Assembly (NCBI GenBank): GCA_017429505.1
Contig: JAFROW010000005.1
Span: 62,001-126,000 of the forward strand
Length of the DNA: 64,000 nt
Direction: 5' to 3'
From: Clostridia bacterium
GTDB lineage: Bacteria > Bacillota > Clostridia > TANB77 > CAG-508
This document shows, one piece after another, positions 1-64,000 of the stretch. The position numbers and the translations under genes were made by a program. The first letter of the stretch is position 1; each line of letters opens with the position of its first letter. Under the pieces are notes generated by a model. The model was not told where the DNA came from and did no database searches. It saw only the letters and a program-made list of their open reading frames with translations.

Positions 1-165
1 CAAAACTTGCAAGCAATTCATCTTGTTTTTCTAGTAGATTGTTAGAATATGGAAAACCAATTTATAAAAATAATGCTATACAAAATGGAATAAATTTTGC
101 GGAGACGAATATACATTAAATAAAATACTATTTAATGGTTTTAGTGTATATTTTCCCTGCATAAC

Positions 166-246
166 GTGATTAATATATAAATTTTTTAGGCACCTCCAAG
201 TGATACCCACTCGGTTACCTCCTAAAATAATTTATATATTAATCAC
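166..246. repeat. Long inverted repeat with 25-nt arms
   Basis: The arm at 166-190 (starting GTGATTAATATATAAAT) is nearly the exact reverse complement of the arm at 221-246. The 30-nt centre contains a smaller hairpin, CCAAGTG against CACTCGG with one mismatch. The arm is too long and the tail too T-poor for an ordinary terminator. It may be a structured RNA or a palindromic mobile repeat; I found no second copy in the window. Confidence 0.6.
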
Positions 247-303
247 TTGCGCGGGATTTAAGTGAATTTAGTCTAAATAATAACAAAAAATTCTGGCAAG
301 TAC

Positions 304-332
304 TTGACAAATACTATAATTTCTGTTATATT
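304..332 (+). promoter_or_regulatory. Sigma-70 type promoter of tRNA-Gly
   Basis: Perfect TTGACA at 304-309, a 17-bp spacer, and TATATT at 327-332. The tRNA begins 12 bases after the -10 box, so transcription would start very close to the tRNA 5' end. Confidence 0.8.
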
Positions 333-344
333 AGTATTTGAGTT

Positions 345-420
345 GCGGGAATAGCTCAGTTGATAGAGCGCTGCCTTGCCAAGGCAGAGGTCGCGGGTTT
401 GAGCCCCGTTTCCCGCTCCA
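345..420 (+). tRNA. tRNA-Gly(GCC)
   Basis: A full 76-nt cloverleaf with encoded CCA. The acceptor stem starts GCGGGAA and pairs with the TTCCCGC end. The anticodon stem CTGCC/GGCAG encloses the loop TTGCCAA, which gives anticodon GCC. The T-arm GCGGG-TTTGAGC-CCCGT is standard. Confidence 0.96.
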
Positions 421-504
421 ATTTTTATTTTAATAATTATTTTCTTGCACTAATCCAAATTCTTTTATATTAAATTATGCAAAATTATGTAATTTATAAA
501 TTAC

Positions 505-578
505 GGCGACATAGCCAAGTGGTAAGGCACGAGTCTGCAAAACTCTGATCCCCGGTTCAAATCCGGGTGTCGCCTCCA
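505..578 (+). tRNA. tRNA-Cys(GCA)
   Basis: A full 74-nt cloverleaf with encoded CCA. Acceptor GGCGACA pairs with TGTCGCC, and the anticodon stem GAGT/ACTC holds the GCA anticodon. It sits 84 bases after tRNA-Gly and is followed by a terminator, so the two may form one short transcription unit. Confidence 0.96.
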
Positions 579-582
579 AATA

Positions 583-614
583 AAACTACTACAATTAAGT
601 AGTAGTTTTTATTT
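583..614 (+). terminator. Terminator after tRNA-Cys
   Basis: Ten-base-pair stem AAACTACTAC / GTAGTAGTTT with a 6-nt loop, followed by a T-rich tail. Confidence 0.85.
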
Positions 615-859
615 TACTTTATTTTCTTTTTTTAGTTAAAAATATATTTGATATATTTAAAATTTTTATCACTTCTGTTATTCCATTTTCAAATTCTTCC
701 ATTTTATCAAATGTCTCCTTTTTTGTTACTTTACAATCACTTTCAAACTATGTCAAGTTTTAGCTTGTATTTTTTCAAAAAATAATGTATATTGTTAAAA
801 ATAGAGTTTGAAGGAATTATTATATATTTTACTTCAAATAGAGAGGAATAGAATTTTAT

Positions 860-2185
860 ATGAAAATAACAAGATATGAAACAAATTTTAATAAAAAACT
901 ATTTTTTAACAAAAATGAATTAAAAGTAAAAAGAATGCCAAAAAGATTTGAAAGCCACCTTATAAACATATATCCAGAAATAACATATCAAAAAATAATA
1001 GGCTTTGGTGGAGCTGTTACAGAGGCATCAGGATTTGCTTTTAGTAAGCTTCCCAAAGAAAAACAAGAAAATCTTATAAATGATTATTTTTCTACTGAGG
1101 GTATAAATTATTCTATAGCTAGAATTCCAATCGGAAGCTGTGACTTTTCGATTAAACCTTATGCTTATGCATCAAAACGTGACTTATCTGATTTTAGCAT
1201 AGATAAAGATAAACAATATATAATTCCGTTTTTAAAAAATGCTTTTGAAAAAAATCCAAATATTGAATTACTTGCATCTCCTTGGAGCCCACCTTGGTTT
1301 ATGAAAAATACAAGATTAGTTGTTTTAGGAGGGAAACTACGCTTTAGCTATAAACAAAAATGGGCAGACTATTTTGCAAAATTTATAAGTGCATACAAAG
1401 ATGAAGGTTTTAATATAAATTATGTAACAATTCAAAATGAACCAAATGCAATTCAAATTTGGGAGTCTTGTCTATATGATGCGAAGCATGAGGCAAATTT
1501 TGCTATAAATTATCTGTACCCTACTTTTAAAAAAAATAATATAGATACAAAGATTTTAATTTGGGACCATAATAAAGATAGAGTATATACAAGAGCAAAA
1601 GAAGAACTTTCTGTAAAAGATGGTGATGAAGCTATTTCAGGAGTAGCATTTCATTACTATTCTGGAGATCATTTTGAAAATTTAAAACTATTTCATGATA
1701 TGTATCCTGATAAATTGCTAATCCATACAGAATGTTGTACAGGCTACTCTAATTTTAAGCAATGTGACGAAATCCCAAATGGAGAGCTTTATGGACACGA
1801 AATTTGTGGTGACTTAAATTCAGGTGCAAATGCATTTATAGATTGGAACATAATGCTTGATCACGAAGGTGGGCCAAATCATAAACAAAATTTTTGTAAT
1901 AGCCCTGCTATGTTAAATGAAGATTCTTCTGACTATATTAAAAATTTAACATATTATTATATTGGTCACTTTAGTAAATTTATTCAAGTTGGAGCCGAAA
2001 GAATTGCATATAGCAAATATACAGATAAGCTTGAAATGTGTAGCTTTAAAAATCCTGATGGTTCCATTGCTGTTGTCATTATGAATAAATTTGATTGGGA
2101 TATTGATTATAATTTGTGCATTAATGAGAATTTAGTTCATGATACAATGGGAAGTCATTCGATTGTAACTTTAATTTTGAGTTAA
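860..2185 (+). CDS. GH30-family glycoside hydrolase (glucosylceramidase-like)
   Basis: A 441-residue enzyme of the glycoside hydrolase 30 type, which cleaves beta-linked glucosyl, xylosyl or related bonds by a retaining mechanism. Seen in the sequence: the N-terminal GFGGAVTEASG motif, SPWSPPWFM near residue 140, the acid/base glutamate in IQNEPN near 195, and the nucleophile glutamate in HTECC near 292. There is no signal peptide, so it should act in the cytoplasm on imported oligosaccharides or glycosides. The start follows GAGAGG by a slightly long gap. It is a single-gene unit between a tRNA terminator and its own terminator. Exact substrate cannot be told; beta-glucosidase, beta-1,6-glucanase and glucosylceramidase activities all occur in the family. 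Confidence 0.85.
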   Translation: MKITRYETNFNKKLFFNKNELKVKRMPKRFESHLINIYPEITYQKIIGFGGAVTEASGFAFSKLPKEKQENLINDYFSTEGINYSIARIPIGSCDFSIKPYAYASKRDLSDFSIDKDKQYIIPFLKNAFEKNPNIELLASPWSPPWFMKNTRLVVLGGKLRFSYKQKWADYFAKFISAYKDEGFNINYVTIQNEPNAIQIWESCLYDAKHEANFAINYLYPTFKKNNIDTKILIWDHNKDRVYTRAKEELSVKDGDEAISGVAFHYYSGDHFENLKLFHDMYPDKLLIHTECCTGYSNFKQCDEIPNGELYGHEICGDLNSGANAFIDWNIMLDHEGGPNHKQNFCNSPAMLNEDSSDYIKNLTYYYIGHFSKFIQVGAERIAYSKYTDKLEMCSFKNPDGSIAVVIMNKFDWDIDYNLCINENLVHDTMGSHSIVTLILS

Positions 2186-2190
2186 TATCC

Positions 2191-2238
2191 GAAAAGCGGT
2201 ACATTCTTCTTTCAAAAACTGCACCGCTTTTCTTTTTT
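2191..2238 (+). terminator. Terminator after the GH30 gene
   Basis: Stem GAAAAGCGGT / ACCGCTTTTC with a 22-nt loop and a following T run. Confidence 0.8.
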
Positions 2239-2286
2239 ATTCCAAAAATTATAGAACTGCTTACATATATATCAAATCATTTTCTC

Positions 2287-2781
2287 TTATTTTTCAAACA
2301 AAATCACTTTATCCTTCTTTAAAGACTGCTTCACATCTATTACTCTTTGATTTGAAGAACCTTTCCATTTTAGAGTCGGATTATGTAATTCGTCTACATA
2401 TTGTCCATCTACTAAAACATCTACATAATTCAGTACAGGTTTTTCTTTTAAATATTTTTCAAAAGTAAATCCTGACCATACCCATAAAGTTTTGTTCGGA
2501 AATTTTTCTTTAAATGCTTTTGCTAGTTTTGTAGTTCCCTCAATATTTTTTGGATGCATTGGTTCTCCTCCAAGTATCGAAAGTCCTTCTACATATTCTT
2601 TATCACAAGCATTAAGTACTTTTTCTATTGTTTCATCTGTAAATTTCTCTCCACCATCAAATCCCCATGTCTCTTGATTAAAACAATTTTTGCAATGAAA
2701 TTCACATCCTTGCATAAATATTGAAACTCTAACTCCAGGTCCATTTGCTATATCCATTTTTCTAATTTTATTATATCTCAT
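2287..2781 (-). CDS. nrdG: Anaerobic ribonucleotide reductase activating enzyme
   Basis: A 164-residue radical SAM enzyme that makes the glycyl radical on NrdD by cleaving S-adenosylmethionine. The [4Fe-4S] ligands are in GCEFHCKNC near residues 25-33 (the CxxxCxxC motif), followed by the GGEP motif (LGGEPM) near 72. Its length is normal for NrdG. A GAGGAG ribosome binding site lies 10 bases before the ATG. It is downstream of nrdD, 153 bases away, with a structured repeat element in the gap, so expression from the nrdD transcript may pass through that structure. Its activity implies oxygen-free growth. Confidence 0.95.
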   Translation of the reverse strand: MRYNKIRKMDIANGPGVRVSIFMQGCEFHCKNCFNQETWGFDGGEKFTDETIEKVLNACDKEYVEGLSILGGEPMHPKNIEGTTKLAKAFKEKFPNKTLWVWSGFTFEKYLKEKPVLNYVDVLVDGQYVDELHNPTLKWKGSSNQRVIDVKQSLKKDKVILFEK

Positions 2782-2827
2782 TTAAGCCATCTCCTCTATT
2801 AGTTGTTTTTCCATTGAAAAAGAATTG

Positions 2828-2921
2828 GTCTTTTGGCTAGGTAAAATTTATTCAAAAGGTAAAGAAGCGTACTTTGTGTACGTGACTGCGTTTTGAATGA
2901 ATTTTAACAATGCCAAAAGTC
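2828..2921. repeat. Structured palindromic element, copy A
   Basis: Three nested stems can be drawn: P1 CTTTTGGC (2830-2837) with GCCAAAAG (2912-2919); P2, 16 bp, 2842-2857 with 2891-2906, one wobble; P3 CGTAC/GTACG at 2868-2882. Unpaired parts TAGG, AAAGAAG and GTGACTGCG are nearly the same in a second copy at 13357-13450, while the stems differ with base pairing kept. It lies between nrdD and nrdG. Confidence 0.75.
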
Positions 2922-2934
2922 AATTATTTTTCAA

Positions 2935-5127
2935 TTAATCTAAATCTTTGTTATCAATATGTAATACTCTTTCCTTAATTTCTTGTGTTCTTCCTTTATT
3001 CCAAAAATTGCTTCCAATATAACCACATGTACGTCTTGCAACATTTAAAGTTTTATGATCTCTATTTCCGCAGTTTGGGCAATACCATTCTAGGTTTTCA
3101 TCTATTAGGATTTCTCCATCAAATCCACATTGTTGGCAATAGTCTGATTTTGTATTTAATTCTGCATACATTATGTTATCATATATAAATTTGATTATTT
3201 GTATTACAACTTCTAAGTTATTTTGTAAGTTTGGAGTTTCTACATAAGATATAGCTCCACCTGGGCTTAGTTTTTGGAATTCACTTTCTATTTTTAATTT
3301 TTCAAATGCATCTATTTCTTCAAATACAGGAATATGATATGAATTTGTAATATATCCTCTGTCTGTAATTCCTTTAACTTTTCCAAATCTCTTTTGTAAA
3401 CATTTAGCAAATTTATATGTTGTAGATTCAATTGGTGTTCCATAAACACTATAGTCAATATCTTCTGCTTCTTTCCATTCTTTGCATTTATCATTCATTT
3501 TTTGCATTACTTTTAGTCCAAATTCTTTTCCTTTTCCGTCGTCTGTGTGGCTATGTCCTGTCATAAATTTAACACATTCATAAAGTCCCGCATATCCTAA
3601 AGATATTGTAGAATATCCTCCATGTAATAAATCATGTATGCTTTCACCTTTTTCTAGTCTTGCTAATGCTCCATGTTGCCATAGAATTGGTGCTACATCA
3701 CTTGTTGCTTTTGCAAGTCTTTCGTGTCTTACTTGTAAAGCTCTATGACATAATTCAAGTCTATCTTCAAATATCTTCCAGAATAATTCGAAATCTTTGT
3801 CTGAAGATAAAGCAACATCTACTAAGTTTATTGTAACCACTCCTTGGTTAAATCTTCCGTAATATTTACCTTTTCCTTCTACGTAATTTTTAGCTTTTGC
3901 AACATTTCCTCTACTTATAGATCTATCTGGTGTTAAGAATGAACGACATCCCATGCATGGATAACATTCTCCTTCTCCATACTCGTTTTTCTTTAATTCT
4001 TTCATTACTTTTTCTGAAATATAATCTGGAACCATTCTCTTTGCTGTACATTTTGCAGCAAGTTCTGTTAAATACCAATATTTGCTATTTTCATGCATAT
4101 TATCTTCTTCTAATACATATAGAAGTTTTGGGAATGCAGGTGTTATATATACACCTTTTTCATTTTTCATTCCAAGAATTCTTTGTTTTAGGAATTCTTC
4201 TATAATCATAGCAAGTTCTTCTTTATATTCTTCTGTCTCTCCTAAATAGAAACATACACTTAAAAATGGTGCTTGTCCATTAGTTGTTGTCATTGAATTT
4301 ATCTGATATTGGAAAGTTTGAACTCCATCTTCAATTTCTTTCTTTAAATCTTGCTTTGCAAAATTTTTAACTTGATCTTTTGGAAGTCCTCTCTTTTCAT
4401 ATTTTTCTACATATTTGTTGTAGCTATCTCTTACAAATGGTGCTAAATGTGTCATTGTAACTGTTGCACCACCATATTGGCTTGATGTAGCTGCAGTTAT
4501 TATTTGTGTTGCAATTGTCATCGCTGTTAAAAATTTGTGTGGTTTTTCAATTAAAACACCATTTATATTTGTTCCATTTTGTAACATATCTTCTAAGTTT
4601 ATTAAATCACAATTGTGTAAAGCATTTTGTGCAAAATAATCTGCATCGTGGAAGTGGATTATTCCTTCATCATGAGCTTTAACAACATCTTCTGGAAGTA
4701 AAAACCTTCTTGTAATATCTGTACTTGTTATTCCTGCTAAATAATCTCTTTGTGTTGTAACAACTGTTGAATTTTTGTTAGAGTTTTCTGTGTTCCAATA
4801 TTCGCTTTCTCCATCGATTAATTCTTTTATTGTTTGGTCTGTTGTATTTGCTTTTCTTACTAATTCTCTTGTGTAACGATATGTAATATATTTTTTGGCT
4901 AATAGGTATTTACCCATTTCCATTAATTTTTGTTCGATAATATCTTGAATATCTTCAACTAGCATTCTCTTTTTGTCTAATTCTTCGATATATTTTATTA
5001 TTTCTTGAATTCCTTCTTTTGAAATTTTTTCTCTTCCTTTGACTTCCGCATTTGCTTTTTGAATAGCTGTACGTATTTTTTCTCTATCGTAATCAACTAT
5101 TGTTCCGTCTCTTTTTACGATTTTCAT
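2935..5127 (-). CDS. nrdD: Anaerobic (class III) ribonucleoside-triphosphate reductase
   Basis: A 730-residue glycyl-radical enzyme that reduces ribonucleoside triphosphates to deoxy forms without oxygen. The first ~90 residues are the regulatory ATP-cone (VKRDGTIVDYDREKI). The C-terminal part has a zinc site (CQQC and CPNC) and the glycyl radical loop RRTCGYIG near residue 700. I place the start at the ATG preceded by AAGGAAGGGG rather than at an upstream in-frame ATG, because only this one has a ribosome binding site and it starts exactly at the ATP-cone. nrdG follows on the same strand. It should be the main source of DNA precursors in this anaerobe. Confidence 0.97.
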   Translation of the reverse strand: MKIVKRDGTIVDYDREKIRTAIQKANAEVKGREKISKEGIQEIIKYIEELDKKRMLVEDIQDIIEQKLMEMGKYLLAKKYITYRYTRELVRKANTTDQTIKELIDGESEYWNTENSNKNSTVVTTQRDYLAGITSTDITRRFLLPEDVVKAHDEGIIHFHDADYFAQNALHNCDLINLEDMLQNGTNINGVLIEKPHKFLTAMTIATQIITAATSSQYGGATVTMTHLAPFVRDSYNKYVEKYEKRGLPKDQVKNFAKQDLKKEIEDGVQTFQYQINSMTTTNGQAPFLSVCFYLGETEEYKEELAMIIEEFLKQRILGMKNEKGVYITPAFPKLLYVLEEDNMHENSKYWYLTELAAKCTAKRMVPDYISEKVMKELKKNEYGEGECYPCMGCRSFLTPDRSISRGNVAKAKNYVEGKGKYYGRFNQGVVTINLVDVALSSDKDFELFWKIFEDRLELCHRALQVRHERLAKATSDVAPILWQHGALARLEKGESIHDLLHGGYSTISLGYAGLYECVKFMTGHSHTDDGKGKEFGLKVMQKMNDKCKEWKEAEDIDYSVYGTPIESTTYKFAKCLQKRFGKVKGITDRGYITNSYHIPVFEEIDAFEKLKIESEFQKLSPGGAISYVETPNLQNNLEVVIQIIKFIYDNIMYAELNTKSDYCQQCGFDGEILIDENLEWYCPNCGNRDHKTLNVARRTCGYIGSNFWNKGRTQEIKERVLHIDNKDLD

Positions 5128-5253
5128 TGTAATCCCCTTCCTTTTATAATTGGTATTTTGCTTTAAAGTATTGATAATCTGCACAAAATGATTTTTATGT
5201 GTTTTGATTTTTCTTTACTTTATCTGTTAAAAATTATAGCATTCAAAAAGCAA

Positions 5254-5279
5254 AAATCTGTTGCAATTGCAACAGATTT
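5254..5279 (-). terminator. Perfect palindrome, likely terminator of the GltD-like gene
   Basis: AAATCTGTTGCAA pairs perfectly with TTGCAACAGATTT, with T-rich sequence on both sides. It separates the GltD-like gene from nrdD and could work in both directions. Confidence 0.7.
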
Positions 5280-5355
5280 ATTTTTTTAATTTTAATTTCG
5301 CTTATTTGTTGAACTTACGGAAATATTACATTTGTGTTACAAGAATCGCTACTAT

Positions 5356-6594
5356 TTATGTTAAATCAATTTGTTTTGCAACTTCTCTTCCACTTTTTGC
5401 TGCCCATGCAATAGTTGATATATTTCCTGATAAATCACCAATAGCATAGATTTCCGGATTTGAAGTTAATCCATTTTTATCTACTTTTATGTATCCTTTC
5501 TCATTTAATTCTAATCCTATATTTTTTATAAAATCTGCAGGGCGTGAACCAATTGCCATAACAATATAATCCACATTCATAAAGTAATTGCTATTTTCTA
5601 TTTCTACAGGAATAGGTCGAGTTTCTCCTTGTTTTTCTATAAGTTCTGTTTTTATTACTTCTATTGTCTGGACATGTTTTTCTCCGACAATTTTCTTTAT
5701 ATTGTGTTGAAATAAAAACTCAACGTCTTCATTTATAGCATCTTCTATTTCTTTTTGCTCAGCAGGCATTTGCTCTCTTGCTCTTCTATATACTACTATT
5801 ACTTTTTTTGCACCAAGCCTCTTTATAGTTCTTGCCGCATCCATAGCAACATTTCCACCACCATTAACTACAACAATTTTTCCCTCATAGTTTGGGTGAT
5901 TATTATATTCTAAAAGTTCATTTGCACCAAAAACTCCTTTTAAACTTTCTCCTTCTATATTAATTTTTGAAGAAATATTTGCACCAAAAGCTAAAATAAT
6001 ATTGTCGTATTTTTTTTCTAACTCTTTTAAATCAAGATTTCTTCCAAGTTCTTGATTATACTTTACATCAATTCCTAATTCTAAAATTTTGTCAATAGAT
6101 TTTTTTATAATTTCTCGTGGAAGCCTAAACTCAGGTATACCATGAATTAATAGTCCACCTAAATAATTATATTTTTCATATATTGTTACACTGTTTCCTG
6201 TTCTTGCAAGAAATGCTGCTGCTGTAAGTCCAGCAGGACCTCCACCTATAATTGCAACATTCTTACTTTGTTTTATTATTTTTTCTATTTTATATCCTTC
6301 TTTAATTGCTATATCTCCAACAAAAGCCTCTAAATCGCCTATATTAACAGGATCACCTTTTATTCCTCTTACACATGAACCCATACATTGTTTATAGTGT
6401 GGACATATTCTACCACATATAGCAGGTAGAACTGTTGTTTCACACAAAATATCATATGCTTTTTTATAATCTCCTTCTTTAATTGCACTTATAAATGAAG
6501 GAATGTCATTATTTAAAGGACATCCTTTTTTTGAGCATGGTTTGTTTTTACAATTCAAACACATACTAGCTTTTACTTCTATATTATTAATCAT
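5356..6594 (-). CDS. GltD-like NAD(P)-dependent iron-sulfur flavoprotein
   Basis: A 412-residue oxidoreductase like the small subunit of glutamate synthase. The first ~110 residues hold cysteines in the pattern CLNCKNKPC...GCP and CGRICPHYKQCMGSC, typical of the Fer4_20 domain that binds two [4Fe-4S] clusters. An FAD-binding GGGPAG motif follows near residue 117 and an NAD(P)-binding GGGNVAMDAA near 248; the end has the AIGDLSG FAD-contact motif. No large glutamate synthase subunit is adjacent, so it may pass electrons from NAD(P)H to another partner. Related stand-alone proteins include sulfide dehydrogenase and dihydropyrimidine dehydrogenase subunits. The substrate is unknown. Confidence 0.85.
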   Translation of the reverse strand: MINNIEVKASMCLNCKNKPCSKKGCPLNNDIPSFISAIKEGDYKKAYDILCETTVLPAICGRICPHYKQCMGSCVRGIKGDPVNIGDLEAFVGDIAIKEGYKIEKIIKQSKNVAIIGGGPAGLTAAAFLARTGNSVTIYEKYNYLGGLLIHGIPEFRLPREIIKKSIDKILELGIDVKYNQELGRNLDLKELEKKYDNIILAFGANISSKINIEGESLKGVFGANELLEYNNHPNYEGKIVVVNGGGNVAMDAARTIKRLGAKKVIVVYRRAREQMPAEQKEIEDAINEDVEFLFQHNIKKIVGEKHVQTIEVIKTELIEKQGETRPIPVEIENSNYFMNVDYIVMAIGSRPADFIKNIGLELNEKGYIKVDKNGLTSNPEIYAIGDLSGNISTIAWAAKSGREVAKQIDLT

Positions 6595-6698
6595 TTTTCT
6601 CTTTCCTCTACATTAAATTCATCCATCAATAATTTTTTGCCTTTTCTTTAACGATCCATTGAGAATTTATCCATTCTAATAATATTGCATATATCACT

Positions 6699-7259
6699 TT
6701 ATTTCATGTCTCCTTCTTTATATTGTTTTATCATTTTTAAATCTTTTAAAAAATCAATCTTTTTAGTCTCGTCTCTAAGAAGTGCAGCAGGATGCCAAGT
6801 AGGCAAATACATTATTCCCCTTTTTTCTATCCAATTTCCTCTTACCGCAGTAATTTTATATTCTTTTCCTAAAATGTTTTGAAGCGCTGTCCTACCTAGC
6901 AATACAATTATTTTAGGCTTAATAATCATAACTTGATTTCGAAGATAATCCATACAAGCTTTAATTTCATCTTCTTCAGGATCTCTATTATTGGGAGGTC
7001 TACATTTTACAACATTTGCAATATAAATCTCTTCTCTTTTAATTCCAACTACATCAAAAGCTTTGTTCATAAGCTGGCCTGCTTTTCCAACAAATGGCTC
7101 TCCCTGTCTATCTTCGTCACCACCCGGTCCTTCTCCTATAAACATTATATCTGCTTTTTCATTTCCAACACCAAATACTACATTTTGCCTTGTAGTACAT
7201 AATTTGCACTTTTTGCAATCTATGCAACTTTGTTTTAGTTCTTCCAAATTTTCGTACAT
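6699..7259 (-). CDS. Family 4 uracil-DNA glycosylase
   Basis: A 186-residue [4Fe-4S] uracil-DNA glycosylase that removes uracil from DNA as the first step of base excision repair. Motifs seen: the paired cysteines CKKCKLC near the start, [19 protein letters not shown] for the active-site loop, and the [10 protein letters not shown] loop near the C-terminus. The start is set at the ATG 7 bases after AAAGGAG; an earlier in-frame codon would overlap the amylase gene and has no binding site. The gene begins only a few bases after the amylase stop, so the two are probably cotranscribed. Confidence 0.9.
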
Positions 7260-7270
7260 TTTTTGCTCCT

Positions 7271-8713
7271 TTACTTTAATATCCAAACAGATACTGACTT
7301 CCCTCTAACTCTAAAATTGCCAAATCCTTCGTCATCTATAAAAATCTCATCTTCGCAATTTCCAAGTATATCTACAAATGACTTTCCGGCAAACTTCTTT
7401 CCTATATACATTCTTTTTTCTCCATCTCCTGCATTTGATATAACTACTGCTAAACCTGAATCTGAGTGTTCTTCGTCTCCTTCTCTTGTCCATCCAATGT
7501 AATTTAGATTATCTAAATAATCTGTTTGATTTCCGTATGCTTTTTCTTTTCGAAGTTTTAAAAGTAAACTTAACTTTTCTGTGGCTAAAACATTATCATG
7601 TGGTATTCCATACATATCCCCATAAAATACACATGGATAACCTTCATTTCGAAGTAAAATTATACTATATGCAGGTAATTTGAACCAGTTGTTTATAAAA
7701 CTTTGAAGGCTTTGTCCTGGCTGAGTATCATGATTATCTACAAAAGTTACAGCCTTTGCAGGGTTTTCTTTCATTAAAGTGTGGTCTAAAATTTTAGATA
7801 AATCATAATTATCATCTAATGAAGCATAATAAAAATTATAATGCAAAGGTACGTCAAATAAAGAAATTTGACCTTCTGTTTCTTCTATGTACCTATGCAA
7901 TTTAGATATATCTCCTGACCAATATTCTCCAACAGAAAATAAATCCGGCTTTATTTTTTCTGTTATTTTCTTTATAAAATCTCTATAAAATCCTGCATTA
8001 ATGTGTTTTATTGCATCTAGCCTAAATCCATCTACACCAGTTTCTTCTAGATACCATTTCGCCCATTTATCTAGTTCTTCTATAACTTCAGGGTTTCCAA
8101 AATCTATGTCTGCACCCATAAGATAATCAAAATTTCCAAATTCACCATCAACTGCATCATCCCATTTTTTGTCTTTAAATTTGAAAATTGCATGTTCTCC
8201 TGATTTATCATCATAATCTATCCCATGAAAGTGTGTCCAATTCCATTCAAAATCTGAATATTTACGCTTTCTTCCTGGGAATGTAAACTTTGTTGCAACT
8301 CTTACTATTTCTTGCCCTGAGACTTCTTTATAGTGGTCACCCCAATCAACTTTAGTAGCAGGAATTGTTTGTAACATATCTGCTCCCATCTTATGATTTA
8401 GAACTATATCAGCATAAGTTTCTATACCAACTTGTTTTAATGCTTTTATACATTCAATATATTCATCCTTTGATCCATATTTTGTTTTTATAGTTCCTTT
8501 TTGATCAAACTCACCTAAATCATATAAATCGTAAACTCCATAACCTACTTCATCTTTTCCACCTATTCCTTTAAATGCAGGTGGTAACCAAAGAGCAGTA
8601 ATTCCCAATTCTGAAAGTTTTTCTGCATCTCTTCTTGCTTTATTCCATAAATTTTGCTCACAATTTAAGTACCATTCAAAATATTGCATTATTGTTCCAT
8701 TTATTTTGTTCAT
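7271..8713 (-). CDS. Cytoplasmic alpha-amylase (GH13)
   Basis: A 480-residue GH13 enzyme that hydrolyses alpha-1,4-glucan bonds in starch, glycogen or maltodextrins. The conserved regions are present: [17 protein letters not shown] with the nucleophile Asp near residue 231, VGEYW with the acid/base Glu near 261, and FVDNHDTQ near 326. There is no signal peptide, and the opening [11 protein letters not shown] matches the liquefying-type cytoplasmic amylases (GH13 subfamily 5). It heads a unit with the uracil-DNA glycosylase. The likely role is breakdown of stored glycogen or imported dextrins. Confidence 0.92.
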
Positions 8714-8763
8714 TTATTTACCTGCTTTCTTATATTGTTTGTTTCCAATTATATCACTGAGAT

Positions 8764-8804
8764 AAAAAAATAGCAAGGATTTACAATTAATTGTATTCCT
8801 TGCT
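8764..8804 (-). terminator. Terminator of tuf
   Basis: Stem AGCAAGGA / TCCTTGCT with an inner ATACAATTAATTGTA palindrome, followed on the minus strand by a run of T. Confidence 0.85.
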
Positions 8805-8824
8805 TTAATATTAATTTGCTAAAA

Positions 8825-10027
8825 CTAAGCTAAGATATCTGAAACAACTCCAGAACCTACTGTACGTCCACCTTCACGAATAGCGAATCTTAATCCTTTT
8901 TCGATAGCGATTGGAGTAATAAGTTCGATTGTCATTGTTACATTGTCTCCTGGCATAACCATTTCTGTTCCAGCTGCTAATTCAATAACACCAGTAACGT
9001 CTGTTGTTCTGAAATAGAATTGTGGTCTGTATCCATTGAAGAATGGTGTATGACGTCCACCTTCTTCTTTTGTTAATACATAAACTTCAGCTGTAAATTT
9101 AGTATGTGGATTGATGCTTCCTGGTTTTGCAAGAACTTGACCTCTTTCAACGTCTTTTCTATCAATTCCTCTTAATAATGCTCCTGCATTGTCTCCAGCT
9201 TCTGCTGAATCTAATGATTTTCTGAACATTTCTAGTCCTGTTATAACAGTTTTCTTTCTTTCTGTAGAAAGTCCAATGATTTCTACTTCTTCACCAACTT
9301 TAACTTGACCTCTTTCAACTCTACCAGTTACAACTGTTCCACGTCCTGTGATTGTCATAACGTCTTCAATTGGCATTAAGAATGGTTGATCAACTGGTCT
9401 TTCTGGTGTTGGGATATAGCTATCAACTGCATCCATTAATTCTTTAATTGGTTTGTAAACATCATCATTAGGATCTGTTGAAGATGATTCTAATACGTTT
9501 AATGAAGATCCTTTTACGATTGGAATTTCGTCTCCTGGGAAACCATATTCAGACAATAAGTCTCTAACTTCCATTTCAACTAATTCTAATAATTCTGGGT
9601 CATCTACCATATCGCATTTATTTAAGTAAACAACGATATATTTAACTCCAACTTGTCTAGCTAATAAGATGTGCTCTCTTGTTTGAGGCATTGGTCCATC
9701 AGCTGCAGAAACAACTAATATTGCTCCATCCATTTGAGCTGCACCTGTGATCATGTTTTTAACATAGTCAGCGTGTCCTGGGCAGTCAACGTGTGCATAG
9801 TGTCTGTTTTCTGTTTCATATTCTACGTGAGCTGTGTTGATTGTGATTCCTCTTGCCTTTTCTTCTGGTGCTCCGTCGATTTGATCATAAGCTGTGTATT
9901 GTGCCTTTCCTAATAATCCTAAATATTTTGTAATAGCTGCTGTTGTTGTTGTTTTTCCATGGTCTACGTGTCCGATAGTACCAATGTTAACGTGTGGCTT
10001 TGTTCTTTCAAACTTTGCTTTTGCCAT
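8825..10027 (-). CDS. tuf: Translation elongation factor Tu
   Basis: A 400-residue GTPase that carries aminoacyl-tRNA to the ribosome. The P-loop GHVDHGKT, the DCPGHADY switch and NKCDM are intact, followed by the two beta-barrel domains ending in the usual [16 protein letters not shown]. The ribosome binding site AAAGGAGG is strong. Although it follows the str operon genes, it has its own promoter and terminator, which fits the high level needed for EF-Tu. Confidence 0.99.
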
Positions 10028-10122
10028 TTTAAATTCCTCCTTTAATTTTTTGCTAAAGTTACTTTTCCGTAACTTTTAGCTAATTTATTTAATTTAAATT
10101 TAATAACTTTGTTATTGCTTGC

Positions 10123-10151
10123 ATTATATACTATTTTTTTATAAAATGCAA
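10123..10151 (-). promoter_or_regulatory. Promoter of tuf
   Basis: On the minus strand TTGCAT, a 17-bp spacer, then TATAAT. The -10 box lies about 95 bases before the tuf start codon. Confidence 0.7.
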
Positions 10152-10191
10152 GTCTTTTTTTTATTTTTAAAGTTTAGGTTCTGTTATAATC

Positions 10192-10512
10192 TTAACGAAG
10201 ATTTTCTCCTTTACCTCTAACTGCCTTGATTAAATTATCAACTTCAGCTTGGCTTATTCCATAATTCATTGCTGTTTGAATTTGATCAAGTAGATTTCGT
10301 GCCGTATAAATTTCAGCTATATTGGCGTTTATTTCTATGTCATTTTGATTCGCTTTATTAGTAATGTTTTCTACGCTACATATCCAATCAACATTTGGAT
10401 ATAATCTTAATACCATTTTTATAGTTTTTGCTAATTCATCCATTAGAATACTCTTTTTATGCAAATTCGCACTACTTCCAGAGCTATTCCATTTATCCAT
10501 AAAATTTGACAT
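10192..10512 (-). CDS. Unknown small protein between fusA and tuf
   Basis: A 106-residue soluble protein that I do not recognise. It is polar, has two cysteines in or near the segment VDWICSVEN, and the second half looks helical (the region around NIAEIYTARNLLDQIQTAMNY has a coiled-coil pattern). The ATG was chosen because AGGTG lies 6 bases before it; a GTG three codons upstream is possible. It starts 13 bases after the fusA stop, so it is read with the str operon, at a place where tuf normally comes next. No membrane segment, signal peptide or known motif is seen. Confidence 0.6.
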   Translation of the reverse strand: MSNFMDKWNSSGSSANLHKKSILMDELAKTIKMVLRLYPNVDWICSVENITNKANQNDIEINANIAEIYTARNLLDQIQTAMNYGISQAEVDNLIKAVRGKGENLR

Positions 10513-10525
10513 ATTAATCACCTAC

Positions 10526-12610
10526 TTATTCAGTTGCTTTTGCTCTAGAGCTAACAATCTGCTCATGAACTGATTTTGGAACTTCTTCATAGTGAGATGG
10601 TTCCATAGAATATGTTCCTCTACCTTGTGTTTTAGAACGTAAATCTGTTGCATATCCAAACATTTCTGATAGTGGTACAAAGCTTCTAATTTCTTCCATT
10701 CCGTCTACTGCATCCATTCCTTCAATTCTACCACGTCTTGAGTTAATATCTCCAATAACATCTCCCATGTATTCTTCTGGAACTGTTACTTCAACTCTCA
10801 TTATTGGCTCTAAGATAACTGCTTTTGCTTGTTTACATCCTTCTTTGAATGCCATAGAAGCTGCAATCTTGAATGCCATTTCTGAAGAGTCAACTTCGTG
10901 GTAAGATCCGTCAACTAAAGTAGCTTTGAAGTCTATAACTGGGTATCCAGCTAAGATTCCGCTTTCAGCTGCTTCTCTCATTCCTTGTTCAATAGGTTTG
11001 ATATATTCTTTTGGAACAGCTCCTCCAACAATCTTGCTTTCGAATTCTATTCCTTTTCCTGGCTCTAATGGTTCCATTTCAAACCAAACATCACCATATT
11101 GTCCTTTACCACCTGATTGACGAATGAATTTTCCTTGAACTTTAACTTTATTTCTAATTGTTTCTTTGTAAGAAACTTGTGGCTTACCAACATTACATTC
11201 AACATGGAATTCTCTTTTTAGTCTATCTACGATTATGTCTAAGTGTAATTCTCCCATTCCTGCAATAATTGTTTGACCTGTTTCTTGGTTTGTATATGCT
11301 TTAAATGTTGGATCTTCTTCAGCAAGTTTTGCTAATGCAATTCCCATTTTTTCTTGAGCTGCTTTATCTTTTGGCTCAATAGCTATATCGATAACTGGCT
11401 CTGGGAATTCCATAGACTCTAAGATAACTGGATTGTTTGGATCACATAATGTGTCTCCTGTTCCAACTTCTTTAAGTCCTACTGCTGCAGCGATATCTCC
11501 TGCATATACTTTGTCTATATCTTCTCTGTGATTTGAGTGCATTTGAAGAATTCTTCCGATTCTTTCTTTTTTGTCTTTACTTGAGTTTAATACAGTTGAA
11601 CCTGATTCAAGTGTTCCTGAATAAACTCTAAAGAAACATAATTTTCCAACAAATGGGTCTGTAGCAATTTTAAATGCTAATGCTGCAAATGGCTCAGAAT
11701 CTGAAGTTTTTCTTTCAACTTCATTTCCTTCCATGTCTACACCTTTGATATGAGCAATATCTAATGGTGATGGCATGAAATCTACAACTGCATTTAATAA
11801 TTCTTGTACACCTTTGTTTTTGTATGAAGAACCACATGTAACAGGTACTATAGCATTTGCTATTGTTCCCATTCTTAAACCTTTTTTGATTTCTTCTTCT
11901 GTTAGTTCTTCACCATCTAAATATTTCATCATTAATTCTTCATCTTGTTCAGCTGCAGCTTCGATCATTTCTGATCTAAATTTTTCTGCATCTGCTTTTA
12001 ATTCTTCAGGAATTTCTTGTTCTTCAATTACTTTTCCTAAATCGTCTTTATGAACAAATGCTTTCATTTTGATTAAGTCTACAATTCCTTGGAAATTATC
12101 TTCTGCTCCAATTGGTAATTGAATTGGAACTGGATGAGCTCTTAATCTTGTTTTCATTTGCTCAACACAAATCATAAAGTTTGCTCCTGTGATATCCATT
12201 TTGTTTACATATACCATTCTTGGTACATTATATTTGTCAGCTTGTCTCCAAACTGTTTCTGTTTGTGGTTGAACTCCACCTTTTGCAGCTAAAACTGTAA
12301 CAGCTCCATCAAGTACTTTAAGAGATCTTTGAACTTCTACTGTAAAGTCAACGTGTCCAGGGGTATCGATAATATTAATTCTATTATTGTTCCAGAAACA
12401 TGTTGTTGCAGCAGATGTAATTGTGATTCCTCTTTCTTGTTCTTGTTCCATCCAGTCCATTGTAGCAGCACCTTCATGTACTTCTCCAATTTTGTGTGTT
12501 TTACCTGTATAGAAAAGAATTCTTTCTGTAGTTGTTGTTTTTCCTGCATCTATGTGGGCCATTATTCCTATATTTCTTGTTCTTTCTAATGGACATTGTC
12601 TACCTGCCAT
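10526..12610 (-). CDS. fusA: Translation elongation factor G
   Basis: A 694-residue GTPase that moves tRNA and mRNA through the ribosome after peptide bond formation. The P-loop [16 protein letters not shown] and NKMD motifs of the G domain are intact, and the C-terminal domains IV and V are full length. The start has GAGGAGG before it. It follows rpsG by 28 bases in the usual str operon order. Confidence 0.99.
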
Positions 12611-12638
12611 TTTTCTTCCTCCTCTTTTATCGATTTAA

Positions 12639-13109
12639 TTAAAATCTATAGTGTGCAAAAGCCTTATTAGCTTCAGCCATTTTATGAGTATCTTCTTTCT
12701 TCTTGAATGCTCCACCATTTCCATTAACAGCATCAATTATTTCACCTGCTAGTTTTTCAGCCATTGTTTTTTCATGTCTTTTTCTAGCATAAGTAACTAA
12801 CCATCTTAATCCTAGAGTTTGTCTTCTTTCTGGTCTAATTTCTAATGGAACTTGATATGTTGCTCCACCTACTCTTCTTGCTTTAACTTCTAGTACTGGC
12901 ATTATGTTTTCAAGTGCTGCTTCAAATACTCCTAGTGGATCTTTTTGCTCTTTTTCTTTTATGATATCAAAAGCATCATAAACTATTTCTTGAGCTACAG
13001 ATTTTTTACCATCTAACATTATGTTGTTTACTAATTTTGTAACAACTTTGCTGTTGTATATTGGATCTGGTAATACATCTCTTTTTGCTATAAATCCTCT
13101 TCTTGGCAC
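12639..13109 (-). CDS. rpsG: 30S ribosomal protein S7
   Basis: A 156-residue primary assembly protein of the small-subunit head, of normal length, starting [16 protein letters not shown]. The start codon is GTG with AAGGAG before it. It lies between rpsL and fusA as expected, but the gap to rpsL is unusually long and holds a repeat element. Confidence 0.98.
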
Positions 13110-13464
13110 TATTCTTCACTCCTTTCTTAGTTAGGTAGATTTTTCCAAAGTTATATGCACTTTTTGGCTATAAGTTTTGAATTTAATATTTTCTACCTAT
13201 GATAGATACTTTATATAAAAAGTATCAAAGTTACTCTGATAGGCTTTGCCTACCCGTATAGTGTTTATATTTTCTAAATTTAAGTACCATTTAGTAAGAT
13301 ACAAACAACTATTTTTTTCGTTCTTAAATTGAAACGATATAAAATTGACTAAATTAGGTATATTGCTAGGAAAAGTTGTTTAAAAAGTCAAAGGAGCATA
13401 CGTAGTGTATGTGACTGCGTTTTTAAATAACTTTGACGACGCAAGATGCCTGATTTTGTTAATT
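13110..13464. other. Long gap between rpsL and rpsG
   Basis: This 355-base gap interrupts the str operon. It holds the second copy of a structured repeat at 13357-13450. The part from 13150 to 13330 is AT-rich without an open frame that I can support; it contains a short hairpin AGGCTTTGCCT near 13240. Confidence 0.6.
13357..13450. repeat. Structured palindromic element, copy B
   Basis: P1 GGTATATTGC (13357-13366) with GCAAGATGCC (13441-13450), one mismatch; P2 15 bp, 13372-13386 with 13420-13434, one wobble; P3 CATAC/GTATG at 13397-13411. The unpaired TAGG, AAAGGAG and GTGACTGCG match copy A at 2828-2921, while the stem bases differ in a paired way. Confidence 0.75.
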
Positions 13465-13878
13465 TTACTTTTTAGGTTTCTTTGCTCCATACTTAGAACG
13501 ACCTTGCATTCTGTCTTTAACTCCTGCTGTATCCAATGTTCCTCTAATAATGTGGTATCTTACACCTGGAAGGTCTTTAACTCTTCCTCCTCTTATTAAA
13601 ACAACACTATGTTCTTGTAGGTTATGTCCTATACCTGGGATATAAGATGTAACTTCATAACCATTTGAAAGTCTAACTCTGGCAACTTTTCTTAAAGCAG
13701 AGTTTGGCTTTTTAGGTGTTACAGTTTTAACTACTGTACATACTCCTCTTTTTTGTGGAGATCTTGCATTTGTTTGTCTTTTATTTTTTGAGTTGTATCC
13801 ATGTTGAAGAGCTGGTGCAGTTGATTTTGTAACTCCTGTTTTTCTTCCTTTTCTTACTAATTGATTAATTGTTGGCAC
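13465..13878 (-). CDS. rpsL: 30S ribosomal protein S12
   Basis: A 137-residue decoding-centre protein, starting [13 protein letters not shown]. The conserved [14 protein letters not shown] and [29 protein letters not shown] segments are intact; the Lys in TPKKPNSA is the usual streptomycin-sensitive form. The start codon is GTG after AGGAGGTG. It is the first gene of the str operon and has a clear promoter upstream. Confidence 0.98.
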
Positions 13879-13956
13879 TTAAATTTCACCTCCTGTTTTT
13901 AAAATAAATAAACCGCTACGGAAATAACTATTTCTAGTTTTTTCCATAACGATTAT

Positions 13957-13985
13957 ATTCTATCACGTTTTTATGTATATGTCAA
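13957..13985 (-). promoter_or_regulatory. Promoter of the str operon
   Basis: On the minus strand TTGACA, a 17-bp spacer, then TAGAAT, about 80 bases before the rpsL start codon. Confidence 0.7.
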
Positions 13986-14054
13986 TGGTTTTTGAAGATT
14001 TTTTTACCTTTCTCGGAGCTACTTTTTGAAGTATATTCAATCCCTTTCATATAA

Positions 14055-16148
14055 TTATTCTCTATACATATCTTTATTATGATTTTTTGTTTGTTGTGAC
14101 TGAGCTTTTGTCAATTTTTCCAATTTATCTGCTTTCTTTGTATCACCATCATTTTTATATTCTTCTACTCTTGCTTTAGCAGCTGCTTCTACCCTTTCAA
14201 GTTCTTCAGGGCTTAATCTGACATCAGCTCTTACTTTGTTTTTTATATTTTCTTCCATATTTTCTCTCATGTTTTTATATTTATCTGGTGCACTTTGTTC
14301 TAAAATATCGTTATATTGATAAGCTGCTTCTAAGTCCTCTTCACTTATCATAGTTTTCTTATATCTATGTGATGTATCATAATCAGGTGTCACCATTTTT
14401 TCTGGTGCTGGTAATAGTAACTGCTTAACTTTTTTAAATGGTTTCAAATTTAATATTTTAGCAATTATCGATTGTTCTTCATACTTTCCTGTTGTAATAG
14501 CTGTACCTAATCTTTGAAACTTATTTGCTAAGCTTGCAATCTGTTCTTTTTGTTTTCCATTTAATTTATTACTCATAGGAAGTAAAGCACTAAGATGTGT
14601 TTTAGATAATTCATTCATATTATATGTAACAGCTAAATTACCATGAAATCCAAATTTTTCATACTTTGATAATGATTTTTCAATATCATCATCAAATTTT
14701 TCAAATTTACTATAATTATAGTATGCCTTTAAATTACTAACTAAATATTCATACATTAATTTAAATTTTTCTACATTGTTTAATTCTTGATTATCTTTTA
14801 TTGCAAAAATAACCATAAAATCTATTGGTACTTTATTATCACTACAATCTTTTATAATGTCCAATACATCTTCTGATATGTATTTTAACTCATTTATTAT
14901 TTTTCCTGAAAAAGCATTAATTCCATCTTTTTCATATGCTTCATTTAATTTTGCTGCTTTTTTGTAATCTTTTAAAACTTTTGGTTCAAGTGGCTTTTGT
15001 TCTCTATAAATAACCACTGTTTCGCCAATCTCTATTTCAAATTCTTTATCTACTTTTGTCATGTGCTCGTATAAGTAATCACTATATTGTTCTTGTGTCA
15101 ATATTTTTTTAGTTGCTGAATTTAGTGGTTCGTTTCCTACCGATTCAGATGTATCTCCGCCTCTATTATTTGAGAATTTCATGCCTGTACCTTTGTTTGA
15201 ATTTCCATCTTTTATCGAATTTACATTTTCTTGTCTTGCTTTTTCTTCAGCCGCCTTACGTTTAGCTTCTTCTTCAGCTTTACGTTTAGCTTCTTCCTCT
15301 GCTCTTCGTTTTGCCTCTTCTTCAGCTTTTCGTTTAGCTTCTTCTTCAGCTTTTCGTTTTGCTTCTTCCTCTGCTTTTCGTTTAGCCTCTTCAGCCTTAC
15401 GCTTTGCCTCTTCTTCAGCTTTTCGTTTAGCTTCTTCTTCAGCCTTACGCTTTGCCTCTTCTTCAGCTTTTCGTTTAGCTTCTTCTTCAGCCTTACGTTT
15501 TGCTTCTTCCTCTGCTTTTCGCTTTGCTTCTTCTTTTTCCATTATTTCCTTAACATTGTATTTATCACATAAGTCATTATATCTTGATTCTATTACTGCA
15601 AATCTATTATTTTCCATCTCTTGTTCATTGTTTATTTTTTCAAGCTCTGCGGAGATCTTTTCTAAATCGCTTTCAAGTTCTTTTCTTTCTATAGTTTGTC
15701 CACTATAATTTGATAATGCATTTAATGCTGTTTCAGCTTCACTTTTTCTATGTTCAAGTTCATTTTTTCTTTCAGCCATATTTTGGTTGTACTCTTCATT
15801 TCGAGTCTTTTCTCTTCTGTATTCCTCCAATGCTGTTTCTTCATTTCTTTTATTTTCTATTTCTTGTTCATTAGTCAATATACTCTGTAATTGTGTTTGT
15901 TCCCAATCGTCTATTGCTTGATTTACTCTTTCTAAATCAGAATTATATTCAGCTTTAATATAATCTGATTTTTCAGAATTAATGGCTTCTTCTAATTGTT
16001 TTCTATCTCTTAATAGTCCGGCAATAACTTCATCTTGAATTTTTTCTTCATCTTCTTGTGCTGCTATAACGATTTCTCTTAGTTCATTGTCTCTTGAGTT
16101 TAATTCTTGTATTTTTTGTTCCAATATTTCTAATAGTTTTTCTTCCAT
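14055..16148 (-). CDS. Large coiled-coil protein with KRKAEEEA repeats
   Basis: A 697-residue protein of unknown function. Residues 1-205 are a charged coiled coil; about residues 210-310 are some twelve tandem copies of the octapeptide KRKAEEEA, likely one long charged helix. A serine/asparagine-rich linker follows, then a C-terminal region of about 350 residues with no motif I recognise, ending in a Gln/Asn/Lys-rich tail. There is no signal peptide or membrane segment. The ATG chosen follows GAAGGG by 9 bases. It stands between ftsH and rpsL. It could be a cytoplasmic scaffold or structural protein; the repeat helix would act as a spacer. The function is not inferable. Confidence 0.7.
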   Translation of the reverse strand: MEEKLLEILEQKIQELNSRDNELREIVIAAQEDEEKIQDEVIAGLLRDRKQLEEAINSEKSDYIKAEYNSDLERVNQAIDDWEQTQLQSILTNEQEIENKRNEETALEEYRREKTRNEEYNQNMAERKNELEHRKSEAETALNALSNYSGQTIERKELESDLEKISAELEKINNEQEMENNRFAVIESRYNDLCDKYNVKEIMEKEEAKRKAEEEAKRKAEEEAKRKAEEEAKRKAEEEAKRKAEEEAKRKAEEAKRKAEEEAKRKAEEEAKRKAEEEAKRRAEEEAKRKAEEEAKRKAAEEKARQENVNSIKDGNSNKGTGMKFSNNRGGDTSESVGNEPLNSATKKILTQEQYSDYLYEHMTKVDKEFEIEIGETVVIYREQKPLEPKVLKDYKKAAKLNEAYEKDGINAFSGKIINELKYISEDVLDIIKDCSDNKVPIDFMVIFAIKDNQELNNVEKFKLMYEYLVSNLKAYYNYSKFEKFDDDIEKSLSKYEKFGFHGNLAVTYNMNELSKTHLSALLPMSNKLNGKQKEQIASLANKFQRLGTAITTGKYEEQSIIAKILNLKPFKKVKQLLLPAPEKMVTPDYDTSHRYKKTMISEEDLEAAYQYNDILEQSAPDKYKNMRENMEENIKNKVRADVRLSPEELERVEAAAKARVEEYKNDGDTKKADKLEKLTKAQSQQTKNHNKDMYRE
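15240..15540 (-). repeat. 24-bp tandem repeats inside the coiled-coil gene
   Basis: About twelve direct copies of a 24-bp unit encode KRKAEEEA; one copy is shortened by one codon. Synonymous codon differences among copies (AGCTTTTCG, AGCCTTACG, TGCTTTTCG forms) show that the array is not freshly amplified but is likely to vary in copy number between strains. Confidence 0.9.
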
Positions 16149-16304
16149 TAAAACCATCCCTTCTTTTATTTTCAAATTTTGTCCATCTCTTCTATTTTAC
16201 CATATTATGTCTACTTTGTCAATCTATTAGAAGTCGTTTATTCTCTAATCATGTTCCATTTATCATACAATATTTTTAAAACATTCCTTAAATTTATTAC
16301 AACT

Positions 16305-16335
16305 TTAGCAGGCAAATCCGCCATTTGCCTGCTAA
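16305..16335 (-). terminator. Inverted repeat after ftsH
   Basis: Perfect 13-bp stem TTAGCAGGCAAAT / ATTTGCCTGCTAA with a 5-nt loop. The tail has few T, so termination may be weak. Confidence 0.6.
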
Positions 16336-16339
16336 TTAA

Positions 16340-18145
16340 TTAAACTTCAAAAACTTTATCAAATTCTTCTCCATCAATTTTTTCTTTTTCAAGTAAAATA
16401 CCTGCAACAATGTGTAATTTATCAATATTGCTAGATAAAATCTTTTTAGCCTTATCATAAGCAGTGTCAATTATTCTCTTTACTTCTTCATCTATAATAG
16501 CTGCTGTTTCTTCAGAATATGTTTTAGATTGAGCTAGATCTCTTCCTAAAAATACTTCACCTTGATCTCCATCAAACATTATAGTTCCAAGTCTGTCACT
16601 CATACCATAAACTGTAACCATACTTCTTGCCATTTTTGTAGCTCTTTCTATATCATTACTTGCACCTGTAGAAACATCATCCAAAATCAAGGCCTCTGCA
16701 ACTCTTCCTCCAAGTAAAGATACAATTGTTTCTTCCATATATGTTTTAGATATAAATGATTTATCTTCTGTAGGTCTATACATTGTATATCCTCCAGCTG
16801 TTCCACGAGGTACTATTGAAATTTCGTGCACAGGGTCTTGTGTTGGCAAGAACTTACTTACAACTGCATGGCCTGCTTCATGATATGCTACTAATTTCTT
16901 TTCGTGTTCATTTCTAACTCTTGTTTTCTTTTCAGGTCCCATGGTAACTTTTACCATAGCATCTTCTATTTCTCTCATTCCAATTTCTGTTTTATCTCTT
17001 CTTGCTGCCAAAAGTGCTGCTTCATTTAAAACATTTTCTAAATCTGCTCCTGCAAATCCTGAAGTATTTTTTGCTATTACTTTTAAATCAACATCATCTG
17101 ATAAACGTTTCTTTCTACTATGAACTTCTAGTATTTGCTCTCTTGCCTTTACATCTGGTGCTCCTACTACTATTTGTCTATCAAATCTTCCTGGTCTTAA
17201 TAAAGCTTTATCTAATATGTCTGGCCTATTTGTTGCAGCTAATACTATAACTCCTTCATTTGCAGCAAATCCATCCATTTCTACTAATAATTGGTTTAAT
17301 GTTTGTTCTCTTTCATCATGTCCACCACCAAGTCCTGCGCCTCTTTGACGTCCTACTGCATCTATTTCATCTATGAATATGATACATGGTGAATTTCTTT
17401 TAGCCTGTTCAAATAAATCTCTTACACGTGATGCACCAACACCAACAAACATTTCTACAAAGTCCGAACCACTTATTATAAAAAATGGTACTCCCGCTTC
17501 TCCTGCAACTGCTTTTGCTAATAGTGTTTTACCAGTTCCTGGCTGACCTACAAGTAATACTCCTTTTGGAATTCTTGCCCCCATATCTGTAAATTTCTTT
17601 GGATTTTTTAAAAATTCTACTATTTCTTGTAATTCTTCTTTTTCTTCATCTACACCTGCTACATCTTCAAAAGTTATTTTGTTCTTGTCTGCAGTATTTA
17701 CTAGTCTTGCTCTACTTTTTCCAAATGTAAGTGTTTTGTTTCCACCTTGAGCTCCGTTTCCATTCATCATGAAAAACCAGAATACCAAGAAAATTGCTAC
17801 TAATCCAAATGGCATTAATAAACTAAGTAATGTTACCCAAATAGATTTAGATGCGCTTTCTATGCTAAAGTTTCCTGCTTTTATATCTTCATTAGCATAA
17901 TTCATAAAACTATCTAAACTAGGTATATTTACTTGTTTTGATCCTTTCTGTGATTTTAATGTTACATAAGCAGATGTCCCTTCTGCACTTACCTCTATTG
18001 ATTCAACATTTTTCTCCTCAATGTTTTCAATCAATTCTGAGTAAGTCATTTTTGAATTTGTGTTGTCTATTATTGATGATATAACAACAACCAAAATAAT
18101 TCCTATTATTAGCCATGTTGCTAATGATTTAATTCCGTTTTTCAC
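16340..18145 (-). CDS. ftsH: ATP-dependent membrane zinc protease FtsH
   Basis: A 601-residue AAA+ protease that unfolds and degrades membrane and short-lived cytoplasmic proteins as a hexamer. Two transmembrane helices (about 8-27 and 107-127) enclose an extracytoplasmic domain. The Walker A GQPGTGKT is near residue 200, the second region of homology ([20 protein letters not shown]) is complete, and the zinc site HEAGH is near 422. The start is GTG with AGGAGGAG. A long hairpin of the palindromic repeat type lies immediately upstream in the untranslated leader. Confidence 0.98.
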
Positions 18146-18164
18146 GTTTTTCTCCTCCTTGCCG

Positions 18165-18244
18165 TGTTGACAGGGACCGGTTCTTTATCGACACGTTTTG
18201 TTTAAATTTGTCGAATTAAACACAGAACCAATTGTTTATCAACA
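18165..18244. repeat. REP-like imperfect hairpin in the ftsH leader
   Basis: Paired blocks TGTTGA/TCAACA, GGTTCT/AGAACC and GACA/TGTC form a long interrupted hairpin ending 20 bases from the ftsH start codon. The GACAGGGACCGGTTCT segment looks like the short palindromes spread by REP-associated transposases; this kinship is from memory of similar Firmicute repeats, not a search. Confidence 0.55.
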
Positions 18245-18390
18245 CACTTTTGTACTTGCACTATACCACATAAATATATGAAATGCAAGCATTTTTTTAT
18301 GTCATTTTTGTTACAATTTCAAGGCTTTACGGAAAGCCACTTTAAGACAATAATTTTTTTAGTAATATAATATAAATATATTTTTTTAAA

Positions 18391-18434
18391 AAATTTCTAC
18401 GCACCCCCAAAATTGGGGGTAAGCTGAGAATTGT
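18391..18434 (+). repeat. Dispersed 44-bp repeat, copy 1
   Basis: AAATTTCTACGCACCCCCA, a short variable centre, then TAAGCTGAGAATT. The same two blocks recur on the minus strand at 52958-53003. In this copy the centre makes a CCCCCAAAATTGGGGG hairpin. Confidence 0.75.
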
Positions 18435-18436
18435 CG

Positions 18437-18549
18437 GAGATGCATTTTCAGACCATAAATTGATTTTTTAGTATATTCATCTCAATTTATTCATTTAATG
18501 TCCCTTTATAATCCTCATTCTTACATTTCTAGTTGTGGTCTGGCGTCTC
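18437..18549. repeat. Long-range 14-bp stem
   Basis: GAGATGC pairs with GCGTCTC (one wobble) and, after a 5-nt bulge, CAGACCA pairs with TGGTCTG; about 80 AT-rich bases lie inside. It adjoins the dispersed repeat on its left and may belong to the same element. Confidence 0.5.
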
Positions 18550-18619
18550 TGTTTTACATTAAAAAATCGTTTACAAATTTTTTTAAATATTAATAATTAC
18601 TAAAAGCTTAATTTTTTTC

Positions 18620-18735
18620 ACTTTGTATTGCGTAGCATAATTAAAAACTTTATTTTCTTAACTTTGTAATACGTAGAATAATTAAAACTTTATTTTCTTA
18701 ACTTTGTAATACGTAGAATAATTAAAAGCTTCATA
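18620..18735. repeat. 40-bp tandem repeat, nearly three copies
   Basis: Units beginning ACTTTGTAATACGTAGAATA start at 18620, 18661 and 18701; the last two are identical over most of their length and the last runs to the tilS stop region. Confidence 0.9.
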
Positions 18736-18736
18736 A

Positions 18737-19726
18737 CTATTTATATGCAATAAAATATATCTTCCCCTTATTTACCAAAACCTTTATATTCTTATTTGGC
18801 TTTAAATACTTGTTTCCGATGTTTTTTTCACACATTTTTATAATATCTTCAATATTAATTTTTTCCACATTTTGTGCATTCCCTAGCACTTTAGAAATTG
18901 TATAAATTAAAATTCTTTTTCTTATTAGAATATCTTTTGTATTGAATTCTTTTAGATTTAAAACTATTTCTTTTGAATTTTCTTCAATTTTTATTTCATT
19001 ATAATTTTCAATAACTTGTTTTTGAATAAACTCGTCTGTCTCTGTTGCAACTTCTGCAAGCCTACTCATGGTTTCTATTATATTAGAATTAAATTCTTTT
19101 TTTATATATGGTAAAACTATATTTCTTACCTTGTTTCTTGTACAATCATTTTCAAAATTAGTTTTATCAATTCTAGGGCTTAAGTTGTTATCTTCCGCAT
19201 ATTTTTCTATTTCTGTTCTTTCACATTCTATAATTGGTCTGATATATTTTCCCTCTCTAATTGGTTCAATTCCTTTTAGCCCTGAAATGCCACTTCCTCT
19301 TAAAATATTCATAATAATTGTTTCTGCTTTATCATTTTTATTATGTGCAATTGCGATTTTATTTGCATTTTCTTTTTCTAAAATTTCATCAAAAAATTCA
19401 TATCTTAAATTTCTTCCAGCTTCTTCTAATCCCATTTTATTATTATTTGCATATTTTATAACATCTATTCTTTTTGAATAAAATTTTATATTGTTTTTTT
19501 CACAATATTCTTTCACATATTCTTCATCTGAATTTGCTTCTTCTCTTATTTGATGATTTATATGACAAGCAATGATTTCAAAATTTAAAATTTTGTTTTT
19601 GCAAAATTTATTTAAAATATGCAATAAAGAAATAGAGTCTGGACCTCCAGAAACTCCAATTATTACTCTATCTCCATCTTCTATTAAATTATATTTTTTT
19701 ATTGTATCTAAAACTTTTTGTTCCAT
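18737..19726 (-). CDS. tilS: tRNA(Ile)-lysidine synthetase
   Basis: A 329-residue N-type ATP pyrophosphatase that modifies C34 of the AUA-reading tRNA-Ile to lysidine. The PP-loop GVSGGPDSISLLH lies near residue 24. The protein is shorter than the E. coli form and appears to keep the catalytic domain plus a short C-terminal part. A GAGGAG binding site sits in the last bases of dnaB and the two genes are two bases apart, so they are translationally coupled. Confidence 0.93.
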   Translation of the reverse strand: MEQKVLDTIKKYNLIEDGDRVIIGVSGGPDSISLLHILNKFCKNKILNFEIIACHINHQIREEANSDEEYVKEYCEKNNIKFYSKRIDVIKYANNNKMGLEEAGRNLRYEFFDEILEKENANKIAIAHNKNDKAETIIMNILRGSGISGLKGIEPIREGKYIRPIIECERTEIEKYAEDNNLSPRIDKTNFENDCTRNKVRNIVLPYIKKEFNSNIIETMSRLAEVATETDEFIQKQVIENYNEIKIEENSKEIVLNLKEFNTKDILIRKRILIYTISKVLGNAQNVEKINIEDIIKMCEKNIGNKYLKPNKNIKVLVNKGKIYFIAYK

Positions 19727-19728
19727 TT

Positions 19729-21063
19729 TTACTCCTCAAACCCTCTTGCTAAATTTGCAAATTTTGTATAATTTCCCATCCATAGAAGTTTAACTTTTCC
19801 TGTTGAACCTCCTCTGTGCTTAGCAATAATTACTTCTGTTAGATCTTTATCTTCACTATCTTTATTGTAATAATCATCTCTATACAAAAACATAACAATA
19901 TCCGCGTCTTGCTCTATAGAACCTGATTCACGCAAATCTGAAAGCATTGGTCTATGGTCTTCTCTTTGTTCTACAGCACGAGATAGCTGTGATAATGCTA
20001 TTACAGGAACATTTAGTTCTTTTGCTAAAATCTTTAAAGAACGGCTTATTTCTGCTATTTCTTGTTCACGGCTTCCATTTCTTCTGTTACTGCCTTGAAC
20101 TAGTTGCAAATAGTCTATTATAATAAGGCCAATATCTTTTTCTATTTTTAACTTTCTACATCTGTTTCTTATCTCCATAACTGTAATACCTGGTGTATCA
20201 TCTATAAAAATATTTGCATCTGAAAGTGTCCCTAGCACATTTGCAACTTTGCTCCAATCTTCTTCTTCCAATTTTCCTGTTCTAATTTTGTTACTATCTA
20301 CCATTGCTTCACTACTCAAAATTCTGTCTACCAATTGATCTTTTGACATCTCTAGATTGAATATTGCTACAGGCACATTTGATTTAATTGCGGCATTTGC
20401 AGCAATGTTTAATGCAAATGCAGATTTTCCCATTGCAGGACGAGCTGCAAGCAAAATTAGTTCTGATCCATGGAGTCCTGTTGTCATATAATCTAGTTCT
20501 GAAAATCCTGTTGCTACACCTGTTATATGTTGTTTTCTGTTATATAATTCTTCTAGTTTGGTAATACTTTCAATTAAAACATCTTTTATTGGTGAAAAAC
20601 CTGATTTATTTTTATTTTGTATTAAATCAAAAATTTTCTTTTCTGCACCATTCATAATATCTTCAACATCTTCTGTTCCGTCATATCCAAGCTCTATTAT
20701 TTCATTTGCAGTTTTTATAAGATTACGAAGTGTAGATTTTTCTTGTACAATTGTTATATATTTTTGAGCATTTGCAGTTGTTGGAACTTTTGCAGGAAGT
20801 AGTGCTAAATACTCCATTCCTCCAATTTTATCAAAAAGCCCCATTGACTCAAGCTCATCTTTTACAGTAATTAAATCTACAGGTTCAGATCTATTATACA
20901 AATTTATCATTGCTTCAAAAATTGCTTTGTTATCATCTCTATAAAAATTATCTGGTTTTAATCTTTCCACAGCAAGCATAACAGCATCTTTATCTGTAAG
21001 CATACTTCCTATTACTGCTTGCTCTGCTTCAATATCATGTGGTGGTACTTTTCCTAATTCCAT
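19729..21063 (-). CDS. dnaB: Replicative DNA helicase
   Basis: A 444-residue RecA-fold hexameric helicase that unwinds DNA at the replication fork. The N-terminal helical domain (residues 1-150, starting VPPHDIEAEQAVIGSML) binds primase, and the C-terminal domain has Walker A ARPAMGKS near 208 and the DLRESGSIEQDAD arginine-finger region. It is downstream of rplI on the same strand, an arrangement common in Firmicutes. Confidence 0.97.
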   Translation of the reverse strand: MELGKVPPHDIEAEQAVIGSMLTDKDAVMLAVERLKPDNFYRDDNKAIFEAMINLYNRSEPVDLITVKDELESMGLFDKIGGMEYLALLPAKVPTTANAQKYITIVQEKSTLRNLIKTANEIIELGYDGTEDVEDIMNGAEKKIFDLIQNKNKSGFSPIKDVLIESITKLEELYNRKQHITGVATGFSELDYMTTGLHGSELILLAARPAMGKSAFALNIAANAAIKSNVPVAIFNLEMSKDQLVDRILSSEAMVDSNKIRTGKLEEEDWSKVANVLGTLSDANIFIDDTPGITVMEIRNRCRKLKIEKDIGLIIIDYLQLVQGSNRRNGSREQEIAEISRSLKILAKELNVPVIALSQLSRAVEQREDHRPMLSDLRESGSIEQDADIVMFLYRDDYYNKDSEDKDLTEVIIAKHRGGSTGKVKLLWMGNYTKFANLARGFEE

Positions 21064-21080
21064 ATTGTTTCTCCTTCTAT

Positions 21081-21118
21081 TTGGGGACGGGGCAAAAAAT
21101 CGACTTCAATTTGTCAAA
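21081..21118 (+). repeat. Fragment of a REP-like palindrome
   Basis: TTTGGGGACGGGGCAAAAAA followed by TCGACTTC resembles the palindromic stretch inside addB at 56524-56557. It fills the gap between dnaB and rplI. Confidence 0.5.
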
Positions 21119-21147
21119 TAATCAACATATCTATTACAAAAGATAAG

Positions 21148-21591
21148 TTATATTTTAGTTGCAACTTTTATTGTTCCAACTACTCCCTCAAATAACTTTA
21201 TATCTACTCTTTTTACACCTAATATTTTTATTGGCTCTTTTAAATCTATTTTCTTTTTATCAACTTTTATTTGATGCTCATTTTCTAACTTTTCTGCTAT
21301 TTCTTTGCTTGAAATTCCACCAAATATTTTTCCATTTTCCCCTGCTTTAACTTTAAACTCTAATGTTAGTTTTGAAAGCTTCTCTGCAATTTTCTCTGCT
21401 TCCTCTTTCTCAACATTCTTTTTAAATGCTGCAGAATCTTTTTTTGTTTGTAATTTTGCTAAATTTCCTGGTGTTGCCTCTACAGCTAAATTCTTTGCAA
21501 ATAAATAATTTCTTGCATATCCATCTGATACATTTATTATCTCATCTTTTTTTCCTATGCTTTTAATATTTTCTTTTAATATAACTTTCAT
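21148..21591 (-). CDS. rplI: 50S ribosomal protein L9
   Basis: A 147-residue two-domain ribosomal protein with the long connecting helix. It starts [15 protein letters not shown], and the conserved [13 protein letters not shown] segment follows. The ATG chosen has GGAGGTG before it; an in-frame ATG further upstream would add an unrelated cysteine-rich tail without a binding site. It follows gdpP and precedes dnaB. Confidence 0.96.
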
Positions 21592-21636
21592 TTTGCACCT
21601 CCAAATTTTATACACATATTGTACTACACACATACA

Positions 21637-21663
21637 AAAAATGCAAGAAAAATCTTGCATTTT
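21637..21663 (-). terminator. Terminator between gdpP and rplI
   Basis: AAAATGCAAGA pairs with TCTTGCATTTT, with a T run on the minus strand. Confidence 0.8.
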
Positions 21664-21680
21664 AAGTGATTATTATTTCA

Positions 21681-23702
21681 TTAACTTTCTGTTTCTTCAA
21701 AATATTCATCAATTCTTTGAATTAATTCTTGTTTTACTTCATCAATTGATTTTCCTGTAACTTGGGCTCCGGCAACTGTACTATGTCCACCACCGCCCAT
21801 TTTTTCTAATATAAGTTGAACATTAATCTCTCCTACGGATCTTCCACTAATACTAATTCCTGTTTCTGTAGTTCCTAAAACGAAAGAAGTAGTAATATTT
21901 CCTATTGTAAGAAGTTCGTCTGCTGCTTTTGCACATACAATTCCTGCATCTTTATCTTCACTTACATAAATTGAAATTCCTATAATGTCTTTTATAATTT
22001 CGGTTCTTTCAACAATATTCATTATTTTTTTATATGTTTCCAAATCTGTTTGAAACCATTTTTTTACTTTTATAATATCTATTCCATATCTTCTTAAATA
22101 TGCTGCAGCCTCAAATGTTCTTACACCAGTTTTAAATGTAAAGTTCTTTGTATCCATCATAATTCCCGCGTACAAAGCTTCTGCTTCTAGCGTTGTAAGT
22201 TTTGGTTGAACTTCTGTGTATTGTAAAACTTCTGTTACAAGTTCTGCTGCAGATGATGCATAAACTTCATGGAATGTTAAAATACTATCTTTTATAAATT
22301 CTGTACTTCTTCTATGATGATCTATTATTGCTATTTTTCCTGTCTTATCTAATAACTCGGGCATTTCAACATAATCTGCCTTATTTGTATCAACTACCAC
22401 TAATAAAGTATCTGGTGTTATTTGATTTTCTGCAACTTCTTTATTTATTATAACATCTTTATATTCTTCATCTTCACTTAAACTTTGTACTAATTCTTTT
22501 AAAGCCAAACCTTCTGTTGAAGCTACAATATTAGCTTTTTTGTCTAAACTTTTTGCTAATCTGCAAATTCCTAAAGCTGAGCCTATTGCATCTATATCAG
22601 GATTTTTGTGTCCCATTATCATAATTTGCTCAGATTCTTTTATAAGCTCCTCTAATGCATGTGCTACAATTCTTGCCTTAACTTTTGTTCTTTTTTCAAA
22701 TTCAGTTGTTCTTCCTCCAAAAAATTGATATTTTTCATTTTCTCGAATAGTTGCCTGATCTCCACCACGTCCTAAAATAACATCCATTGCTGCTCCTGCT
22801 GTTTTGTATTTTTCTTTGTTAGTCTCTCCATCATTAGAAATTGCAATGCTTAAAGTTACTTGCACTTTGTTATTAATAGTTATATCTTTTATTGTGTCTA
22901 AAATACTGAACTTATCTTCTTTTATTTTTTCTAAATACTTATAGTCAAAAATATATACAAATCTGTCTCTATCTGCTTTAATTAAAATTCCATCAATTCT
23001 ATTTGCCCACTCATAAATAGATTTTTCAATCTCTGCAATAATTTGTGGCCTTTCCTCTGTATCTAGTTGAAGCATAGTTTCTTCGTAATTATCTATCATA
23101 ACAATACCAATACAGTTTTTAGAATTTTCGTATTCTCTTTTTAGTTTGTTTTCTTCTGTCTCGTCTATAAAATACAAAATCATCATATATTTACTAGATT
23201 GTTTTTTTCTATCTATTGTGCCAGATTTAATAAATTCTCCAAGTACTTTATAGTCATTATTTCCAATTCTAATATTTTCTCTAATATTTTTGTCTTTTTC
23301 ATCTTTTTGTAGTTCAATTTTCTTATTTATGCTATCTAGTAAATCGCCTATATATATAGACATATCTTCATTTGCAAATTCAGATACATATCTTGTACTT
23401 CTCCAAATAATATTTCCATCTGTTTCTAAAATAATTAATGGAAATGGCGAGTGAATTAAACTATTTTTAGCAGCTGAGTTTACATTTAAAGTTAAATCTT
23501 GTAAATGCTGAGAAATTTCACTCTTTCTTTTATTATTTGCAAAATATGTATATGCTATAATTAACACAAATAAAACTATTGAAGGTATTATCATTATAGG
23601 CTTTAGTATGCAGATTACCACTAATAAAACAAATATTAGTACTAAATATATTTTGGTTCTTGATACTAAACTATCAAAAATCCTTCTATTGCTGTTTTGC
23701 AT
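21681..23702 (-). CDS. gdpP: Cyclic-di-AMP phosphodiesterase GdpP
   Basis: A 673-residue membrane protein that hydrolyses cyclic di-AMP and so helps set potassium, osmotic and cell-wall balance. Two transmembrane helices lie in residues 15-52, followed by a PAS-like domain (about 60-170), a degenerate GGDEF domain, and the catalytic DHH domain with NPDIDAIGSALG and IIDHHRRS (residues about 360-480), then DHHA1 with GGGGHSTVAGAQ near 640. Length and order match the family. The binding site AAAGGGGG precedes the ATG. Confidence 0.95.
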   Translation of the reverse strand: MQNSNRRIFDSLVSRTKIYLVLIFVLLVVICILKPIMIIPSIVLFVLIIAYTYFANNKRKSEISQHLQDLTLNVNSAAKNSLIHSPFPLIILETDGNIIWRSTRYVSEFANEDMSIYIGDLLDSINKKIELQKDEKDKNIRENIRIGNNDYKVLGEFIKSGTIDRKKQSSKYMMILYFIDETEENKLKREYENSKNCIGIVMIDNYEETMLQLDTEERPQIIAEIEKSIYEWANRIDGILIKADRDRFVYIFDYKYLEKIKEDKFSILDTIKDITINNKVQVTLSIAISNDGETNKEKYKTAGAAMDVILGRGGDQATIRENEKYQFFGGRTTEFEKRTKVKARIVAHALEELIKESEQIMIMGHKNPDIDAIGSALGICRLAKSLDKKANIVASTEGLALKELVQSLSEDEEYKDVIINKEVAENQITPDTLLVVVDTNKADYVEMPELLDKTGKIAIIDHHRRSTEFIKDSILTFHEVYASSAAELVTEVLQYTEVQPKLTTLEAEALYAGIMMDTKNFTFKTGVRTFEAAAYLRRYGIDIIKVKKWFQTDLETYKKIMNIVERTEIIKDIIGISIYVSEDKDAGIVCAKAADELLTIGNITTSFVLGTTETGISISGRSVGEINVQLILEKMGGGGHSTVAGAQVTGKSIDEVKQELIQRIDEYFEETES

Positions 23703-23887
23703 AGATTCCCCCTTTAAATTCGTTCAAGTGCTAAATTCACATAGTAAATTTTTGCACATTGGACTTAAAGTTACTTTTCCACGTATATATTGTACAACTA
23801 AATCTTTTTTTTGTCAAATTTATTGCAATTTGCGTTAAAATATGGTAATATATTTCCATATTAAAAAGAAAGGAATGATTACATAAA

Positions 23888-24072
23888 ATGCGTATACCTC
23901 GTTTAGTTGAACGTAAAAAGCGAAAAAATACTTCACTCAATACCTCATCAACAAAAAAAATTCCACAAAAGAATTTAATTCTAGTATAAAAATTCAAACA
24001 AATAATAAAGAAGCATGTGCTAATATAAATACATCTTTTAGAAAAGAGATGTATCAAGGCACTGATAGATAA
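23888..24072 (+). pseudogene. Small basic reading frame broken at an A8 run, upstream of leuS
   Basis: An ATG at 23888 opens 33 codons (starting MRIPRLVERKKRKNTS) to a TAA at 23987-23989. At the run of eight A (23953-23960) a one-step frame change would join it to a second open stretch ending at 24072 (…[15 protein letters not shown]), giving about 61 residues that read like one protein. AAAGGA lies before the ATG but with long spacing. It could be a decayed gene, a slippage-read gene, or chance; it ends 16 bases before leuS. Confidence 0.35.
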
Positions 24073-24088
24073 TGAAAGGACTGATACT

Positions 24089-26497
24089 ATGGCTTACGAT
24101 TTTAAAAAAGTAGAAAAAAAATGGCAGTTAAAATGGGACGAGGAAGGAACCTTTAATGCCACAAATGATTATAAAAAGAAGAAATGGTATGGACTAATAG
24201 AATTCCCATATCCATCAGGACAAGGGTTACATGTTGGTCACCCAAGAAGCTATACAGCTCTAGATGTAATAGCAAGAAAAAAGAGATTACAAGGATATAA
24301 TGTACTTTATCCAATAGGATTTGATGCATTTGGTCTTCCTGCAGAAAATTATGCTATTAAGACAAATGTTCATCCAAAAATTACAACACAAAAAAATATA
24401 GCACATTTTACAGAACAATTAAAAGCTTTAGGATTTTCTTTTGATTGGTCAAGAGTAGTAGATACAACAGATCCTAATTATTATAAATGGACACAATGGA
24501 TTTTTATTCAATTATATAAACATGGCTTAGCATATAAAGCTACAATGCCAATCAATTTCTGCACAGGATGTAAAGTTGGTCTAGCAAATGAAGAAGTTGT
24601 TAATGGTGTATGTGAAAGATGCGGTAGTCCTGTAGTTCAAAAAGAAAAATCTCAATGGATGCTTAAAATTACAGAATATGCACAAAGATTGATAGATGAT
24701 TTAGATGAAGTTGATTTCTTAGAAAAAATAAAAGTTCAACAACGTAACTGGATTGGTAGAAGTGAAGGAGCAGAAGTAGAATTTAAAATTGCAGATACTG
24801 ATGAAACTTTACAAGTATTTACAACAAGACCAGATACTTTGTTTGGAGCTACATACATGGTAATTGCTCCTGAACATAAGCTTATAGAAAAATTTGCAGA
24901 TAGAATTACAAATCTTGATGAATTTAAAGAATATCAAAATAAAGCAGCATTAAAATCTGATTTTGAAAGAGCAGAAATAAATAAAGAAAAAACAGGTGTT
25001 GAAATAAAAGGAATTAAAGCAATTAATCCTTTAACAAACCAAGAAATTCCAATTTGGATTTCAGATTATGTTTTATCAAGTTATGGAACAGGTGCTATAA
25101 TGGCTGTTCCTGCACATGACACAAGAGATTTTGAATTTGCTACTAAATTCAATTTACCAATAATCCAAGTTGTAAAACCTGCAAATAACTCAGAAGTAGA
25201 ATTGCCTTTTACAGATGTAGAAACTGGTATTTCAGTTAATTCTGGATTTTTAACAGGTCTTTCTGTTGAAGAAGCAAAAATAAAAGTTACAGAATATTTA
25301 GAAGAAAACAAAATTGGAGCAAAAAAAGTAAATTACAAACTACGTGATTGGGTATTTTCTCGTCAAAGATATTGGGGTGAACCAATTCCAATGGTATATT
25401 GTGACTGCTGTGGTTGGGTTCCTCTTGACGAAAAAGATTTACCTTTAACACTTCCAGAAGTTGAAGACTTTTTACCAGGAGAAAATGGAGAATCTCCACT
25501 TGCCAAACAAATAGAATGGATTAACACAATATGTCCTAAATGTGGAAAACCTGCAAAAAGAGAAACGGACACAATGCCTCAATGGGCAGGATCAAGTTGG
25601 TATTTCTTAAGATATATGGATCCACATAATGATAAAGAATTAGCTTCTAAAGAAGCTCTTGAATATTGGTGCCCAATAGATTGGTACAATGGTGGTATGG
25701 AACACACAACGCTTCACTTACTATATTCAAGATTTTGGCATAAATTTTTATATGACATTGGAGTTGTTCCAACCAAAGAACCATATGCAAAAAGAACTTC
25801 CCATGGTATGATTCTTGGAACAAATGGTGAAAAAATGTCTAAATCTAAAGGAAATGTAATTAATCCAGATGATATAGTAAATGAATTTGGAGCAGATACT
25901 TTTAGAGTTTATGAAATGTTTATGGGACCATTTGATCAAACAGCTGCATGGTCTATGGAAAGCATTCGTGGATGCGGAAAATTCTTAGATAGAGTTTGGA
26001 ATATGCAAGAATTTATGGTTGAAGGAGATTCATACTCTCCAGAATACGAAAAAATGATGCATAAAGCAATTAAAAAAGTTACAAACGACATTGAAGAAAT
26101 GAAATTTAACACATGTATTTCTACATTTATGACAATGGTTAATGAATTTTATAAACTAAAAAGAATTAATAAAGCTGAATTTAAAACATTTTTAACATTA
26201 CTAAACCCATTTGCACCACACATAACAGAAGAATTAAATAAATTAATTGGTTTTGAGGCAGATATTTCTACATATGCTTGGCCGGAATATGATGATTCTA
26301 AGACTATAGACGACGAAATAGAAATACCTGTTCAAGTTAATGGAAAACTAAAAGCTACAATAAAAATTGTTTTAGATGAAGAAAAAGCTCTAGTTAAAGA
26401 AAAAGCACAAAGTACAATTTCTAGTATAATAGAAGGAAAAACTATTGTAAAAGAAATATATGTTAAAAATAAGATTTACAATATTGTTGTGAAATAA
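24089..26497 (+). CDS. leuS: Leucyl-tRNA synthetase
   Basis: An 802-residue class I synthetase that charges tRNA-Leu. The HIGH-type motif HVGHPRS is near residue 49, the zinc-like cysteine pairs (CTGCK, CERCG) follow, the editing domain lies around 220-410 ([20 protein letters not shown]), and the KMSKSKGNV motif is near 581. The C-terminal tRNA-binding domain is complete. The ATG has GAAAGGA before it and a strong terminator ends the gene. Confidence 0.99.
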
Positions 26498-26501
26498 AAA
26501 T

Positions 26502-26540
26502 AAAAACTCGAATTATTAGCGTAATTCGAGTTTTTATTTT
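26502..26540 (+). terminator. Terminator after leuS
   Basis: Stem AAAAACTCGAATTA / TAATTCGAGTTTTT with a 7-to-8-nt loop; A and T runs on both sides make it work in both directions. Confidence 0.9.
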
Positions 26541-26554
26541 TATTTAAAACTTTT

Positions 26555-27243
26555 TTATCTATAATCATCTTTTTCCGGTATCACTTTAAATCCAAGTTTA
26601 ACCTTTTGATTAATCATTAGTTGAATTAATTCCTCAAAATATTTTATTACTTCTTCAACTTCTGTTGTTTCATCTATAGGATAACGTAAAGCCACTCCAC
26701 GAAAATCGAAACTATAATTAGAAAAAGAACTATTTGGATGAAATAATGTTCTCGCTTGTTCTTCAAATTTATCGTTTTGAATCGGAGTAGGTATTTTTTT
26801 AGGTCTTCTATTATACTTTGCTTTGTCAGGTGCACTTTCTTTTACTCTATAAAATTTAAATAATTCTGACTGACTCGATTGAATGCCATTAATGCTACAA
26901 TTATGTATTAATATATTCTTAGCTTTATCATTTAAATTGACTTTTACATCTCCATTATTTAACTTATCAATTAAATCTCTATTTTGTTCATCTAATTGAT
27001 CATAATCAATCATAATCCAAGCATATCCATTTCCAATTGATAAATATTGTTTTGATTTTCAGGAATATCTCCATTCTTACAATCTCTTTTATTAGCACTA
27101 GACATTATGGTATCAATCCCCTTATTATTCAAATCAATACAAGCTTTTCTTACAGGTAACTCTATGTATTCACATGAGTCATAACTCCAAATTTTCTTAT
27201 AAGCTTCAGATGAAGATTCTATATCTTTTAAATATCTTTCCAT
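26555..27243 (-). pseudogene. Unknown gene split by a frameshift
   Basis: Two overlapping minus-strand frames look like one gene of about 230 residues. The first (from the ATG at 27243, AAGG 8 bases before it) reads MERYLKDIESS to …PENQNNIYQ and then meets a stop at about 27010. Moving one base near 27035 continues as IGNGYAWIMIDYDQLDEQN, directly into the second frame, which ends at 26555. The joined segment (GIDTIMSSANKRD, then GYAWIMIDYDQL) reads as one folded domain. I do not recognise the function. The second half could also start by itself at the ATG at 27013. Confidence 0.6.
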
Positions 27244-27342
27244 TCTCATCACCTTCTATATATTAATTATAATTAATATATAGCATATTTAATTTTAAAA
27301 GTCAATTTTTTCCTTTAATTATCCTATAGTGTAATCATATTA

Positions 27343-28461
27343 TTATTCATTAGTTTTCAAAATCCATATTATTTCCACAATTCCTAAATATCCAAACACA
27401 GGAAATAAAATTTTTACCAAATTTGAAAATCCAAAATTTGAAATTAGCACTCCACTTATACACATTATTGCCACAAATTGTGGATAACTATTTTTGTTTT
27501 TCGTAATATTTTTCAAAAAACTGATTCCAATTGATATTGCAGTTGAAAAAATAGACAGTAAAATCACAATTCCATAAACTCCTGAAAATTGTGGAAAATT
27601 ATTATCTATTGCATAAACTGCTGGCATTTGAATTCTTAAATAATCTACATTCATACTTGCAAGTACTAAAAATATACTTAAAGACAAAACCAAAACAATT
27701 GTACCACTTAAAATTGAGATAACTAAAATCTGCTTTTTATTTTTTATTGCATAGGAAAAGTCGCTAGATTTTTCCGGAGCAACAAGGTTAAGTTTCTTTG
27801 ATTCGTGCGGTTGCAAAGCAACCTGCACATGTGACGAAGTCACTTTTCTTATATATTTTCCTAAATTTACAAGTACAGGTATTACTAAAATCATGTTATA
27901 ACTACAATAAACTATAGATTGTAAAATCCAATCAAAACTAAATTTATCTTCCAGATTCACTTGCCATATTTCTCCGCTTCTACTATAGATATTTTTCAAA
28001 CTCAAAAATCCAATAATTAAAATAACAACAATCAAAACAGGCACAACAATTGAATTTACTCTTTTTACTCCATCAATGTCTTTTATTAAAACAACAAAGC
28101 TGATAGTTGCTAATATAATCGCTCCAATTATTGCATAAATTTCAAATTGTTGTTCAAAATATGCTCCAAATCCTGAAATCATAATATAAAATGTAATTAA
28201 CAAAAATGCATTTACAATTATATTTGAAATATTACTTAATTTTTCTGAATGAAATATTTCTCGCAAAAAATCTTCGTAATTATATATTTCTCTTGTATGT
28301 ATTATCAAAAATGTTTTATAAATAACTATAGAAATGAGCATACTGCATAATACTAAACCAAGTATTCCATTTAGTCCAAATCTGTAAAAAAATAAATACA
28401 TTTCTTGACCAGATGCAAAACCTGCACCTATTAAAGTTCCTATTATAGAGAAAATAAGCAT
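27343..28461 (-). CDS. YkvI-like membrane protein
   Basis: A 372-residue integral membrane protein with about ten hydrophobic helices, similar in its opening IGTLIGAGFASGQE to the YkvI family, which is distantly related to amino acid and spore germinant permeases of the LeuT fold. The substrate is unknown. Between the helices around residues 185-200 and 240-260 it carries an extra hydrophilic stretch of about 28 residues (from VTSSHVQVALQP to PEKSSDF) encoded by a palindromic DNA segment; family members should lack this. GAAGAGG lies before the ATG. Probably monocistronic. Confidence 0.75.
   Translation of the reverse strand: MLIFSIIGTLIGAGFASGQEMYLFFYRFGLNGILGLVLCSMLISIVIYKTFLIIHTREIYNYEDFLREIFHSEKLSNISNIIVNAFLLITFYIMISGFGAYFEQQFEIYAIIGAIILATISFVVLIKDIDGVKRVNSIVVPVLIVVILIIGFLSLKNIYSRSGEIWQVNLEDKFSFDWILQSIVYCSYNMILVIPVLVNLGKYIRKVTSSHVQVALQPHESKKLNLVAPEKSSDFSYAIKNKKQILVISILSGTIVLVLSLSIFLVLASMNVDYLRIQMPAVYAIDNNFPQFSGVYGIVILLSIFSTAISIGISFLKNITKNKNSYPQFVAIMCISGVLISNFGFSNLVKILFPVFGYLGIVEIIWILKTNE
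27757..27843. repeat. Palindromic segment inside the YkvI-like gene
   Basis: The segment contains two short hairpins, GTGACTTCGTCAC and GTGC-A-GGTTGC TTT GCAACC GCAC, flanked by AAAAGT/ACTTTT. It is in frame and translated. The GC content and hairpins contrast with the AT-rich membrane gene around it. Confidence 0.65.
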
Positions 28462-28650
28462 AATAACCTCTTCACCTCATTAGACTCTTCTCACATTGCA
28501 TTGTAAATAATTTATATATTAACATTTATCATGCATAAAATAATTTTTGCTGTGAATATTAATTATTATATTCTATTTTTTCAAAAAAATGCTGATTTCT
28601 TCTTGACTTTGTGTTATTTTTATGGTATGATAATTATGTTCAATTGATTT

Positions 28651-28727
<77 letters not shown>

Positions 28728-28754
28728 TAACAGTCTTATACGAACCCGTATAAG

Positions 28755-28790
28755 TTAAAAACATATCAATTTATACTGATATGTTTTTTA
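28755..28790. terminator. Bidirectional terminator
   Basis: AAAAACATATCA pairs with TGATATGTTTTT. It ends the tRNA-Arg unit and, on the other strand, the phosphatase gene. Confidence 0.8.
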
Positions 28791-29324
28791 TTTTAGTTCA
28801 AATTGATGAATTTCACAATTATTATGTTTATATTTTTCTAAGTTACCATCTTCAGGAATACCATAAAAATAACAACTAATAGCTTTACTTACGCCTCCGT
28901 GTGTAACTAAAATTATATTTTTATCTGTATATTTATTTTTTATATCGTCTAAAAATCCATATACTCTTTCTATTACATGCTTTACGCTTTCTGCATTATA
29001 ATAATTATTTTTTGGATTTATATTCCACCAATCATCACTATCAATTTTATCTAATGGCATCTTTGTTAATATATCTGCATCTCTTTCTAATAATCTATCA
29101 TCATATACAATATTTAAATTTTTATAATTTAGCAAAGTTGCAGTATGTTTTGTTCTTGTCAATGGAGAACATATAATTAAATCATAATTCACTGATTTTA
29201 ACTGCTCCCCTAGCATTCTAGCTTGGCTTATTCCTGTTTCATTTAGATCATCATCATTTAATGAATTAATTCTATTTTCTAAATTCACATCTGTTTCACC
29301 ATGTCTAACAACATATATTCTCAT
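28788..29324 (-). CDS. Histidine phosphatase family protein
   Basis: A 178-residue member of the phosphoglycerate mutase-like histidine phosphatase family. The phosphate-accepting RHGETD motif is at residues 7-12, a second conserved arginine is in SPLTRTKHTA, and the second catalytic histidine is in VTHGGVSKA near 142. Sugar phosphates, alpha-ribazole phosphate and nucleotides are all known substrates of such proteins, so the role is open. AAAGGGA precedes the ATG. Confidence 0.88.
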   Translation of the reverse strand: MRIYVVRHGETDVNLENRINSLNDDDLNETGISQARMLGEQLKSVNYDLIICSPLTRTKHTATLLNYKNLNIVYDDRLLERDADILTKMPLDKIDSDDWWNINPKNNYYNAESVKHVIERVYGFLDDIKNKYTDKNIILVTHGGVSKAISCYFYGIPEDGNLEKYKHNNCEIHQFELK

Positions 29325-29655
29325 AAAAATTCCCTTTCAAAATCATTTACTTTTATATTTTTTATATAATAATTGTAGAAAATACGTAATCGCACTTTAT
29401 TTTACTCTTCTCTATGATTATAGCACATTCTTTTTAAAAAACAAAGTTTTTCTGTCTCTGCTCTAAAAACTTTTTATTTTTTTATTTTTTTCGACTTAAA
29501 ATTAAAATTTATAACAAAACACTAAAAAACATTCCGTAATTAAAAATCTTAACATTTCTTATCTAAATATTTTTAAAAAATTTGCACATACTATTCCCAA
29601 AAGATTTTATAAACAGAAAGATAATCTTTCAATTATACAGATAGGATGTGATAAA
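29325..29655. other. Divergent intergenic region
   Basis: This 331-base, very AT-rich gap separates the divergent phosphatase and oxidoreductase genes. On the minus strand a TATAAT box (29417-29422) with a weak TTGTTT 16 bases upstream could serve the phosphatase gene. A small AAAGATAATCTTT hairpin sits about 30 bases before the plus-strand gene. Nothing else is seen. Confidence 0.45.
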
Positions 29656-31326
29656 ATGAATTCATATTGGATATCTTCAATGACAAAATTAGAAAATCTA
29701 AATCCAATAGACCGCAATCATATAACAGATGTATGCATAATAGGTGCAGGGATTGCAGGGCTTAGTACTGCATATTATTTAGCTCAAAATGGAGTTAAGG
29801 TCTCAGTTATAGATAAAGCAGAAATAGGTGCCAAAACTTCTGGACACACAACCGCAAAAATTACTTTACAACATGGCTTAATTTATGATTATTTAATAAA
29901 TACTTTTGGATTTGATTATGCTTTAAGCTATTTTAGAGCTAATGAAAAAGCTATTTCAAATATTAAACATATTATAGATACAGAAAATATTGATTGTGAT
30001 TTTGAATATAAAAATAACTATATTTATACAACTTCTCAAGATGATTTAACAAAAATCCATAATGAAATAAAAGCTGTAAATTCACTTTCTTCAGGAAATA
30101 TATCAAATAAACAAAATAATACAGAAACTATAGCATCAAATTCAGAAAATACTAAAAACAATTATGTACAAGAAGATTATGCCCAATTTGTTAAAGAAAC
30201 AGGTTTGCCTTTCAAAATTGCAGGAGCAATAGAAACAAAAAATCAGGCTCAGTTTCACCCCACAAAATATATGTATGGTTTAGCTAGAGCAATACAAAAT
30301 TATGGTGGTTTAATATTTACAGATACACTTGTAGAAGATGTTCAAAAATATGGTGATGGATATATTACCTACGCAAATGATTATACTATAAAATCTAAAT
30401 ATATAGTTATTGCTTCTCATTATCCGTTTATTAACTTTCCTGGGTTTTATTTTTCTAAAATGTATCAATCTACTTCTTATGTAGTTGCAATAGAAACAGA
30501 TAAAAAATTGCCAAATGGAATGTATATAAATACTGGCGAACCTGTACTTTCATTTAGAACAGCTAAATTTCATAATTCTACAAATTTTGATGCTAGTAAC
30601 ACAAATAAGCAAAGTAATCTTAACAGTCCGAATACTTCAAATAATTCTAAAAATTTACTAATTATCTCAGGTGGAGATCACAAAACAGGTTATTCTCCTG
30701 ATAGTGAAGATTTTTATGGATATAAATATGTAAAAGAACAAGCTAAAAAACATTTTCCTGACTGCAAAATATTATATAAATGGGATACACGTGACTGTAT
30801 TACCCTTGACAAAATTCCTTATATTGGCGAATTTTCGCTATTTATGCCAAATGCGTATGTGGCAACAGGTTTTAATAAATGGGGTATGACTTCTTCTAAT
30901 ATTGCTGCAAATATTATAAAAGATGAGATTTTAGGTATTAAAAATTTGTATGCAACAACTTTTGATTCTAACAGATTTAAGCCTATAAAAAATAGAGGCG
31001 AAATGAAAAATATGGTAAAACAAGTATTTCACTCTTTTGTAAGTAATAGAATAAAAATACCTGATGAAGATCTATCTTCTATAGAAAATGATAATGGTGG
31101 AATTATCCGAATAAATGGCACTGCTGTTGGAATTTATAAAGACAAAGATGGAAAAATTTATGCAGTAGACCCAACATGTACCCATCTTGGTTGTCTACTT
31201 ACTTGGAATAATGTAGACAAAACTTGGGATTGTCCATGTCATGGCTCCCGTTTCGACTATAAAGGCAAAAACTTATATGACCCAGCTTTTAAAGATTTAG
31301 AGACTTTTGGCAAACAAGAAAAGTGA
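29656..31326 (+). CDS. FAD-dependent oxidoreductase fused to a Rieske domain
   Basis: A 556-residue two-domain redox protein. The N-terminal part is a DAO/DadA-type flavoenzyme with the dinucleotide motif GAGIAGLSTAYYLA near residue 30 and the GATGFNKWGMT-like C-terminal FAD contact (VATGFNKWG). Residues from about 460 form a Rieske [2Fe-2S] domain with ligands CTHLGC and CPCHGS. Two Ser/Asn/Thr-rich stretches (about 145-175 and 305-335) look like flexible insertions. No signal peptide is seen. Similar fusions occur in Bacilli and Clostridia; the substrate is not known. It stands alone, with its own terminator-like AAAATTTTCACTTTT sequence at the end. Confidence 0.88.
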   Translation: MNSYWISSMTKLENLNPIDRNHITDVCIIGAGIAGLSTAYYLAQNGVKVSVIDKAEIGAKTSGHTTAKITLQHGLIYDYLINTFGFDYALSYFRANEKAISNIKHIIDTENIDCDFEYKNNYIYTTSQDDLTKIHNEIKAVNSLSSGNISNKQNNTETIASNSENTKNNYVQEDYAQFVKETGLPFKIAGAIETKNQAQFHPTKYMYGLARAIQNYGGLIFTDTLVEDVQKYGDGYITYANDYTIKSKYIVIASHYPFINFPGFYFSKMYQSTSYVVAIETDKKLPNGMYINTGEPVLSFRTAKFHNSTNFDASNTNKQSNLNSPNTSNNSKNLLIISGGDHKTGYSPDSEDFYGYKYVKEQAKKHFPDCKILYKWDTRDCITLDKIPYIGEFSLFMPNAYVATGFNKWGMTSSNIAANIIKDEILGIKNLYATTFDSNRFKPIKNRGEMKNMVKQVFHSFVSNRIKIPDEDLSSIENDNGGIIRINGTAVGIYKDKDGKIYAVDPTCTHLGCLLTWNNVDKTWDCPCHGSRFDYKGKNLYDPAFKDLETFGKQEK

Positions 31327-31347
31327 AAATAAAAATTTTCACTTTTC

Positions 31348-31629
31348 TCATAATTCTGGCATAAAACGACTATATTTTTCTGTATTAGGAATGTCTTCTT
31401 TATCTGCGTCATTTTTATGAATTGCGTCACCTATTACACAACCAGCAAAATTTCCGCCACAATGAATATCACACGCTTGGCATAGTTTGTTTAACTGTTC
31501 TAAACTATATTCTTTTCTTAATTGATCAGAAGATTTTCTCATAGCATTGTCTACATCCTTTAGTGTATATTCGGCACTCTTATATGGGGGATGTGATAAT
31601 CTTTCTCTAAACTCTTCACTTTCATTCAT
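31348..31629 (-). CDS. Small cysteine-containing protein of unknown function
   Basis: A 93-residue soluble protein, not recognised. The middle has four cysteines in LCQACDIHCGGNFAGCVIG, a spacing that could bind a metal or iron-sulfur cluster. The ATG follows AGGTG by 10 bases; a GTG four codons upstream is an alternative. It begins 15 bases after the thrS stop, so it may be read with thrS. Confidence 0.6.
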   Translation of the reverse strand: MNESEEFRERLSHPPYKSAEYTLKDVDNAMRKSSDQLRKEYSLEQLNKLCQACDIHCGGNFAGCVIGDAIHKNDADKEDIPNTEKYSRFMPEL

Positions 31630-31644
31630 TTTATTATTCACCTC

Positions 31645-33564
31645 TCATTCCTTGAAAATATTATAAAACTCTTCAATTGTCATTGCTCCAATGTCTCCGT
31701 CTTGTCTTGAGCGAACTCCAACTGTTTTTTCTTCTTGTTCTTTATCTCCTACAACAAGCATATATGGAACTTTAGAAAGTTGTGCTTCTCTTATCTTATA
31801 TCCAATTTTTTCACTTCTAGAATCTACTTCTACTCTTAAATTATGCTTTTGAAGTTCTTCTTTTACTTTGTTTGCATACTCAATATGTCTATCTGCAATC
31901 GGTAAAATTTTAACTTGTTTTGGACATAGCCAGAATGGCAAGTTTCCTTTTGTTTCTTCTAATAAGAAAGATATAAACCTATCTGAAGTACCAAGTATAG
32001 CCCTATGAATAACTACAGGTCTATGTTCTTCCCCATCTTCTCCAACATAAGTTAATTCAAATCTTTCTGGTAATGCAAAATCTAATTGGCATGTAGGAAT
32101 TGTTACATCATGGCCAAGTGCTGTTTGAATTTGAATATCTATTTTTGGTCCATAAAATGCTGCTTCTCCTTCTGCTTCATAAAAATCGATTTTTAATTCT
32201 TTTAGAATTTCTCTTAGTTGATTTTCTGCTGTTTCCCACATTTCGTCATTATCTATATATTTTTCTTTGTTTTCTTTATCTCTTAAAGAAAGTCTAAATT
32301 TAAAGCTATCTCTAGAAAATCCGAAATCTTTTATATATACTTCAAAAATCAAATTAATTACTTTTCCAACTTCTTCTTTAATTTGATCTGGTCTTACAAA
32401 AAGATGGGCATCATTTTGACACATTTGACGAACTCTTTCTAAACCACATACTGCTCCTGAATTTTCAAATCTAAAGTCATGTGCAAGTTCACCAATTTTT
32501 ATTGGTAAATCTCTATATGAACGCATATCACTTTTGTAAATTAGCATGTGATGTGGGCAATTCATAGGTCTTAGAACTAATTCTTCATTATCCATTTTCA
32601 TCATAGGGAACATATCATCTTTGTAGTGATCCCAGTGTCCACTTGTTTTGTATAAATTTACTGTTGCTAAGCTTGGTGTATATACATGCCAATATCCAAG
32701 CGCCAATTCTTTATCTTGAATATATCTTTCTAAAACTCTTCTAATTGTTGCACCATCTGGCAAATACATAGGAAGCCCTGCACCTACTAATGGATGAGTC
32801 ATAAATAATTTTAAGTCTTTTCCTATTTTTCTGTGGTCACGAGCTGCTCTATCTTCCAAAATTGCCATATATTCATCTACTTGGCTTGCCTTTGGGAATG
32901 ATATAGCATAAATTCTCTGTAGCATTTTATTTTTTTCGCTACCTCTCCAATATGCACCTGAATTATTTAAAATTTTTATAGCTTTTACTTTTCCTGTACT
33001 CATTAAATGTGGTCCTGCACACAAATCTGTAAATTCACCTTGTTTGTAAAAAGAAATTTCTTCTCCTTCTGGTAAATCTTCTATAAGTTCTACCTTGTAT
33101 GGTTCATCTTTTTCTTTCATTAATTTTATTGCTTCTTCTCTTGGTAAAGTAAACCTTTCTATAGGCAAATCTTCTTTAATTATCTTTTTCATTTCTGCTT
33201 CAATTTTTTCTTTATCTTCATCTGTAAATGGCTTTTCTACATCAAAATCATAATAAAATCCTTCATCAATTGCAGGTCCTATTGCAAGCTTTGCATTCGG
33301 ATTAATTCTTTTTATAGCTTGAGCCATTATGTGTGATGTTGTATGCCAATATGCCTTTTTTCCTTCTAAATCACTATCAAAAGTATGAATAACAAGTTCT
33401 GAGTCTTTGTTTAAAATAAATCTTAAGTCAACAACTTTTCCATCTACGCTTGCGCATGTTGCGTTTCTGGCAAGTCCCTCACTTATCTCGCGTGCCACTT
33501 CATACACGCTTTTTCCTTCTTCTACTTCTTTTTCGCTTCCATCTTTAAGTTTTAGTTTAATCAT
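31645..33564 (-). CDS. thrS: Threonyl-tRNA synthetase
   Basis: A 639-residue class II synthetase that charges tRNA-Thr. It has the N-terminal TGS domain (1-60), the editing domain with HTTSHIMAQAIKR, and the catalytic core with the zinc ligand in RPMNCPHHM, ending with the anticodon-binding domain. I chose the ATG with AGGAGA 8 bases before it, giving MIKLKLKDG; an upstream in-frame ATG adds a short unrelated tail. Its leader contains a T-box and an extra long inverted repeat. Its substrate tRNA-Thr(UGU) is the intron-containing gene at 57433. Confidence 0.98.
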   Translation of the reverse strand: MIKLKLKDGSEKEVEEGKSVYEVAREISEGLARNATCASVDGKVVDLRFILNKDSELVIHTFDSDLEGKKAYWHTTSHIMAQAIKRINPNAKLAIGPAIDEGFYYDFDVEKPFTDEDKEKIEAEMKKIIKEDLPIERFTLPREEAIKLMKEKDEPYKVELIEDLPEGEEISFYKQGEFTDLCAGPHLMSTGKVKAIKILNNSGAYWRGSEKNKMLQRIYAISFPKASQVDEYMAILEDRAARDHRKIGKDLKLFMTHPLVGAGLPMYLPDGATIRRVLERYIQDKELALGYWHVYTPSLATVNLYKTSGHWDHYKDDMFPMMKMDNEELVLRPMNCPHHMLIYKSDMRSYRDLPIKIGELAHDFRFENSGAVCGLERVRQMCQNDAHLFVRPDQIKEEVGKVINLIFEVYIKDFGFSRDSFKFRLSLRDKENKEKYIDNDEMWETAENQLREILKELKIDFYEAEGEAAFYGPKIDIQIQTALGHDVTIPTCQLDFALPERFELTYVGEDGEEHRPVVIHRAILGTSDRFISFLLEETKGNLPFWLCPKQVKILPIADRHIEYANKVKEELQKHNLRVEVDSRSEKIGYKIREAQLSKVPYMLVVGDKEQEEKTVGVRSRQDGDIGAMTIEEFYNIFKE

Positions 33565-33636
33565 AACAAAATCTCCTTTCTTTATTATAAGTTGGCACCG
33601 TTTTTGCTTCTTCATTATTATTCAAACTATTACATT

Positions 33637-33786
33637 ATAATTTTAGTATATATTTTTCGAGTAATGTGCGTAAGCGACCAAACGAACATAAGTGAGTGCG
33701 AACTGGAGCAACTTACAGACAAGTAATTATATAATCTGGAAGTTGCGACACACAAGCATTACAAGAAAAATATATACTAAAATTAT
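33637..33786. repeat. 150-bp inverted-repeat element in the thrS leader
   Basis: Arms 33637-33669 and 33756-33786 match over 22 bp, then after a 2-nt mismatch over 6 bp more (GTAATG/CATTAC). Inside is a second stem GCAACTT / AAGTTGC with AGA/TCT. It lies after the T-box terminator and before the thrS binding site, so any readthrough transcript must contain it. Confidence 0.75.
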
Positions 33787-33802
33787 TAGAATAAAAAGTA
33801 AA

Positions 33803-34030
33803 AAAGCACCCCACACAGATATATTAAAATACCTGTGGGAGTGCTATATTTACACGGTTCCATCCCATTTTTAGCTTAATTAAAAGATTATAACGTATCT
33901 TACACGCTTAGCTTATTCACCAAGAATATAAAGAGGTAGTTTTTCGAATAGCTTTACTTAAACTAGCTTACAGCCGGTGACTAGTTCTCTCTTGAAGCAA
34001 TTTCTATTTTACTTTGTCTCTTATTATTTT
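33803..34030 (-). promoter_or_regulatory. T-box riboswitch of thrS
   Basis: On the minus strand the conserved T-box sequence GGGATGGAACCGTG lies at 33853-33866 and is followed by a terminator with stem AGCACTCCCACAG / CTGTGTGGGGTGCT and a T run. Upstream, stem I carries ACTACC (33935-33940) in the position expected for the specifier; both ACT and ACC are threonine codons. Uncharged tRNA-Thr should stabilise the antiterminator and raise thrS expression. Confidence 0.88.
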
Positions 34031-34104
34031 TTACTATTATGTTATTATAATACTACATTTTTTGGATTTTGTCAAATAAAAATAGCCAAAATGTATACAT
34101 TTTT

Positions 34105-35421
34105 TTACTGCTTTTTATTTGAAACAAGTAGTGTACTATATGAATTAGATTTATAATTTGTTATTTCAACAATACTATATGGTCCACATATATATGAATT
34201 ATTGTAATTGTCAATATATCCGCTTTCTACTTCTCTATGTTTAAATCCAATTTCATTATATTTAATTTCATTTTCTTTATCGGATACAAAATATTCACCA
34301 ACTTTTGTTCCATCATATTTAAACTTATGTACCTTCCATTCTTCTTTTGGCATTTTATCTTCATGATTAGAATCATAAAGATATATATATTTCCCATCAC
34401 AAGACATTCCTTGAACATTATTAAATTTTTCTCCATTATTCTTTAGTGTTATAGTACACATTTCCTTATATCTTTTCTCTGATTCACTTCGTTCCATAAA
34501 TGTTACTGTTTTATTATTTTGTATAAAACCTAATAATTGTTTATTATTTTTATCATATGCTATGTCTCTATAATACTGAGGAATTTTATATTGTGTAATT
34601 ACTTTAGTATTTAGATTTAATTCGAAAACTGAACTTTCATCTTTTTTATAGTTTTTAATTAATATATTTCCTACATCATTATTATATGCAATACTTTCTC
34701 CATGTTTTGCTCGATTTTCACCTAATACTTTCCATGTGTTTTTTATTAATACTTCAAGTTCTTTCTTTTCAAAATCATATTTAGCTATAATAACACCACA
34801 ATCTTTTTTTATTTTGTTTCCATTTTTATCTTGTTTTGGAAATCCATTTATATCTTTTTCTATTTCCTTCATTCCTATAGATAAATACACATTTTTTCCA
34901 TCATATACTATTGATTGTATGGCATCTCCACCTATTTCCTTTATTTGTAATTCTAGATTTATTACTCTGCCATACTCAAAATGCTTTTTTTCATATACTG
35001 TATATACTTTAGCCATTGTTTTATCATATAGAGTTTGTAAATACTCATTTGAAAAAGGTATTACATTTCCATTATTCATCCCTTCAGGTAGATAGATAGG
35101 TGTTATATTAAAAGTTTTTGTTAAATCCTGTGTATTTAAAGATTTTGCCATAGTTTGAGCTCTTTTTTCTGCTGTTTCAAAATCTTTAATTTTTTTATTT
35201 ATATATTCAACTATATTGTCTAATTCTTCCTCAACTTTTATTAATCTATTAATAATATTTCTTAATTCTGATGTTTTTGTAAAATTTTTTGGCATATCCA
35301 ATTTATTAAAGCAATTTATTGCATTAGCTATATTTGATTTTGTTCTAATCGTTGTTGGTATTGTATTACTTCTTAACGCATTAGAATCTATTAAAAAAAT
35401 AGCATCCGATCTAGTATTCAT
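34105..35421 (-). CDS. T7SS-linked protein with propeller-like C-terminal part
   Basis: A 438-residue protein. The first ~95 residues (RSNTIPTTIRTKSNIANAINCFN, MPKNFTKTSELRNIINRL, then a helical DxIxxYINKK segment) match the start of the toxin-like gene at 43376 and probably form the secretion-targeting helix bundle. The remainder looks like beta-propeller blades: repeated segments such as YDGKNVYLSIG, YDKNNKQLLGFI and CDGKYIYLYDSN. No catalytic motif is seen. AGGAGG precedes the ATG. It is the last gene of the EssC-YukD unit. It may be a secreted binding protein or effector. Confidence 0.65.
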   Translation of the reverse strand: MNTRSDAIFLIDSNALRSNTIPTTIRTKSNIANAINCFNKLDMPKNFTKTSELRNIINRLIKVEEELDNIVEYINKKIKDFETAEKRAQTMAKSLNTQDLTKTFNITPIYLPEGMNNGNVIPFSNEYLQTLYDKTMAKVYTVYEKKHFEYGRVINLELQIKEIGGDAIQSIVYDGKNVYLSIGMKEIEKDINGFPKQDKNGNKIKKDCGVIIAKYDFEKKELEVLIKNTWKVLGENRAKHGESIAYNNDVGNILIKNYKKDESSVFELNLNTKVITQYKIPQYYRDIAYDKNNKQLLGFIQNNKTVTFMERSESEKRYKEMCTITLKNNGEKFNNVQGMSCDGKYIYLYDSNHEDKMPKEEWKVHKFKYDGTKVGEYFVSDKENEIKYNEIGFKHREVESGYIDNYNNSYICGPYSIVEITNYKSNSYSTLLVSNKKQ

Positions 35422-35437
35422 TTATGTTCCTCCTTTT

Positions 35438-35689
35438 TTATAATAAAATCAACTCTGTTCCATTCCTAATATTAGATTCTTTTATACTTAAATTCCCATC
35501 ATAAGGAATTGCTGTTATTTTGTCATATAGCATTGGCTCGTTTTGTGGTTCATAATATCCATTACTTAATTCATTTATTGCCTTAACCAATAATTTAATA
35601 ACATTATATATTCTTCTGTTTAATGGAATTAAAATATCATATTGTTCTTCTATAATAGGCACATAAACTTTTACCAATATTTTATTCAT
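35438..35689 (-). CDS. yukD: YukD/EsaB-like ubiquitin-fold protein
   Basis: An 83-residue protein of the YukD/EsaB type, a small ubiquitin-fold component of Firmicute type VII secretion. The pattern fits: ILVKVYVPIIEEQYDILIPLN, a helix IYNVIKLLVKAINEL, and the terminal NIRNGTELILL strand. The ATG has AAGGTGAG before it. It lies directly downstream of essC and is read with it. EsaB in other species regulates or assists secretion at the inner face of the membrane. Confidence 0.85.
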   Translation of the reverse strand: MNKILVKVYVPIIEEQYDILIPLNRRIYNVIKLLVKAINELSNGYYEPQNEPMLYDKITAIPYDGNLSIKESNIRNGTELILL

Positions 35690-35712
35690 TATTCTCACCT
35701 TTTTTCTTTTAC

Positions 35713-38700
35713 TTAATCCTCATCATTTTTATCTTTTATTCCTAACAATTTAACCAATACCTCTTGTCCTCCATTTATAGTATAACCAAAACTTGGACCA
35801 CATATATTAATCAAATTTCTAGTCGAATTCAAACTAAACACATATTGATCTTCTATACCATTGCCTACCCAAATTCCATCTTCACCTGTTACATATTCTT
35901 TATACCAATCATCATATTCATGAATTTTTACTTTTGTAGCATTTTCTACAATTATAAAACTTAACTTTGGACTAAACTCGCTCTTTTGAAGCATCTCTTT
36001 AAATTCTGTATCAGCTTCATCAAGACTATTTATAAATTTATCTAGTCCTATAATAACACATACAACTGAATTATTATTTTTTTGATTTAGTTTTATAGAT
36101 AACTTTGTATATTCTTTTTCCATTTCTTCTTTTTTTGTGTTAAAAGCATTTTCGGCATCAAAAATAAATAATTCATTATCTTTAATTAATTTTGTTTCTT
36201 CAATTAAATTATATACAAATTGAACACTATCTTCTATATTCTTTGAACATATAATTGTTGCTTTTCTCTTAATAAAATTATATTTTAATACCTCCAAATT
36301 GTTTTTTTCAATTCCAATAGGCAAATTAGACATATCTGTAATATATTTTTTAACATCTTCTAATTTTACTTTATTTGGTATCGTAGGAATTGGTTGTGCT
36401 GGATTGTCACATTGTTCATTAAGTTTTTCAATTTTTGCTTTAATAAATGTATTCCAATTTTGTGGTTCACATATTTTTGCAGTTTGAAATTCATATATTG
36501 TTTCACTATTTAGTGGAATTAATCCTCTACCAAACAAGTGTGAAGGTCTCTTCTTACCTACATTATCAAATATATTATAATAATCATCATCATTATTCAT
36601 TTGTAATGCTATTTTTTGTTTAAAATTCTGTTGTAGTCTGTATCTAACGTCATTACTAGCTCCTGCTGTTAAAATAAATATAATTCCATATTTGCTTCCT
36701 TCTCTTGTTAAACTTAAAATTAAATCTTCATATTTGTCTTCATATATTTCCATAAATGCTTCATACCCATTAATTATATTAATAATCATAGGCATTGGAT
36801 TTCCGCTAGTTTTAACATATAAATCATAATCTCCATTATATTCAGATAAAATAGATTTTCTTGTCTTCATCTCCTTTTCAATCATTCCAAAAAATCTGCT
36901 TAATTTTTCCTCATCACTTGCAAAAATGACATCTCCAACAGTTGGACTCGTTTTAAAAATTTTAAGTGCTTCACTTCCAAAATCTAATATATATATTTGT
37001 GCTTCATTTGTTGTATATGTTGTCATAGTATCATATACTAATGAACTTATTAGTGTTTCCTTTCCGCTATCCGCACTTCCAAATATAATAACATTTCCAT
37101 TTTGAGTTAAATTTAGTTGCACAATACCTTGAGATTGATTTTCAGGATCGTCATATTCTCCAATTACAGGTGCAATCTCATTTTCTTTATATTTAACCTT
37201 ATATTTTTCTCTTAAATCACTAATGTAAATATTTTCTGGTATATTTTCAAGCCATAATTGTTTTGTATTGATTTTTTCAGTTTTTCCTATATTATATAAA
37301 TATTTAACAATATTTGTTAATTGTTCCCCTTCAGATGTTTCTTCCTGTTGCATAGAATCGTCAACTTTTTTTATAGGTGTTCCCATGTTGGTTATAAACT
37401 CAATTGATTTATCTGCTTTCTTTTTTGTTGTATTGGATGGAATATACTTAGCTCCTGACCATGCTGATTGTCCTAATACGAAATATTCATCATTTCCAAC
37501 TTGCATGTAAAATTGTCCTGCATTTTTTAAGTACGCAGCATCGGGCTTCCCTATAACATCATCACTATCAGATCTATCTTGAACTTTTAAACAAATACCA
37601 AATTTACTATTACTTCTTATCTGTTCATCTACTATTCCTGCTGGTTTTTGTGTAGCTAAAATTAAGTGAACTCCTAAACTACGTCCTATTCTAGCAACAC
37701 TAATTAATTCATCCATAAAATCTTCTTGTTGTTGTTTTAATTCTGCAAACTCATCACATATAATAAGTAGATGTGGTATTGGCTTATTTACAATTCCATC
37801 ATGATACATTTTCTGATACTTATAAATGTCTATAGTTCCTTCATCTGTTTTATTTCTTGCTTCATTAAATAGTATTTGTCTTCTTCTAAGCTCACTTTGT
37901 ATTGATGCTAAAGACCTTTGTAGTCCTACTTTATCTATGTTTGTAATTGTACCTACTAAATGTGGCAATTTAATATCTCTTTTTTGAAAAGCTCCTGCTA
38001 ATCCTCCACCTTTATAGTCTATTAAAATAAATGCCAAATCATGTGGATGGTAATTAATAGCTAAAGATAATATATATGTTATAATAAACTCAGATTTACC
38101 AGAACCTGTAGAACCTGCAATTAGCCCGTGAGGGCCATGATATTTTTCATGAATATCTAGATATATTTTTACCCCAGAACTATCAACTCCAATAGGTGCT
38201 TTAAGTGATAATGTTGTGTCATTTCTTCTCCATCTTTCAATTACATTCAATTGTTCTATGTTTCCTACATCATACATTTCAAGAAAAGTATATGTATTTG
38301 GCAAAACCATATCCTTTGAACTTGTATTTTTAATTGGTATATTTGAAATAGTTCTTGATATTTTTTCGAAAAATATCCTTTGTTGATCATCAAATGTAAA
38401 ACTTCTCTTGCCATTCTCAGTTAATTCACTTTCAAATACTTCTCCTTTTCCATCAGATATATTTATAAATGTTTTACACTCATTTGGAAGTTTAGTTATA
38501 TTATCTGCTAAACATAACAGACTAAATCCTAAATTATTCTTACTACTTACAATTTGCTTAATAATATTTATTCTTTCAATTTTTTTATAGTCATCTGTAA
38601 TAATTAAATAATAAGGTGCGAAAGATTTGTAATCAATGTCATTTTCTTCATAGGCTTTCCTTTGCCCCATTACTTCTTCCAAATATATCGAAATTTCTTT

Positions 38701-40308
38701 TATTTCTTCAGAATTATCTGCAAAAAAGCGAATGTCTTTAACATTATTCCAAATATGTGGTAACATTTGAAAATGATTCCATCTATTTAAATTATCTTCT
38801 TTTAAGAAAAATACAAGTTTTAAGTCTGTATAACTCTGCAGAGTTATTATTTGCATAATCATGTCTTGCAAAATTCTTCTTCGTTCTTGTTCGTCATAGC
38901 TAATTATTCCAGAAATGTTTTGTTCTGTTAAAGATAAAACAACTGGTACTTTTTTTAAGATTTTTGATTTACTTCCTACAGTATTTAGTATTTCTACTAA
39001 ATTATCATCATCCATTTCAAACTGTTTTTCAGGATATTGTATTTTTATTTCAGAAGGAATATCTCCTATTCCCAATCTTATAGATAAAAAATCATAGTCT
39101 TCAATTTTCCTTTCCCATAGTCTTTCGCTTTTAGTTAATATAATTTCTGAACATTTTTCTGCTGATGGATAATTTTGATATAGTATTGTTTTTTGTCTTC
39201 CCATTATTCTGTCAATTTCTTTAATTTTTGAATCAATATACTCTTTGTATCTTTTTTGGCGTTTTTGTTCATATTTTATTTTTTGTCTTTTCTCCCAATT
39301 TCTTTCTAACATTGGAAATAGTAATATAGACAATAACATTGAAAAAGCAACTAACAAGGAAATTACATTTTCTGCTGTTGACGTTGTTCCGTTTTTTATT
39401 CCTTGTATTGAACTAAAAACAGAGCTTAACATTATAGCACTCATAGATAAAGTAGATCCTAACACTAAAGCAGTTGGCATTTCATCTCTTTTTTCTCTTG
39501 CTGGTGGTGGATCAATCTTAACCTCTTCACATTCTATTTTATTTTTTATTCTTGGAGATCTATAATAATAGTCTTTTTCATCATATAAATCAGAGTCATC
39601 ATCTTCTTCTTTTTTATATATTTCCTCTTTTCTTTTTTGTTCCTTTATCTCAAATGTATTTTTATTAATTGTAACTCTTCCTAGTGGATTATTTACAAAA
39701 AATGTATTCCCCATAATTATTATTTTTAATCCCATAACAAAAATAACATCGCCATTAAGTAATATTCTTATATCTTTTTTTACAGGGTTACCATTTACAA
39801 ATGTTCCATATTTGTTGTCATAATTCTCTAAAATCCATTTTCCATTGCTAAATGTTAGCTTTGTATGCACTTTCGAAACTATTGTATGATCATATACTAT
39901 AGAATTACTCTTATCTGTTCCAATTAAGATTTCTCTTTTTTGCTTTGGTTCAATTTGAATATAATTTTCTTCGTACACAGGAGCACAATATAGCATAAAT
40001 ATTTCTTCTTTGGCACCTATTGAAAAAATATACATTTTATAGTTTTCTAGTATTATTTTTTCAATAATTTTTTTATTATATTCTTTTATTGATGTTCTAT
40101 TTTCTTCAAAATTAATACTTTCGGGATATAGTATTTTTGCAAATGGATTACTTACAACTGACCAATTTTTTCCATCACCTTTTATATTTACAAGCTTTAT
40201 TTCTTTATCATCCCTTTTTTCTGTAATCCAATAATTTCCTACTACATTTTTAGGCAATACTAATTTATTAATTCTGTCTTTTCCAATCAGAAATGCTATC
40301 ACTCCCAT
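35713..40308 (-). CDS. essC: Type VII secretion ATPase EssC
   Basis: A 1531-residue FtsK/SpoIIIE-type motor that drives export of WXG and LXG substrates across the membrane. Order seen: an N-terminal segment, an FHA domain (IGTDKSNSIVYDHTIVSK, VSKVHTKL, YGTFVNG, about 125-195), two transmembrane helices around 280-335, a first ATPase domain, a main ATPase domain with Walker A AGSTGSGKSEF near 731, a second with GSADSGKET near 1078, and a degenerate third near 1400. The usual FHA arginine is replaced by threonine in IGTD. AAAGG lies just before the chosen ATG. It identifies the locus as type VIIb-like. Confidence 0.93.
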   Translation of the reverse strand: MGVIAFLIGKDRINKLVLPKNVVGNYWITEKRDDKEIKLVNIKGDGKNWSVVSNPFAKILYPESINFEENRTSIKEYNKKIIEKIILENYKMYIFSIGAKEEIFMLYCAPVYEENYIQIEPKQKREILIGTDKSNSIVYDHTIVSKVHTKLTFSNGKWILENYDNKYGTFVNGNPVKKDIRILLNGDVIFVMGLKIIIMGNTFFVNNPLGRVTINKNTFEIKEQKRKEEIYKKEEDDDSDLYDEKDYYYRSPRIKNKIECEEVKIDPPPAREKRDEMPTALVLGSTLSMSAIMLSSVFSSIQGIKNGTTSTAENVISLLVAFSMLLSILLFPMLERNWEKRQKIKYEQKRQKRYKEYIDSKIKEIDRIMGRQKTILYQNYPSAEKCSEIILTKSERLWERKIEDYDFLSIRLGIGDIPSEIKIQYPEKQFEMDDDNLVEILNTVGSKSKILKKVPVVLSLTEQNISGIISYDEQERRRILQDMIMQIITLQSYTDLKLVFFLKEDNLNRWNHFQMLPHIWNNVKDIRFFADNSEEIKEISIYLEEVMGQRKAYEENDIDYKSFAPYYLIITDDYKKIERINIIKQIVSSKNNLGFSLLCLADNITKLPNECKTFINISDGKGEVFESELTENGKRSFTFDDQQRIFFEKISRTISNIPIKNTSSKDMVLPNTYTFLEMYDVGNIEQLNVIERWRRNDTTLSLKAPIGVDSSGVKIYLDIHEKYHGPHGLIAGSTGSGKSEFIITYILSLAINYHPHDLAFILIDYKGGGLAGAFQKRDIKLPHLVGTITNIDKVGLQRSLASIQSELRRRQILFNEARNKTDEGTIDIYKYQKMYHDGIVNKPIPHLLIICDEFAELKQQQEDFMDELISVARIGRSLGVHLILATQKPAGIVDEQIRSNSKFGICLKVQDRSDSDDVIGKPDAAYLKNAGQFYMQVGNDEYFVLGQSAWSGAKYIPSNTTKKKADKSIEFITNMGTPIKKVDDSMQQEETSEGEQLTNIVKYLYNIGKTEKINTKQLWLENIPENIYISDLREKYKVKYKENEIAPVIGEYDDPENQSQGIVQLNLTQNGNVIIFGSADSGKETLISSLVYDTMTTYTTNEAQIYILDFGSEALKIFKTSPTVGDVIFASDEEKLSRFFGMIEKEMKTRKSILSEYNGDYDLYVKTSGNPMPMIINIINGYEAFMEIYEDKYEDLILSLTREGSKYGIIFILTAGASNDVRYRLQQNFKQKIALQMNNDDDYYNIFDNVGKKRPSHLFGRGLIPLNSETIYEFQTAKICEPQNWNTFIKAKIEKLNEQCDNPAQPIPTIPNKVKLEDVKKYITDMSNLPIGIEKNNLEVLKYNFIKRKATIICSKNIEDSVQFVYNLIEETKLIKDNELFIFDAENAFNTKKEEMEKEYTKLSIKLNQKNNNSVVCVIIGLDKFINSLDEADTEFKEMLQKSEFSPKLSFIIVENATKVKIHEYDDWYKEYVTGEDGIWVGNGIEDQYVFSLNSTRNLINICGPSFGYTINGGQEVLVKLLGIKDKNDED

Positions 40309-40399
40309 CAACGCCTTTCTTCATAACTTTTATTCATATGTTGCCTTATAATTATTATTCTTATTTAATGCAAGTTGTATATTTATATTTTCTTTTTTC

Positions 40400-40729
40400 C
40401 TAGTCATTTTGTTCATTAACTCTATTTGCTTCTTCTACAATTTTTTTTAAGTTTTCTTTAAACTCTTTTTCTTCATTATCTTCATCTGCGCTTAATCCTA
40501 AATGAAATATTTCCTCTATTTGTTCATGATCAAATAAACATGTTTGATTTGATTGAAGAAATCCTTCTGGGTAAAGACAACCACTGTAATCCCATATTTT
40601 TCTTTCTTCGTTTTTTACTTCATCTCCATTTTCAAATGCACAAAATCCAGCTATCATTACTCTTTTTGTGCCTCCTTTTAACATTACTACTGTACCTATT
40701 GGTAAAAATTTTTCTGGTATTTTATTCAT
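40400..40729 (-). CDS. DUF4176-family protein of the T7SS locus
   Basis: A 109-residue protein of the DUF4176 type, often found beside LXG toxins and EssC. Motifs seen: LPIGTVVMLKGGTKRVMIAGF, DYSGCLYPEGFL, and LFDHEQIEEIFHLG. The C-terminal end is a charged helix. GGAGG lies before the ATG. It sits between the toxin/partner pair and essC. The function is not established; it may act in substrate handling. Confidence 0.8.
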   Translation of the reverse strand: MNKIPEKFLPIGTVVMLKGGTKRVMIAGFCAFENGDEVKNEERKIWDYSGCLYPEGFLQSNQTCLFDHEQIEEIFHLGLSADEDNEEKEFKENLKKIVEEANRVNEQND

Positions 40730-40764
40730 AGTTCTTTCCTCCTTATTTTTATTTATTTAAATTT

Positions 40765-41410
40765 TTAATTTCTATTTATTATGCTATATTCATTATATTT
40801 TATTATTGTTGTAGCATTCTCTAATTTTTTTGCAAATTCATATTTTAATTTTTCAATGAACTGAAATAACCATAATTTTTGTTTTTCAAAGTTATTATTC
40901 CAATCATCATCATTCATTCCATTAAGATTGAATTCATCATATCTAAAGCCTATAACTACTGCATCATCTTCAGCTGAAAATGGCATAGTACTTGGTCCAT
41001 AGAAAACATAACATTTAAAACCTTCAAGCCTATCTTTAAATAATGCATTTCTATATGTTTTTTCTACCATATCTCGTGATAACTCATCTAAATGATAATC
41101 CTTATTTTGAATTTTTTTTCTAAAAAATCTATGTCTTTCTTATCTAGTTTTTCTAAATACAAGTTATTTCTTATATAAAAATATTTTAATATGTCAGATG
41201 AAAAGTATTGATATATGTCCATTTTTTCTTCTTCTACTGGTATAAAATTTAAATTGCTATTTTTTATTTCTTCATCATATTTTTTAACTCAGTTTTCTCT
41301 ATTATATATTCTGTGAAAAGTTTTCGATATAATAAATACACTTCTTGATTTATATCTTGGCTAAAATCAAATTGTGCCATGTCCTTTTTATTTAGTTTTT
41401 TAAAGTTCAT
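40765..41410 (-). pseudogene. Partner (possible immunity) gene with two poly-A frameshifts
   Basis: Three frames join into one product of about 215 residues. It starts at the ATG at 41410 (AGAAAGGA before it, MNFKKLNKKDMAQFDF) and runs to a T-run of 6 at 41280-41285, where one base is missing; a second frame runs to a T-run of 8 at 41112-41119, again one short; the last frame (KDYHLDELSRDMVEKTYRNALF) ends at 40765. Both breaks are single-base losses in homopolymers. It begins 15 bases after the toxin-like gene, as immunity genes do. The product has no signal peptide. The immunity role is inferred from position only. The last 101 residues could also be made alone from the ATG at 41070. Confidence 0.6.
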
Positions 41411-41425
41411 ATATTATTGTCCTTT

Positions 41426-43376
41426 CTAATTATTTTTTTCTCCTAACATCCATAAATGTGCGTCTTTTCCTTGTAAAGACTTATGTGATATAAAACATCT
41501 TTTTCCATATGTTCCCACTGTAACTCCTGTTAAAACAGTATAATGTTGAGACCTATATAGTGCATTCCATTCTCCATTTTTTTTATTATTAATGGAATAT
41601 CTTTTCCTAAGCCAAGCATTATACCTTTGTTATCATCTTCTAGATATTTTTGTACTTTCTTCATTGTTTCAACATAATCTTCCTTGCTAGTCTTACTAAA
41701 ATCTATAAATTCTTTTGCCTCTATTTCTCCTTTTCCGCCGTTTGCTTGTATGTATTCATTTATTTCTCTTGCTTGAAATCGATTATAACCTATATTAGTA
41801 TTTCGAAAATTATTAACCGAAAGTCCATTGGCAAAAGTAGTTGTATTACTATTATCCATGATTTCCGTTTTTCCTTTGTTATCATAAAATATCCCATTAG
41901 GTTTATCTAAAAACATATGATAAGATTGTTCATTATTGGAATATATAAAATAATCTGTCAATTTTTGAGCATCATCTACATTACTTTTACTTATTGTTAG
42001 TCCTGTTGCTTGAGTATATTTTTCAGGATCACTTGCAAAAACTTGAGAAATAGCATCATGTGTTGCAGCTAATTCACACATTCCATAATTAGTATTTATC
42101 ATAGATATTGTTCTCATAGCATCTCTTTTAGACATTTTATACTCAGAGTTTGTTAAATATTTTTCTAGTTTATAGTATTCTGGTGTAAACCTGATTTCTA
42201 ATTGCTTCTTATTTTCTAACGCTTCAAAAAATTCTTTAGTCTTTTGCCTATATTGCCTTCCATTTGAATCTACAAAATAAAATAACTCATGTGTTACATC
42301 TTGATCCATACCATAGTTTCCTGTTTTCTTGGCAATTTCCATAAGTCTTCCATCTGAAGCACTGTAAACATTTTGTTCAATCTCTTCTAAATGCTTTTTT
42401 CTTACAACTGCAACTCTATCTTCATTAAAATTAAATTCAGAAGTTCTTTTGTATTCACTACTTTCGTAAACATTATTTTCTTCTATATTATTTATATTTT
42501 GTTTATTATTTCTAGTCTTCCCAAATCTCCATCTTACAAACTCTCCTATTGAAGACATTGTTCCAGCAGTTAATGCTTTATATCCCATTGTTTCAAATCC
42601 ACCTGCATCTCTAAAAGCTTGCTGTATATTTTTCTTATCTACCACTACTCTAGTTACTGTATCTATTAATACATCTGCACCACCCATCACTGAGTCTGCC
42701 ATTACTCTTTTCCATGCCGAATTAAATACATTATCTATTTTTCCTCCAGTACCTGTTGAAAATTGAAATGCAGTATTAGCTGCTGACCAAAGACCCTTTA
42801 TATCTGAGTAAATTGTTCCTTTTTTAAATAAATTACTAATATTATCTCCTTTTTCTATCTTCGATTTTATATCACTTTGAGACCAATATGCTTGTGTTGC
42901 CTCTCCCTTGCCTTTTAAAAATCCAAGTGTAGAAGCTGCAATTTCTAAATTCAGCAATGTTGAATACATTCTTGGATTTATTGTTATACCTGCGTTTTTC
43001 ATTTGCTCTAATGCTTTTTGAGGATCTATAATCAATGTCCCATATCCACCATAGCCTCCTCTTGAAATTCCTCCACCTTGATAACTTGGCGACCAATTTA
43101 ATCCTGCAGCCATAGCTTGGGCTTTCTTTTCTGCTGCTTCAAAATCATTAGTTTTTTGATTAATATATTTAATTATTCCATCTACATCTTTTTCAACTTG
43201 AGCTAATCTATTAATAATACCTGTTAATTCTGCTTTTTTTGTAAAATTCTTTGGCATACTTATATTGTTAAAACAATTTCTTGCTTTAGCTATATTTGAA
43301 TTTATTCTTGATGCTTGAGGTATTGTATTATTCCTCAAACCTTTTGTATCTACTGATATTCCGTTTGATTTAACAT
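41426..43376 (-). pseudogene. LXG-like toxin gene with defects at both ends
   Basis: The long frame encodes about 600 residues. The N-terminal ~90 residues match the module of the 438-residue protein at 34105, and the middle is Gly-rich then helical. The C-terminal third resembles a papain-fold cysteine peptidase: Cys in YGMCELAATHD and, after a one-base shift near 41548, His in HYTVLTGVTVGTYG, ending in LQGKDAHLWMLGEKNN at 41426. Without the shift the frame stops at 41530 just before that His. At the start, the homologous reading begins near the ATG at 43376 but in a different frame; the long frame has only a TTG. Peptidase assignment is inference. Confidence 0.55.
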
Positions 43377-43415
43377 TTATTTCTAACCTCTTTTTATTAT
43401 TATACTATACTCTTT

Positions 43416-43997
43416 TTATAATTTTCTCTCTAATCTATTAATCTCTTTTTCTAAATCATGAATTCTATTGTTATAGTCACCAATAATACGTTTATTATCA
43501 GAAATCGTAGTTACGCATTCTTTAATAAATCTATTACAATCAGCAACATTATTCGTAACTTTTCCCATTTTACTATTATTGCTTTTTATCATATTTTCAC
43601 ACGCACTTTTCCCTGCTGAAGCTGCATTCCAAATACCTGTTGAATCATTCTTTATTTTTATTATATCATTTCTTGATCCGTTAAATTTAGGATTTATCAC
43701 TTTTGCAGCATTTCCTTGAAAATTTTTCTTATATGATGAATATGATGCTTCTAAATTCTGAAGTGATTTATCTAATTCCACCTGTGCTAACTTTACTGCA
43801 TCCATAATTTTAATGTATTTTTCTTTATTTTCAAAGCATTTTATATTGTTTTTTGCAACTTCCATTTTTTCATTTAACTCTTTATTCTTCGCTTCTAATT
43901 TTCTATTTTTTTCTTTTATATTATCTCTTTTTTCTTTCTTTTCTCTAATCTTCTTTTTTATTTTTTCTCTTTCTTTTTTTTCATCATCTAAAGCCAT
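43416..43997 (-). CDS. Coiled-coil T7SS accessory protein (YwqH-like)
   Basis: A 193-residue, lysine- and glutamate-rich protein that is nearly all helix: an N-terminal charged coil (residues 1-60), a middle segment (GSRNDIIKIKNDSTGIWNAASAGKSACENMIKS), and a C-terminal coil ending LEKEINRLERKL. In size, helix pattern and place just before an LXG-like gene it resembles the DUF5082/YwqH proteins that pair with LXG toxins. I chose the ATG giving MALDDEKK, with GAAGTG about 11 bases before it. Function as a toxin-targeting partner is inferred. Confidence 0.65.
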   Translation of the reverse strand: MALDDEKKEREKIKKKIREKKEKRDNIKEKNRKLEAKNKELNEKMEVAKNNIKCFENKEKYIKIMDAVKLAQVELDKSLQNLEASYSSYKKNFQGNAAKVINPKFNGSRNDIIKIKNDSTGIWNAASAGKSACENMIKSNNSKMGKVTNNVADCNRFIKECVTTISDNKRIIGDYNNRIHDLEKEINRLERKL

Positions 43998-44256
43998 AAA
44001 ACAAATCACTTCTTTCTTAATTTTTCAATTATTTATCATTAACTATTTTTTATCATATTTTTTTAAAAAAGCAATAAATATAAAAAATAAATTTCTCATA
44101 CTAATCATATATTTTTTATACCTTTTTGTCAATTAAAATTTCCAATTTTTTTTCAACTTTAAGTTATTTTTTTCATATAAATCTGTCCTATACTTTAATA
44201 CAAATAACTTAATACTATTTCAATATTTATAAATCAGTTAGAAAATTAGCAAAAAA

Positions 44257-44278
44257 GAGTTCTGTAGATTTAGAACCC
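44257..44278 (-). terminator. Terminator after the WXG gene
   Basis: On the minus strand GGGTTCT pairs with AGAACTC (one wobble) and a run of T follows. It would let the abundant WXG protein be made in excess of the downstream secretion genes. Confidence 0.75.
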
Positions 44279-44289
44279 TTTTTATAGTT

Positions 44290-44916
44290 TTATTTTTTTA
44301 CTGTATTTGCATTTTCTGCTTTTGTATAGTCATCATTTCTAACCTTAATTGCTTTATTTATTTCACTTACAATATCATCTTTTAATTTACTTATGTTATT
44401 TTTTTGCTCATTTAATGCTGAAACGAATGTTTCTGAAGCTTGACTACTTTTCCAAGCTGAATCATCTTTAAATCCTTTTATTAGTGTTGCTATTTCGTTT
44501 TCTGCTTTATCTAAAGCATCTGTTAAACTCTTTCTATCATTTTCTACTGCTGTAGCATTATAATCTGTAGAACCTTCGTCTGTCTTTGGAAATCCTTTAT
44601 TTGTTTTTCCAGCACTTAAATGTCCTATTCCATAAGGTTGAACACCCTCAGATTTTTGATAATTAATACAAATTTTCATTATTGTATCTGGAATTGTTTC
44701 TCCTAGTGCTACTAATACTTTATCTAATTCGGGTACAACTGAATCAGCATACCACTTAGAAAATTCATTGTATCTTTTTCCTTTCCAATTTTTAGACATG
44801 TTTGATACTGTAACATTAGCTTTATTAAATGATGACTTTATAGTACTTGTAGCGGTTGTTCTTATTTTATTTGCTTTACTTCTCATTTGCTCAAAAGTTA
44901 CATGTATTTGTGCCAT
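44290..44916 (-). CDS. Double-length WXG100 (Esx-type) protein
   Basis: A 208-residue helical protein of the type VII substrate family. The first ~95 residues are a normal WXG100 unit (MAQIHVTFEQMRSKANKI, then NWKGKRYNEF as the W-x-G turn). The second half repeats the plan, with a helix DALDKAENEIATLIKGF, a turn DDSAWKSSQASETF, and a final helix. Typical Esx proteins are about 100 residues, so this looks like two fused units. The ATG has AGGAGGTG before it. It is the first gene of the locus and has its own promoter and terminator. Confidence 0.8.
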   Translation of the reverse strand: MAQIHVTFEQMRSKANKIRTTATSTIKSSFNKANVTVSNMSKNWKGKRYNEFSKWYADSVVPELDKVLVALGETIPDTIMKICINYQKSEGVQPYGIGHLSAGKTNKGFPKTDEGSTDYNATAVENDRKSLTDALDKAENEIATLIKGFKDDSAWKSSQASETFVSALNEQKNNISKLKDDIVSEINKAIKVRNDDYTKAENANTVKK

Positions 44917-45035
44917 ATCTTTCACCTCCTATTTATTATTTGATAAATTTTATTAATTTGTTTTTGAAATAAATTTCACAATATAATAAAATGTAAAACT
45001 AATAAAAATTACAATAAAATTTATTTTATAATTTA

Positions 45036-45064
45036 GGTATATACTAAAATATTTTTTTTGTCAA
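45036..45064 (-). promoter_or_regulatory. Likely promoter of the T7SS locus
   Basis: On the minus strand TTGACA, a 17-bp spacer, then TATACC, about 120 bases before the WXG gene start. The -10 box is imperfect. Confidence 0.5.
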
Positions 45065-45108
45065 TAGTTATTCTAAAAATATTTTTTTGATTTTAAACAA
45101 AAATTCCA

Positions 45109-45137
45109 AAAATACAGGCATTATCTGCCTGTATTTT
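45109..45137 (-). terminator. Terminator of prfA
   Basis: AAAATACAGGCA pairs with TGCCTGTATTTT, 5-nt loop, T-rich flanks. Confidence 0.85.
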
Positions 45138-45165
45138 TCCTAGTTCCTTATTACTCTATTTATGT

Positions 45166-46227
45166 CTATTCCTCTTCCCCCTTTAGCTTTTCTGCATTAT
45201 CTGCTGCAATTAAGTTATCTATCATTTCATCTAAATCTCCATTTAAGAAGTTCTCGAATTGATACACATTCATACCAATTCTGTGGTCTGTAATACGTCC
45301 TTGTGGGTAATTGTATGTTCTGATTTTTTCACTTCTATCTCCTGAACCTACTTGAGATTTTCTTGCATTTGCAATTTCTGAATCTTGTTTATTTTTTTCT
45401 ATTTCATATAATCTAGATTTAAGAAGGTTCATTGCATATTCTCTATTTTGGACTTGAGATCTTTGTGTTTGGCATTCTGCAACTATTCCTGTTGGAACAT
45501 GAATTAGTCTTACAGCTGATGAAGTTTTGTTGATATGTTGTCCTCCAGCACCTGATGCCCTAAATACTTCCATTTTTATATCTGCAGGATTTATATCTAT
45601 TTCTACATCTTCTACAACAGGAAGTACTGCAACAGTTGCTGCAGATGTATGTATTCTTCCACTGCTTTCCGTATCAGGAACTCTTTGTACTCTGTGAACT
45701 CCACTTTCAAATTTTAGTCTACTATATGCGCCCTTTCCTGTAACCATAAAAGATATTTCTTTATATCCTCCAAGTTCAGTTTCGTTTTCATTTAAAATTT
45801 CTATTTTCCAATGTTTTCTTTCTGCATACATTCCATACATTCTAAATAGTGTTCCTGCAAATAGAGCTGCCTCTTCTCCTCCAGCTCCACCACGTATTTC
45901 ACAAATTACACTTTTATCATCATTTGGATCTTTTGGAATAAGTAAAATTTTTAGCTCTTCTTCTATTTTTGCAAGTTTTTCTTTAGAAGAATAATATTCC
46001 TCTTCTGCAAGTTCTTTCATTTCTTTATCTTGCATCATTTCTTCTGCTTCTTGCATATCTTTTTTAGTTTGCTTATATTCTCTATATTTCATAACAACAT
46101 CTTCTATAGAGCTATGTTCTTTAACTAGTTTTCTCCATTCGTTGTTATTCGCAATTACTGCAGGATCACTTATTATTGTTGTTAATTCTTCATAGTGCTT
46201 TTCTACTGATTCTAATTTTTCAAACAT
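45166..46227 (-). CDS. prfA: Peptide chain release factor 1
   Basis: A 353-residue release factor that frees finished proteins at UAA and UAG. The catalytic GGQ is in [10 protein letters not shown] near residue 230, and the stop-codon-reading region has the RF1 type PDTESS-like segment ([13 protein letters not shown]). The ATG follows GAAGGGAAG. It separates the T7SS locus from the VirD4-type gene and is flanked by terminators on both sides. Confidence 0.98.
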
Positions 46228-46304
46228 TTTTATCTTCCCTTCATTACAATATGTCTTTATTATACAACATCATTGCGTATTTTTCAAGCCTTTCTTCTAC
46301 TTGC

Positions 46305-46337
46305 AAAAACTATTAGTAAAATTTTACTAATAGTTTT
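46305..46337 (-). terminator. Terminator of the VirD4-type gene
   Basis: Perfect palindrome AAAACTATTAGTAAAA / TTTTACTAATAGTTTT touching the stop codon. Confidence 0.8.
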
Positions 46338-48442
46338 TAATCATTGCTATCTATAGGTCCAAATAATTCATCAAATTTAGCCTCTAATTCTTTTTGTAAA
46401 TCGTATTCTTCTTCACTTTCTTTGCCTTTGTCATCTGGCTTTTCAGAAGCTCTCTCAGATTTTAACTCCTCTAATTGCATTTTATCTTGCTTTTGATTAT
46501 TTTTTTGTTCATCAAACAAATCATCTAAGCCGAGATTGCTAAATTTATCTGGATTATTTGTTGCTTCATTTTCTTTGTCTTTTATCTCTTCTCTTTTCTC
46601 CTCTTTTGGCTTTTCATCTTTCTTTGTTTCTTCTTCAAACAAATCATCTAATGATTCTATTTTTAAGTCATCAGCTTTTTTCTGCTTTTCCTCTTCCGGA
46701 ACATAAGGGTTATATGGGTTATATTTTCTCCATATTCCTCTTTCTATTTCACCTATATCATTATGGCTTATTTCATATTTAGCAAGTTCTTTTGCCATTG
46801 GCTTTTTAAAATAATAGAATTTATCTGCTTTTATAGGTCTTAGACCTTTTACAAATATTATACATAAATCATTATCCATTCTTCTTAACTCATCTGGTGT
46901 CATTAAGGCTCTTGCCATAATTTGATCAGAATTACTATAGCCCTGTTTATGATGTCCTTTATCTCTATTAACAGAAGTACTATAATGACTAATTGTCTTT
47001 TCACCCAATGCTTTCGAAAAATATTCAACTGTTTTTTGGGAATTACTTCCCAAAAATACGTGTGTATCACAATTTCCTATTATTGTTTCATAAGATTTAT
47101 CATAAATTGCCTCTAATTGGTCTAAATTTTGTAAAATAACACTAAAAGATATTCTTCTACTTCTACTTGTAGATATTTTTTGATCAAAGTCTGGAATTTG
47201 ACCAATATTTGCAAACTCATCTAATATGAAATATGTAGGAATTGTTAATTTCCCACCATTATTGTCTGCAAAATCATATAATTGTTGTATCATTTGAGCA
47301 AAAAATATTGTAAGTAAAAAGTTATATGTAGTATGTGTATCTGGTGAAATAACATATACTGCTGTTTTTTCTCTTCCAATATCTTCAAAATCTATTGTAT
47401 CTGTTGATGTTAATTCTGCTATATCTTTTGAGTCAAATTTTCCAAGTTTTGATTGTAATGTACTTAAAATAGAGTTATATGTTTTTTCTGGAGCTATTTC
47501 TATAGATTTATAATTCATTCTTGCAGGGTGGTCATAAGGCAATTGGCTCATAAGTTCTGTTAATAAGTTACTTCCACCATTTGAGTTTGCAGCTCTAACA
47601 AGTTCTGCACAACTTGCTAAGTTTTGCTCTTCTTCAGGTCTTGTTGCAAGTAAATAATATATTAAAGCTTTTAATAATGTTTCTGCAGAATCGTCCCAAA
47701 ATGGGTCTGATGTGCTATCTGCTGATCTTTGTCCTTTTACAATTGTATGTGCAATAACATCTACATCTATTTCAGATGCAACATGCATTAATGGGTTATA
47801 TCCATCACTATATTGAGGATGCACTAAATTAAATACTTTTATTTTATATCCATGTTGTTTTAGAAAACCAGCTGTCCTATCATATAATTCTCCTTTAGGG
47901 TCTGTAAATACATAAGAACCAAGTAATTGATATGCATTTGGAATTGAATATGAAGCAGATTTACCAGATCCTGACCCTCCGACTACTAATACATTAACAT
48001 TTCCTTGTTTATCTACTGGTAAATAATTATTTTCTGCAAGTATTATTCCTTGCTTATTACTTAAAATTTTATATTGTTCTCCTCTTTGACTCCAATCACT
48101 TGAACCGTGTTCTATATTATCATATTGATGTTTTGGCATAGTTCTAACAAAACCTATAATAAAGAATATTAAATAAACTATTGTTATAAAAAACCAATTT
48201 TTAAATAAATTTCCTATTAGTTTTACTTTAAATATGAAACCAATAGATTTTGTAGGATTTGAAATTGCTTCTCCAAATACCTGTATAAATTTCGTCAAAT
48301 CAAGTCCTGATGATGTTGTTGCAACAGCTTTTGCTATAGTAAACGGCAAAACTAGCACTATGGTTAAAATTGCCCATAGTACTAGCCCAATTATTATTAC
48401 TTTTCTATTTTTCTTTAATCCTTCTGTTATTCTGTAATTCAT
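46337..48442 (-). CDS. Stand-alone VirD4/TraG-type ATPase
   Basis: A 701-residue membrane ATPase of the type IV coupling protein family, which normally hands DNA or protein to a secretion channel. Two N-terminal transmembrane helices (about 14-37 and 78-100), Walker A GGSGSGKSASY near 156, and Walker B FILDEFANIGQIP near 406 are intact. The last ~110 residues are highly charged and contain three short related motifs, LDDLFEE, LDDLFDE and FDELFGP. No relaxase, VirB4 or other conjugation gene is in the window. AGAGGTG precedes the ATG. It may serve an integrated element, or a chromosomal export role near the T7SS; this is open. Confidence 0.88.
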   Translation of the reverse strand: MNYRITEGLKKNRKVIIIGLVLWAILTIVLVLPFTIAKAVATTSSGLDLTKFIQVFGEAISNPTKSIGFIFKVKLIGNLFKNWFFITIVYLIFFIIGFVRTMPKHQYDNIEHGSSDWSQRGEQYKILSNKQGIILAENNYLPVDKQGNVNVLVVGGSGSGKSASYSIPNAYQLLGSYVFTDPKGELYDRTAGFLKQHGYKIKVFNLVHPQYSDGYNPLMHVASEIDVDVIAHTIVKGQRSADSTSDPFWDDSAETLLKALIYYLLATRPEEEQNLASCAELVRAANSNGGSNLLTELMSQLPYDHPARMNYKSIEIAPEKTYNSILSTLQSKLGKFDSKDIAELTSTDTIDFEDIGREKTAVYVISPDTHTTYNFLLTIFFAQMIQQLYDFADNNGGKLTIPTYFILDEFANIGQIPDFDQKISTSRSRRISFSVILQNLDQLEAIYDKSYETIIGNCDTHVFLGSNSQKTVEYFSKALGEKTISHYSTSVNRDKGHHKQGYSNSDQIMARALMTPDELRRMDNDLCIIFVKGLRPIKADKFYYFKKPMAKELAKYEISHNDIGEIERGIWRKYNPYNPYVPEEEKQKKADDLKIESLDDLFEEETKKDEKPKEEKREEIKDKENEATNNPDKFSNLGLDDLFDEQKNNQKQDKMQLEELKSERASEKPDDKGKESEEEYDLQKELEAKFDELFGPIDSND

Positions 48443-48518
48443 TTATTACACCTCTCTTTTGTTGTATGTAAGGTTTTATTCTTCAGGTTCTGCATTAATA
48501 TATTTTTCTGTCTCATTT

Positions 48519-48758
48519 TTATCTTGTTTCTTTTGAATTTTGTGGTGGTTCTTGTGTTATATATCCAACTGCTTCTATTCTCTTTCCTAATGCTATTTCC
48601 TCTGGAACTATTCCCCTTGTACCTGAATTAGTAGTTACTATTTTTATTTCATTGTCACCAAAAGTAATTGCTTTACCTTCTTGTGGCATTCCTAATTCAC
48701 TTTTTGCACAATTAACTTCATTGCAACTTGCTCTATAATTCTTTTCATTATTAGCCAT
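48519..48758 (-). CDS. Small unknown protein before the VirD4-type gene
   Basis: A 79-residue soluble protein, not recognised. It has two cysteines in SCNEVNCAKSE near the start and a Pro-rich charged end. GGAGG lies before the ATG. It lies 76 bases upstream of the VirD4-type gene on the same strand and may be part of its unit. Confidence 0.6.
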   Translation of the reverse strand: MANNEKNYRASCNEVNCAKSELGMPQEGKAITFGDNEIKIVTTNSGTRGIVPEEIALGKRIEAVGYITQEPPQNSKETR

Positions 48759-48820
48759 TATATGTCCTCCTTTTTTATCTCATTCAAATTAGAATTAAGA
48801 TTATCTTATTTGCGTATTAT

Positions 48821-49330
48821 TTAATTTAGTTCAAATGCAAAATAAGATTTATATGGTTTTAACTTACATTTTCCTTTTACTTCATTGGTTTTTTCATCAA
48901 AGTAAAGTGTTGGCTTTACTTCTTCTGCAGTTTCTGTGTCTATAATGGTTATAGCCCTCTTTAAGTTAGGAGTATATTGAACTTCTTTAAGCTCAGTTGA
49001 CTCCTCTGAATACAATTTGTTATATTTAAATGGCATTGGTTTTTTAGTAATTCTTACTTCGTCTCCCATCAACATACCATTATTTATTACTACTTTATCT
49101 TTTGCAAAAGAAAATATCATCAACATGTTTCCATTTTCATCAGGGTCTTCTACATAAAATGTTTTTTTAGACATGTCACCCACAATCTGCTCAGTACTTT
49201 TTAATCTTTCCATTGTGTATTTAGGGTATCTGTCTAAATACTCTTTTTTTGTAACATACACCTCATATATAACTGTGTTTACTCCTTTAGGGTCTGTGAT
49301 ACTAAAGTGTTTTCCTTGCCATGTTTCCAT
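48821..49330 (-). CDS. Unknown 169-residue protein
   Basis: A soluble, probably beta-rich protein that I do not recognise. It begins METWQGKHFSITDPKG and contains alternating strand-like segments (KTFYVEDPDENGNMLMIFSF, KVVINNGMLMGDEV). No membrane segment, signal peptide or catalytic motif is seen. TTGGAGG precedes the ATG. It lies in a same-strand run with the VirD4-type gene. Confidence 0.6.
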   Translation of the reverse strand: METWQGKHFSITDPKGVNTVIYEVYVTKKEYLDRYPKYTMERLKSTEQIVGDMSKKTFYVEDPDENGNMLMIFSFAKDKVVINNGMLMGDEVRITKKPMPFKYNKLYSEESTELKEVQYTPNLKRAITIIDTETAEEVKPTLYFDEKTNEVKGKCKLKPYKSYFAFELN

Positions 49331-49500
49331 ATTTTATTCCTCCAATTTCTATGATTTTTAATCCATAGTTTGTCTTATGTATAATCACACTAAATATAAT
49401 TATACAACATTTTCAATATTATGTCAATAGAATTCGCTTTATTTTCGAAATTTATATTATTATTTAAGCTTTTAAATATTGCACTATGTATTTTTGAATT

Positions 49501-50388
49501 CTAATAACTTCTAGGATTAAATTTTGAAACTTTATTTAAATTTTCAAATAAATCTCTTTCTTCTGATGATAGTTTTTTTGGTACCATAACTTTTATTTCT
49601 GCTACTAAATCTCCTCTACCACCTTTTCCGTCTTTATATCCTTTGCCAGGTATTCTAATTACTTCACCTGTCTGAATTCCTTCAGGTATGTATACTTGTG
49701 TGGGCTCATCTATAGATGATACTTGTGCTTTTGTTCCAAGTGCTGCTTCCCATGGTGTTAAGAATAAATCTGTGTATAAATCATTTCCCTTAAGCCTAAA
49801 CTTTTTATTATTTGTGATATTTACTTTTATAAACAAATCTCCATTTTTTCCACCATTTATGCCCTCTTTTCCTTGCCTTAAAAGCCTTATTTTTTCTCCA
49901 TTTCTAATTCCTGCAGGAATTGAAATTGTAAAAACTTTCATTTTACCATCTACTGTTCTTAGTGAAATCTTTTTTTCTTTTCCATAAAAACTTTCTTCTA
50001 ATCCTACATCTATGCTTGTTTCTATATTCTCTCCATTTATTGGCATTTTTTTGGCTTTAGGAGATATCGTTTTTTCATTTTGACTTGCTCCGAAGAACAT
50101 ATTGAAAAAATCACTAAATACTGAACCTGTAGATCTACTTGATTCTTCATATTTTTTCTTGCCTACATTGCTAGTCCACATTCTGTCATATTTTCTTTTT
50201 GTAGATGGATTTGAAAGTACTCTATATGCTTCATTTACATCTTTTATTTTTTCCTCTGAGAGTCTGTCTTGAACATTTACATCTGGATGATATTTTTTTG
50301 CTGCTAATCTATATGCATTTTTTATTTGTTCGGAAGATACTCTATTTGTCTCTAGTGAAAGTATTTTATAATAGTCTTTAAATATCAT
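49501..50388 (-). CDS. DnaJ/CbpA-type co-chaperone
   Basis: A 295-residue J-domain protein that would stimulate DnaK. The J domain (1-70) has the HPD motif in KKYHPDVNV; a short linker follows, then the DnaJ C-terminal substrate-binding domain (SIPAGIRNGEKIRLLRQGKEG, IPEGIQTGEVIRIPGKGYKDG). The cysteine-rich zinc finger of DnaJ is missing, which makes it CbpA-like. The genomic neighbours give no client. A binding site GAGAGGG precedes the ATG. Confidence 0.9.
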   Translation of the reverse strand: MIFKDYYKILSLETNRVSSEQIKNAYRLAAKKYHPDVNVQDRLSEEKIKDVNEAYRVLSNPSTKRKYDRMWTSNVGKKKYEESSRSTGSVFSDFFNMFFGASQNEKTISPKAKKMPINGENIETSIDVGLEESFYGKEKKISLRTVDGKMKVFTISIPAGIRNGEKIRLLRQGKEGINGGKNGDLFIKVNITNNKKFRLKGNDLYTDLFLTPWEAALGTKAQVSSIDEPTQVYIPEGIQTGEVIRIPGKGYKDGKGGRGDLVAEIKVMVPKKLSSEERDLFENLNKVSKFNPRSY

Positions 50389-50493
50389 ATATACCCTCTC
50401 CCAATTTTAACTATATCTATTATATCAGTTTTTTTGTAAAAAATCTACACTTTTTGGAAATTTTTTTGGAAAAACATTCCTATTATATAGAAA

Positions 50494-50522
50494 ATGGAAA
50501 AGAGAACTCTCCCCTTTTCCAT
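50494..50522 (-). terminator. Terminator after the glycosidase-like gene
   Basis: ATGGAAAAG pairs with CTTTTCCAT around an 11-nt loop, T-rich on the minus-strand side. Confidence 0.65.
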
Positions 50523-50532
50523 ACTTTTTCAA

Positions 50533-51615
50533 TTAATCAATTAATCCAAATCCTGTAGCAATAAATCTTGTTTTGTGTGCACCTGTGCTATCTATAGGGT
50601 CGTTTATTAATTCTCCATCTACTGCCATTACACTTGATGTTCCTCCATCTAAGTTTGCTGCATTTACAGCTCCATAACGTTCCATTATTTCTATTAAGTC
50701 ATCCATGTCTGCTCCTTGTCTTCCAATTGCTCTTCCATCTAAAACTAGCCATAATACAACTCCATCTTTTCTTTGACCAATTGCTGTACGTGGTGCAACT
50801 CCCCAACCGCCATTTCCTACAACTGTTGAAGCCTTTCCATTAACAATCAAAAATGGTCCACAAGTTACACAGTCTCTAATATTTAATCTTTCTGCATTTG
50901 CTTTTGTACATGTTGAAGATAGTACTAAAACATCATCTTTATTAAATCCAATAATTCCACCTGTACTTGTGTATTTGTATGAAGTTACGCATTTACCATT
51001 TACATAAGTTACTCCTCTAGGTGTTGCCCCATTACTACTATAACTAGGATCATAGAATTTTCCTCCATTAATTGCAAGTTTTGCATTATTATTTTTTGCC
51101 ATAGTCGTTAAATATTGTCCTGTTACACCAAGTCTACTTGTAACAAGTGTCCTAATTTTTGATGCATCATATATAGCCGCTAAAAATCCTGTATATCCTT
51201 TTCCTTTTATATTTATAATTCTAAAATCTTTATCATCTTTATATATATTGTATTTATCTTTGTCTAAATTAGGTGCTAAAATCTGTTTTTCAAATTCATT
51301 TACATATTGCTTTTCTTGAGTATTTGTATTTTCTTCTTTTTTTATTTGCCAAGTATTTGTATCTTCTTGTACTTCATCTACCCTGTTATTTTCCATAACT
51401 TTTGCAATTGTCTCATCACTATAAAATAGTTTTGGAATCCAATCATGTGTCATTGATGTCATTCCAACTGTAATTAAATATTCTCTAAATCCTGCATAAG
51501 GTCCATATAGTAAAAATGCTAATACTAATGCTCCTATAATAAATATTGATAAAATTATTGTTATAATCCTACTTTTTAACTTTCTTTTTTCTTTTCTTGC
51601 CATGTGTTTTGCCAT
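50533..51615 (-). CDS. Phosphodiester glycosidase family (NAGPA-like) membrane protein
   Basis: A 360-residue protein with one N-terminal membrane anchor (about 15-38) after a Lys/Arg-rich start, so the rest lies outside the cell. The outer domain matches the NAGPA family (PF09992): LAINGGKFYDPSYSSNGATPRG, CVTCGPFLIVNGK, APRTAIGQRKDGVVLWLVLDGR and AANLDGGTSSVMAVDG. Members act on phosphodiester-linked sugars or exopolysaccharide. The ATG with AAGGAG before it was chosen over one six codons upstream. Single gene. Confidence 0.88.
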   Translation of the reverse strand: MAKHMARKEKRKLKSRIITIILSIFIIGALVLAFLLYGPYAGFREYLITVGMTSMTHDWIPKLFYSDETIAKVMENNRVDEVQEDTNTWQIKKEENTNTQEKQYVNEFEKQILAPNLDKDKYNIYKDDKDFRIINIKGKGYTGFLAAIYDASKIRTLVTSRLGVTGQYLTTMAKNNNAKLAINGGKFYDPSYSSNGATPRGVTYVNGKCVTSYKYTSTGGIIGFNKDDVLVLSSTCTKANAERLNIRDCVTCGPFLIVNGKASTVVGNGGWGVAPRTAIGQRKDGVVLWLVLDGRAIGRQGADMDDLIEIMERYGAVNAANLDGGTSSVMAVDGELINDPIDSTGAHKTRFIATGFGLID

Positions 51616-51797
51616 ATATACTTCTCCTTCCATTTTTTCTTGTGTTACATTATTTCATATTCACAAGTTGATTTTGTTTACTTTAGCATTTTACAACATA
51701 TCTTTGTTTTTTTCAACACTTTTTTAAACTTTTATTTTATTTTTCAACACATAGATTTTTAACTATCTTATATTAGTTTTTTTCTAAAAAATCATTT

Positions 51798-52661
51798 TTA
51801 TATCATCGCTATTATTTGCGTTGCTCTTCCTGCCTTCTCTCCATGTGCTCTATATGAATGAATTACGTTTTTATTACATACAGAGCAAATTCCAGAATCA
51901 ATTATATTATCTTCTTTTAATCCTTGTTTTAATAAAAGCATTCTGTTAATTAAAATTGTATCTATATGCCATTTGTCGCCATTCTGCTCAAAGATATCAT
52001 CTAATATTTTAACGTTGCCTGAATTTTTTAAAATACTAGAATGTTTTAGATTTTCCAAATCATTTAAATCTTTAAATTCTTCATAAAACATTTTGTATAC
52101 ATCTTCTCCAACTTCAAAATGGTCTTTTCCAATACTTGGCGACATACAGCAAATTATATCTTCAGGATTGCAACCATATTCTTGCCTCATTTTTTCTACT
52201 GCTTTTACAGAAATTCTTTGTAAAGTTCCTCTCCATCCGGAATGAACATTTGCAATTAACTTTTTTATTGGATCATAAAAAACAAGTAAAATACAATCTG
52301 CATTTTTAGTAGATAAAACAATCCCTTCTTTATTTGTAATTAATCCATCAGTATTTTCATACAAATTAAAATCAGGCTCATCTATATTAATTTTTTTATT
52401 TATAATTTGAATATTATCTGTATGGTTTTGCTTTACATTTACTAAATTGTTATATTTCAAATTTAATTCATCACATATTTCTTTAAAATTATTTTTTGTA
52501 ATTTTATTTTTTTCTTCATTTGAAGGATAAAATTCAAAATTCTTATCTAACCCTATTACATAAGCATATTTTATTTCTGGATATTCTAACAATTTTCTAA
52601 ATTGCAAATATTCTATTCCCTTGCTTTTTACGTGAACAACATTTTCATTTGATAAATCCAT
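51798..52661 (-). CDS. pgeF: Laccase-domain purine nucleoside phosphorylase / YfiH
   Basis: A 287-residue protein of the YfiH/PgeF family, now linked to purine nucleoside cleavage and removal of misplaced L-serine in peptidoglycan. The copper/zinc-site motifs are seen: KNADCILLVFYDP, NVHSGWRGTLQ and CMSPSIGKDHFEVG, with a late CSVCNKNVIHSYRA. GAAAGGA lies before the ATG. Its neighbours do not refine the role. Confidence 0.88.
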   Translation of the reverse strand: MDLSNENVVHVKSKGIEYLQFRKLLEYPEIKYAYVIGLDKNFEFYPSNEEKNKITKNNFKEICDELNLKYNNLVNVKQNHTDNIQIINKKINIDEPDFNLYENTDGLITNKEGIVLSTKNADCILLVFYDPIKKLIANVHSGWRGTLQRISVKAVEKMRQEYGCNPEDIICCMSPSIGKDHFEVGEDVYKMFYEEFKDLNDLENLKHSSILKNSGNVKILDDIFEQNGDKWHIDTILINRMLLLKQGLKEDNIIDSGICSVCNKNVIHSYRAHGEKAGRATQIIAMI

Positions 52662-53092
52662 TTTTTTATCAGTCCTTTCAATTCACAAAGTTTGACTAAA
52701 ACGGTTACTGTTACAATTATTATTAATACTTTTCGACTAAAATTTAAAACTCTTTAATCGATATTCCTTATTAATTATAATTTTGCATAAGTAAATATTA
52801 TATTTTTATAAAAAAATTTGTAAAGCATTTTTTAAACCAAACAAAGTCTCTGAAACATACTAAAATAATAATTCTAATACTTTCGAAAATCAAAAATAAG
52901 ACATTTTTATTTATTTAGATTTTCCTTTCATCTAAAAATAAGCTAAAAACGCAATATAACAAATTCTCAGCTTACTATCAAAAATGGGGGTGCGTAGAAA
53001 TTTTCCATAAAAATAACTATATTTATCATCACCAAACTTTTGTAGTATATAAAAAAATCTCTTATTAATCCTAATTTTTTTAAAGGCTCTTT
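52662..53092. other. Gap between pgeF and addB
   Basis: The 430 AT-rich bases hold no open frame that I can support. A copy of the dispersed repeat lies at 52958-53003. Confidence 0.6.
52958..53003 (-). repeat. Dispersed repeat, copy 2
   Basis: Read on the minus strand it has AAATTTCTACGCACCCCCA, then TAAGCTGAGAATT, as in copy 1 at 18391. The centre between the two blocks differs (no GGGGG arm here). Confidence 0.75.
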
Positions 53093-56000
53093 TTAATCTA
53101 GTTTAATTTTTTCTAAAATCTCTTCCTTACTTAGCTTATCCACAAAATTATAATTCTTTTTAACAATTCCGGAATTAAACCCACACATACTTTTGTAGCT
53201 ACAATATTCACATGGAGTCTTTTTATTTTTATAATATGGTTTTAATTCAATATTCCCATTAAATATTTCTCTTGAAATCTCTTTAATTGTTATATTAATA
53301 TAGTTTTGTAACTTTGTAAATTCTTGCTCAGTTGCAATACTACTAAGTTTTGGACTTAAAGTGCCTGTTCTATCTATATATGCAGGAATTATTTCAGACC
53401 TTCCTTTTTCTAAATTTTTATCTTGCATTTTTGCAACTTTTACATCTGCCAAAATTAAGCCTTTCATTTTAAAATTACTTTTTATTTTTTGTTCAATTTC
53501 TTGCTCACTTATTTTTTTGTTTGAATTAATTATTTGTTCCAATAAATTAAAGTACAAAATTCCTGCTGGAACAAAATCTTCTATTTTACAAACTGCATCT
53601 AAATATGTAATTAACTGTAATTGAAGACCTGAATATACATTTCCAAAGTCAAGATTTTTTGCAGAAGATTTGTAATCTATAATTCTTACATATTTTTTAT
53701 TTTCATTTTGAGCCACATCTATTCTGTCTATTTTTCCAATTATCTCAACTGTTTTACCATCATCTAAATTCAAAACAATCGGTTTATATTTTCCTTTTTC
53801 TCCAAATTCTACTTCCGTTCCTTCTAGCTTAAATTCACTTTGTACCAAACTTTGTATAATATATTTTAAAGATTTTACAATTATTCTTTTCAATCTTTGC
53901 ACAAGTAATTTATATTTTTCTGTTGCTGTAAAAATGTAATTATTTTCATTTAATAATTTTTCATCAATTATTTTATCAACAATTTTTTCTATTATTTCTG
54001 AAATATCCGTAATTTTTTCATCTTTCAATAATTCGACTTTTTCCAATTCATCTCGATTAGCAGAATCTGCCTCATCAGTTTTCTTGGTGCTTTCTTCTGT
54101 TTCTATGTATGAATCTTGCAAAAGAGCAATTCTCGCTTTTTCATAAAAATCGCTGTATTCCTCATTATTATTAATTTCTTCAAAAAAAGTATTTATCACA
54201 TCATGCATAAATGAGCCCGTATCAAAGCTTTGCACCTTTAGTTCTTCTTTATCTTTTAATTTTAAAATATATTGCAAATAATATGAAAATGGACAAGACC
54301 TGTATTTTTCCAATTTAGAAATACTTGTATTTAATCTATTTCCATATAATTTTTCAATATTTTCTTTTTTCAATTTTTCATTTAATTTAAAATTAATATA
54401 TTTAATATTATCATTTAAAACATTTTTATAATTTTTATTTTGTGTGTAATATTTGTACAAAATAAAAAATAATTTTTCAGGTGTGACACCATCTTCCATC
54501 TCATTTATTTTTAAAATTAATTCATCATAAGAATTTTTTTCATTAATTAATTCTAGATTTTCTTTTTTAATAATGTCGCTTTCCTCTATTATATTAGGAA
54601 ATATTTTTTTTATTCTAAAAATCAAATTAGAAGCGCGAAGCGATTTTCCCTCATTGTCTGATGAAGCATAAGATAAAAATAGTTTTTCTTCAGCTGTAGT
54701 AAATGCTTTATAAATATTGAAATTATCATCATACAAGTTTTCTAAAGTTCCTTTTGCAATTTCTATATTTTCTGTTTTTAGACTTTCTCTATCTTCATCA
54801 TCCAAAAATCCCTGATTTTTATTTATACTTGGAAATACCCCATCATTTAACCCTATAATAAATACCACTTTTGTTTTTCTACTTCTAGATCTATCTGTAT
54901 CTCCTACTATTACTTGATCTTGAGTTCCTGGAATTTTTCCAAGCTCACTATTTTTTAACCCAATTTTTAAAATCTTTATAAATTTATCAATTGTAATTTT
55001 TTCTTCTCCAAAAATCAAATTGATTTCATCTAAAATATCAATTATTATTTTATAACTTTCTTCATATTCTTTTGCTAAATCTAAAAGATTTTCTTCTTTT
55101 AATTTATTTATTTTTTTAGTAATTTTTTCTTCTATATTTTGCTCTGTTAAAAATAAGTAAATTTGTTTTGAAATAGTTTTTGCAGTTTTTTCTTCATCTA
55201 TTTTTTCTTTTAAATTAACTAAAGGAGTAATAATTTGCTTTCTTAATTCATTTAAATGCTCTAATTCTTCATCTTTTCCATAAATAAAATCTTTTTTAAA
55301 TTTATTATTTTTTATTCCATATTTTATGCAATATTTTTCTAATTTAAAAATATCGTTTTCATCTATATCTACAAATCCAGTTTTTAAATAATTAAAAACT
55401 GATTCATAAGAATAATTTTTGTTTAATATTTCTAAAATGCTTAAAATATATTGTACTATTATATTTTGATTCAGATCTCTTTTTTCATCTATAAATACTG
55501 GAATTTCGTATTTTCCAAAAATTGTTTTTATAAGACTTGAATAGCTATCTGTGTTTTTTGTAATTACGCAAATATCTTTATACCTTATATTTTCCTTTTT
55601 AATTAATTTATTTATTTTTTTAGCAACATTTTCTATTTCTGAATAATAGTTTTTTGCTAAAAAAAGATTAATATTTTTTGGCAAAACATATTTATCAGCT
55701 GATTTTTGATTTTGCTCATTTGTCATTTCTTGCTTTAAATTAAATTGTTTTATTTTTGAGCTATATAAATAATCTTCTATATATTTTAATTCCTCATTTT
55801 TAAATCTGTATAAATTATTTAAATTTATTGTTTCTACTTTTTCATCTTTATCTAATAAATTAATTATTTTTTTATATGTAACTTTATTCGGATAAAAAAT
55901 GTCTGTATTTGGATCTGTATTTAAATCCAAATTATCTGCACAAAAAGTAATTGTAACACTATTTGCAATTTTAATTATTTTTTTAATTGCCTCATATTCC

Positions 56001-56653
56001 TGCTCTGTAAAGCCTGCAAATTCATCTATATACACATCTGCATTTTTTAGCAAATCTATTTTATCAATATTTTCTGCCAAAATTGTTAATAAATCTGTTT
56101 CATCTATATAATTATTTTGTATTTTACTTTCAAATTTTTCATAAATTAAAATAATATCTTTTAATTTGTTTTTTAAATATTTATTTTCTATTTTTTCTTG
56201 TACATTTTTTAGGTCAATAATTGTAACTCCATGTTTTTTTAATTCAGAGATTATTCTCATACAAATTTCAATATTTTCATCTGATTTATTTAAAAATGTT
56301 AAATTATTTTTTTCAGCTTGCAAAATCGAAAAAATAAGCATAGCTTTTCCACATTTTGTTAAATTTGTGTGGATAACTCCACCTGTTTCGTTCATTACTC
56401 TATATGCTAATCTATTAAATGTGATTACTTCTGTACCAATGATTGATTTTCTGTTTTCCATCAATTTCTGCTCCGCTGTAAATGAAAATTGCTCAGGAGT
56501 TATTATATATTGTGAGATTCCTTTTGGGGACGGAGAAAAAATGGAACCTTCTTTTCGAGACTTTTTTATTTCGTTTGTTTTCTTGTTTATTTCATCATAT
56601 ATATATTGGCTCTTTCCAGTGCCTGCTTTTCCATAGATTATTCTTAAACCCAT
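53093..56653 (-). CDS. addB: AddB subunit of the AddAB recombination nuclease
   Basis: An 1186-residue helicase-like nuclease subunit used in repair of double-strand breaks. The N-terminal Walker motif GKAGTGKSQ is at about residues 8-16. The C-terminal nuclease domain carries the four iron-sulfur cysteines (SCPFSYYLQYI near 787; CEYCSYKSMC near 1150) and the IDYKSSAKNLDF catalytic motif. Near residues 30-50 an extra stretch (about KKSRKEGSIFSPSPKG) interrupts the normal path from the P-loop helix to the IITPEQFSF segment; it is encoded by a REP-like palindrome. GGAAGG precedes the ATG. addA is not in the window. tRNA-Ser lies upstream. Confidence 0.95.
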   Translation of the reverse strand: MGLRIIYGKAGTGKSQYIYDEINKKTNEIKKSRKEGSIFSPSPKGISQYIITPEQFSFTAEQKLMENRKSIIGTEVITFNRLAYRVMNETGGVIHTNLTKCGKAMLIFSILQAEKNNLTFLNKSDENIEICMRIISELKKHGVTIIDLKNVQEKIENKYLKNKLKDIILIYEKFESKIQNNYIDETDLLTILAENIDKIDLLKNADVYIDEFAGFTEQEYEAIKKIIKIANSVTITFCADNLDLNTDPNTDIFYPNKVTYKKIINLLDKDEKVETINLNNLYRFKNEELKYIEDYLYSSKIKQFNLKQEMTNEQNQKSADKYVLPKNINLFLAKNYYSEIENVAKKINKLIKKENIRYKDICVITKNTDSYSSLIKTIFGKYEIPVFIDEKRDLNQNIIVQYILSILEILNKNYSYESVFNYLKTGFVDIDENDIFKLEKYCIKYGIKNNKFKKDFIYGKDEELEHLNELRKQIITPLVNLKEKIDEEKTAKTISKQIYLFLTEQNIEEKITKKINKLKEENLLDLAKEYEESYKIIIDILDEINLIFGEEKITIDKFIKILKIGLKNSELGKIPGTQDQVIVGDTDRSRSRKTKVVFIIGLNDGVFPSINKNQGFLDDEDRESLKTENIEIAKGTLENLYDDNFNIYKAFTTAEEKLFLSYASSDNEGKSLRASNLIFRIKKIFPNIIEESDIIKKENLELINEKNSYDELILKINEMEDGVTPEKLFFILYKYYTQNKNYKNVLNDNIKYINFKLNEKLKKENIEKLYGNRLNTSISKLEKYRSCPFSYYLQYILKLKDKEELKVQSFDTGSFMHDVINTFFEEINNNEEYSDFYEKARIALLQDSYIETEESTKKTDEADSANRDELEKVELLKDEKITDISEIIEKIVDKIIDEKLLNENNYIFTATEKYKLLVQRLKRIIVKSLKYIIQSLVQSEFKLEGTEVEFGEKGKYKPIVLNLDDGKTVEIIGKIDRIDVAQNENKKYVRIIDYKSSAKNLDFGNVYSGLQLQLITYLDAVCKIEDFVPAGILYFNLLEQIINSNKKISEQEIEQKIKSNFKMKGLILADVKVAKMQDKNLEKGRSEIIPAYIDRTGTLSPKLSSIATEQEFTKLQNYINITIKEISREIFNGNIELKPYYKNKKTPCEYCSYKSMCGFNSGIVKKNYNFVDKLSKEEILEKIKLD
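56524..56557. repeat. REP-like palindromic insert within addB
   Basis: TTTTGGGGACGGAGAAAAAA then TGGAACCTTC is inserted in frame near the 5' end of addB. It closely resembles the fragment at 21081 and partly the ftsH-leader hairpin. Confidence 0.6.
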
Positions 56654-56861
56654 TTTTAATTCCTTCCTTTTGTAAAATTTAGTTATGTTTTTGCTTATCG
56701 GTTTAAAATATTATATATTCTATATTTTAAAAAGTCAATAAAAATGACGCATAATTGCGCCATTTTATTTATCTTTTAAATTCATTTTCCAGTCTTTTTT
56801 TCCTCTTCTTGCATTTGTTGTTTTTTTTCATTTTACAAATTATATATAAATTTATATTATT

Positions 56862-56952
56862 TGGCGGAGTGAGCGGGATTCGAACCCGCGGGCCGCTACA
56901 AGCGACTAACTGTTTTCGAGACAGCCTCGTTAAACCACTTCGATACCACTCC
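56862..56952 (-). tRNA. tRNA-Ser(CGA)
   Basis: A 91-nt tRNA with the long variable arm typical of serine and an encoded CCA. On the minus strand acceptor GGAGTGG pairs with TCACTCC, and the anticodon loop CTCGAAA gives CGA. The T-arm CGCGGG-TTCGAAT-CCCGC is standard. Confidence 0.95.
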
Positions 56953-57181
56953 ATGTAAATTTATTTTAACATCTTTTTATCATTTCTTCAATATATTTTC
57001 TAATTTTTTGAGTAAATCATTTTCTAAAAATCATATAATTATTTTTTAATTACAGATAAATATAGCAATAAATATATTTATTTTTATAATAAACTTCTAA
57101 AAAATTATTCTTTATAAAGTTTGATATATAGCACATTTTAGTAATTTTTCAAAAAAAATTAAAAACTTCTTCAAAAAAGTA

Positions 57182-57210
57182 TTGACAAACTAAAAAAAAT
57201 GTTGTAAAAT
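57182..57210 (+). promoter_or_regulatory. Promoter of the Lys-Glu-Thr tRNA cluster
   Basis: TTGACA, a 17-bp spacer, then TAAAAT, 31 bases before the first tRNA. Confidence 0.8.
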
Positions 57211-57241
57211 GGTATTGTTCCGTTTACGAATGGACATAGAT

Positions 57242-57317
57242 GGGCTATTAGCTCAGGTGGTAGAGCACTTGACTTTTAATCAAGTTGTCCCGCGTTCGAG
57301 TCGCGGATAGCTCACCA
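57242..57317 (+). tRNA. tRNA-Lys(TTT)
   Basis: A full 76-nt cloverleaf with CCA. Acceptor GGGCTAT pairs with ATAGCTC (one wobble); anticodon loop CTTTTAA gives TTT. First member of a three-tRNA cluster. Confidence 0.96.
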
Positions 57318-57348
57318 ATTTTTCGAATACCTTAAATGGTATTCATAT

Positions 57349-57423
57349 GGCCCCTTGGTCAAGCGGTTAAGACATCGCCCTTTCACGGCGGAGACATGGG
57401 TTCGATTCCCGTAGGGGTCACCA
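57349..57423 (+). tRNA. tRNA-Glu(TTC)
   Basis: A full 75-nt cloverleaf with CCA. The stem ATCGCC... CTTTCAC gives anticodon TTC; the T-arm ATGGG-TTCGATT-CCCGT is standard. Second member of the cluster. Confidence 0.95.
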
Positions 57424-57432
57424 ATTTAATAC

Positions 57433-57744
57433 GCCACTTTAGCTCAGCTGGTAGAGCAACTGACTTGTGGGATAGATAAACATTAGTTTATTTTGAACTA
57501 TCTTGCACCTTTATAGGGAAACCTATAAAGTGGACATCGCTAATTCGGGGAAGACTAAGTATTTATATATGTTAATCCCGAGCTAGAAAATTTATTTTCG
57601 AGTGTAGAGACTTTATACGATGTGCCTAAGGTTTAATACTATGGCAAAGAGAAAGTCCAGACCGCAAACATATTTAATATGGCAATGAAAATTGTAGTGG
57701 TATGAATCAGTAGGTCGTCCGTTCAAATCGGACAAGTGGCTCCA
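57433..57744 (+). tRNA. tRNA-Thr(TGT) interrupted by a group I intron
   Basis: Exon 1 (57433-57468, 36 nt) ends exactly with the anticodon TGT; exon 2 (57705-57744, 40 nt) starts AATCAGT. Joined, they give a perfect 76-nt tRNA: acceptor GCCACTT / AAGTGGC, D-arm GCTCAGCTGGTAGAGC, anticodon stem ACTGA / TCAGT with loop CTTGTAA, T-arm, and TCCA end. The intron of 236 nt lies between positions 36 and 37. No other tRNA-Thr is present in the window, and the cell needs splicing to read ACA codons if this is the only UGU species. It is the last of the three-tRNA cluster. Confidence 0.95.
57469..57704 (+). other. Group IC3 self-splicing intron
   Basis: P1: 57466-57475 (TGT-GGGATAG) with 57498-57507 (CTATCTT-GCA), ten base pairs, with a U-G wobble at the 5' splice site; GCA is the internal guide pairing with the anticodon. 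P2: 57508-57533 with a GAAA loop. P3: ACATCG/CGATGT. P4: CGGG (57546) / CCCG (57577). P6: GAAAA/TTTTC. P7: GACTTT (57609) / AAAGTC (57652), in GTGTAGAGAC and AAGTCCAG contexts. P8 carries CCTAAG and TATGG, the 11-nt GAAA receptor. P9 has a CAAT-GAAA-ATTG hairpin. The last base is G. It has no open reading frame for a homing enzyme. Pattern matches the Azoarcus tRNA-Ile intron. Confidence 0.95.
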
Positions 57745-57884
57745 TATTGTCAATAGTTTTGAGATGTCTCTTAATTGTTGGCTTTTTTTATTATATAAAA
57801 AGGTGATATGTATTATGCACTATTTAAATTGTAATTCTATTATCTCAAATAGAAAAAAATATTATATAGATAAGGAGAATCAAA

Positions 57885-58619
57885 ATGCAAAATAAAATAG
57901 CAATAGTCACAGGTGCTTCTCGCGGAATAGGAAGAGCAATTGCAAAAATGCTCGCAGAAAATAATTATATAGTAATTGCAAACTACAATAAATCTGAAGC
58001 AGAAGCAATTAAGCTTAAAGAAGAATTAGAAAAGAAAAACAAACAAATAGATATATTTAAAGCAGATGTCTCAAAAAGAGAAGAAGTCAAAAAACTTGTA
58101 GAATTCGCTTTAAATAAATATAAAAAAATAGATATATTAATAAATAATGCAGGAATCGACCAAGAAAAATTATTTCAAGAAATTACAGATGAAGATTGGA
58201 ATAATGTTATAAATACTAATCTATATTCAGTTTTTTGTACCACACAGGAAGTACTTACAAATATGATTCACAATAAAAATGGATGTATTGTAAATATTTC
58301 TTCAATATATGCAATTACAGGTGGAGCTTATGCTGTAGCTTATGCTGCTGCAAAAGCTGGAATCGATGGTATGACGAAATCTCTTGCAAAAGAATTAGGA
58401 CCAAGCAATATACGAATAAATTCAATAGCTCCCGGATGTATGAATACTGATATGAATAAATATTTAACCCAAGAAGAATGGCAAGAAATAAAAAACGAAA
58501 CTCCATTACAAAAAATAGGTCAACCAGAAGATATAGCTAGATGTGTAAAATGGCTTGTAGAAGACAAATTTACTACAGGGCAAGTAATTGCAATTGATGG
58601 AGGCTGGGCTATAAGTTAG
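57885..58619 (+). CDS. fabG: 3-oxoacyl-ACP reductase-type short-chain dehydrogenase
   Basis: A 244-residue NAD(P)-dependent reductase of the FabG type. The cofactor motif GASRGIGRA is at residues 10-18, NNAG near 86, and the catalytic Ser-Tyr-Lys set in ISSIYAITGGAYAVAYAAAKA. It ends in the usual TGQVIAIDGGW. FabG reduces the 3-ketoacyl-ACP step of fatty acid synthesis; no other fatty acid gene is here, so another ketone substrate is possible. AAGGAG precedes the ATG. It follows the tRNA cluster and may be read from it. Confidence 0.85.
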   Translation: MQNKIAIVTGASRGIGRAIAKMLAENNYIVIANYNKSEAEAIKLKEELEKKNKQIDIFKADVSKREEVKKLVEFALNKYKKIDILINNAGIDQEKLFQEITDEDWNNVINTNLYSVFCTTQEVLTNMIHNKNGCIVNISSIYAITGGAYAVAYAAAKAGIDGMTKSLAKELGPSNIRINSIAPGCMNTDMNKYLTQEEWQEIKNETPLQKIGQPEDIARCVKWLVEDKFTTGQVIAIDGGWAIS

Positions 58620-58638
58620 CTTCTGTTTAATATTAATA

Positions 58639-58669
58639 AAAACGCTATACCTAACGTATAGCGTTTTTT
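58639..58669. terminator. Terminator after fabG
   Basis: AACGCTATAC pairs with GTATAGCGTT, 5-nt loop, T run after; can act on both strands. Confidence 0.85.
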
Positions 58670-58686
58670 CATATATAATAAGAAAC

Positions 58687-59163
58687 TTATTGATTTTCTC
58701 CTGTTTTAGCCTTTTTTGTATAATTTCCAGAAATAATCTTAGGTAAATATGTAATTATTTTGTAAACTGCAAGTTTAATTTTTTTGCTCCAAATATAAGA
58801 TCTTCTTAGTTTTCTTGCTGTGCCTATTGCTTTTGGTTCATCTTCTAAAACAATTAATTCTGTAGATACTTTTTCTATTGGGAAAGTATAATTTTGTCCT
58901 TCATTATTGTCCCAATCACCATTTCCATTATTAAAACATAAATTGAAAGTTTCACCCTCTACTATCTCGATTTCTGTTTGAAATCCAAGTTCAGTTTTTT
59001 TCATTTCTACTTCATTTGTATTATTCCATTCTGATCCAAATCCATAATGAGCAAATACTTTTTCACATCCATCTTGAAAAAACTTTCCTGTATAAGAAAT
59101 TCTAACTGTACTATTTTCTACTAACTTATCTGTATTAAAAAATATATTCTTTACTAATTCCAT
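58687..59163 (-). CDS. Carbohydrate-binding module (CBM25-like) protein
   Basis: A 158-residue protein whose first ~110 residues look like a starch-binding CBM25/CBM53 domain: an aromatic-rich strand VFAHYGFGSEWNN, then FNLCFNNGNGDWDNNEGQNYTF. The last 45 residues are basic and hydrophobic (KIKLAVYKIITYLPKIISG) and could be a membrane-near helix. No signal peptide is seen, so it should be cytoplasmic, where it may bind glycogen. The ATG with AAGGAG 9 bases before it was chosen. Not next to an amylase. Confidence 0.65.
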   Translation of the reverse strand: MELVKNIFFNTDKLVENSTVRISYTGKFFQDGCEKVFAHYGFGSEWNNTNEVEMKKTELGFQTEIEIVEGETFNLCFNNGNGDWDNNEGQNYTFPIEKVSTELIVLEDEPKAIGTARKLRRSYIWSKKIKLAVYKIITYLPKIISGNYTKKAKTGENQ

Positions 59164-59371
59164 AATCATTATCTCCTTGTTTGTCTTTTGCTTTTTACAT
59201 TATAATATTTTTTTTTACAATATTCAATACTTTTTGGCATTTTTTTCTTTACATTTTTGTTACAAATTTATTACAAAAAAATTACATTATTTTGTATATC
59301 TCTAAAATTATTTACTTTTAGCTTTTTTTGTGGTATTATTTTTCTAGAAACTATAGCAAAGGAATAAAAAA

Positions 59372-60913
59372 ATGAGTAACAAAACACTTATTATTATTTT
59401 AATTTTAATAATTATTATTTTCATAACCTCTATTATTTTTTCATTGCTTAATTTTGGAAGTAACAAAATAATTTCGGGTGTAAATATTGCTAATATTAAT
59501 GTTTCCAAGATGACAAAAGAAAATGCTAGCAATTCACTTAAAAAAATTGCAACTGAAAAAAATAATGAAATAACTTTAAAATATATAACTGAAAACGGAG
59601 AATATGAAAAAAAATTAGATTTATCAACACTAAATATTAATTTCAATATTGAAAACAGCATAAATAATGCATACAACATTGGAAGAAACGGAAATATTTT
59701 TCAAAGCAATCTTGAAATTGCAAAAACGATGTTTTTTAAAGAAAACATCGATTTAAATATTTCTTTAGATGAAAAAATGCTAAATAATATTATTTCTGAT
59801 GTTTCTTCAAATCTGCCAAACAAATTAATACAAAGTGGTTATTATGTTGAAGATAAAAGTCTGATTATAACTAAAGGAACAAGTGGAATAATCGTAGATA
59901 AAGAATCTCTTACAAAAGAATTAACAAACTACATTAAAGATTTTTCAAACAAAAATACAACTTTATCTATACCAATAAAATATGTTGAACCCGAAAAAAT
60001 AGACATAGATAAAATTCATTCAGAAATATTTAAAAAAGCAAAAGATGCATATTTTGAAGAAGAGCCTTTTAAAGTATACCCAGAAGTTAAAGGTGTAGAT
60101 TTTGATGTAGATAAAGCTAAAAAAATGTTAGATGAAAATTCTAATGATACAGAAATTACTATTGCACTAAAATACACTACACCAAAAACTACTTTAAAAA
60201 AATTAAAAATAAATCTTTTCCCTGATGAACTTTCTACATTTTTCACACAATATGATGAAAAAAATAAAAATAGAAATACTAATTTAAAAATAGCTGCTTC
60301 AAAAATAGATGGTATAATCCTTTTACCCGGGGAAGAATTTTCGTATAATAAAGTCGTTGGTGCTCGTTCAATTGAAGCAGGATATAAAGAAGCAAAAATA
60401 TATCAAAATGGACAAGTTGTAGATGGATTAGGCGGAGGAATTTGCCAAATTTCCTCAACATTATATAATGCAGCTGTGTGTGCAAATTTAGATATAACCG
60501 AAAGGTTTAATCATCAGTTTATAACCTCCTATGTTAAACCCGGTCAAGACGCTACAGTTGCTTATGGCTCAAAAGACTTAAAATTTAAAAATAACAGAAC
60601 TTACCCTATACGAATTGATTCATATGTTAGCAATGGAATGGCTACAATAAATATATATGGAATAAAAGAGAAAGATGAAAAACAGATTAGTATTGATGTA
60701 GAAACAATATCTACAATTCCTTATGAAACAAAATATATAAAAGATTCTTCTTTGTCTTCAAACGAAGAAAAATTAAAACAAAGAGGTTCAGATGGCATAA
60801 TAGTAAATAGCTATAAAATTACTAAAGAAAACGGAAATATTGTTTCTAAAGAGCTTTTATCTAAAGATACATATAAACCTTTAGAAAGAATAATTGCTAA
60901 ATCTGCAAATTAA
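59372..60913 (+). CDS. VanW-family cell-wall protein
   Basis: A 513-residue protein with one N-terminal membrane anchor (residues 5-27) and an outer part. Two tandem domains of the peptidoglycan-binding-4 type appear between about 40 and 270 and a VanW domain between about 325 and 435 (EEFSYNKVVGARSIEAGYKEA, LGGGICQISSTLYNAA, RFNHQF). A G5-like tail may follow. The function of VanW proteins is unknown; the enzyme-like fold suggests cell-wall work. AAAGGA precedes the ATG. Confidence 0.88.
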   Translation: MSNKTLIIILILIIIIFITSIIFSLLNFGSNKIISGVNIANINVSKMTKENASNSLKKIATEKNNEITLKYITENGEYEKKLDLSTLNINFNIENSINNAYNIGRNGNIFQSNLEIAKTMFFKENIDLNISLDEKMLNNIISDVSSNLPNKLIQSGYYVEDKSLIITKGTSGIIVDKESLTKELTNYIKDFSNKNTTLSIPIKYVEPEKIDIDKIHSEIFKKAKDAYFEEEPFKVYPEVKGVDFDVDKAKKMLDENSNDTEITIALKYTTPKTTLKKLKINLFPDELSTFFTQYDEKNKNRNTNLKIAASKIDGIILLPGEEFSYNKVVGARSIEAGYKEAKIYQNGQVVDGLGGGICQISSTLYNAAVCANLDITERFNHQFITSYVKPGQDATVAYGSKDLKFKNNRTYPIRIDSYVSNGMATINIYGIKEKDEKQISIDVETISTIPYETKYIKDSSLSSNEEKLKQRGSDGIIVNSYKITKENGNIVSKELLSKDTYKPLERIIAKSAN

Positions 60914-60916
60914 ATT

Positions 60917-60990
60917 AAAAGTTGGTATTAAGAGTTATAAAATATTGTAAAGTTTTATATTATGCTCTAAATACCAACTTTTATATTTCT
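60917..60990 (+). terminator. Terminator after the VanW gene
   Basis: AAAAGTTGGTATT pairs with AATACCAACTTTT around a loop of about 40 nt and is followed by T. Confidence 0.65.
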
Positions 60991-61005
60991 TTTTTTCAAT
61001 AAACC

Positions 61006-61035
61006 TTTACAAAATGTCAAAAAATGTAGTATAAT
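61006..61035 (+). promoter_or_regulatory. Promoter of guaB
   Basis: TTTACA, an 18-bp spacer, then a perfect TATAAT, 31 bases before the start codon. Confidence 0.75.
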
Positions 61036-61065
61036 AGTATAAAAAGTTAAGGGAGGGATTTTAAG

Positions 61066-62559
61066 ATGGCAAAATTTTTAACAGAACCATCAAGAACATT
61101 TAACGAATATTTATTAATTCCAAGATTAACAACAAGAGAATGTACACCAGACAAAATTTCATTAAAAACACCATTAGTAAGGCACAAAATAGGCGAAGAG
61201 CCTTCTATGTACTTAAATGTACCATTTGTTTCTGCTATTATGCAATCTGTTTCTGGCGAAGAAATGGGAATAGCCTTAGCTAGAGAAGGTGGACTAGCAT
61301 TTATATTTATGTCTCAATCAATTGAAGATCAAGCTCAAATGGTAAGAAACGTTAAAGAAGCAAAATCAGGTTTTGTAAAAAGTAAATGGAATTTAAAACC
61401 TGGAGATACATTAGCAGATATTTTACTAATAAAAGAGGACAATGATCACTCAACAATACCTGTAACAGAAGATGGAACACCTACAGGTAAACTTCTAGGA
61501 ATAATTACAAGTAAAGATTACAGACTTTCTAGAGATAGTCTAGATAAAAAAGTTGAAGAAATAATGACTCCAATAGATAAACTAGTTTATGCTGAAGTTG
61601 GGCTAACTCTTACAGAAGCGAATGATATGATTTGGGATCATAAAATAAATTGTTTACCTATAATCGAAAAAAATGGAAATCTTAATTCCTTAGTATTTAG
61701 AAAAGATTATGAGCAACATAAAGAAAATCCTCTTACACTACAAGATGACGAACAACGCTATATGGTTGGAGCAGGAGTTAATACAAGAGATTATGAAGAA
61801 AGAATTCCTGCATTAGTAGAAGCAGGAGCAGATATCTTATGCTTGGATTCTTCTGATGGATATTCTGTATGGCAAAAAGAAGTTATAGAATGGGTTCATG
61901 AAAAATATAATAACAAAGTAAAAATTGGTGCAGGAAATGTTGTAGATAAAGAAGCTTTTGACTACTTGGCAGATGCAGGTGCAGATTTTATAAAAATAGG
62001 AATAGGTGGAGGTTCAATTTGCATAACACGTGAGACAAAAGGAATTGGACGTGGACAAGCTTCAGCTGTAATAGATGTAGCATCTGCTCGTGATGAATAT
62101 GCTCAAAAAACTGGAATTTATATTCCAATTTGCTCAGATGGTGGAATTGTAAATGACCATCATATAACTTTAGCATTGGCCATGGGCTGTGACTTTGTAA
62201 TGATGGGAAGATATTTTGCAAGATTTGACGAAAGTCCTACAGCAAAAGTTAAAATAAATAATGAATTTTTTAAAGAATATTGGGGTGAAGGTTCAAAAAG
62301 AGCTAGAAGTTGGCAAAGATATGACTTAGGTTCTAAATCAGAAAAAATGTCTTTTGTTGAAGGAGTAGATTCATACATACCTTATGCAGGTTCTTTAAAA
62401 GAAAATTTAAATGTTACAATTAAAAAAATAAAATCTACAATGTCAAATTGTGGTTCAAAAGATTTAGCAGAATTCCACGAAAAGGCTATTTTAACACCTG
62501 TTTCAAGTTTAAGCATTCAAGAAGGTTCTGCACATGATTTAACAGTAAGAGATGTATAA
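61066..62559 (+). CDS. guaB: IMP dehydrogenase
   Basis: A 497-residue enzyme that oxidises IMP to XMP, the first step to guanine nucleotides. A CBS-domain pair lies around residues 95-225. The catalytic loop reads [10 protein letters not shown], with the active cysteine in SICITR, and the flap has [10 protein letters not shown]. This is the clostridial/lachnospiral type; the common GPGSICTTR becomes GGGSICITR. The ATG follows GGGAGGG. Monocistronic, with its own promoter and a terminator shared with the tRNA-Lys end. Confidence 0.92.
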
Positions 62560-62657
62560 TATCAATGACAAAAGGTGCTAAAGAAGACGGGGCGTTTTAG
62601 CAAGTATGACAAAAGTAAAAGTGCCAAAGAGAATATATGATTATAGTACAGTAAAAA

Positions 62658-62686
62658 AGAATTGCCTTTAAAAGCAATTCTTTTTT
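62658..62686. terminator. Bidirectional terminator
   Basis: AGAATTGC pairs with GCAATTCT around 8 nt, with A and T runs; ends guaB on the plus strand and tRNA-Lys on the minus strand. Confidence 0.85.
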
Positions 62687-62691
62687 AATTT

Positions 62692-62767
62692 TGGTGCGCC
62701 ATAGAGGAGTCGAACCTCCGACCATTTGATTAAGAGTCAACTGCTCTACCAACTGAGCTAATGGCGC
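62692..62767 (-). tRNA. tRNA-Lys(CTT)
   Basis: A full 76-nt cloverleaf with CCA. On the minus strand acceptor GCGCCAT pairs with ATGGCGC, and the loop CTCTTAA gives CTT. Together with tRNA-Lys(TTT) at 57242 both lysine codons have their own tRNA. Confidence 0.94.
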
Positions 62768-62920
62768 ATAACTGACGTATTACAATAACATTATTATTAT
62801 AATACATCAAATGTATTTTGTCAATACCTAATTTTGTTTCACATCAATTGTAACACTACATAATTTTATAATATTTCTGTACTTGTGCCAAATTGTGCCG
62901 TCTCCTTTGGCAACTCTCTT

Positions 62921-64000
62921 CTATTTTTCTTCTGTGTTTTCCTCAATATTCTCAGGCGCAAGAATTTCTATACTTACAACTTTTCCACCATCAGATGTTC
63001 TCATTAGGGTTACTCCTTGTGTTGGTCTTCCTAAAATACTTATTTCTTCAACTTTCATTCTAATAATTGTTCCTTTATCTGTTATAAGCATTACATCTTC
63101 ATCACCATTTACAATCTTAACTCCTACAAGAGTTCCTGTTTTTTGTGTAATTTTGTAAGTTATAACTCCTTTTCCGCCTCTTTGTTGAACTCTGTATTCA
63201 TCTGTTTCTGTTCTCTTACCAAAGCCATTTTCTGTAATTGTAAGAAGTGTGGCTTTTCCACCTCTAATTATAGATTCCATTCCAATAACTTCGTCATCTT
63301 CATTTATTCTAATTCCCATAACACCTTGAGCTGTTCTTCCCATAGGTCTAACATCTTTTTCATCAAATGTTATACAAATTCCGTTTTTTGTAACTAAAAC
63401 AACATTATCTTCACCATCTGTTAATTTTACAGATATCAATTCATCATTTTCTTTTAATGTAATTCCTTGAAGTCCGTTTTTTCTAGATGTATCATATTCT
63501 TTTAATGCTGTTTTCTTGATTAAACCATTCTTTGTACCCATAAGTAGGTATTTACCGTCTGCAAAGTTTTGGATCGGTATTACTGCAGAAATCTTTTCAC
63601 CTGCATCTAAACTTAATAAGTTAACAATTGCAGTACCTTTTGCAGTTCTTCCTGCTTCTGGAATTTCATAACCTTTAAGTTTATATAGCTTACCTTTATT
63701 GCTAAAGAATAGTATTGTATCATGAGTAGAAGCAGTAAATATTTGTTTAACAAAGTCTTCTTCTCTCGTAGAAAGCCCTGTAATTCCTTTTCCACCTCTT
63801 CTTTGGCTCTTATATGTGTCTATTGGCATTCTTTTAATATATCCAAAGTGAGTTAAAGTAACTACTGTTTGCTCTTCTTTAATTAAATCTTCAACCTCTA
63901 TTTCTCCTTCGGCTGCTTTAATTTGAGTTTTTCTTTCATCCCCAAATTTCTCTTTTATATTTAGAAGTTCTTCTTTAATTACTTGGAAAACTAATGTTTC
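62921..64000 (-). CDS. gyrA: DNA gyrase subunit A, C-terminal part
   Basis: The last 359 codons of a gyrase A gene, cut by the right edge of the window; the frame is open to position 64000. The GyrA box QRRGGKG, which is needed to wrap DNA and add negative supercoils, opens the six-bladed C-terminal pinwheel (repeats such as RTAKGTAIVNLL, RPMGRTAQGVMGIR, GRPTQGVTLMR). The GyrA box separates it from ParC. The tail is acidic (ENIEENTEEK). The catalytic tyrosine domain lies outside. Confidence 0.92.
   Translation of the reverse strand, partial: ETLVFQVIKEELLNIKEKFGDERKTQIKAAEGEIEVEDLIKEEQTVVTLTHFGYIKRMPIDTYKSQRRGGKGITGLSTREEDFVKQIFTASTHDTILFFSNKGKLYKLKGYEIPEAGRTAKGTAIVNLLSLDAGEKISAVIPIQNFADGKYLLMGTKNGLIKKTALKEYDTSRKNGLQGITLKENDELISVKLTDGEDNVVLVTKNGICITFDEKDVRPMGRTAQGVMGIRINEDDEVIGMESIIRGGKATLLTITENGFGKRTETDEYRVQQRGGKGVITYKITQKTGTLVGVKIVNGDEDVMLITDKGTIIRMKVEEISILGRPTQGVTLMRTSDGGKVVSIEILAPENIEENTEEK

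Follow-up and report, generated by a model that had tools for sequence, protein, structure and literature searches.

Group I introns of subgroup IC3 are defined by a short P5 without P5abc and by two tetraloop contacts, L2-P8 and L9-P5. The intron of the Azoarcus tRNA-Ile(CAU) has a small core without an ORF, a U•G pair at the 5′ splice site and a final G, and I-Ssp6803I, the endonuclease of the cyanobacterial tRNA-fMet intron, is a PD-(D/E)XK enzyme. The IC3 class and the crystal structure of the Azoarcus intron are described in a 2014 review, which, in its accessible parts, places phage introns ‘to date’ in protein genes only (PMC3984707), and the lack of P5 a-d in IC3 is likewise noted in the accessible text of PMC11835236. 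According to the available portions of three further reports, bacterial tRNA group I introns occur in tRNA-fMet and tRNA-Ile2 (PMC8450103), tRNA group I introns are found in cyanobacteria and in alpha- and beta-proteobacteria (PMC4033280), and the hosts are tRNAs for Leu, fMet, Ile and Arg, with short inserts claimed in Arg, Gly and Lys (PMC5733544); the hosts listed in the original prediction, tRNA-Leu(UAA), tRNA-Ile(CAU), tRNA-Arg(CCU) and tRNA-fMet, are consistent with these three. A wider occurrence of group I introns in tRNAs is hinted at earlier: in the accessible text of PMC8172020, some CPR tRNAs have group I introns that are hard to detect, with isotypes and sites unnamed. Similarly, the group I introns of tmRNA, as described in the accessible parts of PMC11915505, are missed by standard tools, have few endonuclease ORFs, occupy several sub-sites and lie in the T-loop. 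In the accessible parts of the largely open-access literature searched, we met neither tRNA-Thr nor tRNA-Tyr nor tRNA-Asn as the host of a bacterial group I intron; four other papers (PMC8155191, PMC4177764, PMC3888941 and PMC5418858) had no bearing on the tRNA host question.

We find that the group I intron carried by a tRNA-Thr(UGU) gene in the window (the whole 64,000-nucleotide stretch of DNA that was analysed, from a gut-type Clostridia genome) is real and very probably works, and that its host tRNA is one for which we found no such intron in print. With introns allowed, ARAGORN calls tRNA-Thr(tgt) at positions 57433–57744 and places an insert of 236 nt behind position 36, and it reads the joined exons, 76 nt in all, as an uninterrupted tRNA-Thr(UGU), in keeping with the perfect 76-nt tRNA claimed in the original prediction. 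The gene, its intron and its neighbours comprise the following features:

57242–57423, + strand: tRNA-Lys(UUU) and tRNA-Glu(UUC), neighbouring genes, both uninterrupted
57433–57468, + strand: 5′ exon of tRNA-Thr(UGU), 36 nt, its 3′ end being the anticodon UGU
57469–57704, + strand: group I (IC3-type) intron, 236 nt, last base G, without an ORF
57466–57507, + strand: P1, in which the anticodon UGU and the intron start (57466–57475) pair with 57498–57507; guide GCA at the end, U36•G at the splice site
Directly 5′ of the guide GCA, + strand: UU, the P10 partner
57509–57530, + strand: P2 with a GAAA loop (L2)
57534–57623, + strand: P3 (57534–57539 with 57618–57623), enclosing P4 (57545–57550 with 57576–57581), P5 and P6
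57609–57657, + strand: P7 (57609–57614 with 57652–57657), the guanosine-binding helix by analogy
57624–57645, + strand: P8 with the 11-nt tetraloop receptor CCUAAG..UAUGG
57661–57701, + strand: P9, P9a and P9b, with GAAA as the loop of P9b; the upper P9a pairs hold in 9/25 and 3/25 aligned introns
57705–57744, + strand: 3′ exon of tRNA-Thr(UGU), 40 nt, CCA encoded

The core helices P3, P4, P6, P7 and P8 occur in group I order, with P3 and P7 pseudoknotted. The elements claimed for the intron (GCA guide, U•G at the 5′ site, P3 to P9, GAAA L2, P8 receptor and final G) are all present, and an alignment of 25 Thr introns (A2, 25 of 30) preserves them while showing compensatory changes; structure, covariation and relatives all point to a group I intron at 36/37 of tRNA-Thr(UGU), as originally assigned. 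The intron has the short P5 and the L2-P8 contact of IC3, while the L9-P5 contact is judged by sequence alone. We rejected a protein-spliced tRNA intron of the archaeal or eukaryotic kind, which is short, has a bulge-helix-bulge and lies mostly at 37/38; the insert is 236 nt long, lies at 36/37 and has a group I core.

Conservation of the structure was examined in two alignments. The first (A1) consists of 27 Thr, Tyr and Asn cores, chosen from the 46 that were left after 4 of 50 introns (L055, L057, L063 and L078) were dropped on the core motif. In A1, the proposed helices are paired in 92.7% of 965 cells compared to 22.0–44.7% in slid versions, an excess that follows in part from the structure having been drawn on the window sequence. 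Changes on both sides of a pair occur in 114 cells versus 38.2 in shuffles; counted by pair, they affect 17, which does not stand out from the shuffles (15.3; 108/500 as high). Double changes affect 4/6 pairs of P3, and P7 is invariant in these 27 cores. Among the 25 Thr introns of A2, pair types that differ on both sides are present in P1, P2, P3, P5, P6a, P8, P9, P9a and P9b and absent from P4, P6 and P7. These three helices are nearly invariant, and thus draw their support from position and conservation rather than from covariation: one P4 pair goes from GC to UA, two P7 pairs are each broken in one sequence, and one P7 base is altered in the relative L057. All 25 Thr introns have the U•G pair at the 5′ site, a G as the last base and two P10 pairs.

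The L2 loop and the P8 receptor switch together. GUGA-type loops prefer CU:AG. Among the matches listed from public contigs (described below), 61 of 118 placed introns have a CCUAA..UAUGG-like P8, and L2 is GAAA in 53 of these by script, with GGAAA seen by eye in the other 8. The 29 Tyr introns with a CU:AG helix in P8 have L2 loops of GUGA (21), GUAA (4), GCAA (3) and GGAA (1), and none has GAAA. P8 is of neither kind in 17/118 (GAAA 13, GUGA 1, and 3 Arg introns) and is not readable in 11/118.

By the established chemistry of group I introns, a guanosine bound in P7 would attack after U36, and the freed U36 would then attack after the final G, joining the exons. We are highly confident that this is a group I (IC3-type) intron predicted to splice itself from the only tRNA-Thr(UGU) found, as would its sister introns in tRNA-Tyr and tRNA-Asn, and that, judging from the distribution, it belongs to a mobile family as a copy without an ORF. 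It is fairly unlikely that the intron is real but unable to splice unaided, such that a host protein is needed, as for some group I introns. The helices are rich in A and U, and self-splicing of the Thr intron is a prediction, which leaves room for such a protein; however, both GAAA-receptor contacts and the compact size favour unaided splicing, and what we take to be a close resemblance to self-splicing IC3 introns also counts against the need for one. Moreover, a helper would be added to the main mechanism, which is kept.

Standard tools perform poorly on this gene. In the window, it was missed both by ARAGORN without the intron option and by RF00005. RF00028, which the original prediction had proposed as a check, stayed below its gathering score of 50, a threshold set by a curator rather than a trait of the structure, in the full window; on a 701-nt stretch it matched 57479–57679 with 39.0 bits (E 2.1e-8). 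The match therefore exists but lies under the cut-off, so that default tools overlook both the intron and the tRNA. Over the bacterium's own genome, the single match to RF00028 was at chance level (E 0.51) and the model recovered none of the three introns, and at E 0.001 or better it had no match for the relatives L062, L063, L126, L136, L124 and L092, whose group I identity consequently rests on the common core. Searches with DNA and with our own model replaced RF00028 for finding relatives; this model (R1) scores 150.2 bits at 57531–57668, the window sequence being among its own inputs. ARAGORN -i reported no tRNA on 20 windows shuffled by 2-mers, and on the real window it reported the tRNA-Thr gene and one false Lys-Glu chimera (57242–57423), so that ARAGORN -i alone is no proof. 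The Lys-Glu fusion is a caution for automatic surveys that use the intron mode. On manual reading, we rejected the labels that ARAGORN gave to relatives (Tyr with i39, Leu, Ile, Phe and Asp; Ile for Tritonibacter), and its placement of introns on all exon joins was too permissive and was replaced by exon motifs.

The original prediction had also suggested a search for the same intron in related genomes, and at least 43 of 195 genomes of the family carry the interrupted Thr gene, with the intron at the same nucleotide (G142 and G155 are partial matches). By manual reading, the carriers span 13 of 39 genera. The exact intact (empty) junction is found in at least 59 family genomes, at least 58 of them outside the 43 carriers, and a congener, G066, has an exact empty site. 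The Lys-Glu-Thr gene order is kept in relatives, and tRNA-Glu adjoins the interrupted Thr gene in 28 of 30 loci, the other two of which begin at a contig edge. Model R1 detected introns in 129/385 genomes of the order and in 2/398 genomes sampled phylum-wide, among them the own genome, under stricter filters with which weak matches are lost. The other match in the phylum (G713, L261) scores 67.7 bits with RF00028, above the Rfam cut-off. Its host, read manually, is a tRNA with a CAU anticodon, either the classic Ile site or Met.

In public genome contigs, a core pattern hit at least 117 stretches with at least 120 matches. Among the matches listed, 118 of 120 sit in the anticodon loops of five tRNAs, which exon motifs (both in 100, the 3′ one alone in 18) place at 36/37 of Thr (56), at 35/36 of Tyr (41), Asn (15) and Lys(CUU) (3), and at 34/35 of Arg(UCU) (3); the two unplaced matches are on contigs that break off 33 and 38 nt past the core. 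A G directly precedes the 3′ exon in 118/118 readable cases among these. By record title, the hosts of the matches listed are mostly uncultured Clostridia; Bacilli are also represented, as are Proteobacteria with 13 loci, each in Thr, and Omnitrophica with 3 in Arg; MAG titles may be misbinned, perhaps in the alphaproteobacterial-labelled Lys case L170. The Omnitrophica introns (L124, L142 and L185) are apparently in tRNA-Arg(UCU) at 34/35. Those at 35/36 of tRNA-Lys(CUU) (L126, L176 and L170) have the guide GGAG and a four-base P10. By manual reading, the 1.26-Mb replicon of Tritonibacter mobilis F1926 bears a Thr(UGU) intron at 36/37 (NZ_CP015231.1, 65221–65550, L268), which scores 34.1 bits with RF00028 and 76.1 bits with R1. 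This strain is a cultured marine alphaproteobacterium, and its intron-bearing tRNA-Thr(UGU) is unannotated. More than 1200 plasmid records, most of them from enterobacteria, share a stretch of ∼110 nt resembling the group I core; among the matches listed, identity is 77–79% and no annotation lies beneath it.

We compared the guide pairing of 107 introns with the five tRNAs, a result that holds partly by construction since the guide was located with site-specific motifs. Thr, Tyr and Asn introns average 3 or more contiguous pairs with the 5′ exon of each of these three tRNAs and 1 pair with Lys or Arg 5′ exons, and Lys introns form 4.0 pairs with their own 5′ exon. On the 3′ side, the numbers of pairs are 4.0 for Asn, 4.3 for Lys, 2.2 for Thr and 2.3 for Tyr, with four P10 pairs in 12/12 Asn introns. 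The three Arg introns go against the scheme, with only 2.0 and 0.7 pairs with their assigned exons, and the Arg site assignment is thus less sure. The common 5′ guide suggests that movement among tRNA-Thr, tRNA-Tyr and tRNA-Asn would be easy; from the distribution, the mobile family would enter U-G-U anticodon loops via the common GCA guide, the route being homing, as endonuclease ORFs in relatives suggest, and perhaps reverse splicing.

No endonuclease ORF was found in the window's 236-nt Thr intron; relatives have several. The Thr intron of a Bacilli MAG (L136) has an open HNH-like ORF (HNH E 0.0036, below the Pfam cut-off), which is shortened or broken in Thr introns L195, L196 and L198 of Bacilli MAGs. 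Two Bacilli Tyr introns (L105 and L151) have a PDDEXK_5 ORF (E 6.2e-17 and 1.5e-16), for which the nearest PDB sequence is 2ost, at E 0.12 only. In three Bacilli loci (L195, L198 and L151), adjoining Thr and Tyr genes are both interrupted, and the core regions of the two introns are alike in 144/158, 137/158 and 135/160 columns, with different endonuclease content. Among viral contigs, 32 (L199–L230), several of which look like duplicates, have the core pattern, with 33 matches. We assigned 22 of the 33, 9 by ARAGORN and 13 by eye, to tRNA genes for Tyr (6), Asn (4), Thr (2), Lys(UUU) (4) and Leu(UAA) (6); 3 others are without tRNA arms and 8 are in neither group. The matches in L215, L223 and L229 are apparently in a protein gene. 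The viral introns often lie within long tRNA arrays, a locus having up to 28 further tRNAs, and 10 frames near the introns include HNH types (4, 2 above the Pfam cut-off), PDDEXK_5 (1), GIY-YIG (1, below the cut-off) and other or no Pfam matches (4).

A tree was built from 111 of 123 candidates (the 120 matches listed and 3 from the own genome), 10 being without a full core or unparsed and 2 identical. The sites are strongly clustered on it, with only 5 changes of the site label, as would be expected from purely vertical descent with many losses and no movement between tRNA genes or species. We nevertheless consider such descent quite improbable: the introns have a patchy distribution, both inside genera and between classes, the neighbouring Thr and Tyr genes of the three Bacilli loci have near-identical intron bodies, relatives have endonuclease ORFs and phage tRNA genes have copies. 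In addition, a single Thr clade is rejected (P = 0.008), a comparison chosen after viewing the tree. A second invasion of the Tyr site had looked likely on the tree, and we set it aside as unsupported, since a single Tyr clade is not rejected (P = 0.605). Returning to a mobile family, we put forward tentatively a broader possibility: that one roaming ribozyme family enters any U-G-U anticodon loop via a single GCA guide, travels in large phages with endonuclease-armed copies in tRNA arrays, and may have left entire gut lineages reliant on RNA catalysis for reading ACA, Tyr and Asn codons.

The own genome has two sister introns, both at 35/36 and within the anticodon, in tRNA-Tyr(GUA) on contig 14 (L062, 846–1089) and in tRNA-Asn(GUU) on contig 3 (L063, 690–944). 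Both are located beyond the window, and neither they nor the wider family figured in the original prediction. The interrupted tRNA-Asn gene comes after a 5S rRNA gene. A tRNA search of this genome gave 30 matches, with only GGU and CGU as Thr anticodons and with no Tyr, Asn, Ala or Ile(GAU); because Ala and Ile(GAU) are missing too, this list is incomplete. The original prediction had named a separate intact tRNA-Thr(UGU) gene as evidence against it, and we found no such junction in the assembly at up to 2 mismatches, nor intact Tyr or Asn junctions at up to 3. In 27 mechanically picked ORFs of the window (≥250 aa), ACA accounts for 583 of 810 Thr codons, and, being the main Thr codon, it makes tRNA-Thr(UGU) needed. 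ACA, Tyr and Asn codons together make up 2255/15329 (14.7%) of the codons in these ORFs, and the decoding of about 1 in 7 codons would likely depend on self-removing RNAs.

If instead the intron were decayed in a dead tRNA gene, another, unseen tRNA-Thr(UGU) would do the work. The assembly, in 14 contigs, is 96% complete, so an overlooked intact gene is possible, and an intact-looking Thr(UGU) accompanies the intron in 3/43 carriers (divergent in G084 and G131, exact in G155). This explanation is nonetheless very improbable, since conservation with compensatory changes extends over the exons and the core, 40/43 carriers have no detected intact junction (≤2 mismatches) and ACA is dominant among Thr codons. 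An assembly artefact or chimera is barely credible: the carriers are nearly all metagenome assemblies, but the interrupted gene recurs in the 43 or more family assemblies, beside tRNA-Glu wherever the contig extends that far, and a named strain, T. mobilis F1926, has an intron at the same site.

A working intron in the Thr gene, with its relatives, adds tRNA-Thr, tRNA-Tyr and tRNA-Asn to the hosts of bacterial tRNA group I introns, and a single genome has all three interrupted. The introns explain why such genomes would look deficient under default tRNA annotation; because default tools skip such introns, the mobile family has been largely unseen. The common guide and the exact empty sites make spread to new tRNA genes directly testable, and T. 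mobilis is a cultured organism suited to testing the Thr intron. The copies in phage tRNA genes contradict the protein-genes-only statement of 2014, as worded in the accessible text (PMC3984707).

The introns resemble those of tmRNA, as far as the accessible text describes them (PMC11915505), in having structural-RNA hosts overlooked by standard tools, few endonuclease ORFs and several sub-sites, but they lie in the tRNA anticodon loop rather than the T-loop of tmRNA. With the introns of CPR tRNAs, in the available account (PMC8172020), they share a group I identity, a tRNA host and difficulty of detection. Like the cyanobacterial tRNA-fMet intron with I-Ssp6803I, the Bacilli Tyr relatives have a PDDEXK_5 ORF, although the tRNA is another one and the window intron is without an ORF. 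The bacterial tRNA introns covered in the accessible parts of PMC4033280 and PMC5733544 are alike in occupying the anticodon loop of a cell-essential tRNA, whereas the tRNA, guide and lineage differ here, and introns in tRNA-Leu(UAA) were seen in six phage contigs. Finally, the IC3 introns of tRNA-Ile(CAU) (Azoarcus) and tRNA-Arg(CCU) have in common with the Thr intron an anticodon-loop host, a small ORF-less core, the U•G pair and the final G, but here the host is tRNA-Thr(UGU), joined by tRNA-Tyr and tRNA-Asn in the same genome, and the lineage is Clostridia.
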